From: Burkholderiaceae bacterium | Lineage (GTDB): Bacteria; Pseudomonadota; Gammaproteobacteria; Burkholderiales; Burkholderiaceae_E | Direction: 5' to 3' | Assembly (NCBI GenBank): GCA_024711155.1 | Contig: JANJTK010000227.1 | Coordinates: 1 to 46,945 of the forward strand | Length of the DNA stretch: 46,945 bases | Shown here: positions 1-46,945 of the stretch, piece by piece | Numbering within the stretch: the stretch's first letter is position 1 | Layout: each line of letters starts with the position of its first letter | Position numbers and translations under genes: made by a program | The notes under the pieces: model-generated | What the model was told of the DNA's origin: nothing | The model's database searches: none | The model's input: the letters and a program-made list of their open reading frames with translations, nothing else

Positions 1-716
1 CGTTGCCCGTCCGTCCGCTGCGCACGCGCCGGCTCGCACCCTCGCCGCGGGGGCGCATCGACGCAAGGCGCGCCCTGCGGCGGCTCGCCCGCGCTCCGGA
101 CACGATCGAGTTGCCGCGCTCGGCGCCGCGGCGGCGGCCGCCGCCGCTGGGGGTGTTGATCGAACTTTACGGCTCGATGGAGCGTTACGCGCGCGCGGTC
201 CTGGACTACGCCGTCGGGCTGACGCAGCACCATCACCGCGTTCACACGCTGGTGTTCGGCACGCGGCTCACCGACATCACGCGCTGCCTGCGTCACCGCG
301 ACCCGGACGTCGCCATCGAGCGCGCCGACGCGCTGGTGCAGGACTGGCGCGGCGGCACCCGGATCGCTTCGAACCTCGCGCAGTTCAACCGGCGCTGGGC
401 GCGCCGGATGCTGACCGGCAACGCGGCGCTGATGCTGGTCACCGACGGGCTCGACCGCGACGAGCACGGCTCGCTCGGCGCCGAAGCGGCGCGGCTCGCG
501 CGTTTCGCCCACGAACTGGTGTGGCTCAATCCGTTGCTGCGCTACGAGGGATTCGAGCCGCGCGCGGCCGGTGTGCGCGCGCTGCTGCCGCACGTCGACC
601 GGATGCTTCCGGTGCACAATCTCGCGAGCCTGGCCGATCTCGCGCGGGCGCTGCGCGAGCCGCCACGGCGCCCGCATGCGCCCACCCGCCACCGCCGCAC
701 GGAGCAGCCTCGATGA
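1..716 (+). CDS. coxE: CoxE-like VWA-domain protein (5' truncated by window edge)
   Basis: This is the C-terminal part of a von Willebrand factor A protein of the CoxE family; the reading frame is open to the left edge, so the true start lies outside. CoxE-type proteins work with an AAA+ ATPase (CoxD) in maturing the active site of CO dehydrogenase and related molybdenum hydroxylases. The domain begins at GVLIELYGSMERYARAVLDY, where the family normally has a MIDAS DxSxS motif; here the first Asp is Glu and the first Ser is Tyr, while GGTRI and LVTDGLDRD are kept. The stop overlaps the start of the next gene by four bases (ATGA). Its neighbours CoxG-like and XdhC-family support the assignment. 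Whether the cluster serves CO dehydrogenase or another hydroxylase cannot be told from the window. Confidence 0.85.
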   Translation, partial: LPVRPLRTRRLAPSPRGRIDARRALRRLARAPDTIELPRSAPRRRPPPLGVLIELYGSMERYARAVLDYAVGLTQHHHRVHTLVFGTRLTDITRCLRHRDPDVAIERADALVQDWRGGTRIASNLAQFNRRWARRMLTGNAALMLVTDGLDRDEHGSLGAEAARLARFAHELVWLNPLLRYEGFEPRAAGVRALLPHVDRMLPVHNLASLADLARALREPPRRPHAPTRHRRTEQPR

Positions 717-1333
717 ACCTGCAGGGCGAACGCCTGGTCGCCGCCTCCCCCGAAGCCACCTGGTCCGCGCTGAACGACCCCGCAGTCCTGCAGGCGTGCA
801 TCGCCGGCTGCGAAAGCCTGGAGCGCGTCTCGGACAACGAGTACCTCGCCAGCGTCGCACTGCGCATCGGCCCGGTCAACGCCCGCTTCAAGGGCCGGCT
901 GAAGCTGGAGAACGTGGTCCCGCCGACGTCGTACACCATCGTCTTCGACGGACAGGGCGGAGTGGCCGGGTTCGGCAAGGGCTCGGCCGACGTCAGGCTG
1001 GTCCCGGATGGCGCCGCGACGCGGCTCGCATACACGGCGCGTGCGCAGGTCGGTGGCAAACTCGCGCAAGTGGGTTCGCGGCTGATCGACGGAACCGCAG
1101 CCAAGCTTGCCGACGACTTCTTCGCCGCGTTCGACGCCCGCGTCGGCGCACCTTCGGCCGGCGCACCTTCGGCCGGCGAGCAGGAGGCCACCGCGGACGG
1201 TCCGGCCGGTGCCGCGGCCGGCGCGCCGCCGCGCGCCCCCGCGGCGAACGGGCTTTCGGCAAGCGCGCGGCGGGCGCTCTGGCTGGCCGCCGCGGCGCTC
1301 GCGATCATGCTGGCCGCCTGGCTGCTGGGTTGA
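713..1333 (+). CDS. coxG: CoxG-like SRPBCC-family protein with C-terminal membrane anchor
   Basis: A 206-residue protein of the carbon monoxide dehydrogenase subunit G (CoxG) family in the SRPBCC/START-like fold. CoxG is reported to help attach CO dehydrogenase to the inner face of the cytoplasmic membrane. Residues 1-145 form the lipid-binding-like domain (MNLQGERLVAASPEATW, then PVNARFKGRLKLENV and GFGKGSADVRL). A disordered Ala/Pro/Gly linker follows, and then a single hydrophobic helix at the extreme C-terminus (about 185-205), which fits membrane anchoring. The linker DNA contains a perfect 15-bp tandem duplication. The ATG overlaps the coxE stop, indicating translational coupling. Length and anchor match the family. 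Confidence 0.88.
   Translation: MNLQGERLVAASPEATWSALNDPAVLQACIAGCESLERVSDNEYLASVALRIGPVNARFKGRLKLENVVPPTSYTIVFDGQGGVAGFGKGSADVRLVPDGAATRLAYTARAQVGGKLAQVGSRLIDGTAAKLADDFFAAFDARVGAPSAGAPSAGEQEATADGPAGAAAGAPPRAPAANGLSASARRALWLAAAALAIMLAAWLLG
1145..1174 (+). repeat. 15-bp tandem duplication in the coxG linker
   Basis: Two adjacent perfect copies of GGCGCACCTTCGGCC encode a repeated Ala-Pro-Ser-Ala-Gly in the disordered linker of the CoxG-like protein. This is likely a slippage product with no frame effect. Confidence 0.9.
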
Positions 1334-1348
1334 CGAGAGAGGACGACC

Positions 1349-2341
1349 ATGGACAGTCTCGACCGCGAAGTGCTCGAACACGCGCGCGACTGGTTCGCCG
1401 CCGGTCGCGGCGTCTGGCTGGTGACGGTCGTCGAGACCTGGGGCTCGGCGCCGCGCCCACCGGGCGCGCTGCTCGCGTTGCGCGACGACGGGCTGGTGAT
1501 CGGCTCGGTCTCCGGAGGGTGTGTCGAGGACGACCTGATCAAGCGTGTGCAGACCGGCGAGCGTGTCGCCCGGCCGTCACTGGTCGTCTACGGCATCGCG
1601 AAGGAAGACGCGGCGCGCTTCGGCCTGCCCTGCGGCGGCACGCTGCGGCTGTTGCAGGAACCGGTGACCGACGCGGGCTGGATTCCGGAAGTACTGGAGC
1701 GCACCGCCCGGCACGAGTTGGTGGCGCGCACGCTCGACCTCGAGACCGGGCGCGCGACACTCGAGCCGGCGCAGCGCGGCGAGGCCTTCGCCTTCGACGG
1801 CCGGTTCGCGCGCGCGGTGTTCGGCCCCCGCTACCGGCTGCTGATGATCGGCGCCGGGCAGCTCTCGCGCGTGCTGGCGGAGATGGCCAAGGCGCTCGAC
1901 TTCCAGGTCTACGTCTGCGACCCGCGCGAGGAGTACTACACCACGCTCGAACTGCCGCAGGTGACGTGGCTGCCGGGGATGCCGGACGACGCGATCGCGG
2001 CGTTTCGCCCCGACGCCCACACGGCAGTCGTCGCTCTCACGCACGACCCCAAGCTGGACGACCTCGCGCTAATCGAGGCCCTGAAGTCGCCCGCGTTCTA
2101 CGTCGGCGCGCTCGGCTCGCGGCGCAACACCGCGAAGCGGCGCGAGCGGCTGGGGCTGTTCGAGCTGTCGGCCGACGAGATCGCGCGCCTGCACGGCCCG
2201 ATCGGGCTGCACATCGGCAGCCGCACGCCCGCCGAGATCGCAGTGGCGATCCTGGCCGAGATCGTCTCGGTGAAGAACGGCGTCGAACCGACGCAGAAGA
2301 AGTCGCCGCAGGAAGCCGACGCCTGCCCGATCGCCGACTGA
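1349..2341 (+). CDS. XdhC/CoxI-family molybdenum cofactor maturation protein
   Basis: A 330-residue XdhC/CoxF/CoxI-family protein. XdhC of Rhodobacter binds molybdenum cofactor, promotes its sulfuration and inserts it into xanthine dehydrogenase; CoxI/CoxF are counterparts near CO dehydrogenase. The N-terminal XdhC domain carries the family signature VSGGCVEDDL near residue 55. The C-terminal Rossmann-like domain has IGAGQLSR near residue 167, followed by VGALGSRRNTAKRRERL near 250. It starts 15 bases after coxG in the same direction, so the three genes form one accessory operon. The final 20 residues are not conserved in the motifs I recognise. Assignment to xanthine dehydrogenase or CO dehydrogenase is open. 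Confidence 0.9.
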   Translation: MDSLDREVLEHARDWFAAGRGVWLVTVVETWGSAPRPPGALLALRDDGLVIGSVSGGCVEDDLIKRVQTGERVARPSLVVYGIAKEDAARFGLPCGGTLRLLQEPVTDAGWIPEVLERTARHELVARTLDLETGRATLEPAQRGEAFAFDGRFARAVFGPRYRLLMIGAGQLSRVLAEMAKALDFQVYVCDPREEYYTTLELPQVTWLPGMPDDAIAAFRPDAHTAVVALTHDPKLDDLALIEALKSPAFYVGALGSRRNTAKRRERLGLFELSADEIARLHGPIGLHIGSRTPAEIAVAILAEIVSVKNGVEPTQKKSPQEADACPIAD

Positions 2342-2347
2342 GGCGGC

Positions 2348-2376
2348 GGCGCCGCGAGGCGCGACTGCGCGGCGCC
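2348..2376. other. GC-only inverted repeat between convergent xdhC-like gene and mrp
   Basis: GGCGCCGCG and CGCGGCGCC form a perfect 9-bp stem with an 11-base loop in the 61-base gap between two convergent genes. There is no T-run on either strand, so it is not a canonical intrinsic terminator, but it may stabilise 3' ends or pause polymerase. Confidence 0.5.
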
Positions 2377-2402
2377 GGCGGCTCGCGGCGCCGGCCGGGC
2401 CG

Positions 2403-3491
2403 TCAGCTGTTCTGGACGACGATCGACGGGATCTTCAGGCTCATGTCGCGCGCCTTCTCGGCGATCTTCACCGCCACGCGGCGCGCGATCTCCCGATAGA
2501 CGGCCGCGATCGGCCCGTCGGGGTCGGCGACAACCGTCGGGCGCCCAGAGTCGGCCTGCTCGCGGATCCGGATGTCGAGCGGCAACCCGCCCAGGTACTC
2601 GACGTCGTAGTCCTTCGACATGCGCTCGCCGCCGCCCTGCCCGAACACGTGCTCGACGTGGCCGCAGTTCGAGCACACGTGCAGCGCCATGTTCTCGACG
2701 ATGCCGAGGATCGGGATCCCGACCTTCTCGAACATCTTGAGGCCCTTGCGCGCGTCGAGCAGCGCGATGTCCTGCGGCGTCGTGACGATCACCGCCCCGG
2801 TCACCGGGATCTTCTGCGCGAGCGTCAGGTGGATGTCGCCGGTGCCCGGAGGCATGTCGACGACCAGGTAGTCGAGGTCGCGCCAGTTCGTGCTGCGCAG
2901 CAGCTGCTCGAGCGCCTGCGTCACCATCGGCCCGCGCCAGACCATCGGCGTGTCGGGATCGATCATGAACCCGATCGAGCTCGCCTGGATGCCGTGGCCC
3001 TCCATCGGCTCCATCGTCTTGCCGTCGTGCGACTCGGGGCGGCCGGTGATGCCCAGCATCATCGGCTGCGACGGTCCGTAGATGTCGGCGTCGAGCACGC
3101 CGACCGACGCGCCTTCGGCCGCCAGCGCCAGCGCCAGGTTGACCGCGGTCGTGCTCTTGCCGACCCCGCCCTTGCCCGACGCGACCGCGATGATGTTCTT
3201 CACTCCCGGCAGCGTCTTCACGCCGCGCTGCACCGCGTGCGAAACGATCTTCTGATAGACGTTGGCCGACACGTTGGCCACGCCGGGCAGCGCGCGCAAC
3301 GCATCGACCACGGCGGCGCGGATCGGCTCGACCTGGCTGCGCGCCGGGTAGCCGAGTTCGACGTCGACCGACACGTTGGCGCCGTCGACCCGCACGTTGC
3401 GGGCCTCGCGGCCCGAGACGAGGTCCTTGCGGGTGTTGGGGTCCACGACGCCCTTCAGGGCCTCGTTCACCTGCTCGACGGTCACGCTCAT
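2403..3491 (-). CDS. apbC: Mrp/ApbC (NBP35-type) iron-sulfur cluster carrier ATPase
   Basis: A 362-residue P-loop ATPase that carries and transfers Fe-S clusters to apoproteins in the cytoplasm. An N-terminal DUF59/MIP18-like domain ([20 protein letters not shown]) precedes the deviant Walker [18 protein letters not shown] near residue 110. Further motifs are [22 protein letters not shown] and the C-terminal cluster-binding CSNCGH. The frame is open 117 bases further upstream, but the start at 3491 matches the family N-terminus, whereas the extension is low-complexity. It is transcribed away from metG, a pairing I know from Burkholderiales. A weak AGAGAG precedes the start. Confidence 0.95.
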
Positions 3492-3569
3492 CGCTGCTCT
3501 CTGCGGTTGGGGGGTCTTCAGAGAGCGGGATTCTAGTCGAACCGCCCGCGGATCCCCGGATACCCCCGG

Positions 3570-3631
3570 CGGCTTCATTGCCCCTCCTGCCCTATACTGT
3601 CCGGTCATTCGCCGCCCCCTCTCGCCCCCCG
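3570..3631 (+). promoter_or_regulatory. Putative metG promoter with short leader
   Basis: TATACT at 3593-3598 is a good -10 element upstream of metG in the 140-base divergent gap. No good -35 is present at standard spacing. If it is used, the leader is about 25-30 bases, C-rich, and lacks a recognisable Shine-Dalgarno sequence before the ATG at 3632. Confidence 0.45.
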
Positions 3632-5770
3632 ATGACCGCCCCCGCCCGCACGCTCTTCGTGACGACCGCGCTGCCCTATGCGAACGGTCCGTTCCACATC
3701 GGCCACATCATGGAGTACATCCAGGCCGACATCTGGGTGCGGTTCCAGCGGATGCGCGGGCACACCGTGCACTTCGTCTGCGCCGACGACGCGCATGGCG
3801 CGCCGATCATGATCGCCGCCGAAAAAGAGGGCCTGACGCCGCAGGCCTTCGTCGCGCGCATCGCGGCCGGTCGCAAGGCCTACCTCGACGGCTTCCGGAT
3901 CAGCTTCGACAACTGGCACAGCACGGACTCGCCCGAGAACACCGAACTGTCGCAGTCGATCTACCTGCAGCTGAAGGCGCAAGGGCTGATCGACGTGCGC
4001 CGCATCGAGCAGTTCTACGACCCGGTCAAGGGCATGTTCCTGCCCGACCGCTACATCAAGGGCGAGTGTCCGAGCTGCGGCGCGAAGGACCAGTACGGAG
4101 ACGCCTGCGAGGCCTGCAGCGCGGTCTACTCGCCGACCGAGCTGAAGAACCCCTACTCGGCACTCTCGGGCGCGCGGCCCGAGTTGCGTTCGTCGGACCA
4201 TTACTTTTTCCGGCTTTCGGATCCGCGCTGCCAGGAATTCCTGCGCGAGTGGACGGGCGGCACCGACCGGCACGGAGAACCTCGACTGCAGCCCGAAGTG
4301 CTCGCCAAGGTGCGCGAGTGGCTGGGCAACGACGGCCAGCCGGGCAGCCTCGCCGACTGGGACATCTCGCGCGACGCGCCGTACTTCGGGATCGAGATCC
4401 CGGGCGCCCCGGGCAAGTACTTCTACGTCTGGCTCGACGCGCCGATCGGCTACCTCGCGTCGCTCAAGGCGCACTGCGCGAAGCGCGGCCTCGACTTCGA
4501 CGCCCTGCTCGCCGACCCGGCCACCGAGCAGGTGCACTTCATCGGCAAGGACATCATCTACTTCCACGTGCTGTTCTGGCCGGCGACGCTGAAGTTCGGG
4601 GGCCACAAGGTGCCCGACCGCGTCAACGTGCACGGCTTCATCACGGTGAGCGGCGAGAAGATGAGCAAGAGCCGCGGCACCGGCATCTCGCCGCTGCGCT
4701 ACCTCGAGATCGGCATGAATCCGGAGTGGCTGCGCTACTACATCGCGGCCAAGCTCAACGCGCGCGTCGAGGACGTCGACTTCAACCCGGACGACTTCGT
4801 CGCGCGCGTCAACAGCGACCTGGTCGGCAAGTACGTGAACATCGCGAGCCGCGCCGCGACCTTCGTGACGCGCCACTTCGACGGCCGCCTGGCCGCGCTC
4901 GCACCGGACGAGGCCGAGCAGCACCGCCTCGGGCAGCTCGAAGCCGAGGTCGCCGCCGCCTACGAGGGGCGCGAGTTCGGCCGCGCAATCCGGCTCGTGA
5001 TGGCCTACGCCGACGAGGTCAACCAGTACTTCGACGCCCGCAAGCCGTGGGAGCTCGCGAAGGACCCGGCGCGCCATGCCGCGTTGCACGAGGTGTGCAC
5101 GCGCTGCCTGGTCGCGTTTCACCGGATGACGATCCTGCTCAAGCCGATCCTGCCGGCGACCGCGGCGCGGGTCGAGGCCCTGTTCGGCACTCCCGAGCTG
5201 CGCTGGGACGACCTCGGATTGCGCACGGGCACGGCGTCGCCGGCACGCGCGATCGGCCGCTACGAGCACCTGATGGCGCGCGTCGATCCGAAGCTGTTCG
5301 ACGCGCTGTTCGAGGCGCCCGCGGTGGCCGGCCCGGCGCAAGCGAAAGGCGCCTCGGCAAGACCGGACGCGTCCGCGACAACCGCCCCGCCGGCCGGGGC
5401 TGCGAGCGCCGACGACGCGCCGGCCGCCAAGCCGATCTCGATCGACGAATTCTCGCGCGTCGACCTGCGTATCGCACGCATCGTCGCGGCCGAGGCGGTG
5501 GCGGGCTCCGACAAGCTGCTGCGGCTGGAACTCGACCTCGGAGAGGAACGCACGCGCACCGTCTTCTCGGGCATCAAGGCGGCCTACGATCCCGCGCAGC
5601 TGGTCGGGCGAACGACGGTGGTCGTCGCCAACCTCGCGCCGCGCAAGATGAAGTTCGGCCTCTCCGAGGGCATGGTGCTGTCGGCGTCGCCCGACGACCC
5701 GTCGCAGCCTGCCGGGCTGTACCTGCTCAACGTCGACGAAGGCGCCCGCCCCGGAATGAAGGTCTCCTGA
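3632..5770 (+). CDS. metG: Methionyl-tRNA synthetase
   Basis: A 712-residue class I aminoacyl-tRNA synthetase that charges tRNA-Met, including the initiator. The HIGH-type motif appears as [10 protein letters not shown] near residue 20. A four-cysteine zinc knuckle ([17 protein letters not shown]) lies near 148-164 and the KMSKS loop GEKMSKSRG near 345. The C-terminal Trbp111-like tRNA-binding/dimerisation domain ([17 protein letters not shown]) covers about the last 110 residues and is joined by an Ala/Pro-rich linker. The upstream in-frame extension lacks family similarity, so the ATG at 3632 is chosen. The next gene starts two bases after the stop, suggesting co-transcription. Confidence 0.97.
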
Positions 5771-5772
5771 GC

Positions 5773-7488
5773 ATGGGCGACTTCGCGTTCAGGCCGCGCC
5801 TGCTGGATACGCTGCGCGGTTACACGAAGGACGACCTGCGCGCCGACGTGTCGGCCGGAATCACCGTCGGCGTGGTCGCGCTGCCGCTCGCGATGGCCTT
5901 CGGGATCGCCAGCGGCGTCAAGCCCGAGCAGGGCATATTCACCGCCATCATCGCGGGCTTCCTGATTGCTGCGCTCGGCGGCTCGAAGGTCCAGATCGGC
6001 GGGCCGGCGGGCGCGTTCGTCGTCCTCCTCTATACGATCGTCGAGCGCTACGGCGTCGCGAGCCTGCTGATCTCGACCTTCATGGCCGGCGTGCTGATGT
6101 TCGCGATGGGAGCGCTGCGACTCGGCAACCTGATCCGCTTCATTCCGGTGTCGATCGTGATCGGCTTCACCAACGGGATCGCGGTGGTCATCGCGCTGCA
6201 GCAGGTAAAGGACTTCCTAGGCCTGGCGATCGAGAAGATGCCGGCGAACTTCTTCTCGCAGGTCGGCACGCTGTGGCAGGCGCTCGACACCGTCAATCCG
6301 GCGGCGCTCGCGCTCGGCGTCGCGTCGCTGGCCATCGTGGTCGCGTGGCCGAAGTCCTACCATGCCAACCACGCGCCCTGGCGCAAGTGGATGTCGGCGA
6401 TCCCGGGGACGATCGTCGTGCTGGTGCTGGGCACGCTGGCGGTCTCGCTGGGTGGGCTCGAAGTGGCGACGATCGGCTCACGCTTCGGCGGCATCCCGCA
6501 GGGGCTGCCGGCGTTCTCGCTGCCGGCGTTCGACTGGGCGACCGCGCAGAGCCTGGTGGTGCCGACGATCTCGATCGCCCTGCTCGGGTCGATCGAGTCG
6601 CTGCTGTGCGCGCGCGTGGCCGACGGCATGATCCACGACCGCCACGATCCCAACCAGGAACTGATGGCGCAGGGCATCGCGAACTTCGCGGCGCCGTTCT
6701 TCGGAGGAATTGCCGCCACCGGCACCATCGCGCGCACGGTCACCAACGTGCGCACCGGCGCCCGCACTCCGGTCGCCGGCATGGTGCACGCGGTGACGCT
6801 GATGGCGATCGTGCTCGCGCTGGCGCCGCTCGCCGACGACATTCCGCTCGCCACGCTCGCCGGAATCCTGCTGTTCGTCGCCTGGAACATGGGCGAATGG
6901 CGCGAGTTCGCGCACCTGCGAAACTTCTCGGTCAATTACCGCACGATCCTGCTGGCGACGTTCGTGCTGACGGTGACCTTCGACATCACCGTCGCGGTCG
7001 AGATCGGGCTCGTGCTCGCTAGCCTGTTCTTCATCTTCCGCATCTCGGCGCTGACGAAGGTCGAGCCGATCGACCTGCCGGCCGACTACGCGAAGACCGC
7101 GTCGGGGCGGACCGTCGCGGCCTACCGGATCTTCGGCTCGCTCTTTTTCGGCTCGGTAACGAAGCTCGAGCAGTTGCTCGACCCGGCGCAGCCGCTCGCG
7201 GACGTCGTCGTGCTGGAGATGCACCAGGTGATCAACCTCGACACCACCGGTCTCGACGCGCTGCGCAGCCTGCACCGGATGCTGCACCGGCGCGGCGGCG
7301 CGCTCGTGGTCGCCGAGGCGAACGAGCAGCCGCTGTCGCTGATGCGCCGCGCGGGTTTCGTCGACGAGATCGGCGAGCCCGCGGTGTTCGAGGACCTCGA
7401 TGGTGCGCTCGCCGCAATCGCCGCCGACGCCGACGCCGCCGCCCACCGCGCCGACCGCGCCGCCGAACCGGACGGGCCGATCGCTTAG
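5773..7488 (+). CDS. SulP-family anion transporter with STAS domain
   Basis: A 571-residue inner-membrane SLC26/SulP transporter. The family moves sulfate, bicarbonate or dicarboxylates. About ten to twelve hydrophobic segments fill residues 30-425, starting with the signature DVSAGITVGVVALPLAMAFG; PAGAFVVLLY and the conserved GGIAATGTIARTVTNVRTGA follow. The C-terminal STAS domain (about 440-550) contains VVVLEMHQVINLDTTGLDAL. An open frame runs in from far upstream through metG, but only the part from 5773 is SulP. With fbp and prk elsewhere in the window, a bicarbonate role is conceivable, but the substrate cannot be read from sequence. Confidence 0.93.
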   Translation: MGDFAFRPRLLDTLRGYTKDDLRADVSAGITVGVVALPLAMAFGIASGVKPEQGIFTAIIAGFLIAALGGSKVQIGGPAGAFVVLLYTIVERYGVASLLISTFMAGVLMFAMGALRLGNLIRFIPVSIVIGFTNGIAVVIALQQVKDFLGLAIEKMPANFFSQVGTLWQALDTVNPAALALGVASLAIVVAWPKSYHANHAPWRKWMSAIPGTIVVLVLGTLAVSLGGLEVATIGSRFGGIPQGLPAFSLPAFDWATAQSLVVPTISIALLGSIESLLCARVADGMIHDRHDPNQELMAQGIANFAAPFFGGIAATGTIARTVTNVRTGARTPVAGMVHAVTLMAIVLALAPLADDIPLATLAGILLFVAWNMGEWREFAHLRNFSVNYRTILLATFVLTVTFDITVAVEIGLVLASLFFIFRISALTKVEPIDLPADYAKTASGRTVAAYRIFGSLFFGSVTKLEQLLDPAQPLADVVVLEMHQVINLDTTGLDALRSLHRMLHRRGGALVVAEANEQPLSLMRRAGFVDEIGEPAVFEDLDGALAAIAADADAAAHRADRAAEPDGPIA

Positions 7489-7512
7489 AATCCTGCCCGG
7501 GAGAATGCCGCC

Positions 7513-7701
7513 ATGTACGAATCCGACCTGACCCGTTTCCTGGCCGAACTGAAGCAGAGGAACCCCGCGCTCGAGGATGCGCAGCGCGAGGGGCGCGCGC
7601 GGTTGTGGGACCGTCCGCAGGACCCCGACGCCGCGCGCCGCTTCGGGGAAGCGCGCGTGCCGCCGCAGCCCTACGTCTACTATCCGAAAGACTTCACTTG
7701 A
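7513..7701 (+). CDS. DUF3460 family small protein
   Basis: A 62-residue protein matching the short family DUF3460 (MYESDLTRFLAELKQRNP, ending in YVYYPKDF). Its function is unknown. It has a good Shine-Dalgarno (GGGAGAA) ten bases before the ATG. The last codons overlap the TTG start of scpA (TTGA). A TAGAAT at 7486-7491, overlapping the sulP stop, could be a -10 element. The family lies beside scpA in many betaproteobacteria, as far as I know. Confidence 0.9.
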   Translation: MYESDLTRFLAELKQRNPALEDAQREGRARLWDRPQDPDAARRFGEARVPPQPYVYYPKDFT

Positions 7702-8597
7702 CGCCCTCCGCCGTCGACGACAGAGACGATCGGGAGCCGCCGGCAGCGCCCGGCGGCAGCGCCGACGCGGTGGCCACGCCCGGAGAAGCCGCGACGCCCG
7801 AGCCGGAGCAGCTCGAACTCAAGGTCGTTGCGCGGCTCTATGGCGAGCCGCTGGTGAAGCTGCCGCAGGATCTCTACATCCCACCCGACGCGCTCGAGGT
7901 CTTCCTCGAGACCTTCGAAGGCCCGCTCGACGTCCTGCTCTACCTGATCCGCAGGCAGAACTTCAACGTCCTCGACATCCCAATGGCCGAGGTCACGCGG
8001 CAGTACCTCGCCTACATCGACGAGATCCGCAACCGCAACCTCGAGCTCGCGGCCGAATACCTGCTGATGGCGGCACTGCTGATCTCGATCAAGTCGCGCA
8101 TGCTGCTGCCGCTCAGGAAGGCCGACACCGGCGAGGAAGTCGAGGATCCGCGCGCCGAACTGGCGCGCCGCCTGATCGAGTACGAACGCATCAAGCATGG
8201 CGCACAGGAGCTCGACGCCGTCCCGCAGCTCGGACGCGACTTCCTGCGCGCGCAGGCCTGGATCGAGCAGGCGGCGAGTGCGCGGCTGCCGGACGTGAGC
8301 CCGGCCGACCTGCAGGCGGCCTGGGCCGACATCGTGCGACGCGCCAGGCTCGTGCAGCACCACCGGATCACGCGCGAAGAGCTGTCGGTGCGCGAATACA
8401 TGACGCGCGTGCTGCGCAAGCTCCAGGATCGCCGCTACGCCGACTTCGACGAACTGTTCGAAGTCGAGCGGGGCGTGCCGGTGGTCGTCGTGACTTTCAT
8501 CGCGCTGCTCGAGCTCGCGCGCGAATCGCTGATCGAGATCACCCAGGCCGAGGCGTTCGCACCGATCTACGTGCGGCTCGCCTACCAGCCGAGCTGA
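7698..8597 (+). CDS. scpA: Segregation and condensation protein A (ScpA kleisin)
   Basis: A 299-residue kleisin that joins ScpB and SMC in the chromosome-condensation complex. The core starts with LYIPPDALEVFLETFEGPLDVLLYLIRRQNF at about residues 60-90 and continues through AAEYLLMAALLISIKSRMLLP. The C-terminal winged helix (VVVVTFIALLELARESLIEI) binds SMC. The first 50 residues are acidic and unstructured. The best start is a TTG overlapping the stop of DUF3460; no ATG precedes the conserved part in this frame except far upstream. Its partner scpB lies 20 kb away beside rluB, which is usual in betaproteobacteria. Confidence 0.93.
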   Translation: MTPSAVDDRDDREPPAAPGGSADAVATPGEAATPEPEQLELKVVARLYGEPLVKLPQDLYIPPDALEVFLETFEGPLDVLLYLIRRQNFNVLDIPMAEVTRQYLAYIDEIRNRNLELAAEYLLMAALLISIKSRMLLPLRKADTGEEVEDPRAELARRLIEYERIKHGAQELDAVPQLGRDFLRAQAWIEQAASARLPDVSPADLQAAWADIVRRARLVQHHRITREELSVREYMTRVLRKLQDRRYADFDELFEVERGVPVVVVTFIALLELARESLIEITQAEAFAPIYVRLAYQPS

Positions 8598-8615
8598 CGA
8601 CCGGCGTCGCCCACG

Positions 8616-9677
8616 ATGGCGCCGCTGATCCGCCGCGCGGCTTCGCTGAAGGACCTGAACACCTTCGGGATCGACGCGCGCGCCGAGCAACTGGTCGAGC
8701 TGCGCTCGGCAGCCGAAATTCCGGCGGCGCTCGCCGCTGCGCGCGCGCATCCGCCGGCGCTGGTCCTCGGCGGCGGCAGCAACCTGCTGCTCACGCGCGA
8801 CCTGCCGGGCACCGTGCTGCGCGTGATGCTCTCGGGGCGACGCATTCTCGACGAGGAATCGGGGCAGGCGCTGGTCGAGGCAGCCGCCGGCGAGCCCTGG
8901 CACGACTTCGTCGAGTGGACGCTGTCGCTGGGGCTGTGCGGACTGGAGAACCTGGCGCTGATTCCGGGCACCGTCGGCGCGAGCCCGGTCCAGAACATCG
9001 GCGCCTACGGCGTCGAGATGAGCGAGTCCTTCGATTCGCTCGACGCGATTTCGCTGCGCGACGGCAGCGCCCGACGCTTCGAACGGGACGACTGCCGGTT
9101 CGGCTACCGCGAGAGCGTGTTCCGGCGCGCCGGCGACGCGCAATGGCTGGTCACGGCCGTGCGATTCCGATTGTCGCGGACGCCCAGGCTGCGCCTCGAC
9201 TACGGCGAGATCCGCGCCGAACTGCACGCGCTCGGCGTCTCGTCGCCCGACGCGCGCGACGTCTGCCGAGCGGTGTGCGCGATCCGGCGCCGCAAGCTGC
9301 CCGACCCGGCCGTGCTCGGCAACGCCGGCAGCTTCTTCCGCAATCCGGTGGTCGATGCTGCGCGGGCCGAGAGGCTGCGCGCCGCCCATCCCGGCCTGCC
9401 GGTGCATCCGGCCGAGGCACCGGGCCGCGCGAAGCTCTCCGCGGCCTGGCTGATCGAGCGCTGCGGCTGGAAGGGCCACCGCGACGGCGACGCCGGCGTC
9501 GCTGACGCTCACGCGCTGGTGCTGGTCAATCATGGCCAGGCGAGCGGCGCGCAGATCCTCGCGCTCGCCGAACGCATCCGCGCGTCGGTGCGCGAGCGCT
9601 TCGGGGTCGAACTGGAACCCGAGCCGCTCGTGGTGCCGGATTCCGAAGCGCCGCCACCCCGACGGACGCGGCAATGA
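8616..9677 (+). CDS. murB: UDP-N-acetylenolpyruvoylglucosamine reductase
   Basis: A 353-residue type I MurB, the FAD enzyme that reduces UDP-GlcNAc-enolpyruvate to UDP-MurNAc in peptidoglycan synthesis. The FAD-binding segment shows NTFGIDARA and LVLGGGSNLLL (residues about 10-60). Further conserved parts are NLALIPGTVGASPVQNIGAYG, the FGYRESVFR tyrosine loop, the catalytic serine segment GNAGSFFRNP and the terminal glutamate in ELEPEPLVV. Length fits the E. coli type. It follows scpA by 18 bases and its stop overlaps the PIN gene start (ATGA). Confidence 0.96.
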   Translation: MAPLIRRAASLKDLNTFGIDARAEQLVELRSAAEIPAALAAARAHPPALVLGGGSNLLLTRDLPGTVLRVMLSGRRILDEESGQALVEAAAGEPWHDFVEWTLSLGLCGLENLALIPGTVGASPVQNIGAYGVEMSESFDSLDAISLRDGSARRFERDDCRFGYRESVFRRAGDAQWLVTAVRFRLSRTPRLRLDYGEIRAELHALGVSSPDARDVCRAVCAIRRRKLPDPAVLGNAGSFFRNPVVDAARAERLRAAHPGLPVHPAEAPGRAKLSAAWLIERCGWKGHRDGDAGVADAHALVLVNHGQASGAQILALAERIRASVRERFGVELEPEPLVVPDSEAPPPRRTRQ

Positions 9678-10132
9678 AGGCGGTCCTCGACACCAACGTC
9701 TGGCTCGACTGGCTCGTCTTCGCTGACCCCGGCGTGCAGCCGATCGTGCGCGGCGCCGAAGCCGGCGTGCTGCATCTGGTCGCCACCGAGCAGACGCGCG
9801 ACGAGTGGCGCGACGTGATCGCCCGCGCGCAGTTCGGTCTCGACGAGCAAGCGCGCGCCGCGGCGGCCGCCGCCCATGACAGCCGCGTGCGGCTGCGCCC
9901 GCGCGCCCCCGCGTGCGCGCTGCGCTGCCGCGATCGCGACGACCAGAAGTTCGTCGACCTCGCGATCGCCGAGGCCGCCAGCTGGCTCGTCACGAAGGAC
10001 AAGGCGCTGCTCGCGCTGGCGCGCCACGCAGCGCGCTCGCACGCGCTGGCGATCGTGCGCCCCGATGCGCCGTCACTGCGCGATGCGCTGGCGGCGGCGG
10101 TGGGGACTGCGGCTGCGGCTGCGAACCTATAA
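9674..10132 (+). CDS. PIN-domain protein (putative toxin-like ribonuclease)
   Basis: A 152-residue PIN-domain protein of the COG1569/TIGR00305 type. PIN domains are Mg-dependent RNases. Candidate acidic residues are D6 (LDTNVWLDW), the glutamate in TRDEWRDV, the aspartates of CRDRDDQKFVDLAI and the aspartate in LVTKDKALLALA. No antitoxin gene is adjacent. It is translationally coupled to murB by an ATGA overlap, which is unusual for a classical toxin-antitoxin pair and suggests a housekeeping role. Target and activity are unknown. Confidence 0.85.
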   Translation: MKAVLDTNVWLDWLVFADPGVQPIVRGAEAGVLHLVATEQTRDEWRDVIARAQFGLDEQARAAAAAAHDSRVRLRPRAPACALRCRDRDDQKFVDLAIAEAASWLVTKDKALLALARHAARSHALAIVRPDAPSLRDALAAAVGTAAAAANL

Positions 10133-10133
10133 T
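10128..10133 (+). promoter_or_regulatory. Consensus -10 (TATAAT) for the aminotransferase gene
   Basis: A perfect TATAAT overlaps the stop codon of the PIN gene, 27 bases before the next ATG. No convincing -35 is seen at 16-18 bases. A GGGAG ribosome site follows at about 10146. This implies a separate promoter for the aminotransferase. Confidence 0.5.
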
Positions 10134-10159
10134 CGACTCAACTCCGGGAGCACGCCGCC

Positions 10160-11320
10160 ATGAACCACCCGCAGAGCCTTCCCGCGCTCGAAAGCAAGCT
10201 GCCCCGCGTAGGCACGACGATCTTCACCGTGATGTCCGCGCTGGCGGTGGAGCACGGCGCGGTCAACCTCGGCCAGGGCTTCCCGGATTTCGATTGCGAT
10301 CCGCGGCTGGTCGACGCCGTGACCGGCGCCATGCGCTCGGGCTGCAACCAGTATCCGCCGATGGCCGGCGTCGTCGCGCTGCGCGAAGCCATCGCCGCGA
10401 AGATCGAGGCCTGCACCGGCAGCCGCTACGACCCGAACACCGAGATCACGGTCACCGCTGGCGCGACGCAGGCGATCTTCACGGCGGTGATGGCGCTCGT
10501 GCGTCCCGGCGACGAGGTGATCGTCATCGAACCCGTCTACGACAGCTACGTGCCGGCGATCGAACTTGCCGGCGGCACGGCGGTCGCGGTGGCGATGGAC
10601 GCGCACTTCCGCGTGCCGTGGGACGCGGTGCGCGCGGCGGTCACGCCGCGCACGCGCGCGATCATGATCAACTCGCCGCACAACCCGAGCGGGACGATCC
10701 TGCGCGAGGCCGACCTGCGCGAACTCGAAGCCATCGTCGCCGCCCACGAATTGTTCGTGATCTCCGACGAAGTCTACGAACACATGGTGTTCGACGGCGA
10801 GACGCACGAGTCGGTGAGCCGGCATCCGCTGCTCGCCGCGCGCGCCTTCGTCGTGTCGTCGTTCGGCAAGACCTTCCACGTGACCGGCTGGAAGGTCGGC
10901 TACTGCGCCGCCCCGGCCGCGCTGACGGCCGAGTTCCGCAAGGTGCACCAGTTCAACGTGTTCACCGTGAACACGCCGATGCAGCACGGGCTGGCCTCGT
11001 ACCTGTCCGACCCCGCGCCGTGGCTCGGGCTGCCCGCCTTCTACCAGCTCAAGCGCGACCTGTTCCGCACCGGACTGGCCGGCTCGCGCTTCCGCCTGCT
11101 GCCGGCCGAGGGAACGTACTTCCAGCTGGCCGACTACGGGGCGATCTCGGATCGCAGCGAGTTCGAGTTCGCGAAGTGGCTGACGGCCGAGGTCGGAGTC
11201 GCCGCGATCCCGCTGTCGGCGTTCTATCAGCGCCCGGTCGAGAACCGGATCGTGCGATTCTGCTTCGCGAAGACCGACGACACGCTGCAGCGCGCTCTGG
11301 AGCGCCTGGCGACGCTCTGA
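10160..11320 (+). CDS. ybdL: PLP-dependent aminotransferase, YbdL/methionine aminotransferase type
   Basis: A 386-residue fold-type I, class I/II aminotransferase. The closest known pattern is E. coli YbdL, which transaminates methionine and aromatic amino acids. Visible motifs are NLGQGFPDFD, NQYPPMAGVVALREAIA, INSPHNPSGTIL, the PLP aspartate in FVISDEVYEH, and the Schiff-base lysine near residue 236 in SSFGKTFHVTGWKVGY. The arginine pair near the C-terminus (ENRIVRFCFAKTD) fits substrate carboxylate binding. It has its own -10 and ribosome site. A kynurenine aminotransferase or methionine-salvage role is an alternative reading. Confidence 0.87.
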   Translation: MNHPQSLPALESKLPRVGTTIFTVMSALAVEHGAVNLGQGFPDFDCDPRLVDAVTGAMRSGCNQYPPMAGVVALREAIAAKIEACTGSRYDPNTEITVTAGATQAIFTAVMALVRPGDEVIVIEPVYDSYVPAIELAGGTAVAVAMDAHFRVPWDAVRAAVTPRTRAIMINSPHNPSGTILREADLRELEAIVAAHELFVISDEVYEHMVFDGETHESVSRHPLLAARAFVVSSFGKTFHVTGWKVGYCAAPAALTAEFRKVHQFNVFTVNTPMQHGLASYLSDPAPWLGLPAFYQLKRDLFRTGLAGSRFRLLPAEGTYFQLADYGAISDRSEFEFAKWLTAEVGVAAIPLSAFYQRPVENRIVRFCFAKTDDTLQRALERLATL

Positions 11321-11324
11321 CCTC

Positions 11325-11380
11325 CTGGCGCCATGGCGCCCTGACGCCCTGACGCCCTGACGCCCTGACGCCTTGGCGCT
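11325..11380 (+). repeat. Octanucleotide tandem array with embedded perfect palindrome
   Basis: Seven successive 8-base units follow the aminotransferase stop: CTGGCGCC, ATGGCGCC, four identical CTGACGCC, and TTGGCGCT. The first units form a 14-bp perfect palindrome (GGCGCCATGGCGCC, 11327-11340). It lies in the gap between convergent genes. It is a candidate variable-number locus; no coding role is seen. Confidence 0.9.
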
Positions 11381-11429
11381 CCGACGCGCCGGGCAGCGCC
11401 CGACGCGGTCGCCCGCCGCAGTGCGGCGA

Positions 11430-11642
11430 TCAGCCCGAAGCGCCGCCGTCGCCTTCCGCCGCGTCGCTCGCGCCGTCGGACGCTGCTCCTTCGGACGTCC
11501 CCTCGTCGGGCGCCCCCTCGTCGGGAGCTTCGGCGCCCGCGCCCTCAGGCTGCTCGGCCTTGCGCTTGAGCTTCTCTTCCTTCTTCTGCTTCTTGGCCAG
11601 CTCGCGCTGTCTCTTCGCGAATGCGTAGTTCGGTTTTGCCAA
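11430..11642 (-). CDS. Small charge-segregated protein of unknown function
   Basis: A 70-residue protein with a strongly basic N-terminal half (KPNYAFAKRQRELAKKQKKE) and an acidic, Gly/Ala-rich C-terminal half (DEGAPDEGTSEGA and similar). The likely start is TTG at 11642, preceded by GGGGA about eight bases upstream; the open frame continues upstream but the extension looks non-coding. Similar short KPNY-type basic proteins occur in Burkholderiales as hypothetical proteins. The acidic tail contains imperfect repeats (DEGAPDEGTSEGA). It lies 93 bases downstream of arfB on the same strand. Binding to RNA or ribosomes is conceivable, but this is inference only. Confidence 0.65.
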   Translation of the reverse strand: MAKPNYAFAKRQRELAKKQKKEEKLKRKAEQPEGAGAEAPDEGAPDEGTSEGAASDGASDAAEGDGGASG

Positions 11643-11735
11643 TCTGTGGTCCCCCGTTGCCGGTCGTGTCGTAAAACCTGCCCGCCGCCATTGTCGCGGC
11701 TCTTGGCCGCCAACGCCAATCGGCACGCCGGCTGC

Positions 11736-12137
11736 TCAATCGAGCAGCTTGCGGCGCAAGGCCTTGACTTCCCCGCGGCGCACCTTCTCGTCGACGCGCC
11801 GGGCGCGCGCGCCGGCGCTCGGGCGGGTCGGCCGGCGCTCGGGCGCCTCGTGCGCCGCAGCATCGACCAGCGCCTGCAACCGGGCGATCGCGTCCTCGCG
11901 GTTGCGCTCGAGGCTGCGGAAACGCTGTGCCTTGATGACGACGACCCCGTCGGCCGTGATCCGCCGGTCGTCGAGCGCCAGCAGCCGCTCCCTGATCCGC
12001 GCCGGCAGCGACGACGCGTCGATCGCGAACCTGATCTGGACCGCGTTCGACACCTTGTTGACGTTCTGCCCACCGGCGCCCTGGGCCCGGATGGCGCTGA
12101 ACTCGATTTCGTCCTCGCGCACGCGCGGCGCGCTCAT
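11736..12137 (-). CDS. arfB: Alternative ribosome-rescue factor B (YaeJ-type peptidyl-tRNA hydrolase)
   Basis: A 133-residue class I release-factor-like protein that frees stalled ribosomes by hydrolysing peptidyl-tRNA without a stop codon. The catalytic GGQ lies at residues 22-24 (AIRAQGAGGQNVNKVSNAV). The basic C-terminal tail (ARRVDEKVRRGEVKALRRK), which in ArfB inserts in the empty mRNA channel, is present. Length agrees with ArfB (about 140) and is far shorter than RF1/RF2. It ends just upstream of the small basic/acidic protein gene and may be co-transcribed with it. Confidence 0.93.
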   Translation of the reverse strand: MSAPRVREDEIEFSAIRAQGAGGQNVNKVSNAVQIRFAIDASSLPARIRERLLALDDRRITADGVVVIKAQRFRSLERNREDAIARLQALVDAAAHEAPERRPTRPSAGARARRVDEKVRRGEVKALRRKLLD

Positions 12138-12168
12138 CGCGGGTGCTCCCCGGGCGGCACGGATCGCC

Positions 12169-13110
12169 TCACGTCGTCAGGCCTTTCAGCAGCGGCGTGT
12201 CGTGCTCGATCAGGAACTCCTCGGCGGTCTCGATGATGAAGTAGCGAAACGCCTCCGCCGCCGGCGAGAGCACCTTGGACAGCAGGTGGACGACGTTCCA
12301 GCTGCGCATGACCGGCGTGTCCTCGACGGCCAGCACGTGCATCAGGCCGCTGCGCACCTCGAGTCCGATCGTGTGCAAGGACAGGAAGCTCAGCCCCAGG
12401 CCGGCGATCACCGCCTGCTTGATCGCCTCGTTGTTCGACATCTCCATCGAGATCCGCGGCTCGAACGAGTGCGCCTTGAAGAACGACTCCATGACGCTGC
12501 GCGTGCCCGAATCGGGCTCGCGCACGATGAACGGGTACGGCGCCAGCGACCGCACCGGCGGGTGCCCGACGCGCAGCAGCGGATGCCCGGGCGGGCACAC
12601 GAACACCAGCGGATGCGCGGCGAACGGCTCTGCGCGCGCGGCGACTTCCTTCGGCGGGCGGCCCATCACCGCCAGATCGACTTCACTCTGCTGCAGCAGC
12701 TGCACCAGCTGTTCGCGGTTGTCCGCAACCCGCAGGCGGACGTCGATCCCGGGGTGCTGCTCGCGAAAGCGCACCAGCAGGTGCGGCACGAAGTACTTCG
12801 CGGTGCTCACGATGCCGATCGTCAGCAGGCCGGTCTCGAGACGCTTGAAGCGCGCCATCGCGTCGTCGGCCTCCTTCAGGGTTGCGATCAGCCGCCGCGC
12901 GTAGACGAGGTAGTACTCTCCGGCGGTGGTCAGCGAGACCTTGCGCCCTTCGCGCTCGAACAGCGGCAACCCGATCCGGTCCTCGAGCTCCTTGACCTGC
13001 ATCGTGACGGCCGGCGGCGTCAGGTGCATCGACTCGGCGGCACGCGCGAAACTGAGGTGGCGCGCGACCTCCGCGAACACCTTGAGTTGCCGGAAAGTGA
13101 CGTTGCTCAC
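12169..13110 (-). CDS. cbbR: LysR-type regulator CbbR
   Basis: A 313-residue LysR-family regulator with an N-terminal winged helix-turn-helix (TFRQLKVFAEVARHLSFARAAESMHLTPPAVTMQVKELED) and a C-terminal effector domain (from about residue 90, TIGIVSTAKYFVPHLL). Sequence pattern and position, divergent from fbp and prk, identify it as CbbR, which activates Calvin-cycle operons in response to metabolites such as RuBP or NADPH depending on species. The 149-base intergenic region is markedly AT-rich and contains a perfect inverted repeat. The gene is autonomous; its stop is 31 bases from arfB. Confidence 0.9.
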   Translation of the reverse strand: MSNVTFRQLKVFAEVARHLSFARAAESMHLTPPAVTMQVKELEDRIGLPLFEREGRKVSLTTAGEYYLVYARRLIATLKEADDAMARFKRLETGLLTIGIVSTAKYFVPHLLVRFREQHPGIDVRLRVADNREQLVQLLQQSEVDLAVMGRPPKEVAARAEPFAAHPLVFVCPPGHPLLRVGHPPVRSLAPYPFIVREPDSGTRSVMESFFKAHSFEPRISMEMSNNEAIKQAVIAGLGLSFLSLHTIGLEVRSGLMHVLAVEDTPVMRSWNVVHLLSKVLSPAAEAFRYFIIETAEEFLIEHDTPLLKGLTT

Positions 13111-13132
13111 GGACGATGCAGGCCTCGCTTGA

Positions 13133-13174
13133 TGATTCAGCTATTTCTGAATCAAATTAAAACAATATCTGAAT
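13133..13174. promoter_or_regulatory. CbbR operator: palindrome plus a phased half-site
   Basis: TGATTCAG (13133-13140), six bases, CTGAATCA (13147-13154) is a perfect 8-bp inverted repeat. It contains TCA-N8-TGA, consistent with the LysR/CbbR TNA-spaced-TNA type of site. A further half-site CTGAAT at 13169-13174 repeats the right arm 22 bases on, two helical turns away. It lies 23 bases from the cbbR start codon and about 85 bases from the fbp start. Confidence 0.75.
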
Positions 13175-13259
13175 TTTTCTTAGCCAACAACCGATCTATC
13201 GTTCAAGCCATCCCGTCGAACGACGGCGGGCCCGAGCAATCCCGCGCTGGGAGGCTACC

Positions 13260-14351
13260 GTGAAGACGACCCACAACGCGACCCACAATGCGACCGGCAC
13301 CGCGACCGGCGACGCCCCCTCGATCGACCTCCACGACTGGCTGGCGACTTGCCCGCCCGGGCTCGGCGCGACCGTCGAAGCGCTGGCCGGCGCCTGCGCG
13401 CGGATCGCCGAGGCTGCCGCGCTGGGCGAACTCGCAGGCCTCGCCGGCTACACCGAGCATTGCAACAGCCAGGGGGAAATGCAGACCCGCCTCGACCTCT
13501 TCGCCGACGACTGCGTGGCGCAGGCGCTGGCCGGTTGCAGTCACGTCGCGGGCTGGGCGAGCGAGGAGCACGACGAGCCGACCATTCCCGAGGCGAGCGC
13601 GCTCACCGGCGAGTACCTGGTCGTGTTCGACCCCCTCGACGGCTCGTCCAACATCGACGCCAACATCTCGGTCGGCACGATCTTCTCGATCCTGCCGCAT
13701 CCCTTTCGCGGCACCTCGCCCGGCGCCGCCGGATTCCTGCAGCCGGGGCGGCGTCAGGTCGCCGCCGGCTATGCGATCTACGGCCCGGCAAGCCTGCTGG
13801 TGCTCAGTTGCGGCAACGGCGTCGCCGCATTCACGCTCGATCGCCGCACCGGGAAGTGGTTGCGGACCCGCGAAGCGATCCGCGTGCCGGAGCAGACGCG
13901 CGAGTTCGCGATCAACGCGTCGAACCAGCGCTTCTGGGAGAAGCCGGTCCAGCGCTACGTGTCCGAATGCGTCGCCGGCGAGACCGGGCCGCGCAGCAAG
14001 GACTTCAACATGCGCTGGGTCGCGAGCCTGGTCGCCGAGGTGCACCGGATCCTGTCGCGCGGCGGCGTCTTCCTCTATCCGCGCGACACGCGCGCGCCGT
14101 ACAAGCCGGGGCGACTGCGGCTGATGTACGAGGCGGCGCCGATGGCGTTCCTGATGGAGCAGGCTGGCGCGGGCGCGGTCACCGGCACGCGTCCGCTGCT
14201 CGACGTCGTGCCGGACACGCTGCACCAGCGCGTCCCGGTGATCGTCGGCTCGAGCGCCGAGGTCGACCTGATCGTGCGCTACCACGCCGACCCGAACGAG
14301 AACGTCTCGTGGCAGTTGTTCGGTTCGCGCTCGCTCTTCGTGCGCGCCTGA
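13260..14351 (+). CDS. fbp: Fructose-1,6-bisphosphatase class I (Calvin-cycle CbbF type)
   Basis: A 363-residue class I fructose-1,6-bisphosphatase, hydrolysing fructose-1,6-bisphosphate (and, in Calvin-cycle variants, often sedoheptulose-1,7-bisphosphate). The metal/active-site signature is VVFDPLDGSSNIDANISVGTIFSI (split by its conserved DPLDGSS core), preceded by GWASEEHDEP. The catalytic C-terminal part YPRDTRAPYKPGRLRLMYEA is intact. The start is GTG at 13260 with GGGAGG five bases upstream; no ATG exists nearby. The first 20 residues are a Thr/Asn/Ala-rich extension (THNATHNATGTATG). It is followed by prk after 25 bases, so the two are one operon controlled by CbbR. Confidence 0.95.
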   Translation: MKTTHNATHNATGTATGDAPSIDLHDWLATCPPGLGATVEALAGACARIAEAAALGELAGLAGYTEHCNSQGEMQTRLDLFADDCVAQALAGCSHVAGWASEEHDEPTIPEASALTGEYLVVFDPLDGSSNIDANISVGTIFSILPHPFRGTSPGAAGFLQPGRRQVAAGYAIYGPASLLVLSCGNGVAAFTLDRRTGKWLRTREAIRVPEQTREFAINASNQRFWEKPVQRYVSECVAGETGPRSKDFNMRWVASLVAEVHRILSRGGVFLYPRDTRAPYKPGRLRLMYEAAPMAFLMEQAGAGAVTGTRPLLDVVPDTLHQRVPVIVGSSAEVDLIVRYHADPNENVSWQLFGSRSLFVRA

Positions 14352-14376
14352 ACTGCGGAACCGAGCGAGCGACGCC

Positions 14377-15252
14377 ATGTCCAGGAAGCACCCGATCATC
14401 GCGGTCACTGGTTCGAGCGGCGCCGGCACCAGCACCGTCAAGCGCACCTTCGAGGCGATCTTCCGCCGCGAAGGCGTGCGGGCGGCGACCATCGAGGGGG
14501 ACGCATTCCACCGCTACGAGCGCAAGGAAATGAAGGAGCGCCTCGCCGAGGCCGATCGCGCGGGACGCCCGCTCAGCCACTTCGGACCCGAGTCCAACGA
14601 GTGGGCCGAGCTCGAGCGGCAGTTCCGGGCCTACGGCGAGAGCGGGCGCTGCCGCACGCGCCTCTACCTGCACAACGACGACGAAGCGGCGCCGTGGAAG
14701 CAGCCGCCCGGAACCTTCACGCCATGGCAGGACACCCCGGTCGACACCGACCTGCTGTTCTACGAGGGACTGCACGGCTGCGTGAAGATCGACGGCGTCG
14801 ACCTCGCGCGCCACGTCGACCTGAAGATCGGGGTCGTGCCGATCATCAACCTCGAGTGGATCCAGAAGATCCATCGCGACACCCGCGAGCGCGGCTATTC
14901 GAAGGAGGCGGTCGCCGACACCATCCTGAGGCGGATGCACGACTACGTGCACTACATCTGCCCGCAGTTCGCCGAAACCGACATCAACTTCCAGCGCGTA
15001 CCCGTGGTCGACACCTCGAACCCGTTCATCGCGCGCGACATCCCGACCGCCGGCGAAAGCATGACGGTGATCCGCTTCCGCAATCCGCGCGGCATCGACT
15101 TCCCTTACCTGCTGTCGATGATCGGCGAGTCGTTCATGTCGCGCGCCAACACGATCGTCGTGCCGGGCGGCAAGATGGACCTGGCGATGCAGCTGATCCT
15201 GACGCCGATGATCCTGCGCCTGATGGAAATCCGGCGCGCGCAACTCGCCTGA
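14377..15252 (+). CDS. prkB: Phosphoribulokinase (class I, proteobacterial)
   Basis: A 291-residue phosphoribulokinase making ribulose-1,5-bisphosphate, the RuBisCO substrate, from ribulose-5-phosphate and ATP. The P-loop is AVTGSSGAGTSTVKRTF (about residues 10-25), followed by EGDAFHRYERKEMKERL and LFYEGLHG, and the NLEWIQKIHRD segment is conserved. Length and motifs fit the octameric proteobacterial CbbP/PrkB class rather than the plant/cyanobacterial class. It is co-transcribed with fbp. PRK is essentially diagnostic for the Calvin cycle when RuBisCO is present; RuBisCO genes are not in the window. Confidence 0.96.
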   Translation: MSRKHPIIAVTGSSGAGTSTVKRTFEAIFRREGVRAATIEGDAFHRYERKEMKERLAEADRAGRPLSHFGPESNEWAELERQFRAYGESGRCRTRLYLHNDDEAAPWKQPPGTFTPWQDTPVDTDLLFYEGLHGCVKIDGVDLARHVDLKIGVVPIINLEWIQKIHRDTRERGYSKEAVADTILRRMHDYVHYICPQFAETDINFQRVPVVDTSNPFIARDIPTAGESMTVIRFRNPRGIDFPYLLSMIGESFMSRANTIVVPGGKMDLAMQLILTPMILRLMEIRRAQLA

Positions 15253-15268
15253 GCAGAAACCCGCAGCC

Positions 15269-15784
15269 TCAGGCCAGCAGCCCCTCGTAGACCGCAAGGT
15301 CAGAGGCGGAGAAGCAGCAGAAGACGACCTCCTCGATCGACGGATGCGCGGCCAGCGCCTCACGCACCGTCGCCAGCGCGACTCGCGCGGCCTGCTCGAC
15401 CGGATAGCCGTAGACGCCGGTGGCGATCGACGGGAACGCCAGCGTGCGAACGCCCGCGGCGCCGGCGACTTCGATCGAGCGCCGATAGCACGACGCGAGC
15501 AGCGCCGGTTCGCGCAGGCGCCCGCCGTGCCAGACCGGACCGACGGTGTGAATCACGTAGCGGGCGCGCAACCGATGGCCCGACGTGAGTTTCGCGTCGC
15601 CGGTGCGGCAGCCTCCGAGCGCCCGGCACTCGGCCAGCAGGCCCGGCCCGGCCGCGCGATGGATCGCCCCGTCGACGCCACCGCCACCCAGCAGCGTCGT
15701 GTTCGCCGCATTGACGATGGCGTCGACCGCCAGCGTCGTGATGTCGGCCCGCACGGCACGCAGGATGGCAGCCATGGGCCGCAT
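15269..15784 (-). CDS. ymdB: Macro-domain protein (O-acetyl-ADP-ribose deacetylase type)
   Basis: A 171-residue macro domain of the YmdB/MacroD class, which hydrolyses O-acetyl-ADP-ribose and can reverse mono-ADP-ribosylation. Motifs: [27 protein letters not shown] (ADP-ribose loop with the catalytic-loop Asn and Asp), [10 protein letters not shown], and [15 protein letters not shown] at 15784 is preceded by AGAAGG; a second ATG lies three codons later. A longer open frame upstream antisense to the neighbouring LysR gene is spurious. It is convergent with prk and divergent from a LysR regulator with only 42 bases between their starts. Confidence 0.92.
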
Positions 15785-15826
15785 CTTCGCACCTTCTGGA
15801 ATAATCGCGCCTACCGGCCGCACCGC

Positions 15827-16729
15827 ATGGACCGCTTCAAGCAGATCGAAACCTTCGTCGCCGTCGCCGCGCGCGGAAGCCTGTCGGCCGTCGCGCAGGC
15901 CGAGGGCATCGCACCCGCGGTCATCGGGCGGCGCATCGACGCGCTCGAGGACCGGCTCGGGGTCAAGCTGCTGGTGCGCACCACGCGCCGGATCACGCTG
16001 ACCTTCGAGGGCAGCGCCTTTCTCGAGGACTGCCAGCGCCTGCTGCGCGACTTCCACGACGCCGAGGCCTCGGTGTCGCTGGGCGGGGTCAAGGCGAGCG
16101 GGCACCTGCGAGTCACCGCCCCGGCCGGATTCGGCCGGGCTCACGTCGCGCCGCTCGTGCCGGCGTTTCTCGATGCGCACCCGGACGTCTCGATCTCGCT
16201 CGACCTCAACGACCGGCTCGCCGACCTCGTCAACGAGGGGCTGGACGTGGCGATCCGCATCGGCGCGCTCGACGACTCGAGCCTCGTCGGCGTGAAGCTG
16301 GCGTCGAACCGGCGCGTGGTCGTCGCCAGCCCCGCCTACCTCGCAGCTCGCGGCGAGCCAGCCACGCCGGCCGACCTGTCCCGCCACGACTGCCTGACCT
16401 TCGGCACCTACGGCAACCAGGCGCGCGGCTGGCAGTTCACGATCGACGGCCGCGTCGTGTCGATGCGCGTGTCGGGAACGATGGACTGCAACGACGGGGC
16501 GGTGCTGCGCGACTGGGCGCTGGCCGGGCGCGGACTGGCGTGGCGCTCGCTATGGGAGGTCGGGGAGGACCTGCGCGCCGGCCGCCTGCGCAGCGTGCTC
16601 GACGGCCATGCGGCGCCCGACAACGCGGTGTACGCGGTCTTCCCGCAGCGCAAGCACCTGCCGCTGCGCGTTCGCATGTTCGTCGACCACCTGAAGGATT
16701 CGTACGGCGATCCCGCCTACTGGCGCTGA
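15827..16729 (+). CDS. LysR-family transcriptional regulator
   Basis: A 300-residue LysR-type regulator. The N-terminal HTH is [20 protein letters not shown] with [20 protein letters not shown]-type recognition residues; the effector domain begins near residue 88 ([14 protein letters not shown]). This pattern belongs to the DsdC/AaeR-like group of LysR proteins that often control a divergent neighbour. The divergent gene is the macro-domain protein, with a 42-base shared control region, so joint regulation is likely. The effector is unknown. An in-frame open stretch upstream overlaps the macro-domain gene and is not coding. Confidence 0.9.
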
Positions 16730-16749
16730 ACCGCGCGCAGAAAGGAAAA

Positions 16750-16770
16750 GGGCAGCCGTTGGGGCTGCCC
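16750..16770 (-). terminator. Intrinsic terminator between LysR and SWIB genes
   Basis: GGGCAGCC, five-base loop, GGCTGCCC form a perfect 8-bp stem. Read on the minus strand it is followed by TTTTCCTTT, so it ends the SWIB-protein transcript. On the plus strand the tail is only TTCCCG, a weak terminator for the LysR gene. Confidence 0.8.
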
Positions 16771-16793
16771 TTCCCGACCGGCCGGAGCGCGGA

Positions 16794-17180
16794 TTACTTC
16801 AGGTGCTTGCCGACCAGTCCGCTCATCTCGAACATGGTCGCCTGGGCCTTGCCGAAGACCTGCCGGAGCTTCTCGTCGGCGTTGATCAGGCGCTTGTTGG
16901 CGGCGTCCTGCAGCTTGCCCTTCTTGATGTAGTCCCACAGCCGCTTGACCACCTCGGTGCGCGGCAGGGGCTTGTCGCCGACGATCGAGGCCAGCGCGGC
17001 GCTCGGGGTCAGCGCCTTCATGAACGCGGCGTTGGGCTTGCGGGCCTTCTTGGCGGCCGGCTTCTTCGCAGCGGCCTTCTTGGCGGCCGGCTTCTTGGCC
17101 GGCGCCTTCTTCGCGGCCGGCTTCTTGGCCGGCGCCTTCTTCGCGGCAGGTTTCTTGGCAGCCTTCTTGGCAGTGGCCAT
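16794..17180 (-). CDS. SWIB/MDM2-domain protein with histone H1-like N-terminal tail
   Basis: A 128-residue DNA-associated protein. Residues 1-45 are an Ala/Lys/Pro-rich tail of repeated AAKKP/APAKKP units like histone H1 or bacterial H1-like proteins. Residues about 50-128 form a SWIB domain (FMKALTPSAALASIVGDKPL, then TEVVKRLWDYIKKGKLQD and LRQVFGKAQATMFEM). SWIB domains occur in eukaryotic chromatin remodellers and in chlamydial and some proteobacterial proteins. ATG at 17180 has a strong AGGAGG site; an upstream in-frame ATG gives a less likely extension. A nucleoid-associated role is inferred from composition. Its own terminator follows. Confidence 0.9.
   Translation of the reverse strand: MATAKKAAKKPAAKKAPAKKPAAKKAPAKKPAAKKAAAKKPAAKKARKPNAAFMKALTPSAALASIVGDKPLPRTEVVKRLWDYIKKGKLQDAANKRLINADEKLRQVFGKAQATMFEMSGLVGKHLK
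17061..17150 (-). repeat. 30-bp tandem repeats coding the H1-like tail
   Basis: Blocks 17091-17120 and 17121-17150 are nearly identical and 17061-17090 is a diverged third copy. The period is 30 bases, i.e. ten residues of the AAKKAPAKKP type. Such an array can change length in frame. Confidence 0.85.
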
Positions 17181-17285
17181 TCTCGATCCTCCTGAATCCA
17201 TGGGTGCGTTGTTCGTTTCGAACAGCGCGGTTTCAGAGGGAAAACGCGCTCTCTCCACAGAAGCGAAGCATGACGCGTCTTGCAC

Positions 17286-17318
17286 GGAACGCCAACAAAA
17301 ACAAGCGTTGCGCGTTCC
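17286..17318 (-). other. Stem-loop in the SWIB 5' region / typA 3' region
   Basis: GGAACGC-CAAC and GTTG-C-GCGTTCC pair as 7 plus 4 base pairs around a one-base bulge, with an A-rich (plus strand) or T-rich (minus strand) loop. There is no T-run after the stem on the minus strand, so it is not a standard typA terminator. It may be a structured leader of the SWIB mRNA. Confidence 0.4.
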
Positions 17319-17393
17319 GGCCTCGCCGCGAGTGTTGTATCGGCGACGCAGTGAGGCGGGCGCGTCGCGGCGCCGAGAGGACCCGCGGGGGGT

Positions 17394-19271
17394 TCAGGCG
17401 GCCTCGCCCTCGCGCGCGGTACGCCGGCGGTCGTGCTCCTTCAGGTGCCGCTTGCGCAGCCGGATGCTCCTCGGAGTGAGTTCGACGAGTTCGTCGTCGG
17501 CGATGAACTCGACCGCCTTCTCCAGCGTGAGGCGGATCGGCGCGTTCAGCACGATGTGCTCGTCCTTGCCCGAGGCCCGGACGTTGGTGAGCTTCTTCTC
17601 GCGCACCGGATTGACGACCAGGTCGTTGTCGCGCGAATGGATCCCGATGATCATCCCCTCGTAGAGCGGCTCGCCGGGGTTCACGAACATCCGGCCGCGC
17701 TCCTGCAGCTTCCACAGCGCATAGGCGACCGCCTCGCCGTCGTCCTGGGAGATCAGCACGCCGTTGCGGCGGCCCTCGATGTCGCCCGCCCACGGACCGT
17801 AGGCGTCGAACACGTGGCTCACGATCCCGGTGCCGCGGGTGAGGTTGAGGAATTCGTTGTGGAAGCCGATCAGGCCGCGTGCCGGCACGCGGTAGTCGAG
17901 CCGTACCCGCCCCTTGCCGTCGGGTTCCATGTTCTGCAGGTCCCCGCGGCGGCGCCCGAGCAGCTCCATCACGGCGCCCTGGTGCGCCTCCTCGAGGTCC
18001 ATCGCCACCAGCTCGTACGGCTCCTGGCGCTCGCCGTCGACCAGGCGCAGCCTCGGTTTCGGTCGCGAGACCGCCACCTCGTAGCCCTCGCGGCGCATGT
18101 TCTCGAGCAGGATCGTCAGGTGCAACTCGCCGCGGCCGGACACGATGAAGGTGTCAGTGTCGGCGGTGAACTCGACCCGCAGCGCGACGTTGCTCTTGAG
18201 CTCGCGCTCCAGCCGCTCGCGCAGCTGGCGGCTGGTCACGAACTTGCCCTCGCGACCGGCCATCGGCGAGGTGTTGACGAGAAACTCCATCGTCATCGTC
18301 GGCTCGTCGATCTCCAGCATCGGCAGCGCCTGCGGTTGCGCCGGATCGCACACCGTCGAGCCGATGCCGAGCTGCTCGATGCCGTTGATCGCGATGATGT
18401 CGCCCGCCTGCGCCTCTTCGACGACGACGCGCTCGAGACCGCGAAACGACAGCACCTGGTTGACCCTGGCGGCCACCGGCTGCACGCCGGTCACGGCCGG
18501 GTCGCCGAAAAGCACGGCCACTGGCTGGCCGCTGCGGATGCGCCCGCGCGCGATGCGCCCGATGCCGATCTTGCCGACGTAGCTCGAGTAGTCGAGCGCC
18601 GAGATCTGCAGCTGCAGCGGCCCGTCCGGGTCGTCGGCGCGCGCCGGAACCTGCCGCAGGATCGCCTCGAACAGCGGCTTCATCGACAATCCCTCGGAGG
18701 CGGCGTCGCCGGGCCCCTCGACCCCGTCCTCGGGCAGGTCCCCCAGGCTGTCGATGGCGAACCCGTTGACCGCCGACGCGTAGACAACCGGAAAGTCGAG
18801 CTGCTTCTCCGACGCGCCGAGACGGTCGAACAGGTCGAAGGTCTGGTTCACGACCCAGTCCGGGCGCGCGCCGGGACGGTCGATCTTGTTCACGACCACG
18901 ATCGGCTCGAGGCCGAGCGCGAGCGCCTTGCGCGTCACGAAGCGCGTCTGCGGCATCGGCCCCTCGACCGCGTCGACCAGCAGCAGCACCCCGTCGACCA
19001 TCGACAACGCCCGCTCGACCTCGCCGCCGAAGTCGGCGTGCCCCGGTGTGTCGACGATGTTGATCCGCGTCTCCTCGTACTCGACGGCGCAGTTCTTGGC
19101 GAGGATCGTGATCCCGCGCTCGCGCTCGAGGTCGTTGCTGTCCATCACCCGCTCGGCCACCTGCTGGTTGGCGCGGAAGGTGCCGGACTGGCGCAGCAGC
19201 TGGTCGACCAGCGTCGTCTTGCCGTGGTCGACGTGCGCGATGATTGCGATGTTGCGGATGGCGATGCTCAT
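17394..19271 (-). CDS. typA: Ribosome-associated GTPase TypA/BipA
   Basis: A 625-residue translational GTPase related to EF-G, acting in 50S assembly and in stress and cold adaptation. The GTPase domain shows [15 protein letters not shown] (G1, near residue 12), [12 protein letters not shown] (G2), [13 protein letters not shown] (G3) and [13 protein letters not shown] (G4). The C-terminal unique domain includes [19 protein letters not shown] and the motif [15 protein letters not shown]. Length fits BipA (about 607) with a basic tail ([19 protein letters not shown]). Its ATG overlaps the truB stop by four bases, placing it at the end of the rimP-nusA-infB operon. Confidence 0.97.
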
Positions 19272-20266
19272 GGCCTGGGTTCGGTTCGTGGGCCGCCGGT
19301 CGTCCCGGCAGCGGGTGTCGGATCGCTGTCGGTGACGGCGGCGACGGATTCAGGTGTCGGGGCGGTCGAGACCAGGCGCAGCGGCACGATCGCCGCGTTG
19401 CGCACTTCGGCCAGTCCGAGCAGGCGGGCCGCGGCGTAGACGCGCACCCGCTCAGCCGGCTGCGCGGCGAGCGCCGCCGGCGCCCGCAGCTTCTGTCCGT
19501 GCAGGAAGCGCGCCGCGCTGGCGGCGTCGAGCTCGACGCTCGGCAGCGCGCCGAGCAGCGCGTCGACGGGCGCCAGCAGCGCGCGCCGCGCCGCCAGCCC
19601 GAGCGCATCCAGCGCGTCGAGCGTGACGGCGGCGTCGACCGACAGCGCGCCGACCCGCTCGCGGCGCAACGCGCTCAGGTGAGCGCCGCAGCCGAGGCGC
19701 TCGCCGATGTCGGCCGCGAGCGTGCGCACGTAGGTGCCCTTGCTGCAGCGCACCCGGATCGTCGCGCGCACGCCGTCGAAGGCGATCGTCTCGAGCGCGT
19801 GGATCGTCACGCGCCGCGCGGCGCGCTCGAGCGTGATTCCGGCGCGCGCGTATTCGTAGAGCGGGCGGCCGTCGCGCTTGAGCGCGGAGTGCATCGGCGG
19901 CACCTGCTCGATCTCGCCGATGAACGCCGACGCCGCGGCGCGAAACGCGGCCTCGTCGCAGCGGACCTCGCGCCGCTCGAGCACGCGCCCCTCGGCGTCG
20001 GCGGTGTCGGTGACGACGCCCAGCTCGAGCTCGGCCAGGTAGGTCTTGTCGGCGTCCAGCGAGTCGTTCGCGAACTTGGTGGCCTCGCCGAACAGCAGCG
20101 GCAGCAGGCCGGTGGCCAGCGGGTCGAGCGTACCCCCGTGGCCCGCCTTGCGCGCGCCGAGCAGCCGGCGCGCGCGCACCAGCGCGTCGTTCGAGCTCAG
20201 GCCCTTCGGCTTGTCGAGCAGCAGGACGCCGTCGATGGGGTCGGTTGGTCGCTTCTTCGGGAGCAT
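19268..20266 (-). CDS. truB: tRNA pseudouridine-55 synthase
   Basis: A 332-residue TruB, which converts U55 in the T-loop of tRNAs to pseudouridine. The N-terminal part shows [20 protein letters not shown], and the catalytic aspartate lies in [16 protein letters not shown] near residue 47. The [11 protein letters not shown] and [19 protein letters not shown] motifs are intact. The C-terminal PUA-like part ends in an unrelated Pro/Thr/Gly-rich tail. It lies between rbfA and typA, the usual order in this operon, with an ATGA overlap to typA. Confidence 0.96.
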
Positions 20267-20299
20267 GGCGTCCCGCCGCTGCGGGAAGGGGCGTGGCCT

Positions 20300-20677
20300 T
20301 CAGTCGTCGGCGTGGCGCCGGTTCGCCTCGTCGATCAGTTTCGAGATCGCCATGCCGCGCCCGACCGAGGCGTCGTGCACGAAGCGCAGTTCGGGCGTGG
20401 TGTGGATACGCACCCGTCGCCCGAGCTGCGAACGCAGGAAACCCGCGGCCCGGCGCAACCCGGCCAGCGTGCTCGCGACGGTGGCCTCGTCGTCCGGAAG
20501 GACGCTGAAGTGGACCGTCGCATAGGCGTAGTCCGGCGTCAGTTCCACTCCGGTGATCGTCACCATGCCGATGCGCGGGTCCTTGACCTCGGCGCGCACC
20601 AGCTCGGCGATCTCGTGATGCACCTGCTCGGTGACCCGAACGCTGCGCGCGACTCCTCCCGGTCGGTGGCTCGTCAT
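20300..20677 (-). CDS. rbfA: 30S ribosome-binding factor A
   Basis: A 125-residue KH-fold protein needed for late 30S maturation and 16S rRNA 5'-end processing. Motifs typical of RbfA are RVTEQVHHEIAELVRAEVKD, PRIGMVTITGVELTPDYAYA and RRVRIHTTPELRFVHDASV. ATG at 20677 is 18 bases after the infB stop. The frame is open far upstream inside infB, but that part is a shadow. Length is normal for the family. Confidence 0.95.
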   Translation of the reverse strand: MTSHRPGGVARSVRVTEQVHHEIAELVRAEVKDPRIGMVTITGVELTPDYAYATVHFSVLPDDEATVASTLAGLRRAAGFLRSQLGRRVRIHTTPELRFVHDASVGRGMAISKLIDEANRRHADD

Positions 20678-20694
20678 GGCTGCGGGCGCGCGCC

Positions 20695-23559
20695 TCAGAG
20701 CGTGCGCGCCACCTCCTTGATCTCGAACACCTCGAGCTGGTCGCCTTCCTTGATGTCGCTGAAGTTCTTCAGCGACAGGCCGCACTCGAAGCCCTCGCGA
20801 ACCTCGCGCACGTCGTCCTTGAAGCGGCGCAGCGAGTCGAGCTCGCCGGTCCACACGACGGTGCTGTCGCGCAGCAGGCGCACCCGCGCTCCGCGCCGTA
20901 CCACGCCCTCGAGCACCATGCAGCCGGCAACGGCGCCGACCTTCGGCACGCGGATGATCTGGCGGATCTCGACCAACCCGATCGCCTCTTCCTTCTGTTC
21001 CGGCGACAGCAGCCCGGACATCGCCGCCTTCACGTCGTCCACGGCGTCGTAGATGATGTTGTAGTAGCGGATGTCGATGCCGTTGGCCTCGGCCAGCCGC
21101 TTCGCCTGCTGGTCGGCGCGCACGTTGAAGCCGATGATGACGGCCCTCGACGCGGCGGCAAGGTTGACGTCGTTCTCGCTGATGCCGCCGACGCCCTGGT
21201 GCACGATCTGCACCTTGACCTCGTCGGTCGAGAGCTTGAGCATCGCGTGCGCGAGCGCCTCCTGAGAACCCTGCACGTCGGCCTTGACGATCAGCGAGAG
21301 CGTCTTGACCTCGCCCGCCGTCATCTGCTCGAACACGTTTTCGAGCTTCGCCGCCTGCTGCTTCGCGAGCTTGACGTCGCGGAACTTGCCCTGGCGGAAC
21401 AGCGCGATCTCGCGCGCCTTGCGCTCGTCGCCGAGCACGATCACTTCCGAGCCGGCGGCCGGCACGTCCTGCAGGCCCTGGATCTCGACCGGGATCGACG
21501 GGCCCGCCTCGGTGACCGGTTTGCCGTTCTCGTCGAGCATCGCGCGCACGCGGCCGAACGACGATCCGGCGAGCACGACGTCGCCGCGCCGCAGCGTGCC
21601 GGCCTGCACCAGCACGGTCGCCACCGCGCCGCGGCCCTTGTCGAGCCGCGCCTCGATGACGATGCCCTTGGCCGCGCCATCCTTCGCCGCCGTCAGTTCG
21701 AGCACTTCCGCCTGCAGCAGCACGTTCTCGAGCAGGTCGTCGATGCCCTGCCCGGTCTTGGCCGAGACCGGCACGAACGGCACCTCGCCGCCGTACTCCT
21801 CGGGCACGACCTGGTGCGAAACCAGTTCCTGCCTGACGCGCTCGGGGTTGGCCTCGGGCTTGTCGATCTTGTTCATCGCAACGACGATCGGCACCCCGGC
21901 CGCCTTCGCGTGGTTGATCGCCTCGACCGACTGCGGCATCACGCCGTCGTCGGCCGCGACCACCAGGATCACGATGTCGGTGGCCTTCGCGCCGCGCGCG
22001 CGCATCGCCGTGAACGCCTCGTGTCCCGGGGTGTCCAGGAACGTGACGACGCCGCGCGGCGTCTCGACGTGATAGGCGCCGATGTGCTGGGTGATGCCGC
22101 CGGCCTCCCCGGCAGCGACCTTCGCGCGCCGGATGTAGTCGAGCAGCGACGTCTTGCCGTGGTCGACGTGGCCCATCACCGTCACCACCGGCGGACGCGG
22201 CTCCTGCGCGGCATCCGCGTGCGGCGCATCCTCGACCAGCAGCGCCTCGGGGTCGTCCAGCCTCGCCGCGAGCGCCTTGTGGCCCATGTCCTCCACCAGG
22301 ATCATCGCCGTGTCCTGGTCGAGCACCTGGTTGATCGTCACCATCTGGCCGAGCTTCATCAGCGCCTTGATGACCTCGGCCGCCTTGACCGACATCTTGT
22401 GCGCCAGGTCGGCCACGGTGATCGTCTCGGGGACGTGAACCTCGCGCACGATCGGCTCGTTCGACGCCTGCGCCGTCGCCTGGCTGGCCACCTCGTGCCG
22501 CCCGGCGCCACGGTGACGCGCTCCGCCCTTGCCGCGCCAGCCGGCGTCTGCCGTGGTCCCGCGAGTCTTGATGCCGCGCTTCTTCGCGGCCTCCTCGGAC
22601 CACGTCGACGAGAGCTTCTCGCTCTTCACGTGCTTCTTGTCGCCCGCGGGCGCCGTGCCGGGCGCCGCGCCCGGCGCCGGCCGGCCCCCGGCCGGACGGT
22701 GCAGCGTGCCGCTCACGCCGGCCTTGCCCGGTGCACCCGGTGGCTGGCCGGCGGCCGGCGGCTGCGCTGCCGCAGCGGGCGGTCGCGCGGCTGGCGGCGC
22801 CTCGACGGGCTTCGGCTGCGGCCGGCGCTGCATGGTCATCAGCCGGTTGATCTCGGCGACCTCGGCCTCGACGGCCTTGCGCGCGCGCGCCTGTTCCTCG
22901 GCATCTGCAGTGGCCTTGCGCGCCGCCTCGTCGGCTGCCCGCGCGCCCGCGTCGGCCCGCTCGCGTTCGGCGCGCTGCGCCTCGATGTCGATCGAAGCCG
23001 CGCGCTCGGCCTCGCGGCGCGCCTCTTCCTCGCGCAGCCTCGCTTCGGCTGCGGCCTCCGCTTCGCGCTGGCGCTCACGCTCGAGCCGCTCCTGCTTCTC
23101 GCGCAGTTCGGCGTGCTGGCGCTCGAGCAGCTCGCGCTGGCGCGCCTCCTCGGCCTCGCGCAGGCGGCGCTGCTCCTCGTCGACCACCGAGACCACCGGC
23201 GCCGGCGCCGCCTCGGCTTCGGGCGCGGCCACCAGTTCGACCGGTGCGGCGTCGCCGATGTCGCGCTTGACGAAGACGCGCTTCTTGCGCACCTCGACCT
23301 GGATCGTGCGCGCCTTGCCGGTCGCGTCGGCCTGCTTGATCTCGGACGTCTGCTTGCGCGTCAGCGTGATCCGGCGCTTGGGCGCCTCCTCGGCGCCGTG
23401 CGCGCGACGCAGCGCGGCCAGCAGCTGTTCCTTGTCGGCTTCGCTCAGCTCGTCATCCGGAGACTGCTTGGTGACGCCGGCAGCCTGCAGTTGCTCGAGC
23501 AACGCCTCGGCCGGCATCTTCAGCTCCGCCGCAAACCTCGCCACGTTCGTACTCGCCAT
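20695..23559 (-). CDS. infB: Translation initiation factor IF-2
   Basis: A 954-residue GTPase that brings fMet-tRNA to the 30S P site. The N-terminal IF2-N domain ([20 protein letters not shown]) leads into a long charged coiled-coil region of [12 protein letters not shown]-type repeats (about 120-250). A Pro/Ala-rich linker and a second IF2-N module ([20 protein letters not shown]) follow. The G domain starts with [20 protein letters not shown] near residue 465, with [12 protein letters not shown] and [14 protein letters not shown]. The C-terminal domains end at [14 protein letters not shown] at 23559 has a GGAAGGA site. Length is typical for beta-proteobacteria. Confidence 0.97.
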
Positions 23560-23630
23560 GCTCTTCCTTCCAGGGTCGCCCTGCATCACCGCGCCGCGCC
23601 GCGGCCATTCACCCGCCGGTCAGCGCACCG

Positions 23631-25148
23631 TCACGCCCCGGCCTGTTCCCGCGCCGCATCGGACGCTTCCGCCGGCTCGTCGAACCAGTGCGCTCGCGCC
23701 TTCATGATCAGGTCGCGGGCGCGCGCATCGTCGATGCCGGTCGCTTCGACGAGCTCGTCGACGGCCAGCTCGGCCAGCTCGTCGCGGGTGTGCACGCCCG
23801 CGTCGGCCAGCCGGGCCGCGAGCTCGCGGTCCATGCCCTCGAGCGCCAGCAGGTCCTCGGCGGTCGTGCCGATCTTCTCCTCGGTGGCGATCGCCTCGTT
23901 CAGCAGCGCGTTGCGCGCGCGCGTGCGCAGCTCGTTGACCGTGTCCTCGTCGAAGGACTCGATCTCGAGCATTTCGTTGATCGGCACGTACGCGACTTCC
24001 TCGACCGAAGTGAAGCCCTCGTCGATCAGGATGTCGGCGACCTCCTCGTCGACGTCGAGCTTCTCCATGAAGACCTCGCGCATCCCGTGGCGTTCGCTCT
24101 CGCTCTTCGCCTGCGATTCCTCGGCGCTCATGATGTTGATGCGCCAGCCGGTGAGCTCGGAGGCGAGCCTGACGTTGCGCCCGTTGGTGCCGATCGCGAG
24201 CGCGAGGTTGTCCTCGTCGACGACCACGTCCATGCTGTGCTTGTCCTCGTCGACGACGATCGACGAGACGTTGGCCGGCGCCAGCGCGCCGATCACGAAC
24301 TGCGCCGGGTCCTCGGACCACAGCACGATGTCGACGCGCTCGCCGGCCAGTTCGCCCGTGACCGCCTGCACGCGCGAGCCGCGCACGCCCACGCAGGTGC
24401 CGATCGGGTCCACGCGGCGGTCGTTCGAGTGCACCGCGATCTTGGCGCGCACGCCCGCGTCGCGCGCGGCCGCCTTGATCTCGAGCAGCCCCTGTTCGAT
24501 CTCGGGCACCTCGTTGGCGAACAGGTGCCGGATGAACTCGGGCGACGTGCGCGACAGCATCAGCTGCGGGCCGCGGCCCTCGCGGTTGATCTGCGCGACG
24601 TAGGCGCGCACGCGGTCGCCCACGCGCAGGTTCTCCTTCGGGATCATCTGGTCGCGCGTCAGCCGCGCCTCGACCTTGCCGGACTCGACGATCGCGCCCT
24701 CGCGATCCATGCGCTTGATCGTCCCCGACAGGATCGGCTCGCCGCGCTCGAGGAAGTCGTTGATGATCTGCTCGCGCTCGGCGTCGCGGATCTTCTGCAG
24801 GATCACCTGCTTGGCGGCCTGCGCGCCGATGCGGCCCATGTCGACCGGCTCGAGCTCTTCCTCGATGTAGTCGCCGACCTGGATGTCCGGAATCTGCTTC
24901 TGCGCTTCCGTCAGGATGATCTGGATGTCGTGGTCCTCGAGCTCGCCGTCCGGCACCACCTGCCAGCGCCGGAACGACTCCGACTCGCCGCTCATGCGAT
25001 CGACCGAGACGCGCACGTCGACTTCTTCCTTGAAGCGCTTCTTGGTCGCGGAAGCCAGCGCGCTCTCGAGCGCGCCGAACACCACCTCGCGCGGAACGTT
25101 CTTCTCGCGCGCCAGCGCATCCACCAGCAGCAACACTTCCCGACTCAT
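23631..25148 (-). CDS. nusA: Transcription termination/antitermination factor NusA
   Basis: A 505-residue NusA, acting with RNA polymerase in pausing, termination and antitermination. The N-terminal polymerase-binding domain is [20 protein letters not shown]; the S1 domain includes [20 protein letters not shown]. Two KH domains follow ([20 protein letters not shown] and [20 protein letters not shown]). Two C-terminal acidic/HhH repeats ([35 protein letters not shown]) resemble E. coli AR1/AR2. Its ATG overlaps the rimP stop (ATGA). NusA could act on the intrinsic terminator in its own operon leader; that is inference. Confidence 0.97.
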
Positions 25149-25801
25149 TTACGCCTCTCCTGGAACTTCAGCTTCGGCACCAGCCGAGCCAGCTCGATCT
25201 CGTCGAGCGCGAAGACGAGCCTGCGGCCCGTCGCCCCGGGGATGTCCGGCGCGGCTTCGTCCTGCGCGGCCCCTGTCCCCAAAGCCTCTTTCCCCAAAGC
25301 CTCTTTCCCCGCAGCCTCTATCCCTGCGGCCTCTTTCTTCGCCGCAACCTTCCTTGTGGCACCCTTCTTTACGGCACCCTTCTTCGCCGCCGGCTTCCCG
25401 CCGGCCGCGCCCTGCGCCCGCTCGATCAGGTCGAGCCCGTAGCGCCCGTCGCCCTCGGTCGTCAGCACGCCCTCGAAGTTGCGCCGCCCTTCCAGCGGCC
25501 GACGCAGCCTGACAGTCACCTCCGCACCGGCGAATCGCTCGAAATCGGCCACCTTCTTCAGCGGCCGGTCAAGTCCGGGCGACGACACCTCGAGTCGCGC
25601 GTACTCGACGTCCTCGACCGCGAGCACGTGCGACAGCTGGCGGCTGGCACGCTCGCAGTCGTCGAGCGAAATTCCCGCGGGCGCGTCGATGTAGACGCGC
25701 AGCAAGCCGTTGCGCGCGAACTCCACGTCGACCACCTCGTAGCCCATGCCGGCCAGGGCGCGCTCGATGATCGCCTGCGTCGACGTCACCTGTGCGGACA
25801 C
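25145..25801 (-). CDS. rimP: Ribosome maturation factor RimP with a repeat insertion
   Basis: A 218-residue RimP, which assists early 30S assembly. The N-terminal domain runs from [20 protein letters not shown] to [20 protein letters not shown], and the SH3-like C-terminal domain starts at [19 protein letters not shown]. The family is normally about 150 residues. Here about 50-60 extra Lys/Ala/Glu-rich residues in pentapeptide repeats (GKEAL, AAKKE and similar) split the C-terminal domain before [19 protein letters not shown]. The start is GTG at 25801, with AGGGGG eight bases upstream; GTG at 25789 is an alternative. An in-frame ATG 108 bases upstream would read through the leader terminator and is rejected. 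Confidence 0.92.
25276..25395 (-). repeat. 15-bp tandem repeat array inside rimP
   Basis: Eight successive 15-base units occur, from two identical TCCCCAAAGCCTCTT copies to increasingly diverged TCTTCGCCGCCGGCT. Each unit encodes five residues (for example GKEAL). The period preserves the reading frame. The identical copies sit at the end nearest the rimP stop, as expected for recent slippage growth. Confidence 0.9.
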
Positions 25802-25870
25802 TCGCGAACCCCCTGCCGGCCCGATGCCGGCCCAGCCGCCGCGCCTTCGGCCCCATGCCGATGCGAGCGG

Positions 25871-25899
25871 AAAAAAAAATGGGCCTTGCGAGCCCATTT
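25871..25899 (-). terminator. Intrinsic terminator in the rimP operon leader
   Basis: On the minus strand AAATGGGC, seven-base loop TCGCAAG, GCCCATTT runs straight into a nine-base T-run. This is a textbook Rho-independent terminator. It lies downstream of a good promoter and 70 bases before the rimP start, so it is probably a conditional attenuator rather than the end of rluB, whose stop lies upstream of the promoter. Confidence 0.85.
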
Positions 25900-25930
25900 C
25901 TTCGAGCACGCCGCCCCTGCTTGCTGCGCA

Positions 25931-25960
25931 GGCGCTCCGGATGACGTCTTCCGGAGCGCC
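25931..25960 (-). other. Perfect 11-bp hairpin in the rimP leader RNA
   Basis: GGCGCTCCGGA and TCCGGAGCGCC pair perfectly across the eight-base loop (AGACGTCA on the RNA strand). It lies 31 bases 5' of the terminator in the same leader. The 5' end of the leader contains AGCGCCG (complement of 25979-25985), which can pair with CGGCGCT in the 5' arm and therefore competes with this hairpin. No tRNA-like or known riboswitch core was recognised. Confidence 0.75.
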
Positions 25961-25997
25961 GGGATGCTGCTGCCGGGTCGGCGCTTGTTAGCTTTGC

Positions 25998-26026
25998 ATT
26001 ATAGCCCGAAATGCAGCCACGGACCA
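25998..26026 (-). promoter_or_regulatory. Promoter of the rimP-nusA-infB operon
   Basis: A perfect TATAAT (26003 down to 25998) is preceded after 17 bases by TGGTCC, a poor -35. Transcription would start near 25991 and give a leader of about 190 bases with two hairpins. It lies 64 bases after the rluB stop. Confidence 0.65.
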
Positions 26027-26066
26027 GCCGCAGCCTTCTTCACCACGCAGCCTCCCGCGGTCTTGT

Positions 26067-27962
26067 TCAGCCGCCGCCCGAGCCGCCGCCCGAGCCCCCG
26101 CCCGAGCGCCCGCGCCGCGAGCGCCCGCCGCGCTTCCCGCCGGGCTTGCCCGCGCCGGGGCCGCGCTGCCCCCCCGGCCCGCCCTGGCCTCCGTGCCCGC
26201 CCGGGCCGCCTTGTCCGTGCCCTGCCGAACCCGGCCCGCGCTGCCCCGCGCCCACGGCGCCGCGCTTGCCCTGGCCGCTGCGCGATCCGCGCCTGCCACC
26301 GCCGGGTCCGCCGCCCGGTCCGCCGCCCGGTCCGCCACCGGCGCCGTAACCGCCGAAGCCGCCGCCGATTCCACCAGCGCGCCCGTGATCCATCGGCCCG
26401 GTGAACGCCGCCGAGGGTGCCCCGCGCTTGCGCGAACGCGCGGCACCGCGCCTGGCGGGGGCCGCCTGGCCGGCATCGCCCTTGCGCACCGCACGCGTGA
26501 TTCCCTCGAGATGGGCGTTGGCCGACGGCGGCTGCCACTCGTCGTCGTCCCTCGGATCGTGGCGCGGAGCCTCTTCCTCCTCCGGCAGCGCACGATTGCC
26601 GATCGAATCGTCGGGGTACTCGTCGTCCCAGTCGTCGCCGCCCCGGTTCCAGGCATCGTCATCGGCGCCGGCGCGCTGCGCGCGCTCCTCACCGGACTCG
26701 TCGCCTGAGGCGTCCCCCAACGCGCCCTCCCCGCTCGCCGCAGCAGGCGCGCCGGCGCCCGGCCGCAGCGCCTGGAGCAACGCCTGCACCTCGCCTTCGC
26801 CGAGTTCGATCCAGCGGCCGCGCGCGAGCCCGCGAGGCAACGCCAGCGGTCCGAAGCGCAACCTGACCAACCGGCTGACCGTCAGGCCCACCACCTCCAT
26901 CATCCGGCGCACTTCGCGATTGCGCCCCTCGGAGAGCGTCACGCGATACCAGGCGTTCGCCCCGTCGCCGCCGAGCTCGTCGATCGACGCGAACTTCGCC
27001 GCGCCGTCCTCGAGCTGGACGCCCTCGAGCAACTTCTGGCGCGCCTCATCCTCGATCCGGCCGAGCACGCGCACCGCGTACTCACGCTCCCAGCCATAGC
27101 GCGGGTGCATCAGCTTGTTCGCGACGTCGCCCGAGGTCGTGAAGACCAGCAGGCCCTCGGTGTTGAAATCCAGCCGGCCGACGGCCACCCAGCGCGCACC
27201 CTTGATGCGCGGCAGGCGGTCGAACACGGTGACGCGCTGACCGGGGTCGTCGCGGGTGCAGATCTCTCCGGGCGGCTTGTGATAGAGCAGCACGCGCGGC
27301 GCAGCGGGTGCCGGCCGGCGATTGATCGCGCGGCCGTTGACGCGCACCTGGTCCTTCGGCGCGATTCGCTGGCCGATGTGCGCGGGCTGGCCGTTCACCG
27401 ACACGCGGCCGGCGAGGATCAGTTCCTCCATGTCGCGGCGCGAACCCAGTCCGGCGTCGGCGAGCACCTTGTGCAGCTTCGGGTGTTCCACGGACGGAGC
27501 GCCCTGGCCGCCACTCTGGCGCACTGCTACTGCGTCGAGTCCGATCGCCGTGCCACTGGCGTAAGCGGGCAGCGGCTCGGCGTCCTCCGGCGCGGGCGCA
27601 GGCGCGCGCTCGCGCCGCGGGGGCCGTTGCTGCTGATGCGGCTGATGCGGCTGCTGATGCGCGTTGTCGCCAGCCGCACGTTCCGTGTCCGCGCCTTCGG
27701 CGCCCGGTCCGTCGCCGCTCCGCCCGCGCTTGCTTCCAGACCTGCGGCCGCCGCGGCGCCTCTGGAACGGCCCTCGCGGACCGCGCTTCCCGCCTTCGCC
27801 GGGGCCGCCCCCGACGCCTTCGGCGCCGCCTCCTCCAGTGTCGGCCCCATCACCCGAGGCGGCATCGGCTGCTGCAGCCGCGCCCCCGCCAGCAGAAGCC
27901 GCGTCCTCGGAACCTGGCGCGACAGCGCCGTGGCGACCCTCGCCGGATTGCTCGTCGTTCAA
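26067..27962 (-). CDS. rluB: 23S rRNA pseudouridine-2605 synthase with long disordered tails
   Basis: A 631-residue RluB; the enzyme isomerises U2605 of 23S rRNA. Residues about 165-215 are the S4 domain ([20 protein letters not shown]). The catalytic aspartate lies in [15 protein letters not shown] near 263, and the core ends near 420. The N-terminal 160 residues are Gly/Ala/Arg-rich with a QPHQPHQQQ stretch. The C-terminal 210 are an acidic segment followed by glycine-rich repeats ([19 protein letters not shown]). E. coli RluB is about 290 residues. The start is a TTG overlapping the scpB stop (TTGA); an internal GTG near residue 147 would remove the N-terminal tail. Confidence 0.9.
26301..26336 (-). 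repeat. 12-bp tandem repeat coding GGGP units of RluB
   Basis: Three 12-base units (GCCGGGTCCGCC, then GCCCGGTCCGCC twice) encode Gly-Gly-Gly-Pro repeats in the C-terminal tail. Confidence 0.85.
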
Positions 27963-28654
27963 CTCGAACCTCGCTCGCTGCCTTCGATCGGCTCCGACTC
28001 CTCGGGCCGCTCCAGCGCGGCCGTCGGGTCGATCGCGCCGGGCACACCGGCGCCGCCTTCCGTTTCCCCGATCGCCCCGCCCGCTTCGGCGGCGAAGTCG
28101 ATCATCCGTTGCGCCATTGCGTCCGCCGCGCCGCCCGCCTGCCCGGGTTCGGGCAGCGACGGGAGTTCGGCAAGCGAGCGCAGCCCCAGGTCGTCCAGGA
28201 ACTGCCGGGTCGTGCCGAGCAGTTCCGGACGGCCCGGCACGTCCTTGTGTCCGATCACTTCGATCCAGCCCCGCTCCTCGAGCGTCTTGACGAGCTGCGA
28301 CGCCACCGTGACCCCGCGGATCTCCTCGATGTCGCCGCGCGTGACCGGCTGTCGATACGCGACGATCGCCAGCGTCTCCATCAACGCGCGCGAGTACCGC
28401 GGCGGCTTCTCTGGATTGAGCCGCTCGAGATAGGGCGCCATCTCGGGCGCGCTCTGGAAGCGCCAGCCGGTCGCCAGCGCGGCGAGGCGCACGCCGCGGC
28501 CCTGCCAGTCGGCCTGCAGTTCGTCGAGCAGCGCGCGCACCGTGTCGGCCGCAATCTCGTCGGCGAACAGCCGCCGAAGCTCGCCGATGGCCAATGGCTG
28601 CTGCGCGCAGAACAGCGCGGCTTCGATGACGATCTTGGCTTCCTGCGTATTCAT
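27959..28654 (-). CDS. scpB: Segregation and condensation protein B
   Basis: A 231-residue ScpB, the winged-helix dimer that binds ScpA in the SMC condensin. Motifs: [20 protein letters not shown], then [28 protein letters not shown] (split core), [22 protein letters not shown] and [14 protein letters not shown]. An acidic tail of about 60 residues follows. ATG at 28654 matches the family N-terminus; an upstream ATG adds 26 unrelated residues. It is coupled to rluB through a TTGA overlap. scpA is at the left of the window. Confidence 0.94.
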
Positions 28655-29119
28655 CGCAACGACAGTGATCGGCGCATGGCAGCGCTCATCGGAACGCTTC
28701 GCACGCACGGGGTTCGGGCACGCAACCCGCATTGCCGAGCGGCGCAGGCGTCCGTGCTTCGAACGCTTCGGTCTTGCCCTCTGGCGGCCTGCGGCCTCGG
28801 CATCGACCGGCTAATGGGTCCTGCAGGTCCTGCGGATCTGCCAGGGTCTTGCAGGTCCAGCGCGCCTCGCGGCTCCGGGCGCGCGGGCCGCCGAACCCGG
28901 CCGGGCCCGCTGCGATCGCCGAGGACGCGAACTGCTGCTGACCGCGACTGCCGAGGATCCCCGCAGCGCGCTGCGAACAAATCGCGACGCCCGCAACGGC
29001 GACGCGAGGGATGATACACGATGCGACGGCGGCGAGTTGCGGGCGGCGCAACGTGCGAAGCGTGCGCGATCGGACCTAGCGCGCCGACGCAGCGGCAGGC
29101 CCTCCGCCGCCGTCGAGGG
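28655..29119. other. Intergenic region upstream of scpB
   Basis: This gap of 465 bases separates the scpB start from the 3' end of the PEP-CTERM gene. Open frames in it (the longest is 121 codons) have no ribosome site or recognisable composition, and I regard them as chance. It holds a pair of 15-base direct repeats. No convincing promoter or terminator was found. Confidence 0.6.
28816..28858. repeat. Direct repeat pair, 28-base spacing
   Basis: GGGTCCTGCAGGTCC (28816-28830) and GGGTCTTGCAGGTCC (28844-28858) differ by one base. The first contains the palindrome CCTGCAGG. They could be protein-binding sites or a relic of duplication. Confidence 0.8.
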
Positions 29120-30079
29120 CTATCGCGTGCGCCGCCGGCAGGCTCCCACGACGCAAGCCAGTCCAGCCGCGATCAGCGCGATCGAGGAAGGCTCCGGCAC
29201 CTCCGCCGGCATCCAGTCGCGCGTGACTTCGATCCCGGAACTGTCAGTCAAGCTCTTGCGCTGCAGAATCCTGAAGTACGACGCGTACTCCCAAGAGGGA
29301 TCGACCGCCAGCAGCGGGTCGATGATCGATTGCGCGTGGGACGTGGTGACGATCGGCCCGGCTTCCGCATAGGTGTTCAATGCCACCGTCGATTTCGCCT
29401 TCAGGTAAATCACCTCTTCCGCTCCCGGAGACAGTTGAACGGAGAGCGACAGATGGTCCACATAATCGACGACGTGGTACTTGCCGTCGAAGTAGCTCCA
29501 TTGCTTCGCGACCAGTTTTCCCGCGGACGCCTCCCAGGTCCGGTTGATGCTGGCATCGGCGCACCCGAGATACGACGCAAACGGCGGCGACGGCCAGCAG
29601 GTCTTCGCGACGAGCTGAGCATAGGCGATCCCGTTGGATTCGTCCTGTCCGATACGAAAATCGAGAGTCGCGGGGACGTAATCAACTTCCGGCGCTCCGG
29701 GAAGCGATTCGACCCAGTGCGACCACTGCACTTCCGCCTGTATGTAGGTCGAATACTTGACGGCCTTGTTGCCCTGGACCGCGGCCGCCGCCTGCGTAAA
29801 GGCCATCGGTTCAATGCCTCCGCCAGCGTAGACGGCACCGTCGACTGAGGAGGTGCGTGAGCCCGTCTTGTCCGAGACCGTTTCGTCCTTCGACGCCGAC
29901 TTCGTCGAGAACAAGCCGTAGCCGCTCATCGGGTTGTAGTCCGATGCATCCAGGACTCCCACGCCTGAGACCTTCGCGAAGTTCACGATCGGTGCGGCGG
30001 ACGCCGAACCGGATCCGGCGAAAACAAGGGCAACCGTCACAGCGGCCGCGCGCGAACAGAACGAGCATCCAATCCCCAT
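29120..30079 (-). CDS. PEP-CTERM sorting-domain exported protein
   Basis: A 319-residue exported protein. The signal peptide covers about residues 1-28 (hydrophobic VTVALVFAGSG, cleavage after SASA). The end carries the PEP-CTERM sorting signal: VPEPSSIALIAAG, a hydrophobic helix, then CRRRTR. Such proteins are cleaved by exosortase EpsH/XrtA and are linked to exopolysaccharide. The mature part is Ser/Ala/Tyr-rich with no recognised domain and a cysteine pair (CWPSPPFASYLGC). ATG at 30079 has a strong AAAGGAG site; the frame extends upstream but has no signal-peptide logic. Exosortase is not in this window. Its composition appears less GC-biased than its neighbours, consistent with recent acquisition. 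Confidence 0.88.
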   Translation of the reverse strand: MGIGCSFCSRAAAVTVALVFAGSGSASAAPIVNFAKVSGVGVLDASDYNPMSGYGLFSTKSASKDETVSDKTGSRTSSVDGAVYAGGGIEPMAFTQAAAAVQGNKAVKYSTYIQAEVQWSHWVESLPGAPEVDYVPATLDFRIGQDESNGIAYAQLVAKTCWPSPPFASYLGCADASINRTWEASAGKLVAKQWSYFDGKYHVVDYVDHLSLSVQLSPGAEEVIYLKAKSTVALNTYAEAGPIVTTSHAQSIIDPLLAVDPSWEYASYFRILQRKSLTDSSGIEVTRDWMPAEVPEPSSIALIAAGLACVVGACRRRTR

Positions 30080-30218
30080 GAAGTGTCTCCTTTGGTGTCT
30101 CGTCCGGAATGTTCGCCGGACCCGTTGTCTTCTCGCGCCGCGGTCTGCCCCGGGTCTACCTTGCAGACGTTGCGACGCACGGACTCGACCGACTCGTTGC
30201 GGCCTTGGCCAAAGCGCA

Positions 30219-30231
30219 AGAACCCGGTTCT
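30219..30231. promoter_or_regulatory. Possible operator: AGAACC-C-GGTTCT palindrome
   Basis: A 6+1+6 perfect inverted repeat lies 140 bases upstream of the PEP-CTERM start codon. It is short and may be chance, but it is the only symmetrical element in that region apart from the terminator. Confidence 0.35.
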
Positions 30232-30355
30232 CCGGTGCGGGCACACGCTAGCAAGAATCGCGCTCCATCGGCAACCACCTGATTCCACTAGGGCTCCGCC
30301 CGATCGTGGAGGCTGCGTCGTCCCGCGATGTAAATATTCCCGACAAAAAAAGAAA

Positions 30356-30397
30356 CCCGCCGCTGCGACTGGCTGGAAGCACGGTCGCAGCGGCGGG
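30356..30397 (-). terminator. Terminator of tRNA-fMet
   Basis: A perfect 14-bp stem (CCCGCCGCTGCGAC / GTCGCAGCGGCGGG) with a 14-base loop is followed on the minus strand by TTTCTTTTTTT. It begins 12 bases after the tRNA 3' end. Confidence 0.95.
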
Positions 30398-30408
30398 TCT
30401 CTCGTAAC

Positions 30409-30485
<77 letters not shown>

Positions 30486-30498
30486 TCTGGAACCTGCG

Positions 30499-30528
30499 AC
30501 TATACCAGTGCGACGCCCTTGCACGCAA
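30499..30528 (-). promoter_or_regulatory. Promoter of tRNA-fMet
   Basis: TATAGT (30504 down to 30499) follows TTGCGT (30528 down to 30523) at an 18-base spacing, placing initiation a few bases before the mature tRNA 5' end at 30485. Confidence 0.6.
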
Positions 30529-30638
30529 ACCGGCGCCCCGGCGTGCGCCCGCGACGCCTCCGCGAAGCAGCGGACGCACACCGCGACCGCGGGCCCTCGC
30601 GCGCGCTGCTACACTCGCGCGAACCTGCGCCAGCTCCC

Positions 30639-31187
30639 ATGAAGTTCTGCCCGACCTGCGGTCACGAAGTCCACCAGAGCATCCCGCCCGGGGACAACCG
30701 GCCGCGCTACGGCTGCGCGCACTGCGGAACGATCCACTACCAGAACCCGAACCTCGTGCTGGGGACGATCCCCGAGTGGGAGGGCAAGGTGCTGCTGTGC
30801 CGCCGCGCGATCGAGCCGCGCTACGGCTACTGGACGCTGCCGGCGGGCTTCATGGAGAACGGCGAGACCACCGCCGAGGGCGCGACGCGCGAAACGGTGG
30901 AGGAAGCCGGCGCGCGCATCGAGCTCGGCGCGCCGTTCTCGATGATCGACGTACCGGACGTGAACCAGGTGCACGTGTTCTTCCGCGCGCGCATGCTCGA
31001 TCCGGAACTCGATCCCGGCACCGAGAGCCTCGAGGCCCGGCTGTTCGCCGAGCCGGAGATCCCGTGGGAGCAGATCGCCTTTCGCACCGTCGAGCAGACG
31101 CTGCGCTGGTTCTTCGCCGATCGCGCGAGCGGTTCGTGGTCGATGCACGTCTCGGCGATCCGCCACCGGCCACGGCGCAGCGCGTGA
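30639..31187 (+). CDS. NUDIX hydrolase with N-terminal zinc ribbon
   Basis: A 182-residue hydrolase of nucleoside diphosphate derivatives. Residues 1-35 form a zinc ribbon (CPTCGH and CAHCGT). The NUDIX box GFMENGETTAEGATRETVEEAG (Gx5Ex7REVxEEAG pattern) lies near 78-100. A zinc ribbon followed by NUDIX recalls NudC NADH pyrophosphatase, but the length is shorter and the NudC SQPWPFPxS motif is absent. ATG at 30639 begins the ribbon; the frame upstream is non-conserved. The substrate is unknown. It starts 154 bases from the tRNA in the opposite direction and precedes aat by 55 bases. Confidence 0.9.
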   Translation: MKFCPTCGHEVHQSIPPGDNRPRYGCAHCGTIHYQNPNLVLGTIPEWEGKVLLCRRAIEPRYGYWTLPAGFMENGETTAEGATRETVEEAGARIELGAPFSMIDVPDVNQVHVFFRARMLDPELDPGTESLEARLFAEPEIPWEQIAFRTVEQTLRWFFADRASGSWSMHVSAIRHRPRRSA

Positions 31188-31242
31188 CGCGCGCGGGCGC
31201 CGGCGCATCCAGGTCGGCGCGCGCTCCGATCGGGCCCGACGC

Positions 31243-31974
31243 ATGACTCCCGCCCCGCGGCGCACGCTCGCCTGGGTCGATCCCGGCGATCCGCTGCCCG
31301 ATCCGTCGACGGCCTGGACCGACCCGAACGGGCTGCTCGCCGCCGGCGCCGACCTGTCCGGGCCGCGCCTGCTCGAAGCGTACCGGCACGGCATCTTTCC
31401 GTGGTTCTCCGACGGCGACCCGGTGCTGTGGTGGTCGCCCGACCCGCGGATGGTGCTGTTCCTGGACGAGTTCAAGGCCAGCCGCTCGCTCGTGAAGACG
31501 GCGCGCAGGACGCGCCGCGAGGGCCGCTGGCGGATCACGCTCGACGCCTGTTTCGAGCGCGTGATGCGCGAGTGCGCGCTGCCGCGCGCGGGCCGCGAGG
31601 GCACCTGGATCACGCAGGGCATCGTCGCGGCCTACGGCGAACTGCACCGGGCGGGCGCCGCGCACTCGGTCGAGGTGTGGGTGGACGACGCGCTCGCGGG
31701 TGGGCTCTACGGCGTGTCGATCGGGCGGATGTTCTTCGGCGAGTCGATGTTCACGCGCGTCCCCGACGCGTCGAAAATCGCGCTGTTCGCGCTCGTCCAG
31801 CGGCTGCGCCGGCACGGTTTCCGCGTGATAGACTGCCAGCAGAACACCCGCCATCTGGCCTCGCTCGGCGCGCGCGCAATTCCGCGCGAGTCGTTCCTGC
31901 TGCAGGTCGCCGATCTCGTGCGGCAGCCCGGGCCCGACTGGCGGGCCATGGGCATCGACCTGCCGGACGCATGA
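31243..31974 (+). CDS. aat: Leucyl/phenylalanyl-tRNA--protein transferase
   Basis: A 243-residue Aat, transferring Leu or Phe from tRNA to proteins with N-terminal Lys/Arg, which marks them for ClpAP. Motifs: [80 protein letters not shown] and [18 protein letters not shown]. Length is normal. Its TGA overlaps the bpt start. Confidence 0.97.
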
Positions 31975-32711
31975 CGCACCTCAAGGAACTGCCGTTCGCG
32001 GCGCTGCAGTTCTACTCGACCGCACCGTATCCCTGCAGCTACCTGGCCGGGCGCCAGGCCCGCTCCCAGGTCGCCACGCCGAACCACCTGATCAACGCCG
32101 ATCTCTACGGCGAACTGGTGCGCGCCGGGTTCCGGCGCAGCGGGATCTTCACCTATCGTCCGCACTGCGACGGCTGCCGCGAGTGCGTGCCGGTGCGTGT
32201 GCCGGTCGCCGAATTCGAGCCGAGCCGCAGCCAGCGCCGCGCTCACGTCCGCCACCGGGGGCTGCGCACGCTCGTCGCGCGGCTCGGCTTCTCGCCCGAG
32301 CACTACGCGCTTTACCTGCGCTACCAGGCGCGGCGCCACGCCGGCGGCGGCATGGACCACGACAGCCGCGAGCAATACGCGCAGTTCCTGCTGCAGAGCA
32401 AGGTCAACACGCGGCTGGTCGAGTTTCGCGAAGCCGACGGCACGCTGCGCATGGTGTCGATCATCGACATGCTCGACGACGGGCTGTCGTCGGTCTACAC
32501 CTTCTACGACCCCGACACCGAGGGGGCGAGCTTCGGCACCTGGAACATCCTGTGGCAGATCGAGCAGTGCCGCCAGCTCGGCCTGCCGTTCCTGTACCTC
32601 GGCTACTGGATCGCCGGCAGCCCGAAGATGGCCTACAAGGCCAACTTCGCGCCGGTCGAGTGCCTGGTCGATGGCCGCTGGATGCCGCACCCGCACGGCG
32701 CCGGACGATGA
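31971..32711 (+). CDS. bpt: Aspartate/glutamate leucyltransferase (Bpt)
   Basis: A 246-residue ATE1-fold transferase that adds leucine to proteins with N-terminal Asp or Glu, the second arm of the bacterial N-degron pathway. Motifs: [40 protein letters not shown], and [20 protein letters not shown] followed by [18 protein letters not shown]. It is coupled upstream to aat and downstream to pyrD by ATGA overlaps. An open frame extending upstream through aat is a shadow. Confidence 0.95.
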
Positions 32712-33754
32712 GCGCGTATGGGCTGGCGCGGCCGCTGTTGTTCGCGCTCGATCCGGAGCGCGCGCACGAACTGACGCTGCAGGCGCTCGACGGCGCGGCG
32801 CGCACCGGCGCGCTGCGGCTGCTGGCCGGCAGCCCCGTCGACGATCCCGTCGAGGTGATGGGGCTGCGGCTGGCCAACCGGGTCGGCCTCGCGGCCGGAC
32901 TCGACAAGCAGGGCGCGCACATCGACGCGCTGGCCGCGCTCGGGTTCGGCTTCATTGAGGTCGGAACGGTCACGCCGAAGGCGCAACCGGGCAACCCGAA
33001 GCCGCGCATGTTCCGGTTGCCGCAGTGCGACGCGCTGATCAACCGGATGGGCTTCAACAACGCCGGCGTCGACGCGTTCGTCGCCAACGTGCGGCGCACC
33101 CGCTGGCGCGGCGTGCTGGGACTCAACATCGGGAAGAACGCGTCGACGCCGATCGAGCGCGCGCTCGACGACTACGTCTACTGCCTCGACCGCGTCTACG
33201 AGCACGCTGGCTACATCGCCGTCAACGTCTCTTCGCCCAACACGCGCAACCTGCGACAGCTGCAGGAGGGCGATGCGCTGGACGACCTGCTCGCGGGGCT
33301 GCGCGCGCGCCGCGACGAACTCGCCGCGCTGCACGGCCGGCGCGTGCCGCTGGCGCTGAAGATCGCCCCGGACCTCGACGGCGGGCAGGTGGACGCGATC
33401 GCCGGGCTGCTCGCGCGCCACGGCGTCGACGCGGTGATCGCGACCAACACCACCGTGACGCGCGACGCGGTTGCCGGCCTGCCAGGCGCCGACGAGGCGG
33501 GCGGATTGTCCGGCGCGCCGGTGCGCGAGCTTTCGAATCGGGTGATCCGCGCGCTGCGGGCGGCGCTGCCGCGCGGGTTCCCGATCGTCGGAGTCGGGGG
33601 CATCATGAGCGCCGACGATGCGCTCGCGAAGATCGAAGCCGGCGCGACGGTGGTGCAGCTCTACACCGGGCTCGTCTACCGCGGACCGGCGCTGGTGCGG
33701 CAATGCGCGCGCGCGCTCGCCGACCGGGCGCGCCAGTGGCCGGGGCGCCGATGA
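32708..33754 (+). CDS. pyrD: Dihydroorotate dehydrogenase (quinone), class 2
   Basis: A 348-residue membrane-associated flavoenzyme oxidising dihydroorotate to orotate with quinone in pyrimidine synthesis. The N-terminal amphipathic segment ([20 protein letters not shown]) is typical of class 2. Active-site signatures are [25 protein letters not shown], the catalytic serine region [27 protein letters not shown] and [20 protein letters not shown]. The start overlaps the bpt stop. Confidence 0.97.
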
Positions 33755-33782
33755 CCGGGAAGGCGCCGGGGTCTGCCGCCCT

Positions 33783-33811
33783 ATAGGTATATTCAGGATT
33801 AATCTTATAAT
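33783..33811 (+). promoter_or_regulatory. AT-rich promoter with GATTAATC palindrome
   Basis: A perfect TATAAT lies at 33806-33811, immediately after the palindrome GATTAATC (33797-33804). This AT-rich island stands out against the GC-rich background. It is 35 bases before the DUF2249 start. The -35 is weak, which, with the palindrome, suggests a regulated promoter. Confidence 0.6.
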
Positions 33812-33845
33812 TTCCTGCATCTACCCATCCCTGCGGAGCCTTCCC

Positions 33846-34103
33846 ATGAGCGACAACGCGCTGCCCATCCTCGGCCAGGACGTCTACAGTTTCGACGCGC
33901 GCGGCGTCGCCAAGCGCTTCCGTCACGCGGCCATCTTCGGCGCGCTGTCGGCGCTGCATCCCGGCGAGACGATGCGCTTCATGAACGACCACGACCCGCT
34001 ACCGCTGCTCAACCAGATCGTTCACCACTTCGGCGAGCAGATCGAGATCAGCTACGTCAGCCGCACCCCCGGCGAGATCGTCATCGACTTCCGGGTGCGT
34101 TGA
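33846..34103 (+). CDS. DUF2249-domain small protein
   Basis: An 85-residue protein of the DUF2249 family (ALPILGQDVYSFDARGVAKR, then ALSALHPGETMRFMNDHDPL and SYVSRTPGEIVIDFRVR). The family has a TusA/SirA-like fold and often occurs near denitrification or nitric-oxide related genes; the biochemical role is unknown. A distinctive promoter precedes it, and the SirB2-family gene follows within 14 bases, so the two form an operon. Confidence 0.9.
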   Translation: MSDNALPILGQDVYSFDARGVAKRFRHAAIFGALSALHPGETMRFMNDHDPLPLLNQIVHHFGEQIEISYVSRTPGEIVIDFRVR

Positions 34104-34117
34104 ACCGATCGGCGCGC

Positions 34118-34525
34118 ATGCCGCTGGCCGACTTCTATCCGCACGCGCGCCTCGCGCACATCGGCCTCGTCTCGCTGAGCGGCACGCTGTTCGCGCTGCG
34201 CGGCTTCGCGACGCTGGCCGGCGCGCGCTGGCCGGCGCTGCCCGCGGTGCGCTACGCGAGCTACACGATCGACACCGCGCTGCTGGCGGCGGCGCTGCTG
34301 CTGCTGGCGATGCTGCGGCTCAATCCGTTCGCCGAGCCGTGGCTGGCGGTCAAGCTGGCGCTGCTGCCCGTCTACGTCGCGCTGGGCGTCATGGCGCTGC
34401 GGCGCGCGCGCTCGCCGGTGAGCCGGATCGCGTGGTTCGTCGCGGCGCTCGCCTGCTTCGGCGCGATGTACTCGGTGGCGCGCGCCCACCACCCGCTCGG
34501 GCTGCTGCGCACGCTGGCGACCTGA
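34118..34525 (+). CDS. SirB2-family inner-membrane protein
   Basis: A 135-residue membrane protein of the SirB2 family with four hydrophobic segments. The family opening is seen in FYPHARLAHIGLVSLSGTLFALRGFA. The family is uncharacterised but often accompanies respiratory or denitrification genes. ATG at 34118 is preferred because it matches the family N-terminus; a TTG at 34100 overlapping the DUF2249 stop (TTGA) is an alternative that adds six residues. Confidence 0.85.
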   Translation: MPLADFYPHARLAHIGLVSLSGTLFALRGFATLAGARWPALPAVRYASYTIDTALLAAALLLLAMLRLNPFAEPWLAVKLALLPVYVALGVMALRRARSPVSRIAWFVAALACFGAMYSVARAHHPLGLLRTLAT

Positions 34526-34573
34526 GTTCGCCCGCCCGCCGGGGCGCTCCGGCGGTGCCGATTCCAGCGTCCT

Positions 34574-34945
34574 TCAGACTTCGGGACGCAGCCACAGCCA
34601 GACGGCGACCACGGCCATCAGGCCCGGCACCCCGAGCTTGACCCACAGCGCGGCGGCCGACGCGGCCAGCGCCGCGGTGCTTGCGACCATCATCACAGTC
34701 GCGAACCACTTCGCGCGCCGCGGCACCGCGCCGTGGTCGCGCCAGCGGCGGATCGCCGGCCCGTGCTTCGGGTGCTCCAGCAACCAGGCTTCGAGCCGCG
34801 GCCAGCCACGGCTGCCGGCCCACGCGGCGACGATCAGGAACGGCACCGTCGGCAGCACCGGCAGGACGGCGCCGAGCAGCGCCAGGGCCACGCACGCGAT
34901 CGCGAGCGCGCGCCACAGCGCGAGTGCCAGCGAACGCCGGATCAT
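34574..34945 (-). CDS. DUF454 (YbaN-like) membrane protein
   Basis: A 123-residue inner-membrane protein with about three or four hydrophobic segments. The DUF454 signature is LGAVLPVLPTVPFLIVAAWA followed by HPKHGPAIRRWRDHGAVPRR. Its function is unknown. ATG at 34945 matches the family start; the open frame upstream is low-complexity. It is convergent with the SirB2 gene and divergent (269 bases) from the radical SAM gene. Confidence 0.88.
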   Translation of the reverse strand: MIRRSLALALWRALAIACVALALLGAVLPVLPTVPFLIVAAWAGSRGWPRLEAWLLEHPKHGPAIRRWRDHGAVPRRAKWFATVMMVASTAALAASAAALWVKLGVPGLMAVVAVWLWLRPEV

Positions 34946-35214
34946 CGCCGGCCGATTCCGCCCGGCGCGCGCGCCGACGCCCGGGCCGCTGCGGGTTTCG
35001 CTTTCGCCGACGCCCGGCCACTGCACGCGTCGGAGCCGCCCGCGTCCGCCCTCGCGAGGCGCGTGCCCTTGTTCGCTCGTTGGGTGCCCAGGGCGCCTGC
35101 TCCGCTCGGCCGTGAAGGGGGATCGGCCCGCAGTGTAATGCAGCGCCGGCGCGCACCGGCGCTGCACCGCGCCGATGCTACGCTGCGCCCTCGCCCCGCT
35201 GCCCGCCACGCGCC

Positions 35215-36717
35215 GTGCCCGACATCCTGCTCGTCACGCTCAATGCACGCTACAGCCACGCGTCGCTCGCGCTGCGCTGCCTGTACGCGAACATGGGCGA
35301 GTTGCAGCCGCGCGCGGAGATTCTCGAGTTCGTCTGCGGCACTGCGACCGAGACGCTGGTCGAGCGGATCCTCGCGCGCAGTCCGCGCATCGTCGGGCTC
35401 GGCGTCTACATCTGGAACGTCGAGGAGAGCGCGCGCCTGGTCGCGGTGCTCGCCCGCGTCGCCCCCGAGGTGGTGCTCGTGCTCGGCGGACCGGAGGTGA
35501 GCCACGAGACGGACCGGCAGCCGCTGTGCCGCGAAGCAGCCTTCGTGATCACCGGGCCGGGCGACGTCTCGTTCGCACGGCTGGCGCGCCAGTTGCTCGA
35601 AGGCGAAGCACCGCGCACGCGCGTGATCGCCGGCGAGGCGGCAGCGCCCGACGCGCTCGAGTCGCCGTATCCGTACTACAGCGACGAGGACCTGCGGCAG
35701 CGCAACGTGTACGTCGAGGCGTCGCGCGGATGCCCGTTCCGCTGCGAGTTCTGCCTGTCGTCGCTGGACCGCGCGGCGGTGCCCTTCGACACGCAGCGAT
35801 TCCTGGCGCAGATGGCCCGCCTGCACGAGCGCGGCGCGCGCCGCTTCAGGTTCCTCGACCGTACGTTCAACCTGAAGGCGGCCGCGAGCGAGGCGATCCT
35901 GCGCTTCTTCCTCGAGCGCGTCGAGGCCCGTCCCGACGACCCGGTCTTCGCGCACTTCGAGCTGATTCCGGACCGGCTGCCCGATGGATTGCGGGCGCTG
36001 ATCGCGCGCTTTCCGGCCGGCACCCTGCAGTTCGAAATCGGCATCCAGAGCTGGAATCCCGACGTGCAGGCGCTGATCGCGCGCCGCCAGGACAACGCGC
36101 AGGCCGAGGCCAACCTCGCGTGGCTGCGACGGCACACCGACGCCCACCTGCACGTCGACCTGATCGCCGGGCTTCCGGGAGAGGACCTCGCGAGCTTCGC
36201 CGCCGGCTTCGACCGGTTGCAGGCGCTCGATCCGCACGCGATCCAGGTCGGGATCCTGAAGCGGCTGCGCGGCGCGCCGATCGCACGCCACGCCGACGCG
36301 TTCGGGATGCGCTTCAACCCGGCGCCGCCGTACAACGTGCTGGCGACCGACCGCCTTTCGTTCGCCGAAATCCAGCGCATCGCGCGCTTCGCGCGGCACT
36401 GGGAGAGGGCGGCGAACTCGGGCCGGTTCCGTTCCTCGCTGCCGGTGCTGCTCGCCGGTGCCCCGTTCGAGCGCTTCATGGCGTTCTCGGAATGGCTGGC
36501 CGCGCGAACCGGCGAGCGCGCCGGCATCCCGGCCGAGAACCTGTACGAGGCCGTGCACGACTGGCTGCTCGCCGCGGGCGCCTGCGACCGCGAAAGCGCA
36601 ACCGCACTGCTCGCCGCCGACTACGCCGCGAGCGGCCTGCACGGGCGCCCGGCGTTCATGCGACGGGGCATCCGCGGAACGGGTCATCGCCGGCGACCAT
36701 CTCACAAGGTGGTATAA
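35215..36717 (+). CDS. B12-binding domain radical SAM protein
   Basis: A 500-residue enzyme with an N-terminal cobalamin-binding-like domain (DILLVTLNARYSHASLALRC to about residue 140) and a radical SAM domain with the 4Fe-4S motif CPFRCEFCLS near residue 178. GLGVYIWNVEES and IGIQSWNPDVQALIARRQDN are typical of the DUF4080 group of these proteins. The DxHxxG of true B12 binding is not evident in the N-terminal part, so cofactor use is uncertain. Start is GTG at 35215. Substrate is unknown. The end runs into the promoter region of the IclR gene. Confidence 0.88.
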   Translation: MPDILLVTLNARYSHASLALRCLYANMGELQPRAEILEFVCGTATETLVERILARSPRIVGLGVYIWNVEESARLVAVLARVAPEVVLVLGGPEVSHETDRQPLCREAAFVITGPGDVSFARLARQLLEGEAPRTRVIAGEAAAPDALESPYPYYSDEDLRQRNVYVEASRGCPFRCEFCLSSLDRAAVPFDTQRFLAQMARLHERGARRFRFLDRTFNLKAAASEAILRFFLERVEARPDDPVFAHFELIPDRLPDGLRALIARFPAGTLQFEIGIQSWNPDVQALIARRQDNAQAEANLAWLRRHTDAHLHVDLIAGLPGEDLASFAAGFDRLQALDPHAIQVGILKRLRGAPIARHADAFGMRFNPAPPYNVLATDRLSFAEIQRIARFARHWERAANSGRFRSSLPVLLAGAPFERFMAFSEWLAARTGERAGIPAENLYEAVHDWLLAAGACDRESATALLAADYAASGLHGRPAFMRRGIRGTGHRRRPSHKVV

Positions 36718-36718
36718 C
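36713..36718 (+). promoter_or_regulatory. Possible -10 element of the IclR gene
   Basis: TATAAC overlaps the stop codon of the radical SAM gene, 42 bases before the IclR ATG. No good -35 was found. Confidence 0.35.
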
Positions 36719-36759
36719 ATTCCGCAAGACCAAGCAGAGCCCTGCGCCAGCCACGAGCG

Positions 36760-37551
36760 ATGCCTCGCCCCCGCCTGCCGAAGAACGACGACGGACGCAC
36801 CGCGATCCAGGTGATCGCGCGGATCGTTTCGCTGCTCGACGCGCTCGCCGCGCAGCCCGATCCGGTGAGCCTGAAGGAGCTCTCGGGGCGCACCGGACTG
36901 CACCCGTCGACCGCGCACCGGATCCTCAACGACCTCGTGACGGCGCGCTTCGTCGATCGCTCCGAGCCCGGCGCGTATCAACTGGGGATCCGCCTGCTGG
37001 AACTCGGCAACCTGGTGAAGACGCGCCTGAATGTGCGCGACGCGGCGCTCGGCCCGATGCGCGAGTTGCACCGCGCCACCGGGCAACCGGTCAACCTGTC
37101 GATCCGGCAGGGTGACGAGATCGTCTACATCGAACGCGCGGTCTCGGAGCGCTCCGGCATGCAGGTGGTACGCGCGGTCGGCGGCAGGGCGCCGCTGCAC
37201 CTGACCTCGGTGGGCAAGCTGTTCCTCGCCGTCGACGACACGCGCAACGTGCGCGCGTACGCTGCGCGCACGGGGTTGGCCGGGCACACGAAGAACAGCA
37301 TCACCGAGCCGGCGCGGCTGGAGCGGGAACTCGCGCTGGTGCGCGCGCGCGGCTACGCGCGCGACAACGAGGAACTCGAGCTGGGCGTGCGCTGCATCGC
37401 CGCCGGAATCCGCGACGACAGCGGCCGGATGGTGGCGGGCCTGTCGATCTCGGCCCCCGCCGACTTCATCCAGGACGAGTGGATCGACCTGCTGTGCCGC
37501 ACGGCCGCCGAAATCTCGGCGGCGCTCGGCTACGAGTCGCGCGAGACCTGA
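36760..37551 (+). CDS. IclR-family transcriptional regulator
   Basis: A 263-residue IclR-type regulator. The N-terminal winged HTH covers about residues 12-75 (AIQVIARIVSLLDALAAQPD, then LKELSGRTGLHPSTAHRILN). The GAF-like effector domain follows ([51 protein letters not shown]). No catabolic gene adjoins, so the regulon is unknown. Its last 22 bases overlap the 3' end of the convergent pbpG-like gene. Confidence 0.92.
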   Translation: MPRPRLPKNDDGRTAIQVIARIVSLLDALAAQPDPVSLKELSGRTGLHPSTAHRILNDLVTARFVDRSEPGAYQLGIRLLELGNLVKTRLNVRDAALGPMRELHRATGQPVNLSIRQGDEIVYIERAVSERSGMQVVRAVGGRAPLHLTSVGKLFLAVDDTRNVRAYAARTGLAGHTKNSITEPARLERELALVRARGYARDNEELELGVRCIAAGIRDDSGRMVAGLSISAPADFIQDEWIDLLCRTAAEISAALGYESRET

Positions 37552-38798
37552 GCCGGCGGCGCGACGCCGGCCCGCTGTTCCGGCGGCGCGGATTCGAAGG
37601 CCGGGCGCGGCTGTGCGCGCTCGAGCCACTGTCGCAACCGCTGGGCGTCGCCGAAGCGCGCGGCGCGCGCCTGCGCGTCGAGCAGGACCATCACCATCGG
37701 CCGCCCTTCGATGCTCGCCTGCATGACCACGCAGTTGCCGGCCTCGGAGATGTAGCCGGTCTTCTGCAGGCCGATGTCCCAGTCGGGGTCGCCCACCAGC
37801 CGGTTCGTGTTGCGGTAGCTCAGCGTCCGCCGCCCGACGTCGATGCGCAGCCCGCTGGCGGTCGAATACTCCCGGATCAGCGGATAGTCGGACGCCGTGC
37901 GAACGAGCAGCGCGAGGTCGCGCGCGTTCGAGACGTTTCGGCTCGAGAGTCCGGTCGGCTCGACAAAGCGCGAATTCGACATCCCGAGCTCGCGCGCCTT
38001 GCGGTTCATCTGCTCGACGAACGCCTGCATGCCGCCCGGATAGTTGCGGCCGAGCGCGTGCGCGGCGCGGTTCTCCGACGACATCAGCGCGAGCTGCAGC
38101 AACTCGCCGCGCGACAGTCGCGTGCCCAGGCCGAGCCGCGAGCGGGTGTTGCGCTCGGTGTCGACGTCCTCGGCCGTGACTTCGACCGTCTCCGAAAGCG
38201 GCAGCCCGGCGTCGAGCACCACGAGCGCCGTCATCAGCTTGCTGATCGACGCGATCGGCAGCACCGCCTGTGCGTTCTTCTGGAACAGGACCTCGCCGGT
38301 CGCCTGGTCGAGCACCAGCGCGACCGACGAACGCAGCGACAGCGGGTCGTGCACGGCACGCAGCCCGATTGCCTGCCCCAGCGAAATGCGCCCTGGTTGA
38401 GCAAACACGACCGACTGGCGCGCGCGGGCGGCGGCTCCGCCCGAGGGCGCGCGCAAGGCGTAGCGCGGATCACCCTTCACAGGCACGGCGCGCCTGGAAA
38501 GCTGCGCGCGGGTCGATGCCTTCGCCTGCCGGGACGGCTGGGCCTCCCGGGGTTGCCGGGGCTGTGCGGACCGTCGCGGCCGCTTCGACTTCAGCGCCTG
38601 CTTCGACTGCTGGACGCGCTGCGCCTTTGCGGCGCTCTTCTCAGGCGGCGCTGCGGTCTTCGCGCGGGTGGCGCCCTCGCCGGCCTCGCCGCGCTGCCCG
38701 GCAATCGCATCGACCGGCGGCAAGCCAGCCACCAGACCGGTGTACAGCAGGAGCGCTGCGGCAACGCGCGGCAAACGCGCGGGTCGGAACCAGGACAT
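37530..38798 (-). CDS. pbpG: D-alanyl-D-alanine endopeptidase (PBP7/8 type)
   Basis: A 422-residue peptidase S11 family protein of the periplasm that cuts peptidoglycan cross-links. The signal peptide is at residues 1-32 (RVAAALLLYTGLVAG). A basic Lys/Arg/Gln/Pro-rich linker (about 35-125) is followed by the serine-peptidase domain. Its catalytic motifs are SISK near 184, SEN near 239 (LMSSENRAAHAL) and KTG near 344 (GLQKTGYISEAGNC). E. coli PBP7 is about 310 residues; the extra length is the linker. ATG at 38798 has a GGGGAA site. Its stop codon lies within the 3' end of the IclR gene on the other strand. Confidence 0.92.
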   Translation of the reverse strand: MSWFRPARLPRVAAALLLYTGLVAGLPPVDAIAGQRGEAGEGATRAKTAAPPEKSAAKAQRVQQSKQALKSKRPRRSAQPRQPREAQPSRQAKASTRAQLSRRAVPVKGDPRYALRAPSGGAAARARQSVVFAQPGRISLGQAIGLRAVHDPLSLRSSVALVLDQATGEVLFQKNAQAVLPIASISKLMTALVVLDAGLPLSETVEVTAEDVDTERNTRSRLGLGTRLSRGELLQLALMSSENRAAHALGRNYPGGMQAFVEQMNRKARELGMSNSRFVEPTGLSSRNVSNARDLALLVRTASDYPLIREYSTASGLRIDVGRRTLSYRNTNRLVGDPDWDIGLQKTGYISEAGNCVVMQASIEGRPMVMVLLDAQARAARFGDAQRLRQWLERAQPRPAFESAPPEQRAGVAPPAQVSRDS

Positions 38799-38965
38799 CG
38801 TGAGATTCCCCGCGCCCCGATGGGCGCTTACGAAAGCTGACAGCGATGGTAACGAAAAAGTCATGCGCGAGAAGACCTTGCGCGCGCTCCCTCGTGCGAA
38901 TTCTCGACCGCCGGTGGGATTTTCGCCACAGGCGGTAGCCCCGGACCGGCAGCCGCCGCAGATGC

Positions 38966-39457
38966 TCAGGCGAGCAGCGGCAGCAGCGCCTCGCGCAACA
39001 CCGGCGGCAGCGGGGCCGGCCGGCGGCTTTCGCGATCGACATAGACGTGCACGAAGTGTCCTTGCGCGGCCGCCTGCGCGGCGCCGCCGGCGAACAGCGC
39101 CAACTCGTAGCGCACGCTGCTCGCGCCGAGTCGCGCGACCCTCAGGCCCGCATCGACGGTCTGCGGGAAGGCCAGCGGCGCGAAGTAGTGACACCCGGTC
39201 TCGACGACCAGCCCGATCACCGCGCCGCGATGGATGTCGAGCGCTCCGCAGTCCATCAGGTAGCGGTTCACAACGGTGTCGAAGTACGAGTAGTAGACGA
39301 CGTTGTTGACGTGCCCGTAGACGTCGTTGTCCATCCAGCGCGTCGCGATCGGGAGGAAATGACGAAAGGCGGCGCGGGTCGACGGCTGCGGGCGCGCCGC
39401 GTCCCGGCTTCCCCCATCCGCTTGCGCGCCCCCCGCGGCCGGTTCCGATGTCGTCAC
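38966..39457 (-). CDS. Acyl-CoA thioesterase, hotdog (4HBT/YbgC-like) family
   Basis: A 163-residue hotdog-fold thioesterase. The catalytic region is [20 protein letters not shown], with the usual D-x-x-G-H-V-N-N pattern, and [20 protein letters not shown] follows. The substrate is an acyl-CoA of unknown type. GTG at 39457 is the likely start, as an AGGAGG-containing purine run lies a few bases upstream. It is divergent from the phasin gene, so both may relate to storage-lipid metabolism; that link is inference. Confidence 0.9.
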
Positions 39458-39576
39458 GGTCCCCCTCCTTGCGCGTGCGCCGCATGACAGTCGGCGCGGC
39501 GCCACATCATACGGTCAGCGCGCGCAGGCGCTCCGGGATACCGAGGGACCGGCCCTCGACGGGTCCGTGGTGCGTC

Positions 39577-39618
39577 GCAACAAAAAATGCTTGACCGGGC
39601 CTGGAAAGCGCATAGAAT
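39577..39618 (+). promoter_or_regulatory. Phasin promoter with PhaR-like upstream site
   Basis: TTGACC (39591-39596), 16 bases, TAGAAT (39613-39618) is a strong sigma-70 promoter. Just upstream, GCAACAAAAAAT (39577-39588) resembles the 12-base element reported for the repressor PhaR in Ralstonia eutropha (GCAMMAAWTMMD as I recall it), with one mismatch. Confidence 0.6.
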
Positions 39619-39691
39619 GGCGATTGTTGCATCGCACCATACCGGGCCGCCCCAGCGGGACCGGCGCCGCCAACGGTTACGGAGAAACGAA

Positions 39692-40231
39692 ATGGTCACC
39701 ACGCCCGAACAGTTCCTGCAGATCCAGAAAGTCGCTCTCGAAGCGTTCCAGAGCGCCTCGATCGCTTCGCTCGACGGTTTCGAGCGCCTCGCGGCGCTGC
39801 ACGTCCAGGCCGCCCGCGCCTCGATCGGCGAGTCCGCCGACACCCTGAAGTCCCTCGCCGAGCTGAAAGAGCCGAAGCAGTTTGCCGAATACGCGAACGG
39901 CTCGGTCGAGCCCGCCACCGAGAAAGTCGCCTCCTACTATCGCAACGTCTACGAGATTGCCAGCGAGACCGGCAACGAGATCGCGCGTGCCTTCGAGCAG
40001 CAGCTCGCCGAAGGCCAGCGTCAATGGAACGCGACCATCGACACGCTCGCCCGGAGCGCGCCGGCGGGCAGCGAAGGCGTCGTGGCGCTCGCGCGTCAGG
40101 CGATGTCGGCGGCCAACAGCGCGTTCGAGCAAGCCGGCAAGGCCGCGCGCCAGGCTGCCGAGGTCGCCGAAGCGAACCTGGGCGCCGTGCCCCGCGCTGC
40201 GGCGAAGACGCGCGCCCGCAAGGCCGCCTGA
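39692..40231 (+). CDS. phaP: Phasin (polyhydroxyalkanoate granule protein)
   Basis: A 179-residue phasin coating PHA granules. The Pfam phasin pattern is seen: MVTTPEQFLQIQKVALEAFQ, LAALHVQAARASIGESADTL and YYRNVYEIASETGNEIARAF. The protein is wholly amphipathic helical and ends in an Ala/Lys-rich tail (AAAKTRARKAA). A ribosome site GGAGAAA precedes the ATG. The gene indicates that the organism stores PHA. PhaC is not in the window. Confidence 0.93.
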   Translation: MVTTPEQFLQIQKVALEAFQSASIASLDGFERLAALHVQAARASIGESADTLKSLAELKEPKQFAEYANGSVEPATEKVASYYRNVYEIASETGNEIARAFEQQLAEGQRQWNATIDTLARSAPAGSEGVVALARQAMSAANSAFEQAGKAARQAAEVAEANLGAVPRAAAKTRARKAA

Positions 40232-40236
40232 AGTCG

Positions 40237-43200
40237 TCAGCCCGCCGGCCGATGGCCGGCGGCATCCCAGGCGGTGAACAACTCGCTGCGGCGGGCCTGC
40301 GCCGCTTCGGCGCAGCGCTGCTTCACGTGGCCGAACCCGCGGATTTCCGCGGGTAGCGCCGCGATGCGCACGGCCAGCGGCAGGCGCTCGCGATCCAGCG
40401 AACCCAGCACCCGCTCGACATCGGCCTCGTAATCGGACAGCAGCTGCCGCGCCAGCCGTCGCTCCGACGTGCGTCCGAACGGATCGAGCGCGGTTCCCCG
40501 CAGGCGGCGCATGCGCGCCAGCAACCGTAGCGCGCCGAACATCCAGGCGCCGTATTCGCGCTTGACCGGCACGCCGTGCGCATCGCGCGGCGCCAGCAGC
40601 GGCGGCGCGAAGTGGAACGACAGGCGGAAGTCGCCCTCGAAGCGCTCGGCCAGCCTGCGCTCGAACTCCCCGTCGGTGTAGAGCCGCGCGACTTCGAACT
40701 CGTCCTTCACCGCCATCAGCTTGTACAGGTTGCGGGCGACGGCATCGGTCAGAGCCAGCGCCGCGCCGCCGTTCAGCGCGCGCTCGGCGGCCGCGACCCG
40801 CTCGACGGCGACCCGGTAACGGCGCGCGTAGCGCTCGTCCTGGTACTGCGCGAGCTCGCGCGCGCGGCGGGCGATCAGTGCCTCGAGGGCCTCGTTCGCG
40901 TTGTCGACCGGCGCTGCCGCCGCAGGCAGGGCCGATCCGGCCGCCGCTGCGACTCGCGCCGGATCGAGCGCAGCGAGCCGGCCCCACGCGAAGGCCGCCT
41001 TGTTCTGCTCGACCGCCACCCCGTTGAGTTCGATCGCGCGTTCGATCGCCGCCGCCGACAACGGCACCAGTGCGCGTTGCCACGCATAGCCGAGCATGAA
41101 CGGATTCGACGCCATCGCGTCGCCGAGCAGCGCGGTCGCGAACCTCGTGCCGTCGACGAACGAGGCAGCTTCGGCGCCGACCGCGTCGACGATCGCCGAC
41201 TCCATCGCGCCCAGCGGGAACTGCCAGTCGGGGTCGCGCGTGAAGTCGGCGGTCGGGATCCGCGCGACGTTGGCGACGACGCGCGTGCGCCCCTGCCCCA
41301 TGCGGGCGAGCGCTTCACGCCCGGCGGCCACGACGACGTCGCAGCCGAGCACGGCGTCGGCCGCAGCGGTGCCGATGCGCGGCGCGTGCAGCGCCGCGCC
41401 GGCCGCTGCGATGCGCACGAAGCTCATCACGGCGCCGTTCTTTTGCGCGAGGCCGGTGACATCGAGGACAGTGACGTTCTTGCCTTCCAGGTGCGCAGCC
41501 ATGCCGAGCAGCTGCCCGATCGTGACCACGCCGGTGCCGCCGATGCCCGCGACCAGCAGCCCGTAGCCGGCGCTGACGTCGGGCAGTTCCGGATCGGGCA
41601 AGCCAGCCGCCGGTGACGCGCCCGGGCGCCCGGCGGCCGACGCATCCGCGTCGCGCGGCGTCGGAAGCGCGCGACGCAGGCGGCCGCCGTGCACCGTGAC
41701 GAAGCTGGGGCAGAACCCGTCGACGCAGGAGAAGTCCTTGTTGCAGGTCGACTGGTTGATCGCGCGCTTGCGCCCGAACTCCGTTTCCACCGGCTCGATC
41801 GAGACGCAGTTCGACTTCAGGCCGCAATCGCCGCAGCCTTCGCAGACCGCCTCGTTGATGAACGCGCGCCGCGGCGGGTCCGGATACTCGCCGCGCTTGC
41901 GCCGGCGCCGCTTCTCGGCCGCGCAGGTCTGGTCGTAGACGAGCACCGAGACGCCCGCGTATTCGCGCAGCTCGCGCTGCACGTCGTCGAGGCGGCTTCG
42001 ATGGTTGACCGCGACATCCGGCGGGAAGTGGCCGGCCGGGTACTTGCCCGGCTCGTCAGTGACGACGACGATCCGGCGCACGCCCTCGGCGCGCACCTGC
42101 TGGACGATCGCCGACGGCGTCAGCGGCCCGTCGTGGTGCTGGCCACCGGTCATCGCCACCGCGTCGTTGAAGAGCACCTTGTAGGTGATCGGCGTGTTCG
42201 TGGCGACCGCGTGGCGGATCGCGAGCGAACCGGAGTGGAAGTAGGTTCCGTCGCCGAGGTTCTGGAACACGTGCTTCGTCTCGCTGAACGGCGCCTGTCC
42301 GACCCAGGTCATGCCCTCGCCGCCCATGTGCGTGAAGGTCGCCGTCGAGCGCCCCATCCACATCGCCATCGTGTGGCAGCCGATGCCGGCGAGCGCGCGC
42401 GAGCCCTCGGGCACGCGCGTCGACGTGTTGTGCGGACAGCCCGAGCAGAAGTACGGGATGCGCTCGATCGTCGAAACGGCACGGGCGCTCGCGCGCTCCT
42501 TCGCGTCGAGCTGCGTGAGCCAGGCGTCGATGCGCGCGGCCAGGCCCGAGGGCCAGCCGCCGCGCGCGTCGGCGGGAACGTCGGACCAGCGGCGCAAGCG
42601 CCCCGCGATCACGCGCGCGCACAGCGCGGGCGAAACCTCGCCGTGATCGGGCACGAGCGGCTCGCCACGCTCGTCGCGCTTGCCGACGACGCGCGGGCAG
42701 CCGGCGAGCGCGTACAACGCCTCCTTGACCTGCGTCTCGACCAGCGCGCGCTTCTCCTCGACGACCAGCAGTTCCTCGCAGCCGTCGGCGAATCCGCGCA
42801 GCCCCCCGGTTTCGAGCGGCCACGGCATCGCGACTTTCCACACCTTGAGACCGGCGGCGCGCGCCATCGGTTCGTCGATGCCTAGATCGGCCAGCGCCTG
42901 CATCACGTCGAGCCACCCCTTGCCGGTGGCGACGATGCCGAGCCGCGCGGGCTCGCCGTCGCGGCGCCCGAAGACGTGGCGGTCGAGCCGGTTCGCGCGC
43001 GCCCACGCGAGCGCCGCAGGCAGCTTCCAGCGCGCGAGCCGCTCCTCGAGCTTCAGGAACGACTCCTCGGGCCAGCGCAGGTTGAGTCCGCCCGGCGGCA
43101 TCGGCACGCCCTCGGGAGCGACGATGCGCAGGCGCTGCGCAGACACGTCGGCGATGCCGGCAACCTCGATCGTGTCGGTCACCGCCTTCAGCGCGACCCA

Positions 43201-43803
43201 CAGGCCGGTGAAGCGCGACATCGCGAAGCCCTGCAGCCCGAGGTCGAGGTAGTCCTGGACCGTCGCTGGCGCCAGCACCGGAATGCCGACGGCCTGGAAC
43301 ACGAAGTCCGTCTGCGCGGCCATGGTCGACGACTTCGCGCCGTGGTCGTCTCCCGCCACTGCGAGCACGCCGCCGTACCTGGAGGTGCCGGCCTGGTTCG
43401 CGTGCCGCAGCGCATCCCCGCTGCGGTCGACACCGGGCCCCTTGCCGTACCAGATGCCGAACACGCCGTCGTACTTCGCGCCGGGAAACGCGTCGAGTTG
43501 CTGCGTGCCCCAGATCGCGGTCGCGGCGAGATCCTCGTTGAGCCCCGGCACGAAGCGCACGTGGTGCGCGTCGAGCTGGCGCTTAGCCTTCCACAACGCC
43601 TGGTCGTAGCCGCCGACGGGAGAGCCGCGATAGCCGCTGATGTATCCGGCCGTGTTCAGTCCGGCCGCGAGATCGCGCTGGCGCTGCATCAACGGCAGCC
43701 GCACGAGCGCCTGGGTACCCGTGAGATAGACGCTGCCGGCAGTCGCGTCGTAGCGATCGTCGAGGGCGACGTCGCGCAGTTGCGGGCCGGCCGGCGCGTT
43801 CAT
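40237..43803 (-). CDS. Fused indolepyruvate ferredoxin oxidoreductase
   Basis: A 1188-residue fusion of the alpha, ferredoxin and gamma parts of an aryl-pyruvate (indolepyruvate) ferredoxin oxidoreductase. It decarboxylates 2-keto acids to acyl-CoA and reduces ferredoxin. Residues about 30-400 hold the TPP pyrimidine part (TAGYISGYRGSPVGGYD; YGKGPGVDRSGDALRHANQA). The TPP-binding domain lies near 465-550 (GIGCHTMAMWMGRS). Four-iron motifs CEGCGDCGLKSNC and CNKDFSCVDGFCPSF lie near 652-690. The gamma domain starts near 752 with VAGIGGTGVVTIGQLLGMAA. Single-chain forms occur in aerobic proteobacteria. ATG at 43803 overlaps the stop of the CinA-like gene. Confidence 0.92.
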   Translation of the reverse strand: MNAPAGPQLRDVALDDRYDATAGSVYLTGTQALVRLPLMQRQRDLAAGLNTAGYISGYRGSPVGGYDQALWKAKRQLDAHHVRFVPGLNEDLAATAIWGTQQLDAFPGAKYDGVFGIWYGKGPGVDRSGDALRHANQAGTSRYGGVLAVAGDDHGAKSSTMAAQTDFVFQAVGIPVLAPATVQDYLDLGLQGFAMSRFTGLWVALKAVTDTIEVAGIADVSAQRLRIVAPEGVPMPPGGLNLRWPEESFLKLEERLARWKLPAALAWARANRLDRHVFGRRDGEPARLGIVATGKGWLDVMQALADLGIDEPMARAAGLKVWKVAMPWPLETGGLRGFADGCEELLVVEEKRALVETQVKEALYALAGCPRVVGKRDERGEPLVPDHGEVSPALCARVIAGRLRRWSDVPADARGGWPSGLAARIDAWLTQLDAKERASARAVSTIERIPYFCSGCPHNTSTRVPEGSRALAGIGCHTMAMWMGRSTATFTHMGGEGMTWVGQAPFSETKHVFQNLGDGTYFHSGSLAIRHAVATNTPITYKVLFNDAVAMTGGQHHDGPLTPSAIVQQVRAEGVRRIVVVTDEPGKYPAGHFPPDVAVNHRSRLDDVQRELREYAGVSVLVYDQTCAAEKRRRRKRGEYPDPPRRAFINEAVCEGCGDCGLKSNCVSIEPVETEFGRKRAINQSTCNKDFSCVDGFCPSFVTVHGGRLRRALPTPRDADASAAGRPGASPAAGLPDPELPDVSAGYGLLVAGIGGTGVVTIGQLLGMAAHLEGKNVTVLDVTGLAQKNGAVMSFVRIAAAGAALHAPRIGTAAADAVLGCDVVVAAGREALARMGQGRTRVVANVARIPTADFTRDPDWQFPLGAMESAIVDAVGAEAASFVDGTRFATALLGDAMASNPFMLGYAWQRALVPLSAAAIERAIELNGVAVEQNKAAFAWGRLAALDPARVAAAAGSALPAAAAPVDNANEALEALIARRARELAQYQDERYARRYRVAVERVAAAERALNGGAALALTDAVARNLYKLMAVKDEFEVARLYTDGEFERRLAERFEGDFRLSFHFAPPLLAPRDAHGVPVKREYGAWMFGALRLLARMRRLRGTALDPFGRTSERRLARQLLSDYEADVERVLGSLDRERLPLAVRIAALPAEIRGFGHVKQRCAEAAQARRSELFTAWDAAGHRPAG

Positions 43804-44594
43804 GGTTGTCCCCGCGACTCGATCTCGCCGCCGAGCGCGCGCACGCCGGCTTCGAGCCGCTCGAACGGCGCGTCGATGCTGCCCGGCTGGCCCTTGACGC
43901 CGAGTTCGATGTAGCGGCGCGCGCCGCCCTCGCCGACCGAGGGCAGGCTGAACGCGCGCACGCCGGGAAACGACGCCTCGATCTGCTCCATCACCGGCGT
44001 CACGGCGGACTCGGCAAGCCCGCGCACGAGGAACGAGCGCTCCTCGAGCCGGTCGCTGCCGAACAGGTGCGCGAAGCGCGCGTCGAGCACCCCCTCCATC
44101 ATCGGCCACGCCATCACCGGGAATCCCGGCAGGAAGAAGTGGTTGCGGATCCCGAAACCGGGAATCCGGTTGAACGGATTCGGCACGATCTCCGCGCCCG
44201 CCGGGAACTCGCCCATCTTCAGCCGCTGGCGATTCTCGGGCAGCGACATGTCGGCGCTGCCGCTGCCCGCGCGCGCCATCTCGGCAGTCCGCTCCGCGAT
44301 CAGGCGCGCCGCCTCGGGATGCAGGACGAGTTCGACGCCGAGCGCCGCCGACGCGGCCTGCCGCGTGTGGTCGTCGGGCGTGGCGCCGATGCCGCCGCAG
44401 CAGAACACGGTGTCTCCGGACGCGAAGGTGCGCACGAGCAGCGCCGTGAGCCGCTCGCGATCGTCGCCGACCACGTGCGCCCACGACAGCCGCAGGCCGC
44501 GTGCCCCGAGCAGTTCGACGCAGCGCGCGAAGTGGCGATCCTGTCGCTTGCCCGACAGGATCTCGTCGCCGACCACGATCAGCCCGAAGTTCAT
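43800..44594 (-). CDS. CinA-like molybdopterin-binding-fold protein
   Basis: A 264-residue protein with a MoCF/MoaB-like domain as in the N-terminal half of CinA (competence/damage-inducible protein A). Motifs: GLIVVGDEILSGKRQDRHFA, GDTVFCCGGIGATPDDHTRQ and NPFNRIPGFGIRNHFFLPGF. The C-terminal NMN deamidase domain of full-length CinA is absent. The sequence is widely called a competence/damage-inducible A family protein. ATG overlap joins it to EI24 upstream and to the indolepyruvate oxidoreductase downstream. Confidence 0.88.
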   Translation of the reverse strand: MNFGLIVVGDEILSGKRQDRHFARCVELLGARGLRLSWAHVVGDDRERLTALLVRTFASGDTVFCCGGIGATPDDHTRQAASAALGVELVLHPEAARLIAERTAEMARAGSGSADMSLPENRQRLKMGEFPAGAEIVPNPFNRIPGFGIRNHFFLPGFPVMAWPMMEGVLDARFAHLFGSDRLEERSFLVRGLAESAVTPVMEQIEASFPGVRAFSLPSVGEGGARRYIELGVKGQPGSIDAPFERLEAGVRALGGEIESRGQP

Positions 44595-45340
44595 GCGCCG
44601 TCCCCGGTTGCGCGTGCAGCACGCTGCTCGCGCAGCAGCGCCAGCGAGTAGTGCGCGAAGGCGAGCGCCGACAGCACCGGCGTCACCAGGAACAGCGGCG
44701 GCACGAAATTGAGCGCCGTCACCAGCAAGGCGAGCAGGAAGTAGTCGCGCCGGCGTCCCGCGATCGCCGCCTTGCGCTCGGCGGGCTCGGCGTGCTCGGC
44801 GAGACTGTCGAAGCGCATCACGCGCGCCGCGAGCCAGCTCCAGCACAGCCAGGGAACGACCAGCGCCAGCACCGGCACCAGCCACAGCGGCAACAGCAAC
44901 AGGTAGGCGACGACGAACACGAGCGACGCTGCCAGCGCGTTCCAGAGGCTGGCGAGCGGCGACAGCGAACCGCGACGCTCGACGTCGCGGTACTGGCCGG
45001 CGCCGAGGTGCCGGATGACCACCGGCATCGCGAGCACCGCGACCATCACGACCGCGCTGGCGAACATGACCGGCACCACCAGCAGCAGCGCGAGCAGCGC
45101 GGGAATCCAGTCGCGCAGCCCCTCGAGTCCGCGGTCAGCGGCGCGGTCCGCGACCCGGTCCAGCAACCCGCCGTCGAACAGCCACCCCTGCAGCCAGGCC
45201 GTCAGCGGGGTCCAGACCAGCCAGGCGGTGACGGCCCACAGCACGACTGCGAGCAGCAACGGCACCACGAGCAGCGCGAGCATCCTGGGATGCAGCTGGC
45301 TGACGACGGCGCGGCCGAAGGCTGTGAGGACCCTGCCCAT
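44591..45340 (-). CDS. EI24/CysZ-like inner-membrane protein
   Basis: A 249-residue membrane protein of the EI24 domain family, which includes the sulfate permease CysZ. Four to six hydrophobic segments are seen (MLALLVVPLLLAVVLWAVTA, PALLALLLVVPVMFASAVVM, LVFVVAYLLLLPLWLVPVLA, YFLLALLVTALNFVPPLFLV). It is the first gene of an overlapping three-gene operon with the CinA-like protein and the oxidoreductase. A transport role is only inferred from the family. Confidence 0.87.
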   Translation of the reverse strand: MGRVLTAFGRAVVSQLHPRMLALLVVPLLLAVVLWAVTAWLVWTPLTAWLQGWLFDGGLLDRVADRAADRGLEGLRDWIPALLALLLVVPVMFASAVVMVAVLAMPVVIRHLGAGQYRDVERRGSLSPLASLWNALAASLVFVVAYLLLLPLWLVPVLALVVPWLCWSWLAARVMRFDSLAEHAEPAERKAAIAGRRRDYFLLALLVTALNFVPPLFLVTPVLSALAFAHYSLALLREQRAARATGDGA

Positions 45341-45488
45341 CGGCCAATCATACCGGGACGGCGCTGGCCCGCCGCGAGGCTCTCGACGTCGGTCGCCAGG
45401 CGCCGCCCGTCGCGCCGCGCTGCCCTGCCGTGGCGCTGCCGGCTAGGCTGGTGCAAACCTCGTCGGGGCGCGTGCCCCGCCCGGAGCC

Positions 45489-45971
45489 ATGCTGCACCTG
45501 CTGGTCCTGATCCGGTTCGAAGCCCTCGACGGTCCCGCGAGCGCGGCCGGCGAGGCGATGCGCAACTACGCGGAACGGGCGCGCGCAGCGGGCGGACACG
45601 TCGTCGACAGCGACGACGACCAGTTGCTCCTTTACCTGGCCGACATGCGCTGGGGTCTGCAGTCGCTGCGCACTTTGCTCACGCAGGCGCGCGACGGCGG
45701 CTTCGCAGTGCGCGCCGCGGTCGTGCAGGCGGTGCTCGCGCGCCGCGAAGCCGGTGCAGTGCAGCCAGCGTTCACCGAACGCACGCTCGCGACGCTGCTG
45801 CGTCTGGCCGCCGAGGTCGGCCGCCAGCAAGTCGTCGTGACGCCGAAGCTGATGAGCCTGATCGGGTTGTGCGCGCCGGAATGCGTCGACCTGTTCGCGT
45901 CGGCACGGGCGGCGCCGCCCGCAGCGCCGGACGAGCTGCGACGCCAGCCGTTGCTCGTGATGGAAGCCTGA
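45489..45971 (+). CDS. Unrecognised 160-residue protein
   Basis: This cytoplasmic-looking protein has no family I can name with confidence. The order of strands and helices (LHLLVLIRFEALDGPASAAG, an acidic loop VVDSDDDQLLLYLADM, RAAVVQAVLARREAGAV, then LAAEVGRQQVVVTPKLMSLI) recalls a reduced class III nucleotidyl-cyclase-like fold. The metal-binding aspartate pair is not convincing, so activity is doubtful. It has no strong ribosome site (GGAG four to eight bases upstream). It faces hrpA convergently and is divergent from the EI24 operon. Confidence 0.7.
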   Translation: MLHLLVLIRFEALDGPASAAGEAMRNYAERARAAGGHVVDSDDDQLLLYLADMRWGLQSLRTLLTQARDGGFAVRAAVVQAVLARREAGAVQPAFTERTLATLLRLAAEVGRQQVVVTPKLMSLIGLCAPECVDLFASARAAPPAAPDELRRQPLLVMEA

Positions 45972-45980
45972 CGGACGCCT

Positions 45981-46945
45981 TCAGCCGCGCAGCGCCTCGA
46001 GCGCGTTGCGAAGCCGCTTGACCGACACCGGCATCGGCGTGCGCAACTCCTGCGCGAACAGCGACACGCGCAACTCCTCCAGGAGCCAGCGCAAGTCCGC
46101 GAGACGCGCGTCTTCGTGCCCGCGCCGCTGCGCCGCCAGCCGCCCCCAGGCCTGCTGCAGCGGGGCCAGTTCGGCGAGCAGCCGCGCATCGCGCGCCGGG
46201 TCGGCGCGCAGCTTGTCGATGCGCATCCCGATCGCCCTCAGGTAGCGCGGCAGGTGGCGCAGCTGCGCCGCGGGCGTGGCCGTCACGAAGCGCTTCGCGA
46301 GCAGCGATTTCAGTTGCGCGTCGATGTCGGCCGCAGCGGCCGCGAACGGCCGGGCGGCGCCGAGCTTGCGCTGCAGCGCTGCGTGCTCGCCGAGGATCTC
46401 CGCAACGGCGCGCGCGACTTCCTGCCCCACCAGGTTCAGGCGCTGGCGCGCATCGGCCACGCGGGCCCTGAAGGCGGCCTCGTCGCGCGGCAGCGGATCG
46501 CCCAGGCAGGTCCGCTCGAGCAGCGCGCCGACCAGCTCGCGGCGCAGGTCGTCGGCGCTGCCGAAGGACGCGTACAGCAGCGACATCCGCTGGAAGTCGG
46601 GGACGTGCTTCTCGAAGTAGCGCAGCGGCTCGCGCAGCGCGATCGCGCACAGCCGCGCGACGCCGCCGCAGTGGCAGGCCGCGGCCTGCTGCGGATCGTC
46701 GAACAGCTGCAGCTCGGCCGCGTCGCCGGCGTCGGCGAGCGCCGGGTAGCCGATCGCGGTCTGCGCGCGCTCGCCGATGCGCTGCGTGAGCTCCATCAGC
46801 TCCGGCAGCTCGCCGAAGGTCCAGTCGGCGTGTCGCTCCCCGAGTTGCGGCGCCGCGGAGGCCTGCGCTGCGGGCGCTCGTCCCGCGGGCGCCGGTCCCG
46901 CCGGGGCTCGGGCCGCTCGCTCCTCCGCCGCGGCGGCGGGCGACC
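45981..46945 (-). CDS. hrpA: ATP-dependent RNA helicase HrpA, C-terminal part (truncated by window edge)
   Basis: The frame is open to the right edge, and only the last 321 or so residues are visible. They contain the HrpA C-terminal (DUF3418) region: WTFGELPELMELTQRIGERA, then IGYPALADAGDAAELQLFDD, LYASFGSADDLRRELVGALL and the terminal LRVSLFAQELRTPMPVSVKR. HrpA is a DEAH-type RNA helicase that acts on collided ribosomes in E. coli. The helicase core lies outside. The apparent ATG at 46796 is internal, not the start. Confidence 0.9.
   Translation of the reverse strand, partial: SPAAAAEERAARAPAGPAPAGRAPAAQASAAPQLGERHADWTFGELPELMELTQRIGERAQTAIGYPALADAGDAAELQLFDDPQQAAACHCGGVARLCAIALREPLRYFEKHVPDFQRMSLLYASFGSADDLRRELVGALLERTCLGDPLPRDEAAFRARVADARQRLNLVGQEVARAVAEILGEHAALQRKLGAARPFAAAAADIDAQLKSLLAKRFVTATPAAQLRHLPRYLRAIGMRIDKLRADPARDARLLAELAPLQQAWGRLAAQRRGHEDARLADLRWLLEELRVSLFAQELRTPMPVSVKRLRNALEALRG

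Follow-up and report, generated by a model that had tools for sequence, protein, structure and literature searches.

The DNA upstream of rimP in the window (the whole 46,945-nt stretch that was analyzed, contig C274 of a 2,950,264-bp assembly in 300 contigs) probably carries a rimP-leader attenuator of the rimP-nusA-infB operon, namely a NusA-type feedback attenuator whose antiterminator-like domain is specific to the lineage. The core attenuator is not new, since a 2010 study reported the rimP-leader as the most ubiquitous transcription attenuator and proposed NusA as its regulator (Naville & Gautheret, PMC2965389, accessible text). What is new is the lineage-specific domain, made up of stem P1, hairpin P2 and the motif GUGCUC; no description of the P1/GUGCUC extension was found in the open-licence literature searched. 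An earlier note on this DNA had proposed a transcriptional attenuator before rimP-nusA-infB, perhaps linked to NusA, which comparison with relatives and the accessible portions of the literature (PMC2965389, PMC12288461, PMC4448216) now back; its remark that premature terminators before rimP are already described elsewhere matches the 2010 rimP-leader (PMC2965389, accessible text).

Layout of the locus and its putative promoter

The whole leader element lies on the minus strand and is read in the order rluB end (26067), TATAAT, P1/P2, GUGCUC, purine linker, terminator and rimP. The products of rimP, nusA, infB and the upstream genes rluB and scpB were identified by NCBIfam matches exceeding the cut-offs: rimP at 25145–25801 (−) by NF000929.0 (182.2 bits, cut-off 147; GTG start at 25801 placed by eye), nusA at 23631–25148 (−) by TIGR01953 (410.5 bits, cut-off 253.4) and infB, encoding IF-2, at 20695–23589 (−) by TIGR00487 (869.9 bits, cut-off 424.4). 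By eye, GGGGG at 25813–25809 before the GTG is the likely ribosome-binding site. The predicted RimP has 218 aa; its C-terminal half contains an Ala/Lys-rich stretch, around which the RimP matches of several relatives (G011, G012, G017, G020) are split. RluB (26067–27962, −) has a long Gly-rich low-complexity tail at its C-terminal end. The only Rfam match in the window at the gathering threshold is a tRNA gene at 30412–30485 (−).

The TATAAT box, perfect 11-bp hairpin and nine-T terminator before rimP that the earlier note had listed are all present on the minus strand, the terminator being separated from the rimP GTG by 69 bases. TATAAT (25998–26003, −) is a probable −10 box; a TATAAT precedes the terminator in all 15 genus leaders used, the T tract ending 127–182 nt further on. 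No −35 box was seen in the sequence upstream of TATAAT in the window, and a consensus promoter scan of positions 24000–28000 reported no promoter. From the −10 box, transcription would start at ~25991 on the minus strand, and the RNA from this putative start to the terminator would be ~120 nt long. P1 pairs GCGCCG-A-CCC (25975–25984, −) with GGGGCGGCGU (25908–25917, −), in which the fourth G is unpaired; both strands were assigned from the minimum free energy fold and conserved pairs. P2 is a perfect 11-bp hairpin with arms GGCGCUCCGGA (25950–25960, −) and UCCGGAGCGCC (25931–25941, −), each supported by covariation. GUGCUC (25904–25909, −) is followed by the purine linker GAAGAAA (25897–25903, −), whose sequence makes it a candidate antiterminator loop and lets its A and G face the T tract, and by the intrinsic terminator TGGGC-TCGCAAG-GCCCA-T9 (25871–25896, −), which has the rimP-leader motif as judged from the sequence pattern, the relatives and the accessible text of PMC2965389. 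With its flank, the terminator reads AAATGGGCTCGCAAGGCCCATTTTTTTTT (25899–25871, −), including nine T.

Conservation of the terminator beside rimP

The segment GGGCTCGCAAGGCCC, followed by A and T9, provides the GGGc..gCCC stem and T stretch of the general rimP-leader, and the window leader also has its operon position and its conservation in relatives. As drawn in Figure 2b of PMC2965389 (accessible text), the general form stands before the same operon, with the same GGGc..gCCC terminator and T tract as here; it lies 4–130 nt from the gene, a range that the 69 nt of the window fits. The accessible text of that paper describes no larger conserved element or visible antiterminator, whereas the window has P1, P2 and GUGCUC before the terminator.

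In the whole 2,950,264-bp assembly, TGGGC-N(3-10)-GCCCATTTTTT occurs once, at the rimP leader. The consensus scan did not report the rimP-leader terminator, probably because the T tract is taken up in pairing with the A-rich 5′ flank. Eighty loci from named organisms were found via NusA, and the 76 with at least 700 bp upstream of nusA were kept; GGGC..GCCC and a T run were present within 900 bp before rimP in 74 of these 76 loci, many of which are mutually close kin (Achromobacter, Bordetella). Elsewhere in the same loci, the terminator pattern had no match in 720,747 bp on both strands. The two misses of the strict pattern are both from Verticiella and read GGGT..GCCC and GGGT..ACCC (fourth pair U-G and U-A), the second being a compensatory change. 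All 80 further stretches before rimP from family and order relatives carried the pattern. Across 300 sampled genomes of the order, the strict pattern was present in 231, mostly once each among the matches listed, and absent from 69, where matches were counted genome-wide and not every one was placed beside rimP; by our own count, a reversed control pattern gave six matches in the same 300 genomes.

For the fourth stem pair, a pattern allowing C/T and G/A at these positions gave C-G in 120, U-G in seven, U-A in one and a C-A mismatch in none of 128 distinct leaders, these counts, like those of the T run, referring to distinct sequences and not to independent events. Since this pattern fixes GGG and CCC, their constancy in it is no result. 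Four loci did not match it (L025 and the incomplete L083, L105 and L108), and the RimP-bearing genomes G037 and G066 were left out of the sequences compared. The spacing between GGGC and GCCC ranges from 3 to 12 bases among distinct leaders. The T run has an unusually fixed length, with exactly nine T in 72 of the 128 distinct rimP leaders and in every one of the 15 genus leaders. By eye, several other Burkholderiales, among them L049 (near 4476) and Achromobacter loci like it, have a T tract that almost abuts the rimP ATG, without a clear Shine-Dalgarno sequence. Taken as sequences, these comparisons show that in the examined loci of the order the predicted terminator is conserved in its sequence and not in its shape alone.

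An RluB-type gene lies upstream both in the window, where rluB is on the same strand, and in seven of seven further loci (RluB being the best match in all and above the cut-off in four), so linkage of the terminator to rluB had to be weighed. The terminator might be the mere 3′ end of an scpB-rluB transcript, with rimP served by its own promoter further downstream, and the stretch from rluB to the −10 box has no further terminator in the scan, though the same scan missed the rimP-leader terminator. We consider this improbable, as the TATAAT box stands between rluB and the terminator, and the terminator stays by rimP while its distance to the upstream ORF varies from 55 (L046) to 547 (L049) bases; in one relative (L163, cut by the contig end), the upstream neighbor is a 5S rRNA. 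For other bacteria, this motif has been called an attenuator (PMC2965389, accessible text), or both short and long RNAs have been observed (PMC4448216, accessible text). From the varying upstream distance and the 5S rRNA neighbor, the predicted terminator is a gene-linked signal that goes with rimP.

The earlier note had suggested a covariance search against Rfam, including its rimP leader entry. That entry, RF01770, built for Gammaproteobacteria, aligned weakly over the whole window leader with the terminator on the 3′ hairpin of the model, at 14.9 bits (E 9.6, chance level alone) relative to a gathering score of 47, so that there was no match at gathering. Under stricter filters, RF01770 matched none of 74 family genomes, while the E. 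coli control matched. RF01770 has two tandem terminators; the window has one, its upstream hairpin lacking a T tract. Membership of RF01770 was ruled out by the sub-gathering score, the lack of a match in the 74 family genomes and the lack of a tandem terminator. Matches to mir-3188, sX12 and sR30 were rejected as all were far below gathering scores. RNA surveys of Herbaspirillum and Shewanella include a 'rimP' element (PMC6337395) and RF01770 matches (PMC5471319), respectively, in their accessible texts.

Leader fold and the GUGCUC motif

The fold energy of the window leader has a z score of −3.70, and 0 of 200 dinucleotide shuffles were as good. Alignment A1 comprised 12 of the 15 genus leaders, omitting L010, L011 and L013, which have longer apical parts, and alignment A2 comprised the full set; both misalign L012 in the terminator, and the family alignment A3 was excluded from the counts. 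RNAalifold on the 12 leaders predicts P1, P2 and the terminator, the covariation term contributing just −0.78 of −38.45 kcal/mol. In the same 12 leaders, 95.8% of P1 cells were paired (92.6% in shuffles, with 4 of 500 as high) and P1 covariation was 0.235 (0.166 shuffled, 1 of 500 as high); only one P1 pair changes on both sides, in two of the 12 leaders, which 192 of 500 shuffles reach. For P2, 78.5% of cells were paired (69.3% shuffled, 0 of 500) and covariation was 0.215 (0.086 shuffled, 0 of 500), with four pairs changed on both sides, which 86 of 500 shuffles reach. These covariation shuffles do not keep relatedness.

An alignment-free search put the P1 5′ strand 15–19 bases past the −10 box in most g1 and g3 leaders (18 of 22), the support for single leaders being weak; this placement was not recovered in the window leader, where the best helix was a different one and 394 of 1000 shuffles were as good. 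The combined p value was 6e-4 for 20 non-independent representatives picked from 32 rows; at least 600 of 1000 shuffles were as good in L003, L024, L028 and L140, and fewer than 50 of 1000 in L012, L014, L017 and L121. Both P1 and GUGCUC reach sister genera. The folds and their covariation support an arrangement in the window's genus in which P1 and P2 would place the 5′ end of the leader beside the terminator.

This arrangement differs from the one in the earlier note, which had AGCGCCG near the 5′ end pairing with CGGCGCU of the 11-bp hairpin, so that two exclusive folds would gate transcription. The 7-bp complementarity AGCGCCG/CGGCGCT does exist in the window. The helix was not conserved across the genus, with 70.2% of cells paired, and showed no covariation above background (0.045, 0.072 shuffled, 420 of 500 at least as high). 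It would break the upstream hairpin P2, neither of its strands touches the arms of the terminator, and its 5′ strand is better accounted for by the conserved P1, where it pairs with the strand that immediately precedes the terminator. This switch is therefore highly improbable.

Over the 15 genus leaders, GUGCUC and GCCCAT9 each had a pairwise identity of 1.00. Identities were 0.47–0.54 in the apical region, at the transcript start, past the T tract and in the 46 nt ending at the −10 box. GUGCUC with the terminator was present in 31 of 74 family genomes and six of 16 family genera, and there was no GUGCUC match in the other 10 of the 16. The carriers include the 15 members of genus g1 and the seven g3 members with a RimP match; in one of the 31, G061, the spacer is long and not purine-only, so this match may be due to chance. 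Order-wide, GUGCUC was found in six of 300 genomes and two of 139 genera, both in the window's family.

A coding origin of the conserved GUGCUCGAAGAAAUGGGC, as a leader peptide or as an N-terminal extension of RimP starting from GTG 25909 or from the ATG in the terminator, is scarcely credible. In the window and some relatives (L002, L007, L008), the frame stays open and matches the phase of rimP, but the phase is lost in other genus members, such as L004, L005, L006, L009 and L014, stops occur in both frames of L003 and in one frame of L010 and L011, and the GGGC-GCCC spacing varies over the 3 to 12 bases given above. Coding was excluded as the cause of the block conservation on these three grounds, lost phase, stops and variable spacing.

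If G-U pairs are allowed, GCUC(A/G) complements UGGGC in the 5′ arm of the terminator. Between GUGCUC and UGGGC lies a linker of 6–10 bases, which consists of purines alone in 21 of 23 leaders from g1, g3 and g5; its purines also face the T tract, for which it may be kept. Pairing was computed on leaders with a pattern-called −10 box, which excluded L025, L152, L153, L163, L164, L169 and L172. While the 3′ arm is still missing, GCUC is predicted to pair with GGGC (read at its second G) at a probability of at least 0.8 in 19 of the 23 g1, g3 and g5 leaders (13 of 15, five of seven and one of one, respectively). GCUC was not the main partner of GGGC in L003, L013, L015 and L129, the last having a one-base-shifted register of the same stretch at 0.81; nor was it in four additional GUGCUC leaders, of g15 and g16, in none of which GCUC/GGGC reached 0.8. 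Composition-shuffled upstream sequence paired with GGGC at a mean of 0.77, compared with 0.96 in the genus; over all 73 leaders, GGGC pairing was 0.72 compared with 0.71 shuffled, that is, without general enrichment. The candidate antiterminator hairpin has a predicted energy of −3.0 to −4.0 kcal/mol and the terminator core −7.9 to −10.4 kcal/mol, the terminator being far more stable. As GGGC is nearly invariant, covariation cannot test the GCUC/GGGC pairing. From the predicted pairing, we infer that GUGCUC may act as an antiterminator. In L028, L140, L141 and L148, all of one sister genus, the sequence is GUGCUCGRAUCGAGUGAAUGGGC, in which CUCG can fold on the adjoining CGAG and not on the terminator arm. 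GCUCAAAGAA may resemble the RNA bound to the NusA KH domains in a mycobacterial structure; none of the papers matching this string was on NusA by title, and the putative likeness was given no weight. UGCUC may resemble boxA.

Proposed mechanism and its meaning

In the proposed mechanism, polymerase would start at ~25991 (−), make a leader of ~120 nt and reach the intrinsic terminator, where part of the polymerases would stop, releasing an RNA of ~120 nt, and the others would read into the operon. NusA, encoded downstream, would stimulate termination and limit its own operon, as in other bacteria. In the window's genus, P1 and P2 would bring the 5′ end beside the terminator, and the weak GCUC(A/G)/UGGGC hairpin (−3 to −4 kcal/mol) would form first, as polymerase enters the T tract, so that the terminator hairpin, with a core of about −8 to −10 kcal/mol, would nucleate more slowly. 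A factor that speeds hairpin formation, such as NusA, may then tip the outcome.

By analogy, control of the window operon by NusA is likely. In B. subtilis, NusA is autoregulated via NusA-stimulated termination in its own leader (2025 review PMC12288461, accessible text, citing Mondal 2016); that leader, like the one here, has an intrinsic terminator controlling NusA, with NusA dependence reported there and assumed here. In S. agalactiae, a single start gives rise to short and long RNAs, and termination occurs 31 nt downstream of it (PMC4448216, accessible text). In E. coli, rimP in the metY-nusA-infB operon follows two terminators, t1 and t2, and the operon is under NusA feedback (PMC6511841, accessible text); termination before rimP and feedback by NusA also belong to the attenuator proposed here. 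By the same text, the E. coli operon follows metY and has several promoters, whereas that of the window follows rluB and has one −10 box. A 3′-end study reported lower expression of an E. coli rimP 5′ UTR/ORF fusion in a Rho mutant (PMC7815308, accessible text), a result that the proposed model leaves unexplained.

A plain, weak terminator sensitive to NusA might suffice with no RNA switch, P1, P2 and GUGCUC just insulating the terminator or binding a protein; we regard this as a serious possibility, somewhat short of even. Leaders in some relatives are only 33–42 nt from the presumed −10 box to the T-tract end (L166, L168, L160, L029), a span in which an alternative fold would hardly fit, if at all, so the core function seems to need only the terminator and polymerase with its factors. 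The S. agalactiae termination site, the general form with no antiterminator visible in the accessible text of PMC2965389 and the lack of enriched pairing over all 73 leaders point the same way. Such a terminator accounts poorly for an invariant GUGCUC that is complementary to the terminator arm while the flanks within the genus have diverged, and for a linker of 6–10 bases between fixed ends in g1, g3 and g5.

The rimP-leader is among the most widespread proposed bacterial attenuators, and what reads its signal has been settled for few species. That some leaders are very short argues against a need for an RNA switch in its core function. More speculatively, and on balance unlikely, a switch-less rimP-leader acquired a sensor in one Burkholderiales family, in the form of an antiterminator domain of P1-P2 and the GUGCUC hairpin that either an operon protein (NusA, RimP or IF2) or a signal of ribosome assembly would stabilize or displace. 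If so, RNA folding would set the expression of ribosome maturation and transcription factors. As a conserved add-on complementary to a terminator arm, the domain offers a concrete case for testing how NusA-type terminators gain antiterminators.
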